From: Diadema setosum
Lineage: Eukaryota > Echinodermata > Echinoidea > Diadematoida > Diadematidae
NCBI GenBank assembly: GCA_033980235.1
Contig: CM067067.1
Location: 29,503,451 to 29,567,450, forward strand
DNA: 64,000 bases
Direction of reading: 5' to 3'
The notes under the pieces were generated by a model. The model did not search any database. It was not told the origin of the DNA and was given only the letters and a program-made list of their open reading frames with translations. The position numbers and the translations under genes are program-made. Shown here piece by piece: positions 1 through 64,000 of the stretch. Numbering within the stretch: position 1 is the stretch's first letter; every line of letters starts with the position of its first letter.

Positions 1-499
1 CTTGAATCTTGAATCTTTATGGGTTTATGAGAAAATATTCCTAAAAAAATGAGGATAGCAAAGATGCCACAGTTTGGTCTTTTTCTTCTTTTTTTCCCCC
101 CTCTTGAATATAGCTTCTTTTTTTCTTTTAATAAATGAATAAATACACACACAAACTCGTGCAAAGTCTTGTGCATTTAGTCACTTTGTTGTACTAGAGG
201 AGTCTCCTTTCTCAAAACAAAGAGGATGCACAGCACTACATGATATCTAAGGCAGACTACAGGATACTTTGTACCAGTCTTTAATATTTGTTGCAATTTT
301 TTTCAATCTTTTCCATCCAACAAAAATATTGCATTAGTCAGCCAGGCACTGATAGATATCCTCCATTTTGCACTAATTCTTGCCAAGCAAGGATAGGTTC
401 ATATTTACCATATACAAATAAGAACATATACCAAACATGTCCATCATAAAACAAAGAAACACACACACACAAACATACAAACTACATCTAAGTACAAAC

Positions 500-623
500 C
501 TGTCTCGTTCTAGCTCCTTTATTCTGCTGAAGAAATCCATTGTGGGCCTCAGGCAAGCTTCAGTCCCACCTGATGCTATCGCTGTCAGCAGACTGTGAGC
601 TTTGCCGGCAAGCTTTGCACTAC
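500..623 (-). CDS. APC: APC, third coding exon (internal, partial gene)
   Basis: This 124-bp exon follows a good acceptor (pyrimidine-rich 'tgtatttcacag' on the minus strand) and ends at a donor reading CAG|gtttgt. It enters in phase 1 and leaves in phase 2, and it stays open only in the frame set by the two upstream exons. It encodes about 41 residues ending in 'FFSRIKELERDR'. From memory this corresponds to the 'YLEELEKER' helix of vertebrate APC, where human exon boundaries also have phase 1 and phase 2. APC is the scaffold of the beta-catenin destruction complex and also binds microtubules and cytoskeletal partners; this segment lies before the armadillo repeats. The small-residue-rich stretch before the helix is not conserved, so identity rests on the helix, the phases and the adjoining exons. 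The gene continues beyond the left edge. Confidence 0.75.
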
Positions 624-1925
624 CTGTGAAATACAACAGAGAATGCAAATGTAAGTGGATAGGCATATAGCTAGATCATTCTAGCCAAAACAGAAATGTA
701 CTTCTGTCCTATTGAGAGAGAGAGAGAAAAAAAAGATCAGTGACTTGCCTAAAAAGACAAAAAACAAACAAACAAATTACCAAGCAGGACTGCCAATATT
801 CATATGTAAACCTCAGGAAGGTTTAATAGAACAACCAGGGGTATACTTCTGTGTATCCCATAGATGAAGAACAGGCAGTGCATTTGAAACAAAAATGAAA
901 AATTATGCAACGTTTAAAAAATGCATAACAAGATAACCTAATATTTTGCAAACACGTGTCAAATGAGGAAAAATTGTTACAATATTGTTTGTTTCTGGTA
1001 CTTATGAGGATTTTTTTTTTAATATTTGGTATTAACATATTGATGATATCTTGGCTTAAGCTGAATATCACTCCTGCCATTGCCAATGACAACTCCATTG
1101 CATGGTACAACCGTGGCATTCACAGGTAGAAGCTTGGAGAGGGTTAATTAGCCAAACTCATTACAGCAGGCTGTCTCATGATGCATGACCTCTTACACTG
1201 CTATTTTTTTTTCTTCTGCAAGGAACTGTCTGAAAATGCTTTGCTGTCGTTACTTCATCACATATGCGAGCAGCGTCAAACTCGCCCCAAATTATTCATA
1301 GTCTCATAAACATCAAAGAGCCATCAAATCCACATTGGAGAAGGGAGAGAGAGAGGCCCTTCCCTTTCTCCGTCATGCGCCACCACACAGACATGGCGTC
1401 TACATTGTAATATCTGCTGACCCACATTTGGCGGCAACTTGGGGACATCATTCCTCCCAATTGGGCGTATTTGCACACAGATTCTGGCAAGCAGTTGCTT
1501 CATCATGAACGTGAAGCCGGTCTGCTGCGGAATCTTGCAATATACCACATGCACATGAAAACTGTACTCTGTATGCTGATATACAATACATCTGACTGGT
1601 TTTTTTTTTCAGTTTTTTTTTTCCTTCCATACATTTCATACTGAACCATACCAGTATAAGATATGATTCTCTCAATAGCAAATAAATCAAGCACTAAAAT
1701 GAAACTGGCATATGTGATGTTTTACTGGTCAGGGACCATCAGACCAGTGGCAGTGTGCATCATTGTATAAAAACATCACATTATCACATCAGAAGATGCA
1801 AACATGAATTGTGGCCTTCAAATATTCTAAAAACGAGGTTCTATACAAAGTGCTCTGCCCTTTGTGACTGATGGTATGGAGCCTCTAATAAAGTAACTTT
1901 CTTGATAATGATACCGAATGTTTTA

Positions 1926-2090
1926 CCCGAAGGGTTTGAAATTCTATTGAGGGAGGTTATAAGTTATAGCCTCCAGAAATAGCATTTCAAACCCTGAGGG
2001 TGGAACGTTTGGTACATGTTCCTGACAACAAAATGTTTTCCCATGGGAGAACATTAAAAAAATGTTCTCCCATGGGCGAACATAACCAAT
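1926..2090. repeat. Foldback repeat with two hairpins
   Basis: A hairpin at about 1930-1995 pairs 'gggtttgaaattctatt' with 'aatagcatttcaaaccc'. Beside it, about 2034-2083, two copies of a palindrome centred on CCCATGGG (roughly TTCTCCCATGGGAGAA) face each other across a short A-run. It looks like a degenerate non-autonomous inverted-repeat element inside the APC intron. Confidence 0.6.
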
Positions 2091-2394
2091 GTTCCTCCAT
2101 CACGTGACTGTGTTTAGCCAATCACTAGCCGGTATTTGACTAACCAATTTAATATTTATTATTGTATCACTATATCACCTGTATTGCTTTTTCTTCTTCT
2201 TCTTTTTCTTTGACTGTAATTTCGGTTTTTGCGTTGTCCTGTTATTGTGTTTTCTAGTCTTTTTGTATGAATAGCACCAGTGCGCTTAGAAACACCAATA
2301 TAAAGTGCCATATAAATGCAATTATTATTATCATTATCATTATCATTATGAAATATCTGCATGCTATGCCAAACATAAATTCTACTCACACACA

Positions 2395-2421
2395 TAACCC
2401 TAACCCTAACCCTAACCCTAA
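2395..2421. repeat. Short interstitial telomere-type repeat (TAACCC)4
   Basis: Four perfect head-to-tail copies of TAACCC, the complement of the animal telomere unit TTAGGG, are followed by a partial unit. The tract is far too short to be a telomere and sits inside the APC intron. Confidence 0.9.
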
Positions 2422-2462
2422 GTCCTTGGAGAAAATTAGACTGGAGCAACTGTCCCAGAAGC

Positions 2463-2522
2463 ACATGTCGTGTCACCTGATAACATGTCGTGTCACCTGA
2501 TAACATGTCGTGTCACCTGATA
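2463..2522. repeat. Tandem repeat, three perfect 20-bp units
   Basis: The 20-bp unit ACATGTCGTGTCACCTGATA is repeated three times without a mismatch. Each copy contains CACCTG, an E-box-type hexamer. No function can be assigned. Confidence 0.95.
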
Positions 2523-3506
2523 TGACAGCTGGCAGCCATACCACAACAGGGAAATGTAGTTTACAGGTAAGGTAATAGCTTTAAGGATAAGATTTTGGCA
2601 AATGATTCACTGAAAATGATTTCTTTGTGACAAAAAACCATCACAACAATCCCTAACACCACAATATGCATTGATACCCTGAAAAAGCTTTTGGTACCAC
2701 ACCTCCATTTTCGTGTGTTTACATCAAAATGAAGGCCGGCCTTTTGCCCACTGTAAAATGGGGTCTAAGAAAGTCTGACAAGAACCATCAAAACAACATA
2801 AAACTGCCCACTCCCTGTGACACAATGCTAGGCCTAGCACCGAAATACTGAACAATGCATAAGATCATTAAGGGGGGGGGGGGGATCACTTTACAGCAAA
2901 CCATAACCTCTCCCTCCGAAAATCTTCTCTACTTGAATAGAATTTAATGTTTGATTCTTGGTTGTTGTTTTGTGTGGTTTTTTTTTTTCCTGGGGGGGGG
3001 GGGGGAAGACATATTTGTCATCTAGAAAATGCTGCCGGAATGCAAGTTTGTAAAATGCTTAAATTTTCCCAACTGACATTGTGTGAATAAAATCATCAGT
3101 GTACTTCAAAACTGTACTGGATAAATCGTGAATGAAATCATCAGTGTACTCCAAAATTGTACTAGGAAAATCTCTAACTATCTTTCCACTCAGTGATATC
3201 AAAACAATTTCATACAAGTTAAATAATCATGATATGGATGTATAAGCATGCTACATGCATGTGATCAAATCATGTAGTCATTGATTTCATACAGCATCCC
3301 TTTGTTGCCAAGTAATATTTCAGCTTACGGCTTACAGAATCCTTTGATAGCATGAACATGCCCCCCAAAATCTTTGTTGTCCCCATGCATCCTCATTTAA
3401 ATGAATGTTGCCCTAAGGGAAAGAAAATGGACTAGTGTGGGATACCATCACTTTCTGAACATCAGGGGATGTCTAAACACAACTCAGGGAGAATACAGTC
3501 ACTCAC

Positions 3507-3699
3507 TGCTTGACTGGAAGCTGGCCCCTGCTCCTGATCCCGCTGAAGACGTGGTGGTTGCCATGCCAATGCCGTGCATGGCAGCCTGAGCGAGAAGCTC
3601 CTCCTCCTGCTTGCCTGAGTGATGGTGGCTCATGCCGTCTTTCATGGTGAAGGATTCTGTCTCCAACTTGTTCAGCTGGCTGGAGTTGTCTTTCAGTTC
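3507..3699 (-). CDS. APC: APC, second coding exon (coiled coil and Ser/Gly-rich tail)
   Basis: This 193-bp exon lies between an acceptor with a clear pyrimidine tract (minus strand 'cctttctccag') and a donor reading GCA|gtgagt. Its first residues, 'ELKDNSSQLNKLETES', match the vertebrate APC segment 'ELEDNSNHLTKLETEA' almost position for position, which is the strongest identity evidence in the window. The peptide then runs through 'MKDG', a His-rich patch, a short acidic stretch and a Ser/Gly/Ala-rich end. It enters in phase 0, directly after the Lys that ends coding exon 1, and leaves in phase 1. In vertebrate APC this region completes the N-terminal dimerisation coiled coil (about residues 1-57). 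The tail after the coiled coil diverges from vertebrate APC, so its function is not inferred. Confidence 0.9.
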
Positions 3700-6600
3700 C
3701 TGGAGAAAGGAGGCAACCAACCAACAGCATAGCACATTATGCCTTCCATTATCATCAGCCTCATATATGTCAGAGATTTGGTGACTCTTTTTTTCATGGA
3801 ACTTTGTTACCATGAAATGCAGCAATGTACATGAAAGCCCCAACCCACAGAAAATACACATAAAGATGGACAGCACCACAATCATTCCAATCTTGAGTCG
3901 ATAAACATTGCCATCATATTCTCTATTTACTCATGTCATCTTCCAAAGAATCCTATATGCAAATTATTTCCCTGACCCTTCAATTGAAGTTCAACTGAAA
4001 TCATGATACAAATAAGAATAGAATGGCAGTGGTATTAACGAATCCATACTCAAATGATGTACTAGTATCAAGTATCACCTAATGACGCACATGTCTGAAA
4101 TGTACCACACATTTCACTCAATGATATTTCCATAACGGTAAAGCCGTTGCCAAGTCTCTGCCCTATGTGGATGAAAAATCATTCAGCAAAAATTAAAGGG
4201 ATGCTGCTTTCCATGTTCAAGTAGAACTATTAAAAACAAAAATGAACGCTGAATGGAAAGACAAAGGTATCATGAAAATAAGACACAGTAGTTATGGAAC
4301 TTAAAAATGTTCAATGTTCCTTTGAAATCTGTGTAACAAAATAAAATTTGTAAATTGGAAGAGGAGCTACGATGACCACACCTCAAAACTCACCTACTGC
4401 ATTTTACTTACAATATCATCAGTAGCTATGCAACCATAATCCCTATTCAAAATGTCACTATATTGTTAAATCAATGTTGGACAAGAAGAATTTCATGTAA
4501 AGAATATGATCATTAGTTTTTCCCCTCTTGAGCAACTCATGACAAAATAAAAGGAAATCTAGTGAGGATTTTTTTTTTCCCTGTGCAAGTGAATAGGAGA
4601 CCTGTGAGCCGTGACATCATCAGCTCATCTGATGTATGTGATTATGACCATAATTACTATTCTGCTAAGTATGTGACACTTCAAATCACAATTCCATGCT
4701 AGTTTTAATGAACTTTTCATTGCGCAGTCTGCTTGATCACACATTCAAACGAGAGTGAAATTTCACCCTTAAGCACACGCAAAAACTCTGCACAGGTCTC
4801 CAGACTGTAATAACCAATACATAGATTCATGAAGACACACGTCTCTCCAATGGCAGCCACGACAGCTGGTCCCCACTCCAACATCTCATGCTTCCTACTC
4901 AATCAACTGTCACTCGTCAACTGAATATTCATCCTTAAACTATCGCATCAGTTTGGCTGGAGAGCTCTTAAATGAGAGTGAGGGATAGAAGTAGATCCGC
5001 AACCTGAAAGACAGCAGAATATAGCAAGAGGTATAGAGTATGAGACATAAGGAAATGGATAAAGGGCTAACATGAATATAAAGAGAAAGGGAGAGATAAG
5101 GAAAGAGAAAAGGCTAGAAAGATGCAGAGAAAGAGAGAGATGGAGAGAATATAGTAGGTAATTTAAACCAGGGTAGTATCTGGGTTGAGACAATTGAGAA
5201 TTGGATGACCCAGATGCAGGAAAATTGAAGCCGTGAGTCATGAATCAATATGTTACAATGCGGCTATACCTCTCTCTCCTTGCCTATTGGCCTGCCGTCA
5301 TTTGGGCAAGTAAACACAACAGTCTCCCATATCAACAAATACATAAAGAGCATTAACACATGTGGGGTAACATTGAAATGAATCAATAACAAAAGCACAA
5401 ACAGCCACCCAAGACACTAACAAGTTCTGCAGTTTCAGAAGGTCTGATATCATGAAGGCAAGAAATTAAAGTAGGTTTCCTTAACGACAGATTTCATCTC
5501 AGATTGCAGAAGCACATCAATGCATGCAATTCACGTAAACAAAACTTGCACTCTACAAAAGTTAAAAGTCACACTGCACTTTTACTGATCTTCAAATGGT
5601 CGTAAAATCCCCTTTGGCAGATTTTGCTAATGAATTAAGGGTATGATTGCTTTCTTGTGCTCCATTCTTTTAAGGAAAATCCTTTACAAATAATGTACAT
5701 CACTGATTTTCATATTAATTTCCTTCCTCGAAATGGCATCATGACAGGCTCATATCCTTCACACCAAATTTTTGTTCAATTTGTAATCAGATGATTCTAA
5801 AGGGAAAGAGGGATATAACAGCTACTTTATCAACCAAAAAACAACTCTTTTTTTTTTTTCAGAACACACTTGACGAATTGTGAAGTGTTTTGTCTAATTT
5901 CCGCTTGTAACTGTGAATGTATATCACTGTTTTGAACAAATTATATGAAACTTTGAAGTTTTACACCTTTATTCTTTATGTAAATTTGGTGAAATGCTCA
6001 ATGTTCTATATTAGCTTGAACATGATATTTCATGTTCAGAAAGCTGCTGCAGCCCATTATGAAAAGCCCCAATCCAATTTGTTCTTATTTTCATGAAACA
6101 ATAACCACCTTTGCACTGGCCTGAGGAGTCTGCGCTAGAAGAAAACAGGGTTGAAAAGTTGCAAGATTCTTCAGAACCACAAACAGCACTTCATATTTTT
6201 CTTTTAGCAATTATGTAGCTTCATAGTGTAAATAAACTCATCACTAAATTAGTTCCAATTCCATATTGATGCTAAGAACTCCTAATATTTTCTTCAAAAT
6301 CTGCAATTTCCACTATCCTTAACTTTTTAAAGTTTCCTTCATGTTCCTCTCTCTCTCTCTCTTTCTGCTCTTTTACATCAACAATATCACCATAGTGACC
6401 ATTCATGTACAATTTTCAATGTAGATTTCTTCTTTTTTTTTGGGGGGGGGGGAGGGGTGAGATTTGAACTAAAGGCATTTTGTACATGTTATGTATTTTG
6501 TGTGAACACAATGTATTGCTTATTCTTATGAAGATATAAAGATAAACCAAACTGAGTCTGTTTAGTAGATTGGATTACCAAAAAAAAAACAAAAAAAAAA

Positions 6601-8352
6601 ACAACACCACGATCATATAAATTATTACTTTTTTCCAACTGTAATTCTGTTTCAGACATATGCTGACAACAACTAATCACATCCTCTTTGTCTCTGAATT
6701 GAGGATGTATGACACGTCTCTTCTTTCCATCACATGTTGGATCCATAAATATGTCACTGTCTAGGAATTTGCAATGATTAAGATTTGTAAGGGATAGCTT
6801 GCTGGCATCAGGCACCAGTAAACATGGTTTTGATATCATGCTCGCTCGACTTTTCTCTTTCCCACTCTAGCCCTCCCCCCCCCCCCCCCCCCAGTTTCTC
6901 AGCAGACAGAGCTGGGCCCTATATTTCAACCAGAGGAAGCAATGGCCGTGGGCTTGGTGGGTAACTTGATTCTCTCGATGCTCCATGGTTTTAAGAGCAA
7001 AGGGAGAAAAACCATTGTGGGATCGTATAACATCCTAAATTTAATCCACACATATCAGGCACCGGTACGATCCGCTCTCAAACTACTACATCACGCATGC
7101 ATGAGGGCGATATTGGATTTTTATATCTTTTTTTTTTTTTTTAATATGGCAAGTTGGCGGAGAGATTGCATAAAGCAATGTCCGCTGTCAGCTGCAGCTT
7201 TTAGTAATTTCCTCATCCTATCTTCCCTTTCCTGCACTGAGTGAAAAGTCTGTCCAATCACCAACAGAGAAGTGATTTCTTTTTTTTTTAATGATTCATG
7301 AATTGGAATGTAGGAAGTCATCTCAAATTCCTTTGTCTTCAGATTGGAGGATTTTTGGTCCCTTTATACCAGCACTCTTTGTAGTTAAAGATTTTTTAGT
7401 ATATAAGCATATTTCCAGCATCATTGGGGGGGGGGGGGTTAAAAGAGGAGAGCAATTTCTCCTCCATTAGATCCTCCTTTCAATGGCCTTCGCTCAGTTC
7501 AAATGCTCTTGGTTGCTTTTTAGTTTGGTATCCAAAAATCAATATTGATGCTCACATCACTTGAGTTCAACATGTCAAGTGCTTTGCAAAATAAGAAACA
7601 AAGAAACTACAAAATGAAAGAAAAAAAGACCAACGCTAAAAGATGGATCACTCTTTTGGATGACACGTCTGCTTCGACCAATCATTTGGCTCATTTCTAC
7701 ACACAACACACAGCCGGTGTTTTTGAGGTCATAGTTACACAGGAGGGGGTAACCTGGGTGCCAGCAAGAGCACAACATGTCATCTTCGGTCATCATCACA
7801 AGAACTATCAGCATGGTTACTATTGCAACCTCCTCAGCTCTAGTGAGAAATGTGAAAATATATGATTGCATTGCCACACAAACACAAAGAAAAAAAGACA
7901 CATGTGTAGTAAAATACAACTACACACATACAAACATACAAAGTCAATATAGATACATACACAGGAGCACAGAGGAAAAACAAAATCAGCAACACTTGTT
8001 GATTTATCTTCATAGGGTGTAGCAGCAAAATGTATATCATGCATACGAGAAACACTGATGATCATACTGTGCTTCATCACCTGAGGCCTAGGGCTAAATG
8101 TGAACTATGTAATGTCATTTTTGCATGATGATCAAATTTAATTCTAAACATTTTTCCCATCTTAAATGTTAGTGGCAATTCATAATCCCCAAGTCTGTGT
8201 AATGATACGAACTGTTTCGCCTGTTATCCCCCCTCCCCCAAACTGTCTAATGTTGACTTTTTCACCCTTCAAATAAAGGCTTCTTAGTTTCAATTTGTAT
8301 TCACAGGGCTGCCAACCTCTGCAGATCAAAAAATAAAAAAATAAAATAAAAT

Positions 8353-8742
8353 AAATTCATGCACATTTAAAGACAACAGACAAACATATTTTGGTTCAAA
8401 ATGAGACAATTGCATATACTTTAACAGCATGCTTTACCAAATAGAAATCTATAGGTCCTATTAACTCATTCTCAAGAAGAAAAAAATAGATCTGAAAATA
8501 TATAGCTTGCAACTCTGTATTCACTGATGTTGTGGGAAGTTTAAATTCATGCACATTTAAAAACAACAAACATATTTTGGTTCAAAATGAGAAAATTGCA
8601 TATACTTTAATAGCAGGCTTTACCACATTAAATATTAGAAATCTATAGGGCCTATTAACTCATTCTTAAGAAGAAAAAAAAATAGATCTGAAAATATATA
8701 GCTTGCAACTCTGTATTCACTGATGTTGTGGGAAGTTTAATG
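8353..8742. repeat. Tandem duplication, two ~190-bp copies
   Basis: A segment starting 'aaattcatgcacattt' and ending 'gatgttgtgggaagttt' occurs twice head to tail, offset by 190 bp. The copies differ by a few substitutions and small indels, so the duplication is not brand new. No ORF or known element is recognised. Confidence 0.9.
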
Positions 8743-9228
8743 TGTAAGAGACTTAGAGCAGTGTGGCTTATTTCTGGTAACTGGGCCATTTTGCGTAAAA
8801 AGATGCAATCAAACTTACATCAGAGAATCAAACATAAGTCAAGTACTAGCCAATCAGAACTGAGTATTCAGAGACTTATTCTTGATTTTCTATTGTAGAG
8901 TTTGATCTCAACTGTCATGAAACAATGCCCTGGTCTAATTGACTACAACCTGGACAAAAACTTCACCAAGTTACTGTGTAGCACATAACCTCAAGTTGTG
9001 GTAGTCTGGATCGAGGTACATGTCACAATGTGCAGGTATTCCCAAGCTCACAACACACACAAAACCCCCATGACCCAAATTCCCAGCATGGTGTGCCTTT
9101 TAACATGCTGTCACCTAATCACCTCTACACTCTCAGCTAAAAAGCCCCATGGGAATACATGTTAGGGGGATAATCTTCTGGGTTCATGTTCGCAAATTGA
9201 ATAAGTGCTTAACAGTTTCAGCTTTAGG

Positions 9229-9468
9229 TACTGTAAAACCAGAAACATTGGCAGCATGAGACTTTCGCAAATTGGAGCCAACAGCTTTTTTCGCAACATG
9301 AAACTTTCAGGAGTTGGCAACTATTAAAACCTTACAAGTATACTACTTAATACTGGTAATAATACAGGGATTTGTTGAACTTTTGCGTGCATTTTACTTT
9401 CGTGAATCTTGGCTCCTCGCAAAATTTGGGAAAGATTCATGCATGCGAACATTTCCTGTTTTACAGTA
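9229..9468. mobile_element. MITE with TACTGTAAAAC terminal inverted repeats
   Basis: The left end TACTGTAAAACCAGAAA is mirrored by the right end TTTCCTGTTTTACAGTA. The interior is 'ttcgcaaa'-rich, as in other short elements in this window, and has no coding capacity. It lies in the large APC intron. Confidence 0.7.
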
Positions 9469-11665
9469 TTGGGTCAAGATTAAATGCTAACAGAAATGAA
9501 CGAAGTCGCAGACATGAAATGACAATGTTACATTTTAATATTAACATGAACAAAAGCAAAACACTTGTGCCAGATTTCTAGCTGACAGAAATTAACCTTG
9601 TAGAAACTTTTAATCACAGGAAACTTGTCACACATTTCTGGAGGTCAGGGAAACCCAAGAATACTCTATGGAACCTAACAGAACATACGGCCTTGGTCTA
9701 CTTTACTTTTACCTGACAGAAAGGCACATCATGACAAGTGAAAATTTGAATGCTAACTGTAAGTTTGATTTGGAAGTATAAGCTGGAACCAGACTGTCAA
9801 TGATTCCACACAGAACAGGGACTGTGGGACGTTTTTGAGTGTGTGTGTGGGTGGGGGGTGGGGGGGGGGGGGGGGGGGGGAGTGCTCACAACCGAGACTA
9901 TTGAAACAGAATTTGGATGAAAACCCCAGGGAAAAAGACTCTTTGCTTCCATTTTTTGTTCATACTGATATCTGGTTTCTATCATGAACACACAGTGACA
10001 TAAAGCACTTTGATTTCAGTATGAATCATGATACTTCCATATAGTTTTATCACTGAAATCTAATGATGATATATAAAGACATAGAACACCCATGTGCTGG
10101 TATACTGAGAGAACTTTCACTTGAATGAAAAATCTCCACTTTGTAGATATGCTTCTGTGATCATGATTTGATTTTCTACACTGTGACTGTTATGCTGAGA
10201 GTCTCTGAGTAAAAGACCAAGTTCTTTAACCCTACAAATTACCTATGGGAAAAACTATCCTTTTCAGCAGCAATCTTACATGTAGAGTCAGAAGTGCTGT
10301 GTGGGTTGTGCTCTCTGATTACTTCTTGAATTCTCCAGACTTACTTTCTACATGCAAAGTCACGATACCACATAAGATAACATGTATGTAAGGAGAAATG
10401 TTTCCACAGCCATCCTTGGAAAAGAAATGATACATAACCCCCATTCATGCTGTTGAATGAGTATTGTGCCAGAATCATGCTATCTCACTAAATCAGGTTG
10501 AAATGGTTGGAAAGAAATGGAGAAAAGAATAGGTGGTGTTTTATCTAAAACCTAAATCTAGAGCACCGTCTAACTACTGCCTATTATGGCCAATACATGA
10601 GAAATTTGCAGAAATCCTGTGTTGGCCCCTTGATGGAAATCACATCATGCTCCATACAAACCAGTCTTCCTTATGGCTCCATCATCTGTTACAATGAAAC
10701 ATCATTGATAACCTTTCCTGGGAGACGCGAAGAATCGAACGCTGCAGTTCCTGCAGTTGATTGCATGTTCCGAATTTTGCTCGGTTGCCGGGGGAACGGT
10801 AACCGGGTAGTGGACGTCACAAATTGGATGGGATCAATCATGTGAACCATTCATCACATGACAAGCGTGTGATGTGTGGGCAGGCCAGCCAGCCATCATG
10901 TCATGAAATGTCTTACACACCGGCTGTTTCCCAGCACAATTCTTTTGTGCAAAGAAGTGCCAGCCAGAGCACATTATACAATGGCAATTTGGATGGTAAA
11001 AAATAGAATCTGTTGTCTACACATTCTTGACAAATGAAAAGACAAAAAATTTCACTAGTCACGGGAGAGCATTACTTGATAACTTAAGTGGGTGCATGTA
11101 TGTCTAGAGATATTTCGTTGCTTAAATTCTTTTTCTTGCTTGGATGAATTAGTGATAATAAGGAACAGAGGAAAAAAAAACTGAGCGTATCTTTATTTCT
11201 TTAAACCATCTTTTACTTCTTGATGAATTGTCTTACAAGATCTATTTCACTTGGAACAAAATTGATGCTTATTGCATTCATTTTGTTGTTTGTTTGTTAA
11301 AAAGAAACCAATACATTCACAATTATCGAAAGATCAAACCATGACTATGATACAGCATTCTTGTGATCAGGCCTTGTATGAAGCTGTCAATTTCGTTGCT
11401 TTATTCTTCACTCATAGACTTAAAAATTGAATTTCCTGAAAGTTCTAAAAAGAACACAGCATTTTTGGCCTCAGTCTGATGAAGTGGTAAGACATCTCAT
11501 CCTTGACATACTGTATATCAATAGTGAGCAAAACATTTCTTTAAGAAGTACAGAAAAAGTGGTATTACTAAAAAGAAAAAATAAAGACATCATTTCAGTT
11601 TTCATGGCTTTCATGTGGAACCAAATATCATGTTGGCTAGATCTCCATGAAACTACTGAACTCAC

Positions 11666-11734
11666 CTTTTTGAGATGTGAATTCTCTGCCTTTAGGGACT
11701 CCACCTGATAGAGAAGCTGGTCGTAAGACGACAT
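11666..11734 (-). CDS. APC: APC, initiator coding exon
   Basis: The exon encodes 23 residues starting 'MSSYDQLLYQVESLKAEN' and ends at a canonical donor, AAG|gtgag. Vertebrate APC begins with 'SYDQLLKQVEALKMEN' just after its start Met and short Ala run, so both the start and the gene identity are well supported. The heptad-spaced Leu/Val residues form the beginning of the APC dimerisation coiled coil. On the minus strand an acceptor 'ttgctgtttgtag' lies 10 nt before the ATG, so the exon probably runs 11744-11666 with a 10-nt 5' UTR part, and at least one noncoding exon lies upstream, at a higher coordinate. The intron after residue 23 is in phase 0. As I recall it, the human first coding exon continues to about codon 45 without an intron here. 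Confidence 0.93.
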
Positions 11735-11881
11735 CGCTACTCTCCTACAAACAGCAAGTCAACAGAGAGACAAGGGGTCGAGAAATTAGTTTTGTTGCCA
11801 TTCCTTTTCAGCAAGCACAACACATATATGAATCTTACTACCAGTACTCTCAAACCTAACAATCACCATATCATACAAACC

Positions 11882-12055
11882 AGGGAATAATTTCCTGGTA
11901 TCGCATAGCAATTTGCTATTCATTTTGGTATGACTGCTATACAAAATGTAATTTGCATAGCAGTTTCATTACATAGACTTGTATACCATTTTGTTGAAAA
12001 TGTATGTCCATCGACAAAAATTGCTATTCAATTTTGAGAGGGAAAATTATTCCCT
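11882..12055. mobile_element. Short MITE with AGGGAATAATTTTCC-type inverted ends
   Basis: The left end 'agggaataatttcc' is mirrored by 'ggaaaattattccct' at the right end. The interior repeats 'catagcaatt/attgctat' motifs in both orientations, so most of the element can fold on itself. It has no coding capacity. Confidence 0.65.
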
Positions 12056-12070
12056 GCAAACATATCAAGA

Positions 12071-12122
12071 GTATGATATTGGGGGTGGGGGAGGGGTATG
12101 ATATTGGGGGTGGGGGAGGGGA
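12071..12122. repeat. G-rich minisatellite, two ~26-bp units
   Basis: The unit 'gtatgatattgggggtgggg' plus a short G-rich tail occurs twice in tandem and is followed by another G-rich run to about 12140. Several G-runs in a row could form a quadruplex; this is inference from sequence only. Confidence 0.8.
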
Positions 12123-12965
12123 GGGGCAGGGGAGTGGGTCGGTTCATTGTGTGCAGTACATGTATCACATATGAACTTTATTCTGCACTGGTTAATCTGG
12201 TTATATTGAGCTCATAAAAGTTTGCCATTTACAACAGATGTATTCCTTTCATGTATCATTAAAGAGCTTGAAAGACTACATAGACAAAGGCATTAATGTC
12301 AGTGATACCACAAAACCTTGGAAATTCTGTTGACGGTTTATTATCTGTATGTTATCTGCAATTGTAATCAATCCCACCATGCACAACTATGACCTGAGGA
12401 CAAAGCAACAAAAGCCATGGGAAGACAAGGCATGTTTATCAGAACATTTCAATGACTGCACATGAAATAGGTCCTTGTATACAACAATGCCAAACATTAT
12501 AAACTGTACGTGATCAATGTACAATACAGTATGTATCTCGACTATATGGCAGGCATCCTCCAGAAGTCAAACAGCCTGTCAGAACACTGAAAATGGCTCT
12601 CGAATACCCATCAGTTCTGCCTATCGTGCAGCCTGGCTGTCTCCGCCTTAATCCCGGGGATGTGATTATTGTCAAAATACATCTACCTCAAACCATTTTT
12701 TTTCCAAACCTCAGATCCATTTTGGTGATGACTAAAAACTCATATTGCACAATTGCTCTTGCTTCTCTAATGGCCAGTTTATGGCAAAGTCTTGGCACCA
12801 GTAATTACATCCCTCCTTTCACAGAGTTCCTTATTGTTTCTACCAGGATTATATACACCAAACTATTAGACATTTCCTGGCTAGCAATGTGAAGGGGAAA
12901 TGGCAAACTGCTTGGAAGACCGAGCTAGAAGGATTTCCTTTGAATCAGCAGCTGCCATGTACTGA

Positions 12966-13178
12966 ATAAGCTGTTATTTTCGAATACAGATATTTTCCCG
13001 AATTAGGAGGTCACAGACATTTTCGTGAGATGTTGTTTTCACGAATCGGCACCAAAGCTATCATGAATGCATTGCTACCATAGCGTATGGCAACATTTTC
13101 GTGTGTTGTTAAATTCGTGATCCAATAGTGATTCGCGAAATTTGCGAAAATTAAACCCTCACGAAATAACAGCTTATA
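12966..13178. mobile_element. MITE with TAAGCTGTTATTTCG-type inverted ends
   Basis: The left end 'taagctgttattttcg' is mirrored by 'cgaaataacagctta' at the right. The inside contains several 'cgaat/attcg' and 'tcgtga/tcacga' motifs in opposite orientations. It has no ORF and is likely a non-autonomous DNA element. Confidence 0.7.
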
Positions 13179-15242
13179 CAGATGCATTTATGAGAGCAAG
13201 TATATTTTTAAGGATGTGGCAAAGTCAGCACTGAGATTTCACAGTATTCAGAGCTCTTAACATAATACTTCCTCTTGGAAATAATGATAAGGACTATGTG
13301 TTTCCCATGTTTCCTCTGGATAAATAAAACACCAGAGATAAATATTTATAAAAGAAAGAAATTTTACATCCACCAGGCATTTTACTGCATTATACTTAAA
13401 GACTGCTCCTTAAAAGAAAATTTTCTCAGTATATTCCAATATACAATTTATGACTCCTATTTGTGTTTTATATCTATGCCAAATCTCTGAAAATGACAAA
13501 GTACATCTCATAATTTTGAAACATTAATTTAACCACATCAACTATTACTTTGAACATTTTGTGTAACCATATGCAGCTACAGTGTAACTTCTGCTCTTAT
13601 GGTCCAGAAACATTAGCGTATAAGAGCAAGAATCGTTTTTTTATTTCTAAGTCATATTTTCTCTTTCAGCTTAAGGAAGAAATCACACTAAAAATATAAA
13701 CAAACTCAATCAGGTCACCAAATTTTTACTCCATTGATGGTTATAACCTTTAAAATATTCATTACAACCTTTTGTGAACTGTCCAGGTTTGGCTAAGACA
13801 AAGCTCTTTCTGGAGTACTGCAGTACACTACAGGTATAGATTCCAAGGTGATAAATAAGTGCATTGATACTCCTCCCTCAGGCTATTCAAGAAACCTGTC
13901 CGTGTGTGGTTTCCCCTTCCACTAAAGGGGTTAGCAAAGCACCTCATAAAGCTGGAAATAAAACACAGGGCTTCCGACCCCTGAACGCATGGCATTATCC
14001 TGTCATGTGTGGAAACCAATGCTGCAGACACCTCAAAGTGTTCGCAAGATTTTGGAAAGAGAATCCGCTCCGAGCATGAACACACTCGGTGCTGACTCAT
14101 GCGCTGGATCAATACTGCATGAATATCAGGCAGTTGCACACGCTTTCCGCGCACGTCTTCCACCACATTTAAGTCCCTCCTTTTATCCCTTTTTCTTATC
14201 TTCTTACACCAGCTTGCCAGGCTTGTGAATTCATGTCACCTGAGCGGCATTCCTCCACAACCTCATTTTCTCTCCATCTGAGAAGTATCTCCAACATGCA
14301 AGCAGCAGGGTAAGAGAAATCAATGACATCAGCAAATGGACAATATCCATATATGGATCAATAAAACAAATTTCTCCATCCTGTTTACTCCTTTTTTTCT
14401 TTCTCTCTTTAACTTTATATCATTTTTAAATCTCTCTCTTTCCATCTACATTTACAGCATATATCAAGTGGCAGATGTGTGATGTCAAACACATTCTTAC
14501 ATGTATCCAGACAAATTTGTGTTAAGTAGAATGATCACTATCTAGCATATGACACTGTTTCATTTTCTCGCACACTTTATATCTCTGCCCCCGTCAGCTT
14601 TAATACTTTCATCAGAAAGTAACAGAGGTGTCAGAAATCAAGCACACAATGCTAATGAGTTTTCCCCATTTACAGAATAGCACCCACCACATGTGGGGCA
14701 TCTTGTATTAGTCATCCAGGGTAAATGTACTTTCAGTATTGTGTGGATGGCTTTCATTACCATAGAATGAATTTGTGTTGTAGTAGTTGGACAGCCATTG
14801 TGTTATTCATGGACCTTTTATTAAGATTGACACATATCGCTCACTAGAAGGCAATCACATGGTTTAGAGTAAATTTGATTGGTATGGGCTTCATAGGTAT
14901 TATAACTGGGAGAACTGTGTGTTGCCCGAGGATATTACGACGACACACAAATATGTGTTGCTACCATGAAGGAATACATTGGGCCACTAAAGCATGTGAT
15001 GATGTAGCGTAGTGAATACTACATCATAGATGTATGCCCAATGCAAGATACAAAACTGATACAGAGGATCCCATCTCATCCAATTTCAGAATTGTTCATC
15101 TACTGACACAAAAATTACAAAGTTATGAAGTTTACTCATCTGGTATGGACTAAAGATATATCAAGAAATGCAGTCTTGTATCTAATATTATGTAGTATAA
15201 ACATATTATACAGTTAACTTCCAGTGATGCTCCATGTTTAGT

Positions 15243-15272
15243 TCTGTCTGTCTGTCTGTCTGTCTGTCTGTA
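15243..15272. repeat. Microsatellite (CTGT)n
   Basis: Seven or so uninterrupted CTGT units are followed by a degenerate (ATGT) extension. It is plain slippage-prone sequence. Confidence 0.95.
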
Positions 15273-16633
15273 TGAATGTATGTATGTCTTGTCTCCCCAC
15301 TACTTCTCTATCTAATGAAGACAGCTCACACACTCATTTATAGTGGATAGTTTGTTAACCACTCTTGCTAGTTATCAATCGACGAGTTGAAGGAATTTTG
15401 TGGCAGCTGAAGAACCTTCAAAATTAAAGTGCATCCTGATGGTGAAATACAAGCAGGATGAAAGCAGGAAAACAAGGAGCAAAATGAGGAAAAAAGATAA
15501 TATAAGAAAGCATATAATAACTGAATTCAAATTAAAAAAAAAAAAAAAAACGGGTAGAAAAGGATGGGATCTACAAGACAAAGAAGGGGTAAAAACACGG
15601 GAACAGAGTAGAAATGATATGAAGGAAAGAAAAGTACAAAGATAAATTCAAAACGAAAAAGAATGTTATAAAGAAGAGAGATTAAAAAAAGAAACATGTC
15701 ATAGGAAGATGGAATACAAGGCTGTAGGTGTAATTGTCTGCCACTTTGATCATTTCACAGCTGACACCCCACCCCCTTTAAATATGTCTGTTTACATTTT
15801 GGAAAGGATCTTCATTACATACATCATGCTAATGCTGTGATCTTTAATGAAGGAAATTATGCCATAAGCATTCACAATGTGGTAAAACAACTCCTACAAT
15901 ATTCTTTTTCAGTGCACACAATTAGTAGAAGCAGTGAAGCAAGTCTTGCCAAAAGAGACCACCATTTCTTTCCACCTTCCTGTACTTACCACATGATTCT
16001 ATGTAAGTTTATAATGAAGGAAGATTAAACCTGAACAACCTGGAGTTAAATGGAGGGGTAATACCTGACTGCTTGATGGTACACACCTCCATGTTGTTAC
16101 AGCAGTGGAATCTCATTACAGCGTCTTTGAAAAACTGCCCTAAATCCAAAATTAAACAGCCACGTTGCCAGTGGTAGTCAACATTGACTCAGCTACTCAA
16201 AGTGGAGCCTTAAAGTCAAATATTGGAAGGGAGAGTTGACTATCTCTCAGGCTAATGAAGCTGTATGAGGTGACATCTAGACTGTAATGGAGTAAGTCAC
16301 TCCTTAACCCTCAAACAACCACTCCCCTACTACCATTGGTATGTTTCACAGCATGGTTGCTGGCGGTATTGACAGGGGTATAGTGCATGATTTGGAACAG
16401 CATCAGACCACAGCTAGCCTGGAGTGACACCTAATATGGTGCAGCATCAAAATATTCAGTTCTTCAAGACAATCCAAATCAACCTCTTTCAGGTGTAAGC
16501 TGCCTAATGCTAAACAAAATGAACATAAAATTTGAGGGACACCTTTATATATTTCTTTAATACTGACAAATGTACCAATAGCTGGCAGAAATGAAAGGGG
16601 CTTTTCTTTTTTTTTTTTCTTTTTTTTTTCAAA

Positions 16634-16877
16634 TGAATTGTCACCTTCAGAACAAATGTACATTGTATTTGTAACATCGCAACTGCTAACATCGCAACTG
16701 CTACATTTTTAACAAACATGTCAGAAAAAGGAACCATAAGGATTCGAACCTGTCATCCATTGCTTTCCGGGCAGCAACACTACCACCAGGCCATCGCTGG
16801 CTGCTTTTTTAACATGTTTGTTACAAATGTAGATCGTAGTTGTGATCAAATACATTTGAACAGAGGGTGACAACTGA
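16634..16877. mobile_element. Foldback element with ~90-bp arms and a tRNA-like core
   Basis: The left arm (from 'gaattgtcacctt' to 'ttaacaaacatg', ending about 16720) is mirrored by the right arm (from 'catgtttgttacaaatgt' to 'gggtgacaactg', 16814-16877). The left arm carries an extra internal duplication of 'taacatcgcaactgc'. Between the arms lies a tRNA-like sequence on the minus strand, annotated separately. No protein is encoded. Confidence 0.7.
16730..16806 (-). other. tRNA-like sequence (SINE-type), not a functional tRNA
   Basis: Read on the minus strand, the segment has a perfect B-box, GGTTCGAATCC (16750-16740), and an A-box-like stretch, TGGCCTGGTGGTAG (16793-16780), at normal tRNA spacing. 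A possible anticodon stem TTGCT/AGCAA lies between them, but its loop is 8 nt. The acceptor stem does not pair (GCAGCCA at the 5' side against TGGTTCC at the 3' side). It is followed by 'ttttt' on the minus strand (16729-16725 region is A-rich on the plus strand), a possible Pol III stop. A tRNA-derived SINE head or degenerate tRNA pseudogene fits best. Confidence 0.6.
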
Positions 16878-18191
16878 TAAAAAAATCTGTCACAGCACAT
16901 ACTTGCCCCTCTGAATGAATAATCTCTTTCTTTTATTCACTTGGCATAAATACATCACACATAATCATCACTCCAAGCAACAATCCTCAGACAAAACTTT
17001 CAGGTGTCTTGTTCTTGTTTCAATCTATTTTGCATTGTTTGTTTTGTTTTTGGAATGTAAGGCTTCAAACAGCACTTCTTAACTTTACTTTAATTAACAG
17101 GAGCCTGGTAGGTCCTGGTCATTGTCTATATGTTTACAAAATTTTCAAGAATCACATGGCAAACCAGTTATCACAGATTTTCTTCCACAAAACAAGGATT
17201 ATGAAATGAGATTGTAAATCATGTCATCAAATATATGCTGCTACCGAGTCACTAACTGGTGTAGGGTTCATTCTACGTGCACATGAATATATAATGCTAA
17301 ACTTCTTACATGTTGCTGATACGCACATCACTGCATGCACACTAATGTATACGCTGTACATTAAAAGAAACAGGGACTGTACACAACATGATGTAATGGT
17401 GACCATTCAGACGCCACCTAATCTGGAAGGGGAAAGACATGACGCATGTCCATGTACAATGTATGTGAACATTTTGATGGCATCGTGTATGTCTCTGCAG
17501 CTGTAAACCATGCACACAATATTCACACAATCCCAATTCCTCCTCATGACGTTCCACGACTACAAATCAAAACATGCATGTATACAGTATGGAGGCCCCA
17601 CCTGCTAATACTGAAATATCTCTCAAATACTGGAATCCATGAACAGTGTCCTCAGATGAGATGCCACAGTCCGAGCGAGAAACAGAATCGCACACGCCAG
17701 CAGCTCATCCCAGCTGGAGAGGGGAATCTCTATCAGTTGTCTAACACACACCGCTAGGCACACCGGCCACCAATGTTATGCACAGAAAACAACCTGTTAG
17801 TCAGTCGGCAGGAGTGAGTCCTCTCCACGTAAAGATAATGAGGAAGGCAGCTTTGGTGGGGAGGGTGTGGGGTGCAATCCAAATCACACACCACCACTCA
17901 CACAAAAACGCACCAAATGAAGCACCTTAGAAAGCAATAACATGAAATGGATAGGAGGCACGATTCACGGGGCAATTTTAATTCTTATACCTCATGTGAT
18001 CTTGGAAGTGGAGATGGATGCTTCTCTGGACAGCGAGGGAGAAAATATCCGACCCCCCACTCAAGATGCACGGTCTACCCTAATAAATGCTAAGCAGGCG
18101 CACACACTGGGCTACACACAGGCATCTGCCATACAGGTGCAACGCTCCACATAACATTCTACGCTTCAAGGGGCTATATGCAGCGACTCAC

Positions 18192-18330
18192 CTCATTCAC
18201 TATTCCCGCACCGTTTTCGTCATCATCCAATTTCATCGAAAGAGGGAGACGAGGGGGAGACAGTGAGCTGGGAGGAGGGGAGCCCGAGGAGGGGAGAGAG
18301 ACAGAGAGAGAGGGGGGCACTAATACAGCT
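18192..18330 (-). other. Candidate noncoding first exon (strong donor), possibly of APC
   Basis: On the minus strand an excellent donor, GAG|gtgagt, ends at 18192. The upstream 130 bp is CpG-containing and strongly pyrimidine-rich, in contrast to the AT-rich surroundings, as in TATA-less first exons. A small ORF, 'MKLDDDENGAGIVNE', begins at 18236 and runs to the donor. If joined directly to the APC initiator exon at 11744, this ORF would run out of frame across the APC start codon, so it would act as an overlapping upstream ORF; that weakens the link. The 5' boundary is a guess. Confidence 0.3.
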
Positions 18331-19309
18331 ATGTAAATCAGATGAAAATTATATTGTCTGACGTTCGCTCTGCAGCAATGGGTGTAGATGCATAACGATG
18401 CTGGCCGAATGCAGGGATGGCCTCCTGCAGTGTGTTGAGCGGGACACGGGTGAGCATGTTTTGACATAGGTGTGTATCCGTGTGTATCTGTGAGCAGTTT
18501 CACCTCGTTCCATCCCTGCACACAAACACAAGGTTGGCACAGATCAATTATGCATGCCCAGTGCATCTATGCAAATAGGAGCGGCTGGGAAACCAGCCTA
18601 CGTGCCGTGTGCACAACCTGCTCAAGCTATGACGTGTTTGAATCGGCAATCTGCACAATATAATCATTGCTCATCCACATATTCCTATCTCCCCTTGGCT
18701 CCCTCCTCCCTCCCTCTCCCTCTCTGCTCTCTCTTCATCATCAGCAGTCACCACCTCCCTCTCTTTACTCACTTATATTCATCTTCACTGTCAAGTCTTT
18801 TACAAATATGAGGTTATTTACTGTGCGGGAAGCATTAATTTGATGGTGCAGCATTATCAACCATGTAACTGACATTGTCCATAGATCTACACCAATCTTT
18901 AAGTTATTATTAAGTTGGGGTTTTTTTGTTGTCTTTTTGGGGTTATTGAAAAATTAATGACATTCAATGCACAGTGTAAAGCAAAATATAGATCCTAGCA
19001 ATAACAAAACAAACTGCGGAATGAACACATGGATAAAAATCACTGACTGCTATGGACCTCTAGCTGTACTTCTTCACTGAATCACTCTCATAAATGGCTA
19101 CAACAACAACAAAATCTTCATTGATCATGTCCCATGACAAAAATGATTCTGGTATGTTTAAGTATTAAAACATGCTTCATATCTCAATAAACTCACAAGC
19201 AGACACGCTTATGTTTTTATGCACATATATCTGTGTATGTCATATGAACCACATGAGTTGAATACAATTTGTCTTATAGTCGTAGACACGGCCAAGAATG
19301 TACTCCAAA

Positions 19310-19505
19310 GAAAGTAATGAGTAATTTTTTGCGCTCGGCCAGGTAAGATGAGTTTTTAGTGTTTTTGATTCCTCAGAATCAAGATATCAACAACTGGAAC
19401 ATATGGCAAGCAAAAATATTTGCATGCTTTTATTTTTCCGCTAGTTTCTGGTTGCATAAAATGCACAGAAATTTTAACACCACAAAAATTTCCACTTTTA
19501 CAGTA
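19310..19505. mobile_element. MITE family copy ('ccacttttacagta' end)
   Basis: This is one of three related copies in the window (also 20866-21053 and, reversed, 25940-26138). They share the order 'cttggc-type' segment, 'tttttaatt...atcaaga', 'catatggca' and 'ctagtttctggt', then a terminal 'ccacttttacagta'. It has no coding capacity. Confidence 0.65.
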
Positions 19506-19651
19506 AATGTTCTACCACATGACTAACTTCATGACAAACAGTGAAATTCCATCAAAATTAATAATCACATTAAAGTTATCAAATTTTTTGATCCCACATG
19601 CCATCATGATATAGTAACACATGTTACAACCAAATATGCAAATGAGATTAG

Positions 19652-19818
19652 GGGGGCATTTCATGAAGGAACTTGTCGGATAAAATATCTGACAAGTCAA
19701 TTATATCCAACAAGTTTTGAGAAATTCTTTAGTCTGATTGGCTGATTTCTCTGAACTTGTCGGATATAATTGACTTGTCGGACATTTTATCCGACAAGTT
19801 CCTTCATGAAATGCCCCC
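19652..19818. mobile_element. Foldback MITE with ~60-bp arms and iterated GACTTGTCGGA units
   Basis: The left arm starts GGGGGCATTTCATGAAGG and the right arm ends with its reverse complement. Inside the arms, the motif 'acttgtcggata' is repeated in both orientations, giving several alternate hairpins. It has no ORF. The 'catttcatgaa' end is shared in looser form by the element at 56005. Confidence 0.85.
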
Positions 19819-20865
19819 AGGTGATGGTGGCAGCAGCTTACAAGTGTCCAATCAATTTATACAAGCATCTTTACCAAATGCCCCTCAGTAATGAACTCAA
19901 AAAGAATAGCTTATATTCTTCACATCCATTTAATTTGTCTTGTAAATAACCAAGCAATAATAACTTTCAGAGTTGGGTAACGGGTGGCAGTTGCTAAATC
20001 ACTGATACAAAAACATACTGCTTCAATTTCTTTCTTTTTTTACTAACCCCCTTGGGGATGAAAGTACAGTCTTAAGGAGAGCATTTATGGCCTGAATTTT
20101 ATACCATACGCTTCATAAACATCTCCTTGTCACTCTTAACTAATTCCCCGAGGAAAGTTTCTTGGATAATATCCCTCACTTACAGCACATTTAGGAAGCT
20201 CGCACCGGCCTGTCACACATGGGTGCTGGATTTAATTTCCATGCAAATTTTGATGGACATGTCACATAATGAGGACTAATTGGATTCTGCCTAAGTGCCT
20301 CAATACCATCTCCTTTCCCCCATCTCCTCCTCCCCCCCCCCCCCCAACATCTCTTGGGATAGGGTACAGAGTAATTGCCTTCGGCCTAGTATCTTCAGGG
20401 ATATCCTTCATCTCAATGACCATTTGGAGCTGCAAGGAGAAGTTGTCTTACAGAGAGAATAAGCTTTGAATGTAAAACCCAATGAAAGAAAAAAATTTAG
20501 GAGGGATAGAAAACAAATGAGGTGAATCAATTTATGTCTTATCAATGTTACAAGAGAAATACATTACGTCACATCTGGAATCTGGTATGCATAAGTCTTG
20601 ATAACAATGACACAGCTTATATAATACTGTTATTATGTGTTATAATTTCATTGTATTGTGGCTGGAGTTAGATGTCTTTGTGCAAAAATGTCCTGTCTTC
20701 AGAAGCTATTTCTTGATGGTAGTTTTGATAATGAAGTCACAAAAATGTCACTTCATCGAGATTTTATTCACACTGCAAACCAGAAAACACAAGTAGATAT
20801 CATCCTATTTTAAGTGATATTTTGTGAGGCACCCTAACTATAAGATGCAAGTATTTTACATATTG

Positions 20866-21053
20866 TAAACATGGTTATTTTTTGTGCGAGTAATTTTTTG
20901 TCCTTGGCTGGGTGAGGTGAACTTCACATGTTTTTAATTCCATCAAATCAAGACATCTATCCATGGAACGTATGCACATATTTTCGCGCTGGTTTCTGGT
21001 CACGCGAAATGTGTGAAAATTTCCATACCGTGGATATTTTCACTTTTACAGTA
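20866..21053. mobile_element. MITE family copy with TATTGTAAACA/CTTTTACAGTA ends
   Basis: This is a second copy of the family at 19310, in the same orientation. It retains both ends: 'attgtaaacatggttatttt' on the left and 'tattttcacttttacagta' on the right. It carries the 'ccttggctgggtgag' and 'ggtttctggtcacgcgaaa' segments. It is non-coding. Confidence 0.7.
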
Positions 21054-22978
21054 CCCAGTAACTTGCTGCCATTCAATCTATCAAGTTTGATCTCAGATAT
21101 TGTCTGCATTTGCTTCTTGCTTCACAGGGTTTGTAATTCTGTTTTCTTTTGCTTGCAAATTTCCACTCAAAAAGAAGCAATGAATTTACGGTTGCTTACT
21201 CTCTATTCAGACTAGTCAATCGTTGAATCATCATAGAGATTTTTTTTGTACTTCTTGAAGAAGTATGGAAGGAAGAAACCCCATAATATATTTGCACTAT
21301 CCTTTGGGATAAAGAATATATACATGCCGTCCTGGCTGGTGTCAGTTGTGGCAAGAAACACAACTGATATTATTCAAAGAGAACAAAATGTAATGCATGG
21401 CATACTTTGTCACCACTGAATGATAGAAGAATGGTGTACAAACACACAGATGATGGCTAATGGGTTTGCTCTGCAATGCCATCTCCTCACGACGACACAC
21501 AAGGACAGAGAAATGGACGCTGGTCAAAAGTGAAGGGAGATGAACTGTATCTCAACACAGAGTGTGCCATTTTGCCTGCTTATGATGCACAGTAATACTA
21601 TACCCTCTTGGTTATCCAGCTAGACTCGATTGTCGCTGTTTAGACAGTGGGTTATCTCTCCCCTTTGTATGTAACGGACTGACACCTTTCTTGCCCTGAG
21701 AGGCTTATTTCTGGCAAGTGCTTGAAAAAAATTTTTTGGCTTTTGATGTTGCCTAGAGATGGCGATAAAAATGTATGCTGGATACCTGTGAGTAGAGTGT
21801 GAAAATGAGAGCATCTAGGTCAAGTGATACAGATCCAGCCTTCTTACCCTATGGCTACAATCCTCTCACCCCAATTCAACTCATATAGCTTTCATGTCTT
21901 CCTCATCCTCTCTTTACTTCTCGATATTCTTAGAGTGCTCTCGTGGTGGTCTGCGGTATCTACTCTCTCAAGAGCATCTCTTTTTTACTTTTTTTATAGA
22001 TTTTTGTTTTCTGCCATGTTTTACCACTGACAGCCAATGTGTGAGACTGGTTGTAAGGTTATACCGTAAAGGCTTGCTCTGCCTCCCATCATGCCCGAGT
22101 CGAGACATACATACTTTTTTTGTTTTTCAACGATGTTTATTCTGTTCCATTCAAAGTAATAGAAAAAAATAACAATTTTCATTTGCTACAATTGAAATGA
22201 CGAAAATATACATTTGTGATCATAATAGCAAATTTGCTATTGCTGTACATAATGACATAACAAAAATTACATTTTCATGAACAATTATCAAATTACCTAG
22301 AGTCACTTCCCCTATGCTCTCAAAAAATTGCTTAAATTTAACAGTGATAATTCAATTCTTCTGGCATTAATCTTAATAATCATCCAAGTGAATTATGCAG
22401 CAAAATTATACAGTAATAATGGAACCATATTATTTATCAACCAATACCCGCCCACCTACTAACTCATATCCCTTACTGAGTCCCTATGATCACCCCCACC
22501 AGTTCCCTCCCTTCCTGTTTCCTCCCCCACCCCTATCTGTACACATGCAACACACAAACACACACAAACACACCCATACACACACACACATACACATGCA
22601 CCTAATTTGGTAAACTGCTCTTGCCTACACATCGCAATATAGTAAATATAGTTATATAATCAGCCCGCCAACAGGCTGACAGGAACGCATGGGAAAGGAG
22701 GGGGAGAAAATACAAAACACCACAAGAGAAAAAGAAAAAAAAAAGAAGAAGAAGAGGAGGAGAAATGAAGGAAAGGAAAAAAAATGAAGAAAAGAAAGAG
22801 TGGAATACTATGGAAACATTTCTATTTTCATAAAAGTCACAGACGTTGCACGTAGCTTCAGACTGGTTTATTCAACGAAGTCTCAAAATATTCCCATTTT
22901 TGTAAATGTACATGTAGCTTCCCAGCCTTGGTCGCCAGGATTTTTTCCTCATTTATTAATTCAACAATAATCTTACAC

Positions 22979-22983
22979 ATAAT

Positions 22984-23036
<53 letters not shown>

Positions 23037-23043
23037 CAATAAT

Positions 23044-23096
<53 letters not shown>
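22979..23096. repeat. Compound (CA)n microsatellite, duplicated block
   Basis: Two nearly identical blocks of about 60 bp each start 'aataatcatacacatacaca' and run into a long CA tract. The open frames across this region on both strands are repeat artefacts. Confidence 0.95.
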
Positions 23097-23099
<3 letters not shown>

Positions 23100-25939
23100 T
23101 ACACATGGGTCCAAAATTTATGCTAAGGTTGTGCAGCCACCGTGAGGCATGTTATCTTTAATAGCAAGAGCTACCCTGAGGGATGCGAAATTCAAACAGT
23201 TATACGTTTTTGCCCCCTTGCATTCATTATATGCCAATACTGTTGCCGAAACATTGCAGACAAAATTGGATTTATTTTCTATTTAAATAGAGAAGGGATA
23301 ATTGATCCCTGAGGAACATGTATATTTTTGTTTAATATCTAAGCAAAATCTAATATCTGAATACCACAGGCATAATTATTTAAATATTAGTACTTCAGCT
23401 TAAATAGCATTCTAGGGATCATTCAAACATAAAGGAAACATTACTTATGGCTCTAAAACAGCCCAACTGCAATATATGTTGTATGACAAGGATAGCTGTT
23501 CTTCAGACAATGGAAAACAAGACAGCCATGTACATGATTAGTTCCACATTGCCCTAATGAGCAGGAAAAGGTCATGTGTACCATTGCACAATATGTGTAT
23601 CAATATATTAAATCAATGCATTGTAGAATTTGTTTTTTTATGATGTTATTTTCTGATTATACACCTCTTTCAATGATCCTAGAGTGATCTCATTTACAAA
23701 GTAGTTTGGGAGTTTTAATAGACTTTTGATATGAACAACTAGTAGATGTTGACCAATTTCTCTGACAATGTTTACAACTGCAGCAGGTGAAAGTTACTAC
23801 AAAGCAATGCAATTGTAAAACTTATAACGCATTTGATGCAGCTTTTTCTGTTGTAGCAAGTCACTCCAGGATTTGCTCAGTTCAAAGATACCATGTATCC
23901 AAGGTCTCTATCACATCGCACATAGAAAAAGATAAATAAATGAATGCATCTCATTAAAATTCAAGCAAATGAGTTGTCATATTCATAGATATCTGCAGCA
24001 CCCTACAATGCTACCATAGCATTACTTATCATTTATTTGGGTTAATCATACAAATTATGGTACGCAGACACACAAATATATAAGAAGTGTTTGATGGATA
24101 AGGTAGAAATCATCATAATGAGCCATAAAATATGACAGAAATTACCAAAGGTTTTTTTTTGTTTTTGTTTTTGTTTTTTTGTTTTTTTTGTTTTTTTTTT
24201 CAATTCGTACATGTATAACAATGTCTTGTATCAGTCTCAATTCCTTGTGGCAACATAAAATAATCACCTGCATATATGGTGAGACAGACGAACATCCCAA
24301 AGACACATACCTCTGGTAGGACCTGGTAGACATATAATCAAAGACTACCGATTATTTTGAATAGAAAAATATACCACTATCTACCAGCAGAGTACAAATG
24401 GTGAATGCCTACATAGTTGAAACAGACATTAAAAAAAATGAAACTTGCTCACTGTACTTCTCCTTGGTATCATTCAACATTCTTTGCTTCTCAGCTAAGC
24501 TGTGCAAGACTAGACTTTACTGAGTTAAGACAAATCATTACAATGTGTTTATGGTAAAAACAACAGTTTTTGGCATCAGATGGATCTCTATGACTATTAG
24601 TTGTTTCTTACTACAGTTGAGTCATGTATTTTCAATTTCCAAAGGGGTATTCTACTTTGAAGTAAAGCACAGGTGACTCCTGTTATAACAAAGTCCTCCA
24701 GACTGGCAGTTTTCTTTTATTATGTCAAAAGTTCATTACAGCCAAACATTAATGTATCTAAAGATAGATGGATAAAACTTTCGGGGCCTAAATCTTTACT
24801 TTGTTTTTAAAAGATTTTCATTATAACTGTGTTTGTTATAAATGGGAGTGCACTGTACAATTTGCAGGACATGGGTCAAACTGCAGATCACACTAACTTC
24901 TATTGATTATTTACAGATCAAATGTACAATAAAGTTTTAATCATCCTGTACAATCGCTAAGGACTCCAATCCTCAATCAAAATATTTCAATAATTTGTAT
25001 AATTTATAATGATCATGTCAAAGTGCTTATTTCAAGAATGTCATTTGATTTTTTTCATCCCGGGAAATTCAAGTTGAAACCACATAAAAACAGGTACTTC
25101 CGAATGTCTGTAGCTCCTCTTTACCCACTGAAGATGAGTCCCGAGAATACTCGGGCAGGTGTCTATGGGAAATGTGTGTTACAGCAAAATTAGTTTGTCC
25201 CCAATGGGTTCACACACAGCAGAAGAAATATTTTCTTCATACAGTGTAGTACAATTTCTGAAGAGAGAATTTTTGTAGACTGACATTTCAGCCTCCAATC
25301 TCTTTGTATGTAAATTTGAAAAAGAGCTGTTGAGATTTAACCCAAGCTTTGATAAAGATATTTAGATATATGTGAATATTTCACCTAAATTTCAGCAATG
25401 GGTGCAGAGTTTTAAAGGGACACAGACCTGGGACTCAAGAGGGTGCTGTTTAATGGCATGATGATGGCACCATCTTTATTACAAAATATTCAAAAACTGT
25501 AAAATGTAAAGCTAGTGTACTGTCAATCAAAGAAGATCATGAGTGCATATTGCATGTGCTCTCTTTTGCACAGGTTCAATAGTCATTCATGATTCTATGT
25601 ATTTAGTGTCAGAATAGTAAAATTGTATGTGCACGATGGACTGGACCTCTCACATTGATCTTAAGTAGATCGAGACCTAGTCTTATACTCAAACAACAAT
25701 GACTACTGCATAGCTGTTACACATAGTTGCACACAAGTTTCCACAGCCAGTTAGCATGTAAACTACACGTATCTCTTCAAAGGATCCATATCTAGACAGA
25801 ATAAGCCAGGAACAGCAGTGAAATCACGAGACAACTTGTGATTGCATTATTTCACCCATTTTCCACATACAGTAATCTCTACTTAATCGGGTACTCCGCT
25901 TTATCGATTTTCAACCAGGGAAAAAAAAAAAAGTTCCTG

Positions 25940-26138
25940 ATGCATGTTATATTACCTGGATAATTCACACATTTTGCGCAACCAGACGCTAGCGTGAAAA
26001 TAAAAGTGTGCAAATATTTTGCATGCCATATGTTACAGTAGTTATTGTCCTGATTCCGCAGAATTAAAAACAAGCAAAATCCATCTTACCAAGCCAAGTG
26101 CGAAAAATCACCTCGCGAAAATATCCACTTTTACAGTA
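25940..26138. mobile_element. MITE family copy, reverse orientation
   Basis: The reverse complement starts TACTGTAAAAGTGGATATTT and then follows the 19310 and 20866 copies through 'cttggcttggtaaga', 'tttttaattctgcggaatca' and 'cgctagcgtctggttgcgc'. It is non-coding. Confidence 0.7.
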
Positions 26139-26249
26139 TGCCGTGTACAATCTGCACCAGCACCACACACACACATACAGTAACACACTAATCACTATAC
26201 ATGTGCCTACGAGCTTTGGATAGCTCAAAAGAAAGACAAAGAATAAACT

Positions 26250-26761
26250 AAGACCCCGTTTACAGTGCGGGGCCGGGCTCGGCCGCGGCCAAGCCTCGCA
26301 ATTTTGTCCGTTTACACTGCTGGGCTCGGCCGCCCTTTTAATTCAAACCTTTCAATATTTTGTCGTAGTGGCGCTCTGCTTGTAAACAAACGCAATTTGA
26401 TGTGCGGCGACAAAGTCGCCGTTTGGGCAAAGGCCTTTTCCGAAGGAAAAATCCTTTGCAGGACAAAACCACCTTAAACTATACTAGTTTTCCACGTTGA
26501 GGGGGTTAATATCGTGAATAGCGAAATAGTACGGGCAGAGGGTCTGGAAGCCAGACTAAAATTGGCCGCGCATTTGGCCCAGTTTGCGTTTACACCAAAA
26601 AGAGGCCAGGCTCAGCCGCGGCCGAGCTGCGGCCGAGACCACCTCCAGAGCGAGGCCAAATGCGAGGCCAATTTTGGCCTCGCATTTGGCCTTTTGCGCG
26701 TTTACACTGAAGCGGGGCTGGGCTCGGCCACGGCCGAGCCTCGCACTATAAACGGGGTCTT
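26250..26761. mobile_element. GC-rich TIR element, 512 bp, 3-bp target duplication ACT
   Basis: The ends are AAGACCCCGTTTACAGTGCG and its near reverse complement, flanked by ACT at 26247-26249 and ACT at 26762-26764. Both terminal regions consist of iterated GC-rich palindromes such as CGGCCGCGGCCG; the middle is AT-richer. A second, longer copy lies at 31924. No transposase is present, so it is a non-autonomous DNA transposon. Confidence 0.85.
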
Positions 26762-27575
26762 ACTCCATTGAAACTCTTAACCTTTCTTCAGGCCATTAAT
26801 TGAAAACAAATTTACGGTCACAATGACACACACACAGGAACGCAGCAGAATTTGTTGTAGCATTTGACCGCATAATTATGCATTTGACTCTAGTTTCAAA
26901 TAACAGGTGTTTAGCAGTGTGCATGTGGCTTGATGAGGGCTCGGGGCTGCATGCAGATTGTTTGCAAAATGACATTGTAGAAACTAACTTAGGCTGTTGT
27001 GTGACTTTACATAAGCTGTGGCTGTATTGTGCTGTGTTTTTGATGCAGAGAAGTGTGTGATTAGTATGTGGTATCTGTGTTGTGAATTAATTAATCCGTT
27101 TTCCGGTTAATCAAGTACTCCGCTTAATCTGATAAGAAATTTATGCTCTGCCAGACACTACCCAATTAAGTGGAGACTTCTGTACCTGCACTCTGTTTTA
27201 TTTGGACATTCTGAATATGGCAGATACATAAGAAGGGGTCCATGTAGCAGCATGTCCTAGTGCATGCTAGGTCTGATTCGCTCTAAATATCTCCATCAGC
27301 CCAACTGTTTTGATTTCCACTGCAAATCCACACTAAAATAGTAGAGGAACTACTCACAATAACGATAAAAAATGATCATGATTTTGATGTACATTTTTAC
27401 ATCCCAGTTTGTGATATAAAGTAGGACTTTTATATTTTACTTTCTTGTTCCACTTTCTATTTTTATAGAATTCTTCTTACCACCATACAAGTAGCAGTCC
27501 TTTACTAGATAGAAATCAAACTTTTATTCATTATATTGAAAGCTGCATTTCCTGTGTGTGTGCTGCAGAAGAACA

Positions 27576-28991
27576 CAGTCGCAGCGGACGACTATAATTA
27601 ACTCCCCCGAAACCCACGAAACGTTTTGAATTTTCAACCGTCATCGAGGCAGTGCGAATCGGGCGTTCTCATTTTCACCAAAATTTCACCTTCTCATATC
27701 TCCGCTATACATTGACCAAAATCGCTCAAACTTTCAGTATCAATGCAAAACCATGATTTCTATCTACACACAAAAAATCACGTTCAGTTATTCAACAATT
27801 CGTGTTTCGCTGTCTCGGAAAACTACCGTCCGATTATTTCCAGACACATCTGGACGCACCACTTAATATTCATGAAACTTGACATACATATTCATAAGAC
27901 ATGTGCAGACGTTGATGTAGCCCTGTTCGCTTTGCCGAAGACCTATTTTTGAAGTTACAAGTGAAAATAAATGAGGAATCTTGTCAGAAATCTCGGAGCA
28001 GCAAACGAGAATAATGACGTCATATTCTAAGAAAAACTGATTTGCGCTTGCGCAATGAAAGGACTTTCCCATGCTGCTTTGATCCAGCGAGCTGATTGGT
28101 CGATGCAATGCAGCGTACTGTTACTGTGCGATGCGAGGTGGCTGCTGCGGATGCCTAGTACACTGCACATGCACGCTATGAGAGTGCGACGCGGGGTGTC
28201 GATAAGTACAATGTAGCAGTGCGCTGCAGGGGACTTCGCCACCTCAAAAACAAGCACTTTCTTTTTCAGAACTGGCCTATTAAAAAGAATGTAGCAAATA
28301 TTTGAATATCTATCAGCTATGATACCAGTTGCAAATTCATGACATTGGATTATTCGGACTTTACGCAGATTTTACTGCACTAGTAAGTAACATTATAACT
28401 ATGAATTCCCGGTACGAGTTACGATCAGAGTACAGCAGTGCCGTACGGCACTGAAGTACAGGTGACGTGAGAAAAGATGTGGGTATGTGGGACTGTACCC
28501 TGTCTTCCCGTGTGCGAATGACTATGAAATTTTGTGCTCGGAACGAAGGTAGAAAAAGTGCACCACTTTCGATTATTTCCAGACATATCCGGACGCATGA
28601 CTTCTCGAATGTGATATTTTAGAGTTCCGGAAAGAAATACATACTTAGTAACATACTTGAAAGTTTTTTGTTGTTCACGAAGTCAAAATGTGAAATTTTA
28701 GCAACGATTTCTGACAATTATTTTCCGTTTTGAGAGTGAAGTTATGCTCCATTTTGGAATATTTTATTGTCGTTATTTAAAAAAGGTAACATAATGGCAG
28801 GTTAAAATGAGGTTTTTACTTTTCATAACCGTTTGGATTATCAAAAAATATGAATAAATAGTAAAGTTACAGCAGTGTCTTGCTGCAACATTTTCCTAGC
28901 GGTTTTCGTGCGAAACGTGTTCATTCAAGAGGAAAGCGAGGTCAGGTCAAAATGAAAACAGTGAGTTAATTGCACCCGTCCGCTGCGACTG
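27576..28991. mobile_element. TIR element, 1416 bp, 4-bp target duplication AACA
   Basis: The perfect 15-bp inverted ends CAGTCGCAGCGGACG/CGTCCGCTGCGACTG are followed inward by matching 'attaact' motifs. Direct repeats AACA flank the element at 27572-27575 and 28992-28995. The interior has no long ORF and no recognisable transposase. The superfamily is not determined. Confidence 0.8.
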
Positions 28992-29072
28992 AACATGACA
29001 AATTTCACCTACATGAATCCTATCACACTTTTTTGTGAGCCAGGGAAAAATATATAGTAAATATTGCTAATA

Positions 29073-29920
29073 CAGTCAAAGCTGTCTTAGCGCCCACCTC
29101 TCTATAGCGGCCATCTGCTTATAGTGGTCACTGAAAAATCCCCCAGACTAAATTACTGTATTATGGACCCTTTATATAGCGGCCACTCATTTTGTATCCC
29201 GTGGGAAATATCTACCTGCGTAAAGCTGCCACAAAAAAATTAGCAGAATTGTTAAATCAGCCATAAATACGATGTGTTTTATGTTCATTGCGTGAATTCT
29301 ACAGAGTCCTAGCTCAGTCACAAACAATCACACAGACACCACTGACAAAATTAATGCAGCTCTTTGCCATGAAAAGCCATCTTACCACTAACTTGACTAG
29401 ATTAAATGTAGGCTTCAGTAATACCGCCCTGAATAGATGCTACAAAGGCAAAGACAGCTCTTAATAACATCTTAGAATTTTACTACAATGCCGACTAAAA
29501 CTGTTAGTGTTTAAGTTCCTTTGAATAAGGACAATATGGTACTTGTGTGGGTATTGTTTGTTGTTATGCTTCACACATTATCAATCTCCATCGAACTCAG
29601 TTCTTGTGAACCCCGTTCATGCAAACCAGTTCGAAACAGAGCAGTTCCTCAGGCCCGAAATGTAGTTTTTAAAATCAAAAGAACAGAAGCAGGCAAATAA
29701 AATGAAATAAAATATAGTGAATTGTACAACAAAAATCCCCATAATAGCTGCACATGCAAACTTATTTGCTGGTTGTTGTTTTTTATGAATAACGTACGAT
29801 ATTTCTGCTATTAAAAAATGCAAGTGTATGAATAAAAAAAAAAATGGCCACCAACCTGCCTATAGCGGCCACCTGTCTATAGCAGCCACTTTTGTTGTTT
29901 CCCTTACACAGGTTTGACTG
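29073..29920. mobile_element. TIR element with 'tatagcggccacc' subterminal repeats, TA target
   Basis: The ends read CAGTCAAAGCTGTCTTAGCG and, at the right, the reverse of CAGTCAAACCTGTGTAAGGG. TA lies on each side, as expected for mariner-like insertion. The motif 'tatagcggccac' occurs about four times near the two ends in both orientations. It has no ORF of note. Confidence 0.75.
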
Positions 29921-30431
29921 TATTTGTATTTTCTTCAAATTTCTTTTTCTTTTTTTTTTAGGAGAGGCTCACCTACAGCAGTATTGACAGAACAAAATCA
30001 AATTACTTTGATCTGTAAATATCATGTGTATGCAGTATGTAATAATTCCAAGTAGAATTGCTTTTGTCCCTATTGCAGAAAAAAAAATTAAAGCAAAACA
30101 AAACACACAATTGGAATCAATGCCCTCAGGAATTTTCAGCCTTTTAAAGGACGAAAAAACAAGTGATACCTGGCAGTGCCAGCATATCTATGCAATTTTT
30201 GTATTGATATCTTTTTTTCATGGACTGTTTTCCACTGTTGACATAAACTTTATATTCCAACGGCACATACTCAGTGCGCTCTACGTGACCAGTTAGGCCG
30301 AATATGAGTCATGCGCTTGATATTTGATGGTTCATTAGATATGATTTTCTCCAAGATTAGCAAGCTGTCGGTGGGACTTACTATCAATTCAGCCGGCCCA
30401 GCTACAGACACTTGGGTTTCTTGTAGCACAC

Positions 30432-30437
<6 letters not shown>

Positions 30438-30465
<28 letters not shown>
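30438..30465. repeat. Microsatellite (CA)n
   Basis: About 14 uninterrupted CA units. No other feature is attached. Confidence 0.95.
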
Positions 30466-30466
<1 letters not shown>

Positions 30467-31923
30467 CTTGTAGTCCCATTACCGCTACATGGCATTTGGA
30501 TTAATAAACACGACCACATCATCGGCAGTAAGCCACAACCTACCTTGTGATATCAAACTAATGCCACAGAACAAGTGCAATACTGACTGCATATGCATAA
30601 ATTACATAAAGACAGCTATAATGTCAAAACCCAACTAATGAACACAGTGATAAGAGAATTGTTTTGCTATTTGCAATTAGTCAACTTGCAACATTGCCCC
30701 CCCCCCCAAAAAAAAAAAATGAATAAAGTATGCATATCAGATGAAGCAATGACGTCATTATCTAAAAAGCTTTCAGATGCATTCACAACTTTTTGAGTTA
30801 GTTTGCAAACAGACAAACAGACAAACCAATGCTGGCAAAAACATAAGTAACTTCCTTGGCAGAGGTAATAAATCCCCCTTTTGAAAAAGAAATATGAAGA
30901 GAAACGAATGAGAATATATATCATTATCAGATTTTGCCCTGAGGGAGGAGGGGTAGTGAAGAAAAGAGAATGATGAAGTGAAAACAACACATCTGAAAAT
31001 GTCAGTTTATGATTTAAATAAAAAAGATATTCCAACTGATAATAGTAGGACCAAAAGACATACATATAACGTGTATAGCATCATATGGATTCAATAAAAG
31101 TCAAATACACTGGTAATTGCATAGCTCTGTACAGAAAGGACTTCATAAATTCATGATCATCCACTGCGACGAATCCCACTGCAATGTGAAGTCCATACAT
31201 TCCACACATGCAGAGCAGACTGTCTCAGCCATGGCAGTCAACAGCAGTAGCTGACAAAGAGGGCGCCATTCATCTTTCAACAACTCTCTCACACAGTCAT
31301 TGTAAATTCAAAGCACCTGACAATTTCTGCATTTCTATACTACAGGAGTATCTTTATACTGGCCTTTCATGAAATGTCACTTTTTTTTGTGTATGACTGG
31401 CTGGTTTTCCCTTCTATTCTTTTGATTTTTTTTTTTTTATCATTAGTCATTCTGCCAAGGATACATCAACTTATAGCATTTACTTTTTTTAAGCTGTTCC
31501 CTGCTAAATTCTGAAATCCTCATAAACATAATACACAGGCCACCAGGTTCCCGTAAGGAACAGGTTAATTTTCTTTCGATAATCGAAGTGACAAAATTGA
31601 AATCACACAAATAAATGTATGATGCAGTAGCTTCATTGATAGAGATATTTTGTTTGAGAAGCTGAAGCTTTGGTTTTTTTTTTTACACTCTTTATCATTA
31701 CATCTTCATAGCATATTTTCTAGTCTTCTCTGGGAAATGAAAGAACCTACATAACTGCATGAACAGTGTATATTTTTCCATCAAAATGAAGATATAGCAA
31801 AAAACAAAACAAAAGCTGCAGCTACTTTGCATGCACAACAATCTACATGACTCATCTGAATTCAACTGCACAAATAATGGCAATCACATATTCCAGTCTG
31901 CAGAAAAATGTGGCTGATGTCAT

Positions 31924-32476
31924 GGACCCCGTTTACAGCCCGGCCTCAATTGCGCGGCCGAGCCTCGCAATTTTGTCCGTTTACACTGCTGGGCTCGGCC
32001 GCGCTTTCGATTCAAACCTTTCATTATTTGGTCGTAGTGGCGCTCTGCTTGTAAACAAACGCAATTTGGTATTGTCTGGTTTTCAGACCCTTTGCCAACT
32101 GAATTCCGTGGCGACGAAATCTCCGTTCGGGCAAAGGCCTTTGCCGAAGGAAAAAATCCTTTGCAGGACAAAACCACCTTAAACTATACTAGTTTTCGAC
32201 GTTGAGGGGGTTAATGTCCTGAACAGCGAAAGATACAGGCAGAGGGTTTGGAAGCCAGACTAAAACCGGCCGCGCAATTGGCCGCGCATTTGGCCCAGTT
32301 TGCATTTACACCAAGAAAAGGCCGGGCTCAGCCGCGGCCGAGACCACCTCCAGAGCGAGGCCAAATGCGAGGCCAATTTTGGCCTCGCATTTGGCCTTTT
32401 GCGCGTTTACACTGAAGCGGGGCTGGATTCGGCCGCGGCTCGGCCGCGGCCGAGCCTCGCACTGTAAACGGGTTCC
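31924..32476. mobile_element. Second copy of the GC-rich TIR element at 26250
   Basis: It shares the ends, the 'tgtccgtttacactgctggg' and 'ttgcaggacaaaaccacctt' internal segments and the terminal CGGCCGCGGCCGAG palindromes. It has an extra internal stretch around 32070-32115 that the 26250 copy lacks, so the two are structurally different members. No clean target duplication is seen. Confidence 0.8.
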
Positions 32477-32669
32477 TAGTTGGCACAAAAGTTACCGGCA
32501 CAAGTATTACCAGCACAACTTAAACACTTAGACTAGACATCTCATTGTGTTCTGTGTAGACTCACTACCTCCATCACCATTCATGACTGCTGCACATTTT
32601 ATACTTTTATTTGTGCTTCAGAAAGCAGCTTTTAAGCCACCCTGTATTTCTCCCATCATAAAAGTTAAA

Positions 32670-33540
32670 AACTAGAAATGTCGCTACAGCGACTGGTTAT
32701 ACCCCCGCCAAACAACATTTCATAAGCTCTGGTCAAAACAACATTTCATAAGCTTTGGTCAAAAAACTGAGGAAGTAGTTTCCTTGATCTTCTGCCATTA
32801 ATATGCTGTTACCATGGCAACATACTTTCGGGTACTGTCGAAAAATGCGTCTTGTACATCTACAACCAAAGGCACACATCTGTACCAAGTTTCATGGAAA
32901 TTGGGCAAAAACTGAGGAAGTAGTTTGCAACACAAAATTTTCCATCATTTTGGCTCATAATATGTGAGCTGTTACCATGGCAACATACTTTTTGTCACTG
33001 TCAAGAAATGTGTCATGCTGACCTATATCCTAAGACAAACATTCAATATGAATTCCATGAGAATTGGAAGAACACTGATGAAGCAGTTTTGCCATGAAGC
33101 ATTTTGCCCTATATTTTACCAATAACATGCCGTTACCATGGCAACGCACTTTTTGCCACTGCGGAAATATGTGTCTTGCACATTAACATATTCAGATGAA
33201 CATCTGTACCTAATTTCATAAAAATTGATCAAAAACTGTGGGAGGAGTTCGCGACGCAAGATTTGTACCCATTTTTGCCCATAATATGCCGTTACCATGG
33301 CAACGTACTTTTGGGTACAGTCAAAAAAATACGTCTTGCACATCTACAACCCAAGGCACACATCTGTGCCAAGTTTTATGGGAATCGGTTGAAAACTGAG
33401 GAAGTAGTTCGCGACGCAAGATTTGCAACGGACCGACCGCCCGACCGACCGCCCGACCGACCGCCCGAATGCCCGACCGACCGCCCGACCGTCCGCTGAT
33501 TCCTATATACCTCCATCAAACTTCGTTTGGCGGGGGTATA
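32670..33540. mobile_element. TIR element made of four ~160-bp units, each with an X-box palindrome
   Basis: The inverted ends TTATACCCCCGCCAAAC (32697) and GTTTGGCGGGGGTATAA (33523-33539) match perfectly. Between them lie four diverged tandem units with period 159-163 bp, each containing GTTACCATGGCAAC (32808, 32971, 33132, 33291) and phrases such as 'aaactgaggaagtagtt'. Near the right end is a (CCGACCGCC)n tract. The start phrase 'gaaatgtcgctacagcgactgg' recurs at 53362. No protein is encoded. Confidence 0.85.
33431..33495. repeat. Microsatellite (GACCGACCGCCC)n
   Basis: A short imperfect array lies just inside the right inverted end of the 32670 element. Related elements at 41426 and 53362 also have a 'gacgnacgga' or 'cacacggac' tract at the same place. 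Confidence 0.9.
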
Positions 33541-34113
33541 AATACCATCTCCCTTTTTCTCAAGCTGCTCACTGCGTGTATATAATTTTATTGATAAATG
33601 TTGCACAGTTAGTTGTATGAAATAAGAAGTTTTCACTTCTTCTACATCGTAAGAAAATAAAAAAAAAAAACTTTAACTTCTAAAAAGGTTTAATTTCTTT
33701 GATAATATAAGGGTTTTCAAAATCAAATTAATATTTGGTCCAAGAGTCATTTTAGCACTGCCTCCTAAATCAAATGATCTATCTAAACAAAAAATCAAAT
33801 CATTCAGAGAGAAGGAAGACCAGGAACATATTTTTTTTTTTTTTTTGTCATTTTGAATCTCACATAAAATGGTAAAAATCTAATGTAAAATGGTTATACA
33901 AAAATCTGTTTTTCATCAGTTTCCACATAATCTCAATAAGATGGCCATATCATTGATATTGATTACATATTACTTGGTATGACAATTCATATACAGTAAA
34001 TGTAGATACAGTGTAAGTCAGGCAATTATATCATGAAGAAAGGATATCAGTTTTGATAACATGACTACATTTAGGCTCACACAAGAGAAATGTATTGTAC
34101 GTAGATGCATTTC

Positions 34114-34277
34114 AGGGCAATTACCCCCCCCCCCCCCCCAAAAAAAAAAAAAAAAAAATACTGGTTAGTGATAAGGTTAGAGTAAAGATTAGGGTTAGGA
34201 TTAGGTTCAGGTTCAAGATTAGGATTAGGGTTAGGGTCAGGGGAGTCTGGGGTAATTGCCCAGGGGGTAATTGCCCT
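34114..34277. mobile_element. Small TIR element with telomere-like interior
   Basis: The ends AGGGCAATTACCCCC and GGGGGTAATTGCCCT are perfect 15-bp inverted repeats; the right end is present twice in tandem. The interior after a C/A homopolymer is a degenerate 'attagggttaggattagg' array resembling TTAGGG. No ORF is meaningful here. Confidence 0.6.
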
Positions 34278-35201
34278 AGACCCTGTAGAAGATGAAATAG
34301 ATGTAAAACATGAATAGTGTATTAATTATATTGACTTTATACTGGTCAATACATTGTCTTGTGCAACTGCTCTCTCACTTATTGGAATATGTAAAAGAAA
34401 CTTTCAGTCTCTATCTCTCAAGTTTGCATTAAAATGTACAAATACGATTGGGCATACATATACTGAAAATCGGATTCACTCCATGTGTTACAACCGACAT
34501 GTTATAAGGAGGAATTTCCAAAGTTTGACGCACTTTTTGGATTATTCATCACATTCACATGTCTTCCCATGTAGCAAATTTTGTGTAATTGCATATCGTC
34601 TTACAGGTCTATCAGCTGGGACCAAATGATTCTCTCCTATCCCCCCTGGGCAGTCAGTTAATATGTATCTGATTTCCAGTGCCCTTCACTTGTCTGGCAC
34701 ATTGATGGATGCCCACCCCTTGGGTAGCACACTGAGGGGATACCACTGGCGTGTGCTAAGGCAGCCAGAACAAATTAACCCCTATGGCCCCAACCCTTCC
34801 AGTCGTAAGCTCTTATGCGGGGACAACCGGGTTTTACAGGTCTGAGCAGCTAAATGGAAGGCTCGTCAGATGAAACACCAAGAGGGTGTTATATAACATC
34901 AATATTGATGCTGTCTGACCTTACCTGATATACAGGCCATAGGATACCGTATATCATTGAAAATGCCTTGAATCAAGATTTTATAGGTCTATGCACTCTG
35001 CAGCAAGAAATGACTTCACCTAGTTGCCTTTTATAAAGAGGACTGCATGCATGCATGTGCATGGTTTACAAGATGCATTTAAACAATGCTATGAGAATTC
35101 ACAAGCCACATTTATATGTGTGTTGTTTGAAGGTTTGCATGGTGAAGTACATTTGTAAATGAGGGAGAAAGATCTGCAGTGACACCATGTGTATGTAGTC
35201 C

Positions 35202-35768
35202 TTAAAGGACAAGTTCACCTTCATTAACATAAGGATTGAGAGAATGTAGCAATATTTGTAGAACACATCATTGATAGTTTGAGGAAAATTGGACAATCCG
35301 TTCAAAAGTTATGAATTTTTGAAGTTTTTGTGCAGTCACTGCTGGATGAGAAGACTACTGTAGCGTATGATGTCACATGCGTAAAACAATATAAGGAAAA
35401 TGTAAAGAGAATTTCACAAAATTTCATCTTTTGAAAAAAGTACACATTCCCTTGACTCATTACTGACATATGTTATGGGTAATATTATTCCCATTGCCTT
35501 TAGAAAGAGGCAAGTCAAGTGCTCTTTTATTATGTGAAAAAAGTAAAAATATGTTGAATTTTCTTCACATTTTTTTTATACTGTTATACTCATGTGACAT
35601 CACGAGCCTTAGTAGTCTCCTCATCCAGCGGTTCCAACACAAAAATTTTAAAAATTCATAACTTTTGCATCAATTGTCCGATTTTCCTCAAACTTTCACT
35701 AATGTGTTCTACTAATATTGCTGCATTCTCTCAATCCTTATGTTTATGAAGGTGAACTTGTCCCTTAA
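35202..35768. mobile_element. Foldback element with ~150-bp arms ('aaggacaagttcacc')
   Basis: The left end TTAAAGGACAAGTTCACCTT and right end AAGGTGAACTTGTCCCTTAA are near-perfect inverse copies. The match continues inward through 'cataaggattgagagaatg', 'gaacacatcattgatagttt' and 'gatgagaagactac'. It is a non-coding MITE-like repeat that I associate with echinoderm genomes. Confidence 0.85.
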
Positions 35769-36259
35769 CCGGATCGTTGTTTGGCAGAAGAGCCTAGAAA
35801 GAGGAGAACTGAAGAGGGAAGCGACATATGGGGGTTGTAGGGAGGGCAAAAAGTGAAGAGTTGGGGACAGTAATGAGCTAGAAGTTGAAGTTGCACTAGT
35901 GGAGACGGTAGAGAAAGGAACACAGAGAGTGGTAAGGAGGAATAGTGTGAGAATCAAGTAAGATGTTCAGACATCGTTAGAAGGGGAAAGATGAAATAGA
36001 AGGGAAGAGGAAGAGGGAGGAGTTGAATGTTGGAAAATCATGGAGATAGGAGAGAGAATATGGAGATAGGAGAGGAAAAATCATGGAGATAGGAGAGATC
36101 ATTTATATGATCACTAACCAGTTTAACATATTTAAATGTAAAAATCTCTAGCGTCGTATCAAGTTGAAGCCATGAATACATTGCAATTTGATATAGAAGT
36201 GTTGGGACACAACATTGAGTTTACTCACAGACAATCAACAGCTGTGTCTCAGACTCCTT

Positions 36260-37738
36260 GGCCCGTATTCTACTGTAGACCAAGGTTTAAACCCATTTTA
36301 GACTCACCTATGGTTTAGCTAGACCCGAGGTTTAATTGTGTATTCTGCTAGCGAGGTTTAGTTAAACCCAAGTCTATTTCGGGTTTAAATTAAACCCGAA
36401 ATAGTCTTTGGTCAAGCCACCATGGTGCCCTCTATGGAAGAAGAAATTCTCCCTCTCTGAGTACTTTTCTCTCCACAAATCCACTTAAATTTATTATTGG
36501 CAGTGTATCAGCCACATGAGCGTGAATTTCTTGGATTTTGAATAGTTTTTACGGGTATTTATGTCGAATAAGGGCATGCTGTATTTTTGCTTGCGACGAC
36601 TCGTGAAGCATTGTACATTACTGTACAGTTTGTGTACGTGTGCGACGCACATCACAGGATACATGATAAGCGTATAGCGTAACAGTTTAATAGCGCTATT
36701 ATATTCCTGGCTAGCTAGCTTTGAATGCTCAGTACCAGCAGAGCCATCGCGCCGCGCCGGCGGGCGGCACGGTTGCTGTGTGCGCTGGATGGGACATGGC
36801 TTTATATGTTGATTGAATCGTGAGTTCGGAATGGATTGGCGATTGATCAAACCAGGACTTTGAGGTAGGAAATTGAATAAAAGCTTATCTCTTAAGATTG
36901 TCTGTTTATAAAAATGGAAATCATTCTAAAATTTAGAAATAGATCTAGGCCTATATCAACCCTGTCTCGATATTATTATTATTATTAGAAGTAGATTTTA
37001 CCTACCGTACCACACTAACCTAACTTTTAATAGATCTAACGTTAGTCCTAACGTTACAATAATGTACTCTAGCTTTACCAATAGGTTCTACTAACGTTAG
37101 TAGGACCCTACTCCTAGTCCTAACGTTAGTCCTACGATCTAGGTTCTCGATCTAGTCTATCTAACGTTAACGTTATGCCAAATCGACCTCGGGCTCTACC
37201 CTCTAACGTTAGTCCTCCTATATTGAGTTCTTGGTCTAGTCTTCAGGTTATTTTCATCGTAAAGTCTAGACTACAAAACGTATACTTATTAGTACAGGGA
37301 GTACTAGGACTAGTATTTCTAACATTTAGATATCGAGTCTTTCTAAGTGTACAAGTACTAGATCTAACCTTAGTACGTAGTCTCTTAGGTGTATCTCGTG
37401 CGTACACGCGTGTGGCCGGCAAGCTAGCTGCAGGCAGCTGCTGCTGTATCCAGCCAGCCACTCGTTTTGTGCCATTGGCATTGATCTGCGTGCTGGTACC
37501 TTTACCAGTCATCGTAATACTAATAGACTCGATTTAAACTCGAAATAAACCTCCTCCTGGGTAGGTTTAATTTAAACCCTATTTAGACCACAGCTGGACT
37601 TAGCAGAATACCAATTAAACCTGGGTTTAAACCTGGGTCTAAACTGGTGGTTTAAACCCAGGTTTAAACCCCCAAAACCCACTTTAGACCCAGGCGTGGG
37701 TTTAAACTCGGGTCTAAGTTTTTAGCAGAATACGGGCC
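36260..37738. mobile_element. TIR element, 1479 bp, 3-bp target duplication CTT, GTTTAAAC-rich ends
   Basis: The ends GGCCCGTATTCT/AGAATACGGGCC are inverted, with CTT at 36257-36259 and 37739-37741. Both subterminal regions are packed with the palindromic motif GGGTTTAAACC in many variants. The middle has a GC-rich patch near 36745 and a 'taacgttag' palindrome-rich stretch at 37010-37220. No transposase is recognised. Confidence 0.8.
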
Positions 37739-37782
37739 CTTGAGTTGTCAATCAAAAACTGATACCCTTAATACTCTTCAAT

Positions 37783-38570
37783 AGTTACGTTCAGACGGGA
37801 GCCCTTAACCTCGAAGTTAGGAAACTTCGAGGTTAGAGCTTGTAGTTAGGGACCGTGATGACGCACTCGTAGTTAGCAAACCTCGAGGTTTGCTCGATGT
37901 TTCGAGCCACGAGAAATCTTATGGTTAGCGCTCTAACCACGAGCCACGGGGGGTCCCCACTCGTAGTTAAGCACTGTGTGGACACAAAAAACAACGAACT
38001 CGAAGTTAAGAGTGACCTCGCCGTAAACTCCAGCCCCCACAATTTCCTTCTGCTTCCGGGTCAACCTCCCAAACGTACACCACAAATACACTACATGTGA
38101 AAAACCTATGACGCACGACACAACAACATCATCTTTTCTTCCCATGCGCTTGATCTCTGAAACTGAACACGTCAAACTCGCTACTGTATTCTATATTCTT
38201 CTCCGACGCTAAAAAAAATGTTTCCGATGAATATCTTCATAAAGGCATAAAGTCATCAGTGCAGTGCTATCTCTGCATACCATGACAGAGAAAAAGAGTA
38301 CCTGTAAGCGAGTCCGACAGGGTTGGACTATGGAATAAATAAGACGCCTTGTTAGCAGTGTGGGCTGAAACTTCCGGTTTTGTGGTTTTAACATCGAGTG
38401 GGACCCACTCGTAGTTACAGTTACGGGGGGGGGGGGCAGAAGCTTAACCTTGAGGCTTTTAACCTTGAGGTTAAGATTCGTCGTGTGGACACACGTCGTA
38501 GTTAGGAGGCAAGAGCTAAACCTCGAGGTTTCCTAACCTCGAGGTTAGGGCCTGCCGTCTGAACGTAACT
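37783..38570. mobile_element. TIR element, 788 bp, 3-bp target duplication AAT, CCTCGAGG-rich ends
   Basis: The ends AGTTACGTTCAGACGG/CCGTCTGAACGTAACT are perfect inverted repeats flanked by AAT at 37780-37782 and 38571-38573. The terminal regions repeat AACCTCGAGGTT-type palindromes and 'gtagttagg'. It lies only 44 bp right of the 36260 element. It is non-coding. Confidence 0.85.
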
Positions 38571-39093
38571 AATATGAGAGTACATTCATAAACATGTACA
38601 ATGTATACATCTTCATGGTACGTGAATGATTATTGCACTGTGGCAATCTTTGTTTACTTACCTTCAAGAAAAAAAAAATGAAGTTCAAAAATTTTCAGAC
38701 CAAAAGTAAAGAGTACCATGGTCATATATTTTCTATTTCTAGGGACATTCGAATGATTGCAATGTTACTTTTCTTTTGTCCAGATTTGCTCAAATTTTCA
38801 CTCAGCTACAGTGTACTTCTTGTTTCACCAAGGAGATGTTTAAAGCTCCTTGGTTTCACCATGGACCTACTAGGTCCATGGTTTTACTGAACAATTTCAA
38901 CACAAACTTGTTTCATCTACTCCATGCTTAAATCTGCATTACAGAGTTTCTTGTTCCACTTCAACTTTGATACTATATATTATTGTGTTCTATCATGATA
39001 TTGAAAATAATATCTAAACAACATTCGCTATGACCATGAAAGCATATATGACCCATATCCAAACTAAAATCACTCTGTGTGAAGCCATTTTAC

Positions 39094-39247
39094 CTCTATC
39101 CCACTTGAGAGGGAAACCATTAACTGGCTTGAAATAATCCATCTCAAAGCCTGTAAGCACATCAAGGAATGCACTATCCTCATATGTGGATTTGTCTGTA
39201 GACTTGAGAGATATGACCTCAATGACAATCTCATTTTGGAAGTTATA
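39094..39247 (-). CDS. Possible internal exon of an unidentified minus-strand gene
   Basis: The minus strand shows an acceptor with a good pyrimidine tract ('tttactttccttcag') and then 154 bp open in phase 0. The stretch ends at a donor reading GAG|gtaaaa, phase 1. The 51-residue peptide, starting 'YNFQNEIVIEVISLKSTDKS' and ending 'KPVNGFPLKWDR', has a protein-like composition with no low complexity, unlike other open frames nearby. I do not recognise the family. No adjoining exon with compatible phase could be established, so this may be a chance frame or an exon fragment carried by a repeat. Confidence 0.3.
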
Positions 39248-39711
39248 CTGAAGGAAAGTAAACAAGAGCATTCAGTACATATTTGTCTTTTTTTGTTGTT
39301 TCATATTCTCATATATGGAATTTTGGGAGAGGTAAATCCAAGCCTGGAGGAATTCACCGTAAGAATCTGCCTCACAATCTACCCTAGAATGTAATGTTAG
39401 CTCTCTTGCCAAATGCAGCGCATAATGCACCACCACAAATAGTTTCTTTCAAGCCTTCCTTTTGAGCAGACGATTGAGCTTGAACAATGGAGAAGAAAAA
39501 ATAAGAACCATTGTCGCAAATCCATATAAAGGGCATTGCTGAAAGGCATGTGCATATATGTACAATGTATGTATTCAAATAATATGCCATGACATTGATC
39601 ATTATTTTCATAGGCAAAAACAAAAACTGTTCCATCATATTTGTGAATGATAAGTGATTTTTTTAACACTACTTTAGAAAATTAGAATACAAATATACAG
39701 AAATCATGCTA

Positions 39712-40100
39712 AAAGGGTGTGTACAGTTCTGGTCAAGGTGAGGATTTAGCTTTTAACGTTTTGCGAGATATTCAGAAACCACTCTATGAGATGTCTAAGA
39801 GCATGCAGTTTTAAGGGGTATCAAAAGTTTATTCGATGAAAATCGATTTTGAAATGGCTGAGATATCCAAAAACAAGGTGAAACAAAGAGATCCTAATAA
39901 AGTTGTGGCATGTCACCTTTTATTACTAGCACTTTTTTGGATATCTCAGCCATTTGAAAACCAATTTTCATCAAATAAACGTTGAATCCTCCTTAAAATT
40001 ACATGCTCTTTCATATTTCATAAGAGGCTTTTCATTATCTCACTTAGGAATGTTCAAAACATGAATCCCCACCTCAACCAGTACTGTACAGTCCCTTTAA
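39712..40100. mobile_element. Foldback element with ~180-bp arms
   Basis: The left arm runs from 'aaaagggtgtgtacagttct' through 'aaatggctgagatatccaaa'. It is mirrored by the right arm, from 'tttggatatctcagccattt' to 'gtactgtacagtcccttta'. A short unique loop of about 30 bp, containing 'gatcctaataaagttgtggc', separates them. The arms have diverged by scattered substitutions. Confidence 0.85.
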
Positions 40101-41425
40101 CCCCTATAATGTTTTCCTTCAATATTTCATATACCGTATGTATACTGAGAAAAAAAGCAAGTTCTGAAGCCTCCTCAAGTAGCCTTTCTGCTCACTCTAA
40201 ACATACAGAATTTGGAAAAGGAGCTCCGATCCGATCAGGTTCTGAAACCATGTGAAGGGGTGGTTTCAGAGCCTCCTATAGCAGCCTCGAAGAGGGTTGG
40301 CTGCGGTATAAATGCTACAGGGTTTCAAGAAGCAGCTTTTTGTCGATCCAGAAGAAAACCACTGTAGGTCATTGCCAGCGAACATAAACAAGCTGGTGTG
40401 ACCAACTGCAGCTGATAAATGCTGCATAACTTGCACACTTTTGTGCAAAATCACGTATGCAGTTCAGTAAGAAATTTAAAAACATGCGCCATTTTAAGGC
40501 ATACTCGATTACCACAAAAACGCAGCTAGCCGTGGCCTGTTTAGGGTTGGCAGCCTGAGCAGTATAGAATAGACAAGAGACCACTTCTTTGAAAGGGTCT
40601 TCGAAATGGTTCAAGGAGGCTCCAAATTTGGGCTGCAGAATAAATGGGGTAAAAAAAAACAGATAAAATAGTTAAATATGGTAGTTTCATCATGGTGGTG
40701 GTTTTACCATAAAGGAAATTCCCTGTTTCTATGAAGTTCTGAGTCAAAATTTGTTTCCAGGGTGTGTCAGTAAGTTCTTTCATAAGATCATCTTTTTGTG
40801 TGTGAAGTGAGGAAGCACATTCAATTATGCTGCATCAAAAAAAAAAAAAAAACACACACACACACACACATACACACAATGCAAACACTGACAGGAAAAA
40901 TAAAAGCTATCAGATTTTACCTGAAACACTTCTCTATCTCATCCATGACAATTATTCCAATAAGAGACAGCAGAGGACCTACAAGTACACGCACAATTCC
41001 TTTACCACCAACACATGGTTCTCGCACAATTTTTACAGTGGCAATGACACGAACATATCTAGTTGTTATTGGTGCAGGCAATACCACGAAACAAACATGA
41101 CCCTTGACAGCATCAAAGAAAATGCTGAATCTCCGCTTCTAGGTCTTATCAACATGAGATATGATCACTGCATTCCCTTATCAAGCCTCTATGCACCCCC
41201 CAGTTCTGATACAGCTGCCTTGAAGGCAGTTCTTTTAAATGAAATTTTTGATAAGCTATGCTGACCTACATCATATTGCGCTAAGTTACGGGTCTTTTTT
41301 TTTTGTCTTTGAGCTGATGAGTCTCTTTCTATACCTCAATTGCCAACAACTAACCTAAACGGTCTGAAGAACACATCATGTTAAATGAAACAAGGAAAAG
41401 TAGAAATTATGCGGTGCGTAATATA

Positions 41426-42031
41426 TGTCCCCGCCGGAAGTAGCATTTTGTAGCAAAATGTACAATATAGGTCAAAAATCAAGGTCAAAGGTCAAAGAAG
41501 TCAAAGGTCAAAATTCTGTGTAGAAGTTTTGAAGCCCTCACCTAGTGCCATCACATAAAGCAAACGGAATCGAAATCGGGTTAGAAATGGCGAAGGAGTA
41601 GCATTTTGTAGCAAAATGTACAATACCTGTAGGTCAAAAATCAAGGTCAAAGGTCAAAGAAGTCAAAGGTCAAAATTCTGTGTAGAAGTTTTGAAGCCCT
41701 CACCTAGTGCCATCACATAAAGCAAACGGAATCGAAATCGGGTTAGAAATGGCGAAGGAGTAGCATTTTGTAGCAAAATGTACAATATAGGTCAAAGGTC
41801 AAGGTCAAAGGCCACAACTGAAATTCTGTGTAGAAGTTTCAAAGCTCCCATGTAGTGCTATCATATAAAGCAAACAGAATCAAAATTGGCTCATAAATGA
41901 CAGAGAAGTAGCAAATTGAACATTTTGATCACACAAGGACGCACACACACAAGGACACACACACACACGGACACACACACGTACGGAGCCCGTTTCATAG
42001 TCCCCTGCTCGAACTCGTTCGGCAGGGACGA
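41426..42031. mobile_element. TIR element of three ~160-bp units carrying DR1 motifs
   Basis: Weak inverted ends (TCCCCGCCGG at 41428; TTCGGCAGGGA at 42018) enclose three tandem units whose start phrase 'tagcattttgtagcaaaatg' recurs at 41441, 41599 and 41761. Each unit has AGGTCAAAGGTCA (41482, 41644, 41789). A (CACA)GGACG-type microsatellite precedes the right end. It has the same architecture as 32670 and 53362. It is non-coding. Confidence 0.8.
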
Positions 42032-44556
42032 TTAGCTTGTACAAAATTTAGTAAGTACATGCTATCTGAGAACATTTGTGTAACACGGCGAAGCTATGTA
42101 AAATAAGTTCCTACTATATGAAGTTACAATAAAATGCAAATGCAACTATGGATCACGCTTTAACAAAATGGCAATGAAACATAATGTCTTCTTCTTTTTT
42201 TCTTTTTTTTTAATTATTTATATTTTTCTCAGGTATAGTTCATGCATTGCATGTACTGCACAGTCTATGAAAGCAAACAGTGTTTAGTCTTGAAGTAAAA
42301 TATCATCAAGTCTTGAAGAGAGGCCAAATTAAGAGGCAGGACATGGGCTCAAGTACAATCCCCAAACCGACTTCAGCATCAGGTGACATTACCCTTGATA
42401 AGGTTTATTTGAAGTTTGGACTGCTTTACAATGGCTATCATTTCAGAGTTTATGATGAAAACTTTTAGCATTGACAACAAAACCATTGTTTCCATAAGGT
42501 ACTAATAGGCTAAGCACAGACTTTAAAAAAATGGTAAATATTGATACAGTACTTGTATCACTGTTGACATTTTTAGTTGCACAGTCAACAAAGTGGGTTT
42601 TTTTTTCAACTTATGCTTCAGTTTTCCCTTTATGTACACATGTACACTGCACTACTGTTTTTATTTGCATCACATGTCCTCACTTAATAGCTGCATATTT
42701 GTATTTCACCAATCAATGAATTTACAGGTTTCATAGTCTTGAATAAAATCATCACTTAACCATACATCTCATTGGTCCTTTCATTTATCAGATGAAACAT
42801 GTCTTGAAGGAAAATGCAATATAAAACACACCTTCACATTTATTTGTGCAGTAAACAATATAATTCAAGACATAGTGTCAGTACATCAAGTTGTAAATGA
42901 TAAAAAAAGCAATATTCTCTTTAAAATTGTTATTCTGCTGATAGTCCACACCTCTTTTACACTGTACAAAGCTCCTTGTTATGGTGTGTTGTGATTTGGT
43001 TTCAGAACACAGTCCAGTTCACAGTCAATCATATATTTGACCATGAATCACAACTAGAATTTTTTAATTAATCGGTTTTGGCATCAAATAAATCAAATTA
43101 TCTCAAATTGCGTCCTTCAGACAAAAGTCACAAGATATAACCTTGGCACCGCAGCACCTGCCACAAATAAGGGCAAGACCCGTCGTCATGTCTTTCAGAA
43201 AGGGGCCATGTAGCCACCAGCGGGTGTGGGAAGCTAAACTTTCTACCCCTCTCATTAGATCAAGTCCAGCTAACTGGAAATATGTTTCCAATTTGAGCCT
43301 GGGAGAAAGCGTGTTGTCTCCCACGTCTGCAGCAGACAGAGCAGAAAATTGAACGAATTGGAGCGATTCCTTTCTCCTTCTTCCACTCTTTCTTCCTAGC
43401 TTCACTTCTTGTTCTCCCTCTCTGCTTATTTTCTTCTCTTTACCTTTATGATCTCCTTCTTCACCTCCCCCCCCCTTTCTTTTTTTTTTAACTTCAAATC
43501 CACAATATGATGGTAGTAATGTTGGGTCCACACGCTATACTCCTGTCTGCACAGAATATGCTTACCAGTACTTACAATAGACTAACCTGAAGCAATTTGG
43601 CAGGGCACACAGTAGTATGAGATGTCTAAGCTGTATCATACTGCATATTATGAGGCATATGGATGGACTGAGGGACGGACAACCAATCATGTGTACCTCC
43701 AGCACATCAATCAAATTGTCATCATAGTCATTATTGCAACAAAACTCCCAATTAGTGTGCAGCTTTCATTAATGTTCTTATCCTTACTGTTTAATATCAT
43801 GCACGAAAAATCATATCAGAAATCATAATGAATGACTTTACACTAAATTACAGTCAAATCTATGGTCAATATCCAGTGCAGATATGTACAACAGTGTATG
43901 TACCTCACCAACCACCAAGATCTCAGATGGGTGATTTCTTCTTCTTCTTCTTCTTCTCCTCCTGCTCCTCCTCCTTCTCCTCCTCCTCCTCCTCCTCACA
44001 GGGTTCTGATTCCATTCTAGCCATAGAATCCCAGGGAAAGCATTTTGTAGCACTATGCATCAGTGCAACCATTAAACAAAACGATGTCTTATGTCATTCT
44101 TTCTTATCTACTGTCATCATTGTATCACTGATATCAAGCAGATCAATAAAGTCTCATAAATAAAAGAATCAGCCAGTGCATGGTGAAGTAAAGAAGTATG
44201 TTTAGAAGACATTTACTCTACACCTGCATGCCTTTTCCAGCCAGTGCCAGCCAGTATGATCAGCTGGAAGGACAATCAAGGACTATTGATTGGGACATTC
44301 ACTGCTCCAATGAGCTCAGACCAAAGGAATTCCTGAAAGTCACATCACCAATCAATAAACCTCCCTAAACGCTTGCTTTACCAAACCTTTACAAGTGACT
44401 TGTCACAATTTACAGGACAGTGCACTGCACAATGTGATTCATGCTGTTATATTCTAAAAACCTACAATGTACACTGTAAGCTGCATGGCCACCCCTGAAT
44501 GACCCTTTGTACCCCATCCTCATCCCCAGTCCCAATAAAAATTATTTTCATGTTCC
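42032..44556. other. Spacer without supported genes
   Basis: AT-rich DNA with an A/G-rich stretch on the minus strand at 43370-43490 and a (TTC/TCC)n tract at 43941-43997. A GC-richer patch lies at 43140-43350 and is open on both strands; it may be a repeat or exon relic but matches nothing I know. Confidence 0.5.
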
Positions 44557-44561
44557 CTGGG
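44557..44561. repeat. Target-site duplication, left copy (CTGGG)
   Basis: CTGGG directly precedes the left LTR, and the same five bases directly follow the right LTR at 44744+5000, that is 49744-49748. A 5-bp duplication is normal for Ty3/gypsy integrases. Confidence 0.95.
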
Positions 44562-44698
44562 TAGAGGAACTTGTATATATGTTATAGTGTTACTTCTCCA
44601 TCGTTTATATACCTTCTGCAGATTGTCAACATTGCTGACGTATGAGTCGAGCAATTAGAACCGCGACTCGAATGAGCAAAGAGTCAAAGACTTATTTA
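44562..44698 (+). repeat. Left LTR (137 bp)
   Basis: It starts TAGAGGAACTTG and ends GACTTATTTA. It holds two TATA-like stretches: TGTATATATG at 44572 and TTTATATA at 44604. An Inr-like 'tgcaga' lies at 44617. A hairpin pairs GAGTCG (44644) with CGACTC (44664). The segment 44621-44632 is complementary to the bases straddling the LTR end. No AATAAA signal is visible in the LTR. It is unusually short for a gypsy element. Confidence 0.97.
44621..44632 (+). promoter_or_regulatory. Putative self-primer segment GATTGTCAACAT in the LTR
   Basis: This 12-mer is the exact reverse complement of 44698-44709, the last LTR base plus the first 11 bases of the internal region. In Tf1 of fission yeast, 11 nt at the transcript's 5' end pair with the primer-binding site and are cleaved to prime minus-strand DNA. 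The same role is inferred here. Confidence 0.6.
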
Positions 44699-44709
44699 TG
44701 TTGACAATC
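44699..44709 (+). promoter_or_regulatory. Primer-binding site, self-complementary rather than tRNA-type
   Basis: The bases TGTTGACAATC start exactly at the first position after the LTR, where the primer-binding site must be. They lack the TGG needed to pair with a tRNA CCA end. They match the LTR segment at 44621 in perfect antisense. Priming by an internally cleaved tRNA remains possible. Confidence 0.6.
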
Positions 44710-44733
44710 ATAGACTGAGGTTTACCCACGACA

Positions 44734-47700
44734 ATGAGTGCCATCCCTTGCCCAGCACCCAGCTGCACAACCACATGGCCAGATACGACGCCAGCTGAGG
44801 TATTGACTCGTCTGATTGACCTCCATGCCCGGACGGCCCACCCCACCACCCCTGCCGGGCCCACAGCTCCCGCATCCGTCAAGGCAGAAAAGGTGAAGAG
44901 GCCAACCATAGCAGCAGCCGGGTCCAGCGAGGAATGGGCTTATTTCCTCCTGCGTTGGTCAGACTACAAGGCTGCTACCCACCTCACAGGGCCCGACATC
45001 ATATACCAACTGCTTGAATGCTGTGATGACAACCTCAGAAAGGACCTCACAAGGACCTTTGGGGCCCTTGCTTCCGAGGACGAATCGACCGTCCTCTCCC
45101 GCATGAAGACACTCGCCGTCCGCCAGGAGAACATCATGGTCGCACGTACGCAACTGCACCAGATGCACCAGGACAGGGACGAGCCAATACGGGCATTTGC
45201 AGCCCGTCTCCGTGGCCAAGCGAGCATTTGCAACTACCAGGTCACCTGCCCCTGCAGCAAAGAGGTGGACTACAGCCACACCATGATCCGGGATGCCCTC
45301 ATCCGAGGGCTGGCAGACGAGGATATACGCTTGGACATTTTAGGTGAGACTAGACAGGATATGACCCTTGAGGATGTGCTCGCCTTCGTTGAGGCCAAGG
45401 AGAGCGGCAAAAGATCTGCTGGCCGCATCCGCGGGGAGACCCCCCCTGCCACTGCCTCTGCTGCCGCAACAAGCTCCTATCGCCGCCATGTAAAGGGCCA
45501 CACCCCGGGCCCCCCTATTGATCCTCCCTCACCCACACTCCCATGTGGGCACTGTGGTCGGCCAGGCCATGGTCCCACCAGACCGGAACGGCAAAAGGAA
45601 TGTCCAGCCTACAACCACCAGTGCTCCAAGTGTGGCATCCTCCACCATTTTGAGTCAGTGTGCCGCCAGGCTAACCGTAAGCGCCGACCGCCGAAGGCCA
45701 CCCCTTCTGCCAACGCCATGCCAACCAATGCCGCCACTGCAGTTTTCAACTCCCTTTGCTCCCTTACCAGCCCTCCCCCTCCTCCCTCCAGTGACCTGCG
45801 GCTCGACCATCACGTGTACAATGAACTCTCTCAAGTATGGGAGAAGCGTGCCTCGGACCCACAGCCCACTGTCACCGTCTGCATCCGGGCCATCCCATCA
45901 GACATTCGAGCCCTTGGGTTCCCGGCACGCTTCCTCCGCCCTACACCCGTTGTCCACTACCTTGCAATGGCTGACACTGGCTGCCAATCCTGCCTTGCTC
46001 CCACCTCTCTCCTGCGGACTCTTGGCCTGACAAAGCGCCACCTGCTCCCTGTCAACCTCCACATGACCGCTGCCAATGAGAACAAGATTGACATTGCGGG
46101 TGCCCTGGTGCTCAGGGTGTCCAGCACCTCCCCATCAGGGCAGATTGTCGAAACCCGCCAGATTGTCTATTTCAGCGATGCTGCCACCCGCCTTTTCCTC
46201 TCCCGGCAAGCTTGTGTTGCCATGGGGCTGGTCCGGAAGGACTTCCCGACGATCCACGAGCGGCAGGAACCCACCGCAGGGACCACGGCCTCTTTGTCCA
46301 CCCCAGCGTCCTCCACGCCCACTCCGTGCCAATGCCCTACACGCACCGCACCACCCCCACCTCCTTCTACGTTGCCGTTCCCAGCCACCGAGGGAAACCG
46401 TGGGAAGCTCGAGGACTGGCTACGGGAGTACTACGCCAGCAGCTCCTTCAACGTTTGTGAGCACCAGCCACTTCCCATGATGTCCGGCCCACCAATGCGT
46501 CTCATGGTGGACCGTAATGCCCAGCCCGTGGCCTTCCACACCCCGATACCTGTTCCAATCCACTGGCAGGACGACGTCAAAGCGGGCCTCGACCAGGACG
46601 TTCGCCTCGGAGTGATTGAACCGGTCCCCATTGGCACACCTGTCACCTGGTGTCACAGGATGGTGGTCTGCCCCAAGAAGTCAGGCAAGCCAAGACGCAC
46701 AGTCGACTTTCAGCCGTTGAACCAGCATGCTGTTCGCGAGACCCACCACACCCAATCACCATTTCATCAGGCCAGAATCATTCCACCACACACCCGCAAG
46801 ACTGTGTTTGATGCGTGGAATGGCTATCACAGCATAGCTCTTGATGAGCGCGACCGGGACCTCACGACCTTCATCATCCCCTGGGGTCGCTACAGATATT
46901 GTGTTGCCCCCCAGGGCTACATTGCATCTGGTGATGGTTATAGCCGACGTTTTGATGAGGTTGTTGCCGACATCCCAAGGAAGACGAAATGCGTGGATGA
47001 CACCCTCATATGGTCCGACACTATTGAAGAGGCATTCTTCCAGGCCGCGAATTGGCTCGACACCTGTGGGCGCAATGGCATCACACTCAACCCCTCCAAG
47101 TTTGTGTTTGCGCAACAAACAGTGGAATTCGCAGGCTTTGAAATCACCCCAACTGCCGTTCGACCTTGTCCTCAATTCTTGAGGGCCATTCGCGATTTTC
47201 CTACCCCTACAAGTATCACCGACATCCGTAGTTGGTTTGGCTTGATCAACCAGGTATCCTATGCCTTCGCTTCGGCAGAGCGCATGTTGCCATTCCGTGC
47301 CCTGCTGAAACCTGACACACCCTTCGTTTGGACCACACAGCTGAATTCCTTGTTTGAGGAATCCAAACGCCTGATCATCGCTGAGATTCACAATGGAGTG
47401 GAAATCTTCGACAAGGGTCGTTCCACCTGCCTTGCAACTGATTGGAGTAAAGATGGGATCGGCTTTTGGCTCCTCCAGAAACACTGCTCATGCTCATCCA
47501 CCAGGCCATTCTGTTGCAAGACTGGCTGGAAGACCACCCTGGTGGGTAGTCGCTTCACGTCCCGCGCAGAGTCTCGCTATGCCCCGATAGAAGGCGAGGC
47601 TCTTGCTGTCATCGATGCTTTAGACAAGGCTCGCCACTTCGTCATCGGATGCTCTGACCTCATCGTGGCCGTTGATCACAAACCCCTGCTCAAAACCTTT

Positions 47701-49548
47701 GGTGATCGTTCCCTCAATGACATCCCGAACCCCCGTCTTCGCAACTTGAAAGAAAAGTCGCTACGCTATCGTTTCCGGATGGTCCATGTCCCAGGTGTCC
47801 GCCACGCAGCAGCCGATGCCGTCTCCCGCCACCCTGTCGGGAAACCACAGCAATTGTCTCTCCCCGACGACGTTGCAGCCCTTCAGGACCCTGCTGCAAC
47901 TCATGCCCCACCTCCACTACCTCCAGGACTCCTGCTTGACTTACATACCCCTGCTGAGACCACTTCCCAGACCTGCACAGCAAGTGCTTCTCCCCCTACA
48001 GAGATTGTCAAATCTGTCACTTGGGATGCTGTGCGCCTAGCCATGACAAGTGATCCATCCATGTCCCTGCTGCTGGAGGCTATCGAACAGGGCTTCCCCG
48101 AGAACCGCAATGACCTCCCGCCTGACCTTCGCCAGTTTCACCAGTTCAGAGACTCCCTTTCCCACTTTGACGGTGTGGCATTGTATCGTGATCGTGTAGT
48201 CATCCCCCCTTCCCTCCGTGGCCGCGTGCTGCAGGCCCTACACTCGGCACATCAGGGTATCACACAAATGTGCTCACGGGCTGAATCGTCCATATTTTGG
48301 CCTGGCATGACCCCCGCGATCACTGAGATGCGCACAAGGTGTTCTTCCTGCAATCGCATGGCACCGTCCCAGCCCGCTGCACCCCCTACTCCACCTGCAT
48401 CTCCAGCCTACCCTTTCCAGTGCATTGCCGCTGACTATTTCCACTTCCAGGGCCATAACTACCTCGTCATTGTGGATAGGTACAGCAATTGGCCCATTGT
48501 CGAGGAGGCCGCCACTGGAGCTGATGGACTCATTACTGCCCTACGGCGCATTTTCGTCACGTACGGCATCAGTGACGAGCTGTCTTCCGATGGAGGGCCT
48601 GAATTCACATCCCACAAAACGGCTACCTTCCTCCACAACTGGGGTGTTCGACACAGGATTTCGTCCGTTGCCTTCCCCCACAGCAATTGCCGTGCGGAAG
48701 TGGGTGTGAAGACAGTGAAGCGGCTTCTCACCGGCAACGTCAACAGTGATGGCAAACTGAACTCTGATCAGTTCCAACGGGCGATGTTACAGTATAGGAA
48801 CACGCCAGATCGGGACACAGGATTATCGCCCGCAATGTGCCTTTTTGGCAGATCTATCCGGGACTTCATCCCAATACACCCAGGGAGGTACCATCCACAC
48901 CACACCTGGAAGGACACCTTAAGCGCGCGAGAGGAAGCGCCCCGCCATCGACACATGCGGGTTTCCGAGCGCTTATCCGAGCACACCCGCCATCTACCAC
49001 CCTTGGTCATTGGAGATTCAGTGCGCATCCAAAACCAGACTGGCCCTTACCCCACCAAATGGGACAAGACTGGCATCATCGTGGAAGTCCGCCAGTTTGA
49101 CCAATATGTGGTGCGCGTTGATGGATCTGGCCGCGTCACCCTTCGGAATCGGCGCTTCCTCCGCAAGTTTACACCCGTTGTGCCCCGTGCACCGCTCTGC
49201 ATGTCCCCCACCCCGCCGGCCGTGTCACCCTCCTATCCTGTGGTACATCAGTCCCGCCCCGCCTCCACAGACGCACCTCCACCGGCCCGTTTGGACCCAC
49301 CTCCTGCTACGACCCCTCCAGCCGTTCCGCCCATTCGCCCGCAGGCTGACGACATCCCACCCCCTGCTACTGCCCCTCAACCTGGATGCCCGCCCCAAGA
49401 CCCTGGTCCTTCGGCACGGCTTCCACGGGCACTTACCTCCCTCCTCCCACACAACGCCCCAGGTCTCAAGGAACGCCCCGTTGCTGACCTTGCCACCTCC
49501 GCGCCTCCAGGACCTCGACGATCCCCCCGTCTCCACCCCCCAGTATAG
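44734..49548 (+). CDS. Gag-Pol polyprotein, single 1604-aa frame
   Basis: The ATG at 44734 has A at -3 and is the first in-frame Met 35 nt after the LTR. Gag (about 1-310) ends in two zinc knuckles: C271-x2-C274-x4-H279-x10-C290 and C297-x2-C300-x4-H305-x4-C310. The protease has 'MADTGCQS' with D414-T-G416. Reverse transcriptase shows '[10 protein letters not shown]' (D693) and 'KCVDDTLIW' (D755-D756), with Cys where Tyr/Phe is usual. RNase H residues are D903, E955, D981 and D1028. Integrase has H1170/H1173 with C1203-x2-C1206, then D1234, D1286 and E1322 with the standard 35-residue D-E spacing, followed by a GPY/F-type module at G1437-P-Y1439. A Pro-rich tail fills 1480-1604. All catalytic residues are present. 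Gag and pol are fused with no frameshift or stop, so proteolysis must set the Gag:Pol ratio, as in Tf1. No chromodomain is recognised. Confidence 0.96.
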
Positions 49549-49590
49549 CTTAACAAGGGAACATTTTATGGACAAATCTTTGACTGCCTC

Positions 49591-49606
49591 AAAGACTGGG
49601 GGGGCA
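49591..49606 (+). promoter_or_regulatory. Polypurine tract with G7 and a CA dinucleotide before the right LTR
   Basis: The sequence AAAGACTGGGGGGGCA directly precedes the right LTR. The G-run (49598-49604) is the likely plus-strand primer. The extra CA between it and the LTR would be the dinucleotide trimmed by integrase. Confidence 0.75.
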
Positions 49607-49743
49607 TAGAGGAACTTGTATATATGTTATAGTGTTACTTCTCCATCGTTTATATACCTTCTGCAGATTGTCAACATTGCTGACGTATGAGTCGAGCAAT
49701 TAGAACCGCGACTCGAATGAGCAAAGAGTCAAAGACTTATTTA
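49607..49743 (+). repeat. Right LTR (137 bp)
   Basis: It matches the left LTR at every position by eye, with the same length and ends. It follows the polypurine tract and is followed by CTGGG. Confidence 0.97.
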
Positions 49744-49748
49744 CTGGG
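49744..49748. repeat. Target-site duplication, right copy (CTGGG)
   Basis: The five bases after the right LTR repeat those before the left LTR (44557-44561). Confidence 0.95.
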
Positions 49749-52700
49749 GTCCTTTTATTACAAGTCAACTGGTGTATTTACATATACTGTATTCATCTCC
49801 ACTTCTTATAACTCAGTACATACCAGTAATCTCCCAATGCAGAACTGCAAGCATTTCCTTTGTTTTGTTTTGTTTTTCTCATGTGCAGACAGGAGGCTCA
49901 CATATTCCAGCAATGTAGCAATGTAAAAATTACAATACCACCACTTGCTTTAATATCATGTCCACCTGTGTAGAATTTATGCATACATACTGCTTTTATT
50001 CAAATGCATGAAATTCTTCCACTGAGATGTTTTCATTGCAACTGATTGACAAATTGCCCTACATCGACATAGAAATTGTTCTGCTGCCTTGAGCACCCAA
50101 TCATGCATTTTGTGTGAAGCTGCTATGGTATTATTCTTGTTCATTGTGATTTGTTATGAATTTTGAAAACATTCTTAATCATTATCCCAAGCACAATAAA
50201 AAATTCTGAAACTTTGTACCCAGTATAATCTATAGATGTTTTTATAAATCTTCAAGGTTCAAGGTTCCACTCATGGAACTACTCCATGATTGGATGGCAA
50301 TATTATCAAAATCCCTTGCCAGGTGTGCATGATGACATGACATCAATCAACATGTTAACTTTACAAAAAATATTAATGATAAAAATTAAAATAATTTATC
50401 TGTACTTGTATACAGTTGCACTGACACAACGCAACTCATCTTTATGAATTAAAGCCTCTCCTTTATGAATAAGTTATTATCATCATTAATGGTATCTTTA
50501 TTTAACAAATTATAGATCGCAACCAGAGGCTGACTTGCAAATAATTTTTTTTTTTAATGTGAAATTACATAATCAAGATAACATACAGGCTCATACAAAA
50601 CAAGAACAATTCAACATTTCATCAATAAAATATAAAAAATTGTTATCAGTTTGGTTTGTAAAAAATAAACTAGGGAAAAGCAATGGAGATATGTCAAAAA
50701 GAGTGCAGAATACTAATTTCAATAAATATTAAATGTGAAAGTTGTTATTTATATATTATGATATACAAATACACCATAAACATAAACAAAGTATAATACA
50801 ATACATTTTATTTACACCTTATCTGCACCTTATCAAGTATTCAGTGTTTGGTCTGTAAACACTACTTTGTTGATGAATGAAAATAAACCATTTCCACAGT
50901 ATCTGTCAATCGAGAGAAGGCAACTAACAGACAAAAGACTGTTATCCTTCTTCATCCTTTGACGATCAGCTCACCTGTATTAGATCATCTCTCTCTCTCT
51001 CTCTCTCTCTCTGTCTGGATGCAGACATTGTGTGGCAAACAAAAGTGGCAGTGAATGGTTGAGCAGACTGTTTGCTAAAGTGCTCAGTCTAGTCATAGGG
51101 CAGGGAAAACCTTCAACTGTAAACTTTCTACACTCTGCCCAGCCATAAGAATCAACTGACAAACATTCACCATGTGAGCTGTAAAACACCAGCAATATTA
51201 ACAAAACTGTGCTCTAACAATGACACAGATACTGCTTCTTTAATATAACACAATATTTTGAGAAAGCATTGATCACAGATCTCAGGTAGCAACATATCAA
51301 CTGCCTGTACTGCATTCTATAGTTCAAGAATTTGGAGGTAAATAGCACATGATTTCACAGGGTTGAACACGACATTCACTACAGTATCAGGTTTAATTGA
51401 TATCTGTCTCAATATAAAGCACCAGCAAGGGGCCTTAGCTTGTGTTTGGTATGTGGTAAACCATCTCCCTTTTTTCCAATCCTTACTCAAATTTAACATT
51501 TATGAAACATGTAAGACATTAGTGTCATCATCATAGCCTCCACTTATGATGTACTACACGTTGTATGGCATTGTGAATACTTTTAATTAATTTGCAAAGG
51601 CAAAACCCCATTCATTGCAGAAGCTTGTAGAGTTGATAGTGGTTAGGAAAGGGCTAAAATACTCGGTATGCTGGCATAACAAAAGCCATTCTGCAACATT
51701 CAGCCTCTGAAATACACAAGATTATGCCTTCCCATCTACCGATCTGACACCTAAATGTAAACACAAAGCAAACACTGTTTGCTATTACCACAGGACAGTA
51801 TGCCCCCCCCCCCCCCTTTCTTTGTTCATGATATACACAGTTGTAGCTAGGAAATTCCCAACTCCACATTCCACACATATGTATGACTCTAAACCACTCA
51901 CATAACTGTCATGCCTTTGTTGTCCCTGGTGGTGGTCTTTTGATACAAACCAAAATGCTTAAACCATGCAATAATTGGTATTCTCTGAGGACAAATTCAT
52001 TGCAGTCTGTCCTTGGACAAATATTACAAATTTTCCTGCTAATTTTCATATATATAGTCACACACAAGTGTACTACGGAGGATTCATTGAGCTAACTGTA
52101 TTCATTTTCCTTCAAAGCCACATTTCTGAATAAAAAGTCAAGTTAAAAGACTATGCAGAAATTTGAGTACAAATATGCCATCAATTTTCATAATAATCTT
52201 TAATCCAAACGGCTCTACAAAGAACTACAAACACTTTGACTGAGAAAGAAACAATCTATTTTGATACCAGTACAGAGATGAAGACTTAAACCTTTTGTCA
52301 TTTTATGCGTCAACTAGGATACCGTACCTCCACTATCTCACTTGATCACAGAAAATACCATTATTTATTGGCAAAAACTATGGCCTAAAAATTGACATGT
52401 TTTGCCAGAGAACAGTGACTTTTGACCTTCAGGGAATTTGCCAAATTATTATATAATATTGGTACGTCTACATTTCATGTTGCATCCATGAGGACAGAAT
52501 CAACAGAATACAACAAAGGGGCTTAGCAAGACCAAACAGCAAAAGTTAGTAGCTCTTTTTGGCAAGACTTTGCTCATTTGGTAAGCATACAACATTCGCA
52601 TACTTATCAAGAGTTGACATGCAAACTGTAATGTGCATCCAGCATTAACATATTAGCCTGCAGTCTTATCTTTCTCTCTCTCTCTCTTTGAAATGCATTT

Positions 52701-53361
52701 ACTGTGGATTTTATTTATTAATCGTCAATATTATTGAGTTTGCTCTAGTTGTCTATTGATATGCCAACACAACAAAATTATTGTCTTTCCTACTGGAAGA
52801 ATCACCTGCCTCACCAACACGAATTGTATGGGACATAGCAATGTGCCAATGAGCAATGCGATTTGCAAAGCCCCTAAATTAATCAATCTCACAGACGATG
52901 ATACATATGTTCGGCAATCAACTGATATGTTTATTTTTTATTTTAACCTGTACGTATTGCGTTGTTTCCACGCCAATTCTGAAGACATTTAGTCTCAAAT
53001 AGAAAGCACAGTTAAGCATGATCTAGTTAGTGTGCATAACCGTGGCGACACTTGCAATCCTACAATAACTCGGCCCTGCACACATCACACAATATTAGCA
53101 TATAATTACATGTGTATGTAGCACCATCTCATGTAATACCCAGAATAGTGTGTGAAGGAAGACATAATAATACTCAGCGATTAAAAAGGGTGCATGAACA
53201 AATACACAAACATGCATGCTTCTTCTTACAAGCTAGGTTTACATGTATTTCACACACATGCTCAGTCATTCTTGACTTATTCTTCATATTATGCACTACA
53301 ATATCATTCCAATTCACCACAGCACTTTGCATCATTCTGAAAAAATTTAAGATAGAAAAAA
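49749..53361. other. Spacer without supported genes
   Basis: AT-rich sequence with (CT)n tracts at 50988-51012 and 52671-52688 and a C-run at 51804-51817. No exon, RNA gene or complete element is recognisable. Confidence 0.5.
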
Positions 53362-54561
53362 ATGTCGCTATGGTGACTGGTATGCCTCCACCATAATGCA
53401 TGGTTTTCCTAACAGGTCTATACTACAATGTCTTGACAATGTGTGATGAGTTTCACATAATTGGCAATGAAGAAAAAGTGTAATTTCAGTACTAAACAAA
53501 ATGCATTCCAGCCTGGCTTTTGACCCTTGACCACTGATCCTATGAACCTAAAATTCCCAAGAGAATTGTTGTCAGGTAGAACATGCATAGATATGAACTA
53601 AGTTTCATAATACCTTGAGTCACTTTCAATATATGAAGGAAAAGGTAAAATATAGCACTTTCACTTGAGCTTTGACCTTTGACCTTTTGGTAGGAAATGT
53701 CCTAGAGAATCTCCATTAGATAATAAACAAATTATATTTGTAGTTTCAAGAAAAATCTTGCAAGCATTGCATACCTGTAAATATGAGGGAAATAGTAAAA
53801 TTCTGAGGAGTTGGCCTTGCCTTTGACCTCTGAGCTTTGACCCATGGCCACTTGGTTCCTTAGATAATCCCTGCCAGTCAGTACATGCATATGTATCAAG
53901 TTCCACGAAGATAACTTGAACCATTTGCGGGATATGGAGGAAAAAGTGAAAGTAAAATATTTCCACCTGACGTTTGACCTTTGACCTTTGACCTGAAACT
54001 CTCTTGGAGAATCTTTATTTGGTAGTACATGAATACACTAAGTTTCAGGCATTGCATAGATATGGGGGAAATAGTAAAATTTTGAGCATTTGACCTCTGA
54101 CTTCTCACCGAATTCACTAAAAAAACTACTTACTTAATTGCCCCATCATACTTCATCCTTGGACCAAGTTTGGTGAAATTTGCTTCATCCAGTCTTGAGT
54201 TATCACATGAACAGATAAATTTTAGGATTTAACCTTCACCTTTGACCTCTGGCCGATTTCACTCAAAAACTAATCAAGTAATTGCCACATAATATGTCAC
54301 CCTTGGACAAAGTTCGGTAAAATTTGCTTAATCCAGTTTTAAGTTATTGCGTAAACATATTTTGACCTTAACCTTTGACCTTTTGCTGATTTCACCTAAA
54401 ATCTAATCAAGTTATTGCCCCATCATATTTTACATTTGGAACAAGTTTGGTAAAATTCCACTCAGTATTACTCAAGTTATCGCATAAACAAATGGGGACA
54501 GACGTACGGACAGACAATCCAAAAAACATAATGCCTCTGGCACCCTTCGGGCGGAGGCATA
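53362..54561. mobile_element. TIR element of several ~150-bp units with DR1 motifs
   Basis: It opens with 'aatgtcgctatggtgactgg', as the 32670 element does. Inverted ends are TATGCCTCCACC (53381) and GGCGGAGGCATA (54550). The phrase 'tatgg(a)ggaaatagtaaaat' recurs at about 53632, 53780, 53932 and 54060. TGACCTTTGACCT occurs at 53673, 53975 and 53982, with looser variants at 54235 and 54370. A 'gacagacgtacggacagac' tract precedes the right end. It is non-coding. Confidence 0.8.
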
Positions 54562-54691
54562 AAAACACAAATAAATTGTTAGGTAACCCACAAAAACATG
54601 AAGAAATAACAAAGTTTCTTATCCAAAATAATGTAGAAAGTGATAAAATTTTGATCAGAACAAAATCCCTCAGTTTGTTTGTTTTTCGTGT

Positions 54692-54713
54692 TGTGTGTGT
54701 GTGTGTGTGTGTG
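54692..54713. repeat. Microsatellite (GT)n
   Basis: About ten uninterrupted GT units. Open frames across it are artefacts. Confidence 0.9.
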
Positions 54714-54859
54714 TTCGATCATTTGACATGATTTATATAGTGTTCACAGCAGCTTTTTCTATTGTCTTTGGAAGGCTAAAATTTGTTTTTCCCTTTGTGG
54801 CAGTGATTGTTGCTTCTCTACAGAGCGGTTGGGCGTGCATGTGTGCAGCCCTTTATATC

Positions 54860-55500
54860 TTTCTCTTTATTTTCTATCTTTTCTTCTTTTATTTTAATAT
54901 ATTCCTAAATTTCCCTTTCCTTCCTATTTAATTTCTTTGTGGGTTTCCTCTTGTCTTTCTCAATTTCCCATTCAATCATTCTTTCTGCCTAATTGTTCTT
55001 TGTTTCTTCAGAGTTATCTTTCCCTCCATCTACCTTTCCTTTCTTTCCCTTTCAATACCTTTTTCTTATGTTTCGTTCTGATGTATCCATTTTCTTTATT
55101 TCCTTTTCAACCTGTATGATTCTTTCTTTCCTTCATGTTCACCTTTGCTTTCACCCAGTTTTGATTCATCTCTCATTCTATTATTCTACCTTGCGCTTTG
55201 TTTTCAATCTATATTTCTTCTTTGCTTTTCGCTTTTCTTTTTCAACATATCCATCTCTACCCTGTTTTCCTTTATAATGCAAGATATGCCTCTTCTTTCT
55301 TTCCTTCCATTATTATTTGTTTTCATTTAAGAGTACACGATGTGCCTTCATTCTATTTTGTAAACCTTTTGTTTCAATTTTCGAGGTTTACCTAGTAAGT
55401 TAATTTAATGTACTTAGTATGATTTCATTCATTTCCTGTTCCCCTTTCCCTATCCTTTCTCTTTATATTCTTTTTTATATTCTTTCACCCTTCTTATAAC
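54860..55500. repeat. Long pyrimidine-rich tract
   Basis: For over 600 bp the plus strand is dominated by T and C ('tttctttcc'-type), with few purines. This makes several long but meaningless open frames rich in Phe, Leu and Ser. It is a low-complexity, possibly old microsatellite-derived region. Confidence 0.75.
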
Positions 55501-56004
55501 CACATTTTCCACAATCTTCTTCATTTGCACACACACCCTCACACACATCCACCCACACACACAAACACACACCTGTAACCAAAAAAAAAAAAGTCTTCAG
55601 CACAAAAACAAAGGCCTTTAGATACCGGTTCAGTTCTGCTGACCCTGCTATCGGCATTAATATATGACACTATCCCAAAATCAGTGACAATGTGATGGGC
55701 TATGGTGTGACAGCATGAATCTATTTAGGACCCTATATTTGTCCGTCCCATGAAATTAGTCACCTTCTCAACTAATTTATACTAACACAACCCTGTTGCT
55801 GTTCCCAGTGTATGATACGCCATCCAGTCAGGCTAGTCCTTATAGAAGTAGATAAAGCAAAATGCCAAGGTTCGACCTTCCTGTGCCAAAATTCAACCGC
55901 ACACAAATGCATTAGGTTTTTACTAACCCCGGCGCAGGGCGCTATAACTAGTAACACGGTATGTGTTGGGGTTGCTGGTGCGGTTAAGGTTTTTACATGC
56001 ACCA

Positions 56005-56173
56005 GGGTGGTGTTTCATCAATTTAGTCAGCACTGACAAGTTGTGAGTCTTTGAAAATTTCAGCAAAATCTGTGGATTTGATTGGCTGAGAAGCTCTGGT
56101 CACTGACTGTTACCATGGTGATTGTCAGAGACTGACAACTTATCAGGGCTGACACTTTCATGAAACGGTCCCC
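56005..56173. mobile_element. Foldback MITE with ~45-bp arms ('gtttcat...actgacaac')
   Basis: The left arm 'gtgtttcatcaatttagtca' through 'gcactgacaagttgtgagtc' is mirrored on the right by 'gactgacaacttatcagggc' through 'gacactttcatgaaac'. The loop contains 'gattggctgag', also seen in the 19652 element's loop, so the two are probably related families. It is non-coding. Confidence 0.75.
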
Positions 56174-56579
56174 AGGTGGGTGGTCGAATTTTGAACGGCG
56201 TCATGGTCGAATAATGGACAGCTTGCTCATAGTCACCTCGCTCCTTGTGAAGTTGTGGTCTGAGTCTACCCATCCAACAATGAAAGAGCCAGACTGGCCA
56301 GAACCGCAGAAGATATACTTTTAAGCAGGCAAATAAATTTAAACGTACTGACAGCTGACCAAGGACTCTCATTACAATATTTTACCTTTTTGTGTGGAAA
56401 AAAAAGAAAAAGAAAAAAAAAAACTCAGAAGAGGAAAGGAAATTATGGAAAGCAGTGTTTGGCATAATATGGAAAATGCTACTAAACACAAAACAACACA
56501 ACAAAGACACAGAACTATAAAGCAAATCAGACACTAGGTCCCTAGGCGCATAGGCACCTTGTCCTTAGAACATACAAAT

Positions 56580-56649
56580 CGTCGGCCTCATGCCAAAAGG
56601 ACACTAATAGTGTATGGTGTAAGGCCCTTTTGGCATGATGAGGCCGACG
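56580..56649. repeat. Near-perfect 70-nt hairpin
   Basis: The left arm CGTCGGCCTCATGCCAAAAG is mirrored by CTTTTGGCATGATGAGGCCG, with only a 2-base bulge. The loop carries its own small palindrome CACTAATAGTG. It could be a tiny foldback repeat or a precursor-like RNA hairpin. Nothing in the sequence decides this. Confidence 0.8.
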
Positions 56650-57458
56650 AAATGTAGACTAGATCTAACAGTAACGTCATAGTCATTGCCATTGTATGGT
56701 ACCTGTAACGTGATATATAGGCCTGGTTAATTTTCTATAATCAACCGACTCTTACAAAGTAGACTCAACTCATTAATTAAAACAGCCGTTTATCAATAAA
56801 TACTCGGTCTGGCATTTGCACCGCCACTGGCAGATTATTCATCCAGCTCGTGCTGCTGCTACAGCGGGAATAAGATACCATGCTCCCCGAGTCCGAGGAC
56901 GAGTGTTTTCCCTTATTCTTTCTTACACACAGGCAGCGACCGACCCTTCATGTGAGTCTTCTATGCCAGTAGCTCTCCGTAGACAGAACACACTCAAACC
57001 GCTAATACAACAGGTACAGCGGCATCTCACTATTCACGAAAGCGTAGAATTTACCGATGACTTACGGACCTGTACGCCTCCGAAATCCTCAGCCAAAGAA
57101 AGGCACTTAATAAGTTGTCGGCCTAAGTTGTCATCACACGCCGTTGATTTGATAGGTAATTTGTAAAATTCGATATCTGTGCAGCAGTGACACCAATTCC
57201 TCACAAGTTTCTGCAATACAGCACACGGGGTGATTCATTCCATAGCGCATTACACACTGTATAAGCCGTCGTCGTTACTCCGCAGTGGTAGTGCCGTGCT
57301 GAGGCAATGTATGTACAACGTGTGTGTGTAGTAAATAAAGGGATGGCTGCTTACTAGTATTTACAATAACTCAACTCAAGCTGGCGCTATGTGCAGTCGT
57401 ACCACCGAACTAAATGGTGAGTCGTACTCGCGAGCCTTCTGCTGGTGGTGAACTTTAT

Positions 57459-59191
57459 TGGGCCGAATGCATAAAACAAGCAATTGCTTGTAAGCAATTG
57501 CTTCAAGCAAAAGCACAAGCTCGTCTAGTAAAAGGTGTAGCTCAAGCAATTGCTTAAATACATATGCATAATCTTTTGCTTGTGCACATACCTTTTGCTT
57601 GCATTCAGCAAGCAATTGCTTAGGGTTCGAACAATAGCGTCACGCCTGTGCGAACACAAGAACAAAGGCGAGTGTGGCAGCATGCATTTGAAAGGGCATG
57701 TGTGTGCGGAAACATTTCCTGACATAGCAGAAGAGCCATAAAATGACACTCATAAATGCACACACAGACGCACACACACACAACTATACACACACTCGTA
57801 TTACTGGCTGATTCCCACCACTGCTTACAATGGGCCGAATGCATAAAACAAGCAATTGCTTGTAAGCAATTGCTTCAAGCAAAAGCACAAGCTCGTCTAG
57901 TAAAAGGTGTAGCTCAAGCAATTGCTTAAATACATATGCATAATCTTTTGCTTGTGCACATACCTTTTGCTTGCATTCAGCAAGCAATTGCTTAGGGTTC
58001 GAACAATAGCGTCACGCCTGTGCGAACACAAGAACAAAGGCGAGTGTGGCAGCATGCATTTGAAAGGGCATGTGTGTGCGGAAACATTTCCTGACATAGC
58101 AGAAGAGCTATGAAATGACACTCATAAATGCACACACAGACGCACACACACACAACTATAAACACACTCGTATTACTGGCTGATTCCCACCACTGCTTAC
58201 AATAGCCCGCATCTGCCAGATCGCACGTGGAGAGACGTCTCCTTGCTCTCCACCAAAGTGAGACATCCTACCTGTTTTTCATCAAATTTTGCGTGCTAAC
58301 CACTGGACATTCCCGTTGTTGAAATGAAAAATTTCTTACTCTACTTAAGAGTAATTTCTTGTAGATTTATACCACTCCTTCACAATTGTTGTCTTTCTTC
58401 CATGAATATGAAAATGATACTTAAAAGGGAACGTCCCAGATAAGCAAAAGCTCAAGCTCATTTTACAGAGCTTGGAAAATCGTAAGCAATTGCTAGCAAG
58501 AACTAGCAAAAGGTATGTTTTATGCATACGTTTTTAAGCAAATGCTTGGTCTCTAAGCAATTGCTTGCGGACAGCAAGCAATTGCTTGTACTTGCTAGCA
58601 AGAGCTTCTGCTCGCAAGCAATTGCTTGTTTTTATGCATACGGATTCGAGTAAAAGGCTAGCACAAGCAATTGCTAGCGTTTATGCATCCGGCCCACTAG
58701 CCCGCATCTGCCAGATCGCACGTGAAGAGACGTCTCCTTGCTCTCCACCGAAGTGAGACATCCTACCTGTTTTTTATCAAATTTTGCGTGCTAACCACTG
58801 GACATTCCCGTTGTTGAAATGAAAAATTTCTTACTCTACTTAAGAGTAATTTCTTGTAGATTTATACCACTCCTTCACAATTGTTGTCTTTCTTCCATGA
58901 ATATGAAAATGATACTTAAAAGGGAACGTCCCAGATAAGCAAAAGCTCAAGCTCATTTTACAGAGCTTGGAAAATCGTAAGCAATTGCTAGCAAGAACTA
59001 GCAAAAGGTATGTTTTATGCATACGTTTTTAAGCAAATGCTTGGTCTCTAAGCAATTGCTTGCGGACAGCAAGCAATTGCTTGTACTTGCTAGCAAGATC
59101 TTCTGCTCGCAAGCAATTGCTTGTTGTTATGCATACGGATTCGAGTAAAAGGCTAGCACAAGCAATTGCTAGCGTTTATGCATCCGGCCCA
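57459..59191. mobile_element. TIR element nested in itself (L-L-R-R), AAGCAATTGCTT-rich
   Basis: The outer ends are TGGGCCGAATGCATAAAA and TTTATGCATCCGGCCCA. A 372-bp left part occurs twice in tandem (57459 and 57831) and a 495-bp right part twice (58204 and 58699). Copies differ by only a few bases each. Every left part starts with the left TIR and every right part ends with the right TIR. The palindrome AAGCAATTGCTT or AGCAATTGCTAGC occurs about twenty times. No protein is encoded. Confidence 0.85.
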
Positions 59192-60011
59192 TGTATCCAA
59201 AGGTTCGCCACCGGAATGCAGTCATGAGCTAGTGTTCGTCTTTTATTGTCTTTTATGGAAGAGAAAAGACGAGAAGTAAGTAGATGACTAATATAATTAT
59301 GAATTAGTCCTTTTATCTTCGTTAATGGCGTAAGAAAACGGCTATTTGTAGCACAATGTTCTCATCTTGCCCAACCCTCGGGTAGTGCGATGCCCATTGT
59401 GGCCCATCCAACTCGTCCGTACCAGCGTTGCTAGGTCCCAAATACAGAACAAAATAACCTGGAGGCATGTGAAAAATCACCAAAAATCATTACAAAAAAA
59501 AAGAAATTCTACATTTGGAAAAATGTAGTTCAGGGTTCATTTCCAAGACAAAACGATTTGATGATAGATGTAGACCTCCATCGAACACTGTACTGCACTG
59601 CGCGAGGCCGGCTGAACCGCTATACCGGGGGGCACAGAACTCTACAGAACCCCCCCCCCCCACACACACACACACACACACACTTTTTTTTTTTGCACCA
59701 TACAAAGGAATACATAAGGTGTCACCACTTTGCCCCCCCCCCTTTTTTTTTTTTTTACCGCGGAAGTGTGGAAGTGGCACTAGACACTAGAAACCTTGCA
59801 GGCGGTGCCTAAAGTGCCCCCCCCCCCCCCCGGCACATACACGCACACACACACTTTTGAAAACGTGGCGCCGGTGGTGCCCCTTCTCCCCCCATCCCCC
59901 CACCCCCCCCCCCCTCCATTCATGACGTGACTGCGTTCACGGCGATCTGTGAAAAATTCACGAATCTTGACAACCGCCCTCCATTATCTCCGTTTTTGGC
60001 CTGCAGAGCGA
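59192..60011. other. Spacer with C-runs and (CA)n
   Basis: It contains homopolymer C tracts (59650-59660, 59733-59742, 59818-59831, 59889-59914) mixed with CA and T runs, and otherwise no recognisable feature. It is a likely low-accuracy region for sequencing. Confidence 0.5.
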
Positions 60012-61106
60012 AAAGGCCGTGTCACACCTTTCCGGGCAAGCCTTGCGTGCGACTTGCAAGGAACAATTTTTACTACCCGGAGGTCCCCGTAGATGATCCG
60101 CACATGACAGTACCTAGCACGTATCTCATCCGTAGTCGCACGGAGGTGCGCACGCAAATATTTTTACCCGCAACCACGTTTAGGCCCTGTCGCACCTTTC
60201 CGGACAAGCTACGCGGGCTTGTTGCGTGTAGGGATTTTCCAGCATACCGGACAATTTCTGAGGGCGGACAAGGATTTGGGCGAGTCAGTGCATGTGTCTT
60301 ACTTGCTGGACGCGTTCTACTTAAATTCTTCTTGCGGGTTTACTGTGTGACCTGTGTACCAGTCGCGAGGGGGGTGACATCTCAGTGGAGGCCTCTGAAG
60401 GAATGGCAAAAGTCCCAGGGAATGCCATTATCTTGGCTGCATACGGGGACTGCGAAGTACCTGCGTGGCCGCGTGGGAGTTGCCTGCGAAGTGCTGCCGC
60501 TAAGGGCCTCCTACTGGCGTTCTGCGTGGACCTCTCCGGGCATCCCTGCGACTCACCCGGAAAAAAAGTTTTGGTCATGCTCAAAACTTGGCTGCTGGCA
60601 AATCGGACTTGCGTGCGCACCTCCGGGCAACTATGTACAGGCGAGATACGCGCTAGGTACTGTCAGGTGAGGAGCAACTGCGGAGAGTTCCGGATCGCAA
60701 ATTTGTTTCCCCATAAGTCAAGCCGCAAAACTTCTCCAGATACGGTATGACAAGGCCTTGAGCATGCTCAAGACTTCCGAGTGAGTTCCGAGTGAGTCGT
60801 GGGGGTTCAATCGCAGTGGTACACCCAGAACACCAGTAGGAGACCCTTACCGGCAGCATACCTCGCAGGCAAACGCAAGTACTTCTCAGTACCCATAAGT
60901 CGCTCGTAACAGAAAACGGATCGGTTTCAAAGCTCTCACGCAGGTCACACGGAAGTAGAAGCTAAGTAGTATGCGTCTACTAGGTAAGAAACAAGTGCGA
61001 AACTTTACATTCTTGTTCGCCCGCGGAAAATCTCCTGCGTGCTGGAAACTACCTCCTCGCCACAAGCCCGCCTATAGCTTGCCCGGAAAGGTGTGACACG
61101 GCCTTT
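60012..61106. mobile_element. TIR element, 1095 bp, 30-bp perfect ends
   Basis: The ends AAAGGCCGTGTCACACCTTT(CC...) and its exact inverse are 30 bp long (60012-60041, 61077-61106). A degenerate copy of the end, 'aggccctgtcgcacctttcc', recurs inside at 60182. The element is GC- and CpG-richer than its flanks. A 247-codon open frame overlaps it but shows no transposase features. The target duplication is not clear. Confidence 0.8.
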
Positions 61107-62280
61107 ACAATTCGATTTCTCCGCGTTCAAGATGCTAGCAAAGACCCTAGGATCTTTGACGCAAGAAGGCTCACAACATCACAACCAGATAGCGTACAAC
61201 CCTTATCATAAGAGGATCTACTCTGTCGATTTTGCGTGGTACGCTCACGGGCAGGTGCGAGCGCCATTTTAGGAAGCAGAGCGATCGATAGCGGGAGATT
61301 TTTACGTGACCCTCAATGGAGAGGTATCTGCCTCCCTTTCATTTTCTCCCTTTTAGTGAGGCATACAGGGTAAAAGAAGAACTTCGGACCTCATTACGGC
61401 ATTTATAAGTATCATTCCTGCCTGAGAACGAAATATAAATGAATCCCTCGTCCTAGTACCTCAAAATTTGAGCTAACTTCTAATGATATATAGGGAGTAT
61501 ACCTAAACCATCGTCGATGTATTATTGTGTGATATGCATGAGGGTGCTCACAACTTCAGAGCCCCCTCCCCCCCCCCCCCACCCACTCCGCTCTCTCTCC
61601 CTCCCTCACAACTCTTCTCTTGGTCAACGATGTAGGCTAATATACCATGATTTTCCCTAGAACAACCAATAGAAATCATTGTAGGCGGTCAATAAAATTG
61701 TCCTTTCTATACAGTCGTTTCCAGAAAAGCTGCAGAACACTATTCTATTTCTTCTTTTTGGGGGTTATCTTCCTTTCTTTCTTTTTTGTTGATGTGGGGG
61801 AGGGGGGATACCGTTGATGGGTTAGCGTAGACATCTTGATCTTCTTCGCTGTGTTGCACTTTTTAAATTTGTGAATATTGTATGTCTCTTTTTTTGTACT
61901 AATCAGAATTATAGACATGAACATAAGGTATCTCTGCATAGACCGGGTCGCTGTGTTTTCAACGACACGCATGTCAAATTTCACATATTCCTTCTTACAT
62001 TTTTTGTTGAAAAGTGAAAATAAAACCTGAATCTAAATTTGAATTGGAATTAGAATTAACATGGACCAAACGAATGTAGCGCATGGTATTATGATTTTTT
62101 TTTAATCGTTATGATGCACGGACATCACCTTATACATTGTCACATTACTGATCCCTAAAAACAACGTGTCTTGTTATTGTAACAAAAGGTCGATTATTCT
62201 TGCCCTAATAGAAAAATATTCGTGGGTAAAGTGGTCATGTGTTTAAGTATAGTGATGTGTGTGTGGGTGGGGGGGGGGGT
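61107..62280. other. Spacer without supported genes
   Basis: Mixed-composition DNA with a C-run at 61568-61580 and a G-run at 62260-62279. Nothing else is recognised. Confidence 0.5.
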
Positions 62281-62395
62281 GCAGTTCGTTATTCCGAAGG
62301 TTCGTTAATCCGAAAATGTGATAAGGTTTGTTATTCCGAAGTTTCATTAATCCGATAATTAAATAAGGTTCGTTAATCCGAAAATGAAACAAAGC
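62281..62395. repeat. Tandem 'gttcgttaatccgaa' repeat
   Basis: Four to five units of the type GGTTCGTTAATCCGAAAATG, some with 'tattccgaag', lie head to tail directly before the non-LTR retrotransposon fragment. I associate this repeat with echinoderm genomes. Confidence 0.8.
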
Positions 62396-64000
62396 TTGCT
62401 ATTAGAGGAGTTGGTGGCCTGGACACGGATGAAGTTCAAGGCCAAGAAGAGCCGCTCAGTGTCAGTGCGGAAGGGGAAGGTGGTCGCAAGGAGTTTTCAG
62501 ATTGGGGGAGAAGATATCCCTCAGGTCGCTGAGCAGGGGGTAAAGAGCCTTGGGCGGTGGTATGAGGGCAAATTGAATGACAGGCACCGAGGAGTTCAGA
62601 TCTATGAGAAAGTGGTGGAGTGGTTGAAGAGAGTGGACAGGACACTCATCCCTGGGAATGCGAAGGTGTGGTGCTGCCAGTTTGGCTTGCTACCACGGAT
62701 CATGTGGCAACTGCAGGTGTACGAGGTGGCAGTGTCCAGGGTTGAGAGGATGCAGCAGAAGATGAACTCGTACTACCGGAAGTGGTTAGGCATTCCAAGA
62801 ATGCTTGCAGATCTGGCATTCTTTTGCAGATCAGGCAGGTTGCAATTGCCTATGACGTCAGTGGTGGAGGAGTTTAAAGCTGGCAAGGTTAGGCTAGTGA
62901 TGATGATGAGGGAGTCAAATGACCAGGTAATAGCAGGAGTTAGGCCACCGATCCGCACAGGGAGGAAGTGGAGGGCGGAGGAGGCTGCGGACGAGGCAGT
63001 GGCAATGGCAAAGTGGAAGGAGATGCAGGGTGCGGTTCAGGTGGGTCGGAAAGGGGTCGGGTTTCATCAGGGTGTTAGATGGTACAGCAAGCAAGGCAGG
63101 AAGGGTAGGAGGGAGTTGGTGGTGGAGGCGGTTAAGGAGAAGGAGGAGGAGTACCGCTTTGCCAAGGCTGTACAGCAGGGAGTGCAGGGAGCATGGACCC
63201 GATGGGAAGGGGTGGAGCAGAGGAAGGTGTCATGGAATGACCTTTGGTCAATGTCCTCTGGAGCTGTGCGCTTCATGATCAGTTCCACCTTTGATGTTTT
63301 GCCGTCTCCAGTAAATCTTCAGAGATGGGGCATTGTGGAGGATGGTGGATGCAGGGTTTGCAACAGGGCGAAGGGCTCACTAGAGCACATTTTGTCAGCA
63401 TGTGGAGCTCTATTACAGGCCTATACATGGAGGCATAACCAAGTGTTGAAGGAGATGGCGGAGGTGGCGAGGGTGGCAGTGGAGGCAAGGAAGAAGAATG
63501 GGCCTCCTAGGGTGAGGGGAATCCGGTTTGTGAAGGAGGGTGTGAGATGCAGTGTGAGAAGGAAGGGTCAGAGGGATGATGGTGGGGGAATCTTAGCAGC
63601 GGGGGATGATTGGGAGGTGCGGGTGGATGAGGGAAACCGTACAGTGCCAGAGGAGGTGGTAGTAACTGCCCTTCGGCCGGACATGGTGCTGGTAGCTAGG
63701 TCTGTGCACAGGTTAGCAATGGTGGAGCTGACTGTGCCATGGGAGACAAGGATGGATGAGGCAAGGGAAAGAAAGTTGGATAGGTATGCTGAGTTGAGGG
63801 AGGAGTGTGAGAAAAGGGGGTGGAGAGCGGAGGTGCATACTGTAGAGGTGGGGTGCAGGGGATATGCTGGTCGATCAGTAAGGAGGTGGGTCAGAGGGAT
63901 GGGAATAGGTGGTAGGGACGGGGAAAGGTGGATCAGGAGAATTTGTGGGGCAGCAGAGACAGGATCTGCATGGATTGTAGGGAAGGCTTGGGGGGTGGTG
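62384..64000 (+). CDS. R2/HERO-like non-LTR retrotransposon protein, 5'-truncated, runs off window
   Basis: A frame of 539 codons is open from an ATG at 62384 to the last base, with no stop. The ATG and first few residues come from the preceding tandem repeat; homology begins at about 'LLEELVAWTRMKFKAKKSRS' (residue 5 on), which lies after the catalytic 'xADD' box of the reverse transcriptase. The RT thumb ('VKSLGRWYEGKL', 'WLGIPRML') follows. Next come a zinc finger C323-x2-C326-x8-H335-x4-C340 and a restriction-like endonuclease: 'RPDMVL' (D433), 'MVELTVPWE' (E448) and 'ERKLDRY' (K464). This C-terminal order is typical of R2-group elements, and the phrases resemble HERO elements as I remember them. 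Lacking its 5' end and catalytic RT box, the copy is dead despite its open frame; 5' truncation is the usual result of target-primed reverse transcription. Confidence 0.88.
   Translation, partial: MKQSLLLEELVAWTRMKFKAKKSRSVSVRKGKVVARSFQIGGEDIPQVAEQGVKSLGRWYEGKLNDRHRGVQIYEKVVEWLKRVDRTLIPGNAKVWCCQFGLLPRIMWQLQVYEVAVSRVERMQQKMNSYYRKWLGIPRMLADLAFFCRSGRLQLPMTSVVEEFKAGKVRLVMMMRESNDQVIAGVRPPIRTGRKWRAEEAADEAVAMAKWKEMQGAVQVGRKGVGFHQGVRWYSKQGRKGRRELVVEAVKEKEEEYRFAKAVQQGVQGAWTRWEGVEQRKVSWNDLWSMSSGAVRFMISSTFDVLPSPVNLQRWGIVEDGGCRVCNRAKGSLEHILSACGALLQAYTWRHNQVLKEMAEVARVAVEARKKNGPPRVRGIRFVKEGVRCSVRRKGQRDDGGGILAAGDDWEVRVDEGNRTVPEEVVVTALRPDMVLVARSVHRLAMVELTVPWETRMDEARERKLDRYAELREECEKRGWRAEVHTVEVGCRGYAGRSVRRWVRGMGIGGRDGERWIRRICGAAETGSAWIVGKAWGVV

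Follow-up and report, generated by a model that had tools for sequence, protein, structure and literature searches.

A Ty3/gypsy-type family of short-LTR retrotransposons with covarying LTR-leader complementarity, very probably primed by its own RNA

The locus is occupied by an LTR retrotransposon with both ends present, at 44562-49743 on the + strand of a 64-kb window (the whole stretch of DNA that was analysed, 64,000 nucleotides). Direct-repeat comparison gave a 5' LTR (44562-44698) and a 3' LTR (49607-49743) of 137 bp each, 100% identical, in agreement with the very short LTRs reported in the initial annotation. The LTR reads TAGAGG...TTATTTA, not TG...CA. A target-site duplication, CTGGG, flanks the element on the left (44557-44561) and on the right (49744-49748), and its presence on both sides makes the borders exact. 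According to the ORF list, a single Gag-Pol ORF of 1604 aa extends from 44734 to 49548 on the + strand. It contains, in order, a weak match to an aspartyl protease, below the Pfam cut-off (45961-46062; PF13650, E 0.028), a reverse transcriptase (RT) domain (46672-47145; PF00078, E 2.9e-14), an RNase H domain which is the proposed primer cutter (47545-47712; PF17917, E 1.3e-9), an integrase zinc-binding domain (48202-48366; PF17921, E 1e-11) and a partial match to the integrase core, below the curated cut-off (48529-48669; PF00665, E 2.4e-5). The CVDD motif previously noticed in the RT is found within the PF00078 match. The order RT - RNase H - integrase is that of Ty3/gypsy elements, and among solved relatives of the RT, Ty3 ranks first. 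A polypurine-tract region, AAAGACTGGGGGGGCA, with a G-run before the 3' LTR, is present on the + strand at 49591-49606, and a similar G-run precedes the 3' LTRs of the other subfamilies described below. Two further repeated structures are visible in the window: an array of units of about 162 bp at 41439-41918, two copies of which are identical over 158 bp, and two adjacent near-perfect tandem duplications at 57459-59191, one with 372-bp units (99% matches) and the other with 495-bp units (98% matches).

The start of the internal region was then compared with the LTR. The 12-nt antisense match claimed in the initial annotation is exact: bases 44698-44709 (ATGTTGACAATC) are the reverse complement of 44621-44632. 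Since 44698 is the last base of the LTR, as fixed by the LTR pair and the CTGGG duplication, the slot downstream of the LTR is counted as 11 nt (44699-44709, TGTTGACAATC), and the twelfth pair, 44632-44698, crosses the LTR border. This putative primer-binding slot is flush with the LTR end. Its partner, the putative self-primer arm GATTGTCAACA (44621-44631, + strand, LTR position 60-70), would be the 5' end of the RNA. There is no TGG at the beginning of the internal region, nor anywhere in its first 25 bases. The match had been considered very unlikely by chance, and shuffling bears this out: when the LTR was dinucleotide-shuffled 200,000 times, a flush match of at least 11 nt arose 11 times. 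Under a looser null, in which each position of the 64-kb window is compared with the preceding 137 bases, a match of at least 11 nt occurs at about 0.3% of positions (171/63,823), a rate due to the ordinary inverted repeats that the window contains.

RNA folding predicts a leader closed by the helix between arm and slot, with two hairpins nested inside: P2 (44633-44678) and a small hairpin, P3 (44681-44693), directly before the LTR end, both on the + strand. The nested hairpin proposed earlier is recovered in the predicted fold (-29.2 kcal/mol, z -4.24), where 44643-44649 pair with 44664-44670. The TATA-like stretches, as already stated in the initial annotation, do not lie at a textbook distance from the presumed RNA start. 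A search of Rfam with 44500-44900 yielded no ribozyme; a match to Vax2os1_2 in this interval, at 9.9 bits compared with a family threshold of 55, was taken as chance.

Copies of the element were searched for in the source genome (885.7 Mb, 96 contigs); the copy counts given here are lower bounds, 131 of the 1656 candidates having been scored. The closest copies, which together with the window element are called subfamily A, are three further LTR-bounded insertions elsewhere in the genome, flanked by the target-site duplications GTTTT, ATGTG and CATAT. Both LTRs are identical within each of these three insertions, and arm and slot are unchanged. In copy C17, 48 bases are inserted directly behind the slot. 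Single-LTR or deleted derivatives (L025/L028, L026 and L027/L029) were kept outside the count of 11 insertions used below. At L028 (G000:C17:21190000-21199999, reverse strand 1451-1598) the family match comprises the LTR and exactly the 11-nt slot, ending at the slot's last base, and is followed by unrelated sequence; as it stops exactly there, the slot acts like the edge of a module. The unrelated sequence of L028 has an open frame, no second LTR is found within the 10-kb piece, and this locus could be a chimeric or co-opted LTR. At L026 arm and slot have decayed. In L029 (G000:C19:10288000-10297999, reverse strand 4363-5722), a deleted derivative, the two LTRs are about 1.1 kb apart and diverge unequally from the window LTR (89% and 81%).

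With the RT piece as protein query, more distant members of the family were located in the genome. Apart from the four close copies, 11 in-family RT loci were followed up on their 5' side, other, truncated places being left out. Seven of the 11 carry the LTR-slot inverted repeat or its remains and, once their 3' sides are added, all seven give LTR pairs of 114, 120 or 125 bp, 97.5-100% identical and bounded by perfect 5-bp target-site duplications. They fall into subfamilies B (three insertions; GTAAG, CTGAC, CAGTC), C (three insertions; CTATT, CCAAG, ATAAT) and D (one insertion; GACTG). In total, 5-bp target-site duplications bound 11 of the 11 LTR-bounded insertions of the source genome. Family LTRs measure 114-137 bp, start with TAGAGG, TAGAGA, TATAGG or TAGACA and end with TTATTTA, TTATTGA or TTATCTA. 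The remaining four loci (L064, L065, L066 and L070) show no arm-like repeat and no recognisable LTR on the 5' side, the side taken for them. Their RT hits contain stop codons, as do those of the arm-bearing C20 and C11. Small open frames resembling one another (MDAFSLNVSHQPVKRS or a near variant of it) recur in the pieces upstream of these four broken RTs, and the four loci are possibly fragments of the family inside another repeat.

A fifth subfamily, E, is represented by L001, the single locus returned by the contig search of genomes, a 5200-base contig from a metagenome-assembled genome (MAG) labelled as a bacterium endosymbiont of Escarpia laminata. The ends of this contig overlap by 77 nt, closing it on itself. 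It contains one LTR, so that the LTR end of subfamily E is placed by reference to the other subfamilies. We infer that L001 is host DNA. The same MAG contains several short Gypsy contigs (L001, L011-L016), of which 4 of the 7 examined close on themselves with a 77-nt overlap; these contigs are likely host DNA in a bacterial bin. Scans of IMG/VR returned no relatives.

The five subfamilies have five different slots: TGTTGACAATC in A, TGATTACAGCATCT in B, TGACGACAACAT in C, TGAACACGGTAT in D and TGATCGCAACTCAAT in E. Each is a perfect flush antisense match to its own LTR, over 11 nt in A, 14 in B, 12 in C, 12 in D and 15 in E, the match of the window element being thus the shortest. Against the LTRs of the other four subfamilies the match, counted from the slot start, is at most 5 nt. 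Shuffled LTRs equal the observed match in 2/40,000 cases for A and in 0/40,000 for each of B, C, D and E. The arm is located at LTR position 52-60 in all five subfamilies. The perfect own match is kept in 10 of the 11 insertions of the source genome, as well as in the tubeworm-MAG copy; the one insertion lacking it, L068 (subfamily B), is damaged, its RT having been recovered solely in pieces. All five arms end with CA at their 3' end, and the next base pairs with the last base of the LTR. In subfamilies A to D the pairing stretch is preceded by GCAG, CCAG, CGAG or TGTAG, the last one or two letters of which also pair in A and B; this short motif could be an initiator.

To compare the arms they were counted from their 3' ends, because those of A and of the tubeworm MAG are too divergent for MAFFT. 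Pairwise between subfamilies, 3-7 differences are observed over 11-14 shared positions from the primer 3' end, and since both arms of each subfamily pair perfectly these differences fall on both sides of the helix. With an alignment of the five sequences and no constraint, RNAalifold predicted the arm-slot helix, of 13 pairs, as the sole helix. Two-sided changes affect nine of these pairs, and no pair has a one-sided change. By direct count, 63 of the 63 cells of the helix are paired, compared with 15-51% in controls with slid partners. None of 500 shuffles reached the paired fraction or the covariation score; in all, four of five measures were reached by 0/500 and the fifth (further pair types) by 50/500, shuffle counts which are not to be read as probabilities because five sequences are few and related. 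The cross-match between slots and LTRs is plainer evidence. The initial annotation had suggested looking for compensatory changes between copies, and these are what we find: five different arms, each complementary only to its own LTR, with 9/13 pairs changed on both sides.

These results bear on two other explanations of the inverted repeat. The first is that the element is primed in the ordinary way by a tRNA, through an internal fragment of the half-tRNA type, the repeat being coincidental. Half-tRNA primers occur in some Ty1/copia lineages (PMC6317226), but the five different slots of a single family cannot all be the same tRNA fragment, every slot matches its own LTR and none starts with TGG; we regard this explanation as extremely improbable. 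Other Gypsy elements served as controls. Six other Gypsy copies of the source genome were hand-picked from RT hits at 28-33% identity (those taken, 29-33%), LTR borders not being set. In the 2.4 kb upstream, 0/6 has an inverted repeat of at least 12 nt (spacer 25-130); the longest, in L073, is 11 nt and A/T-only, and repeats of 10 nt are found in L073, L074 and L075. As expected for tRNA priming, a ACATGGTG-type site is present in 5 of these 6 copies. Six other Gypsy contigs of the tubeworm-symbiont MAG, for each of which one non-coding stretch was chosen from the ORF tables, gave no inverted repeat of at least 10 nt (spacer 15-160) in that stretch, and one repeat of 9 nt was seen in L011.

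The second explanation is that the helix has been conserved as an RNA structure that serves packaging, dimerisation or translation, with no role as a primer. A leader helix with nested hairpins would look alike in that case, the single-strand folds of the five leaders having z scores from -3.9 to -6.8. A structure alone, however, has no need to end at the LTR border, and in five subfamilies the 3' arm occupies precisely the place of a primer-binding site, directly adjoining the LTR end, with no TGG site there. This makes a purely structural role very unlikely. We consider that this Ty3/gypsy-type LTR retrotransposon very probably primes its minus-strand DNA with the 5' end of its own RNA, in the manner of Tf1. 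The self-priming proposed in the initial annotation is supported with this strength by the five subfamilies with their private arms, by the two-sided changes and by the close copies in which both arms are unchanged. The slot position, the exact borders, the compensatory change and the absent TGG site are direct observations.

The following course of events may be proposed. The RNA would start at 44621 or one base earlier, and its first 11 nt (GAUUGUCAACA) would fold onto the slot at 44699-44709, the two small hairpins of the predicted fold lying between. By analogy with Tf1, the RNase H of the element would cut after ...CA and before the next U. The freed CA-3'OH would be extended from the last base of the LTR, which would set the LTR border. 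The CA ends of the arms, and the pairing of the next base with the last LTR base, fit such a Tf1-like cut and extension. The plus strand would later copy the attached primer, with the effect that each cycle would rewrite the slot with the arm as template, which would explain how the two arms change together and yet stay perfectly paired. The idea of slot rewriting is modelled on the inheritance of the primer-binding site (PBS) in retroviruses.

Protein comparisons help to situate the family. The RT-RNase H-integrase piece has relatives of up to 78% identity, and an organism name is attached to 10 of the best 120 of 1773. The named relatives are from Mytilus (two), Nucella, Batillaria, Aplysia, Elysia (two), Mizuhopecten, the sea anemone Actinostola and a tubeworm-symbiont MAG; by group, they are eight molluscs and one sea anemone, the tenth being the MAG. 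The Pfam chromodomain, PF00385, is absent from the best 120 of these 1773 relatives (0 of 120), some of the proteins ending before that region. As claimed earlier, no chromodomain was recognised in the window element, the last 262 residues of the ORF (48760-49548) giving no Pfam match even at E 5, and the four C-terminal pieces taken from subfamilies B, C and D gave no match to one either. Two Tf1/sushi traits, a chromodomain after the integrase and TG...CA ends of the LTRs, were thus looked for and not found. Taken at the level of sequence, the data support Tf1-like self-priming in a Ty3/gypsy lineage with no detectable chromodomain and with LTRs of 114-137 bp.

It could be argued that the element is a Tf1/sushi chromovirus which has lost its chromodomain, the mechanism being inherited and not independent. 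Self-priming is common to Tf1/sushi elements (PMC10085805, PMC4600332), and the best solved relative of the RT is, as said above, Ty3. We nevertheless find this doubtful, given that no chromodomain was found in the last 262 residues of the window ORF or in the four pieces from B, C and D, the 0 of the best 120 relatives with PF00385 (some ending early), and family LTRs that neither start with TG nor end with CA. On balance we favour the reading that an animal Ty3/gypsy lineage distinct from the chromoviruses evolved or retained reverse transcription primed by its own RNA, a lineage in which the primer would rewrite its own site at each cycle, the arms would drift together and each subfamily would have come to a private primer. 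The scope of this reading is one animal genome and one contig from the MAG of the tubeworm symbiont, protein relatives occurring in molluscs and in a sea anemone.

That an animal element should prime itself is not in itself new, since the mechanism has been invoked for hosts ranging from fungi to vertebrates (PMC4600332). For elements of the present kind we found no report in the literature searched, whose coverage leaves out most subscription papers. If an invertebrate family outside Tf1/sushi, backed by covariation, does prime itself, freedom from host tRNAs would be commoner than thought. This would also explain how such elements can escape programs that expect TG..CA termini and a TGG site, and the subfamilies would offer natural variant pairs for testing the recognition of an RNA primer by RT and RNase H.

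Several known systems can be compared with the family. The MolGy and PolGy clades, Mag and CsRn1 (Gypsy elements of molluscs and annelids) fit by host group and by Ty3/gypsy type, and the family may belong to one of them; our RT tree covers members of the family only. In surveys of mollusc and polychaete Gypsy elements, the terms 'PBS' or 'primer binding' never occur (PMC6238403, PMC8556966). A bivalve TRIM is described as having no clear PBS, and no mechanism is proposed there (PMC6934838). Skipper, of dictyostelids, has neither a TGG site nor a complementary LTR segment, and unconventional priming has been proposed for it (PMC5006619); it thus resembles the family in the first respect and differs from it in the second. 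For the plant lineages Tcn1 and TAR, self-priming has been predicted from LTR-slot complementarity (PMC6317226), a complementarity of the same sort as the one described here; unlike the family, Tcn1 is a plant chromovirus and TAR a plant Ty1/copia lineage.

The closest comparison is with the Tf1/sushi group. In the literature consulted, self-priming is demonstrated in the case of Tf1; it has been inferred both for the other Tf1/sushi elements, in fungi, vertebrates and non-seed plants, and for a single copia lineage of plants. The Tf1 RNA anneals to the PBS through its first 11 bases, and RNase H cleaves it between bases 11 and 12 (PMC7175516); in Tj1, the PBS is complementary to the RNA 5' end (PMC4600332). 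Tf1/sushi chromoviruses are described as self-primed elements that have a chromodomain and whose leader folds into a three-duplex 'pretzel' (PMC10085805); the LTRs of fission-yeast elements shown in that paper end with CA, and those of sushi are TG..CA (PMC3601003). The family differs from Tf1/sushi in having no detectable chromodomain and LTRs of 114-137 bp reading TAGAGG..TTTA or close to it. The leader of the family is predicted as one closing helix with nested hairpins, by a fold prediction limited to nested pairs. Like Tf1, Tf2, Tj1 and sushi, the family has no tRNA-type site and possesses a slot which adjoins the LTR and is complementary to an LTR segment.
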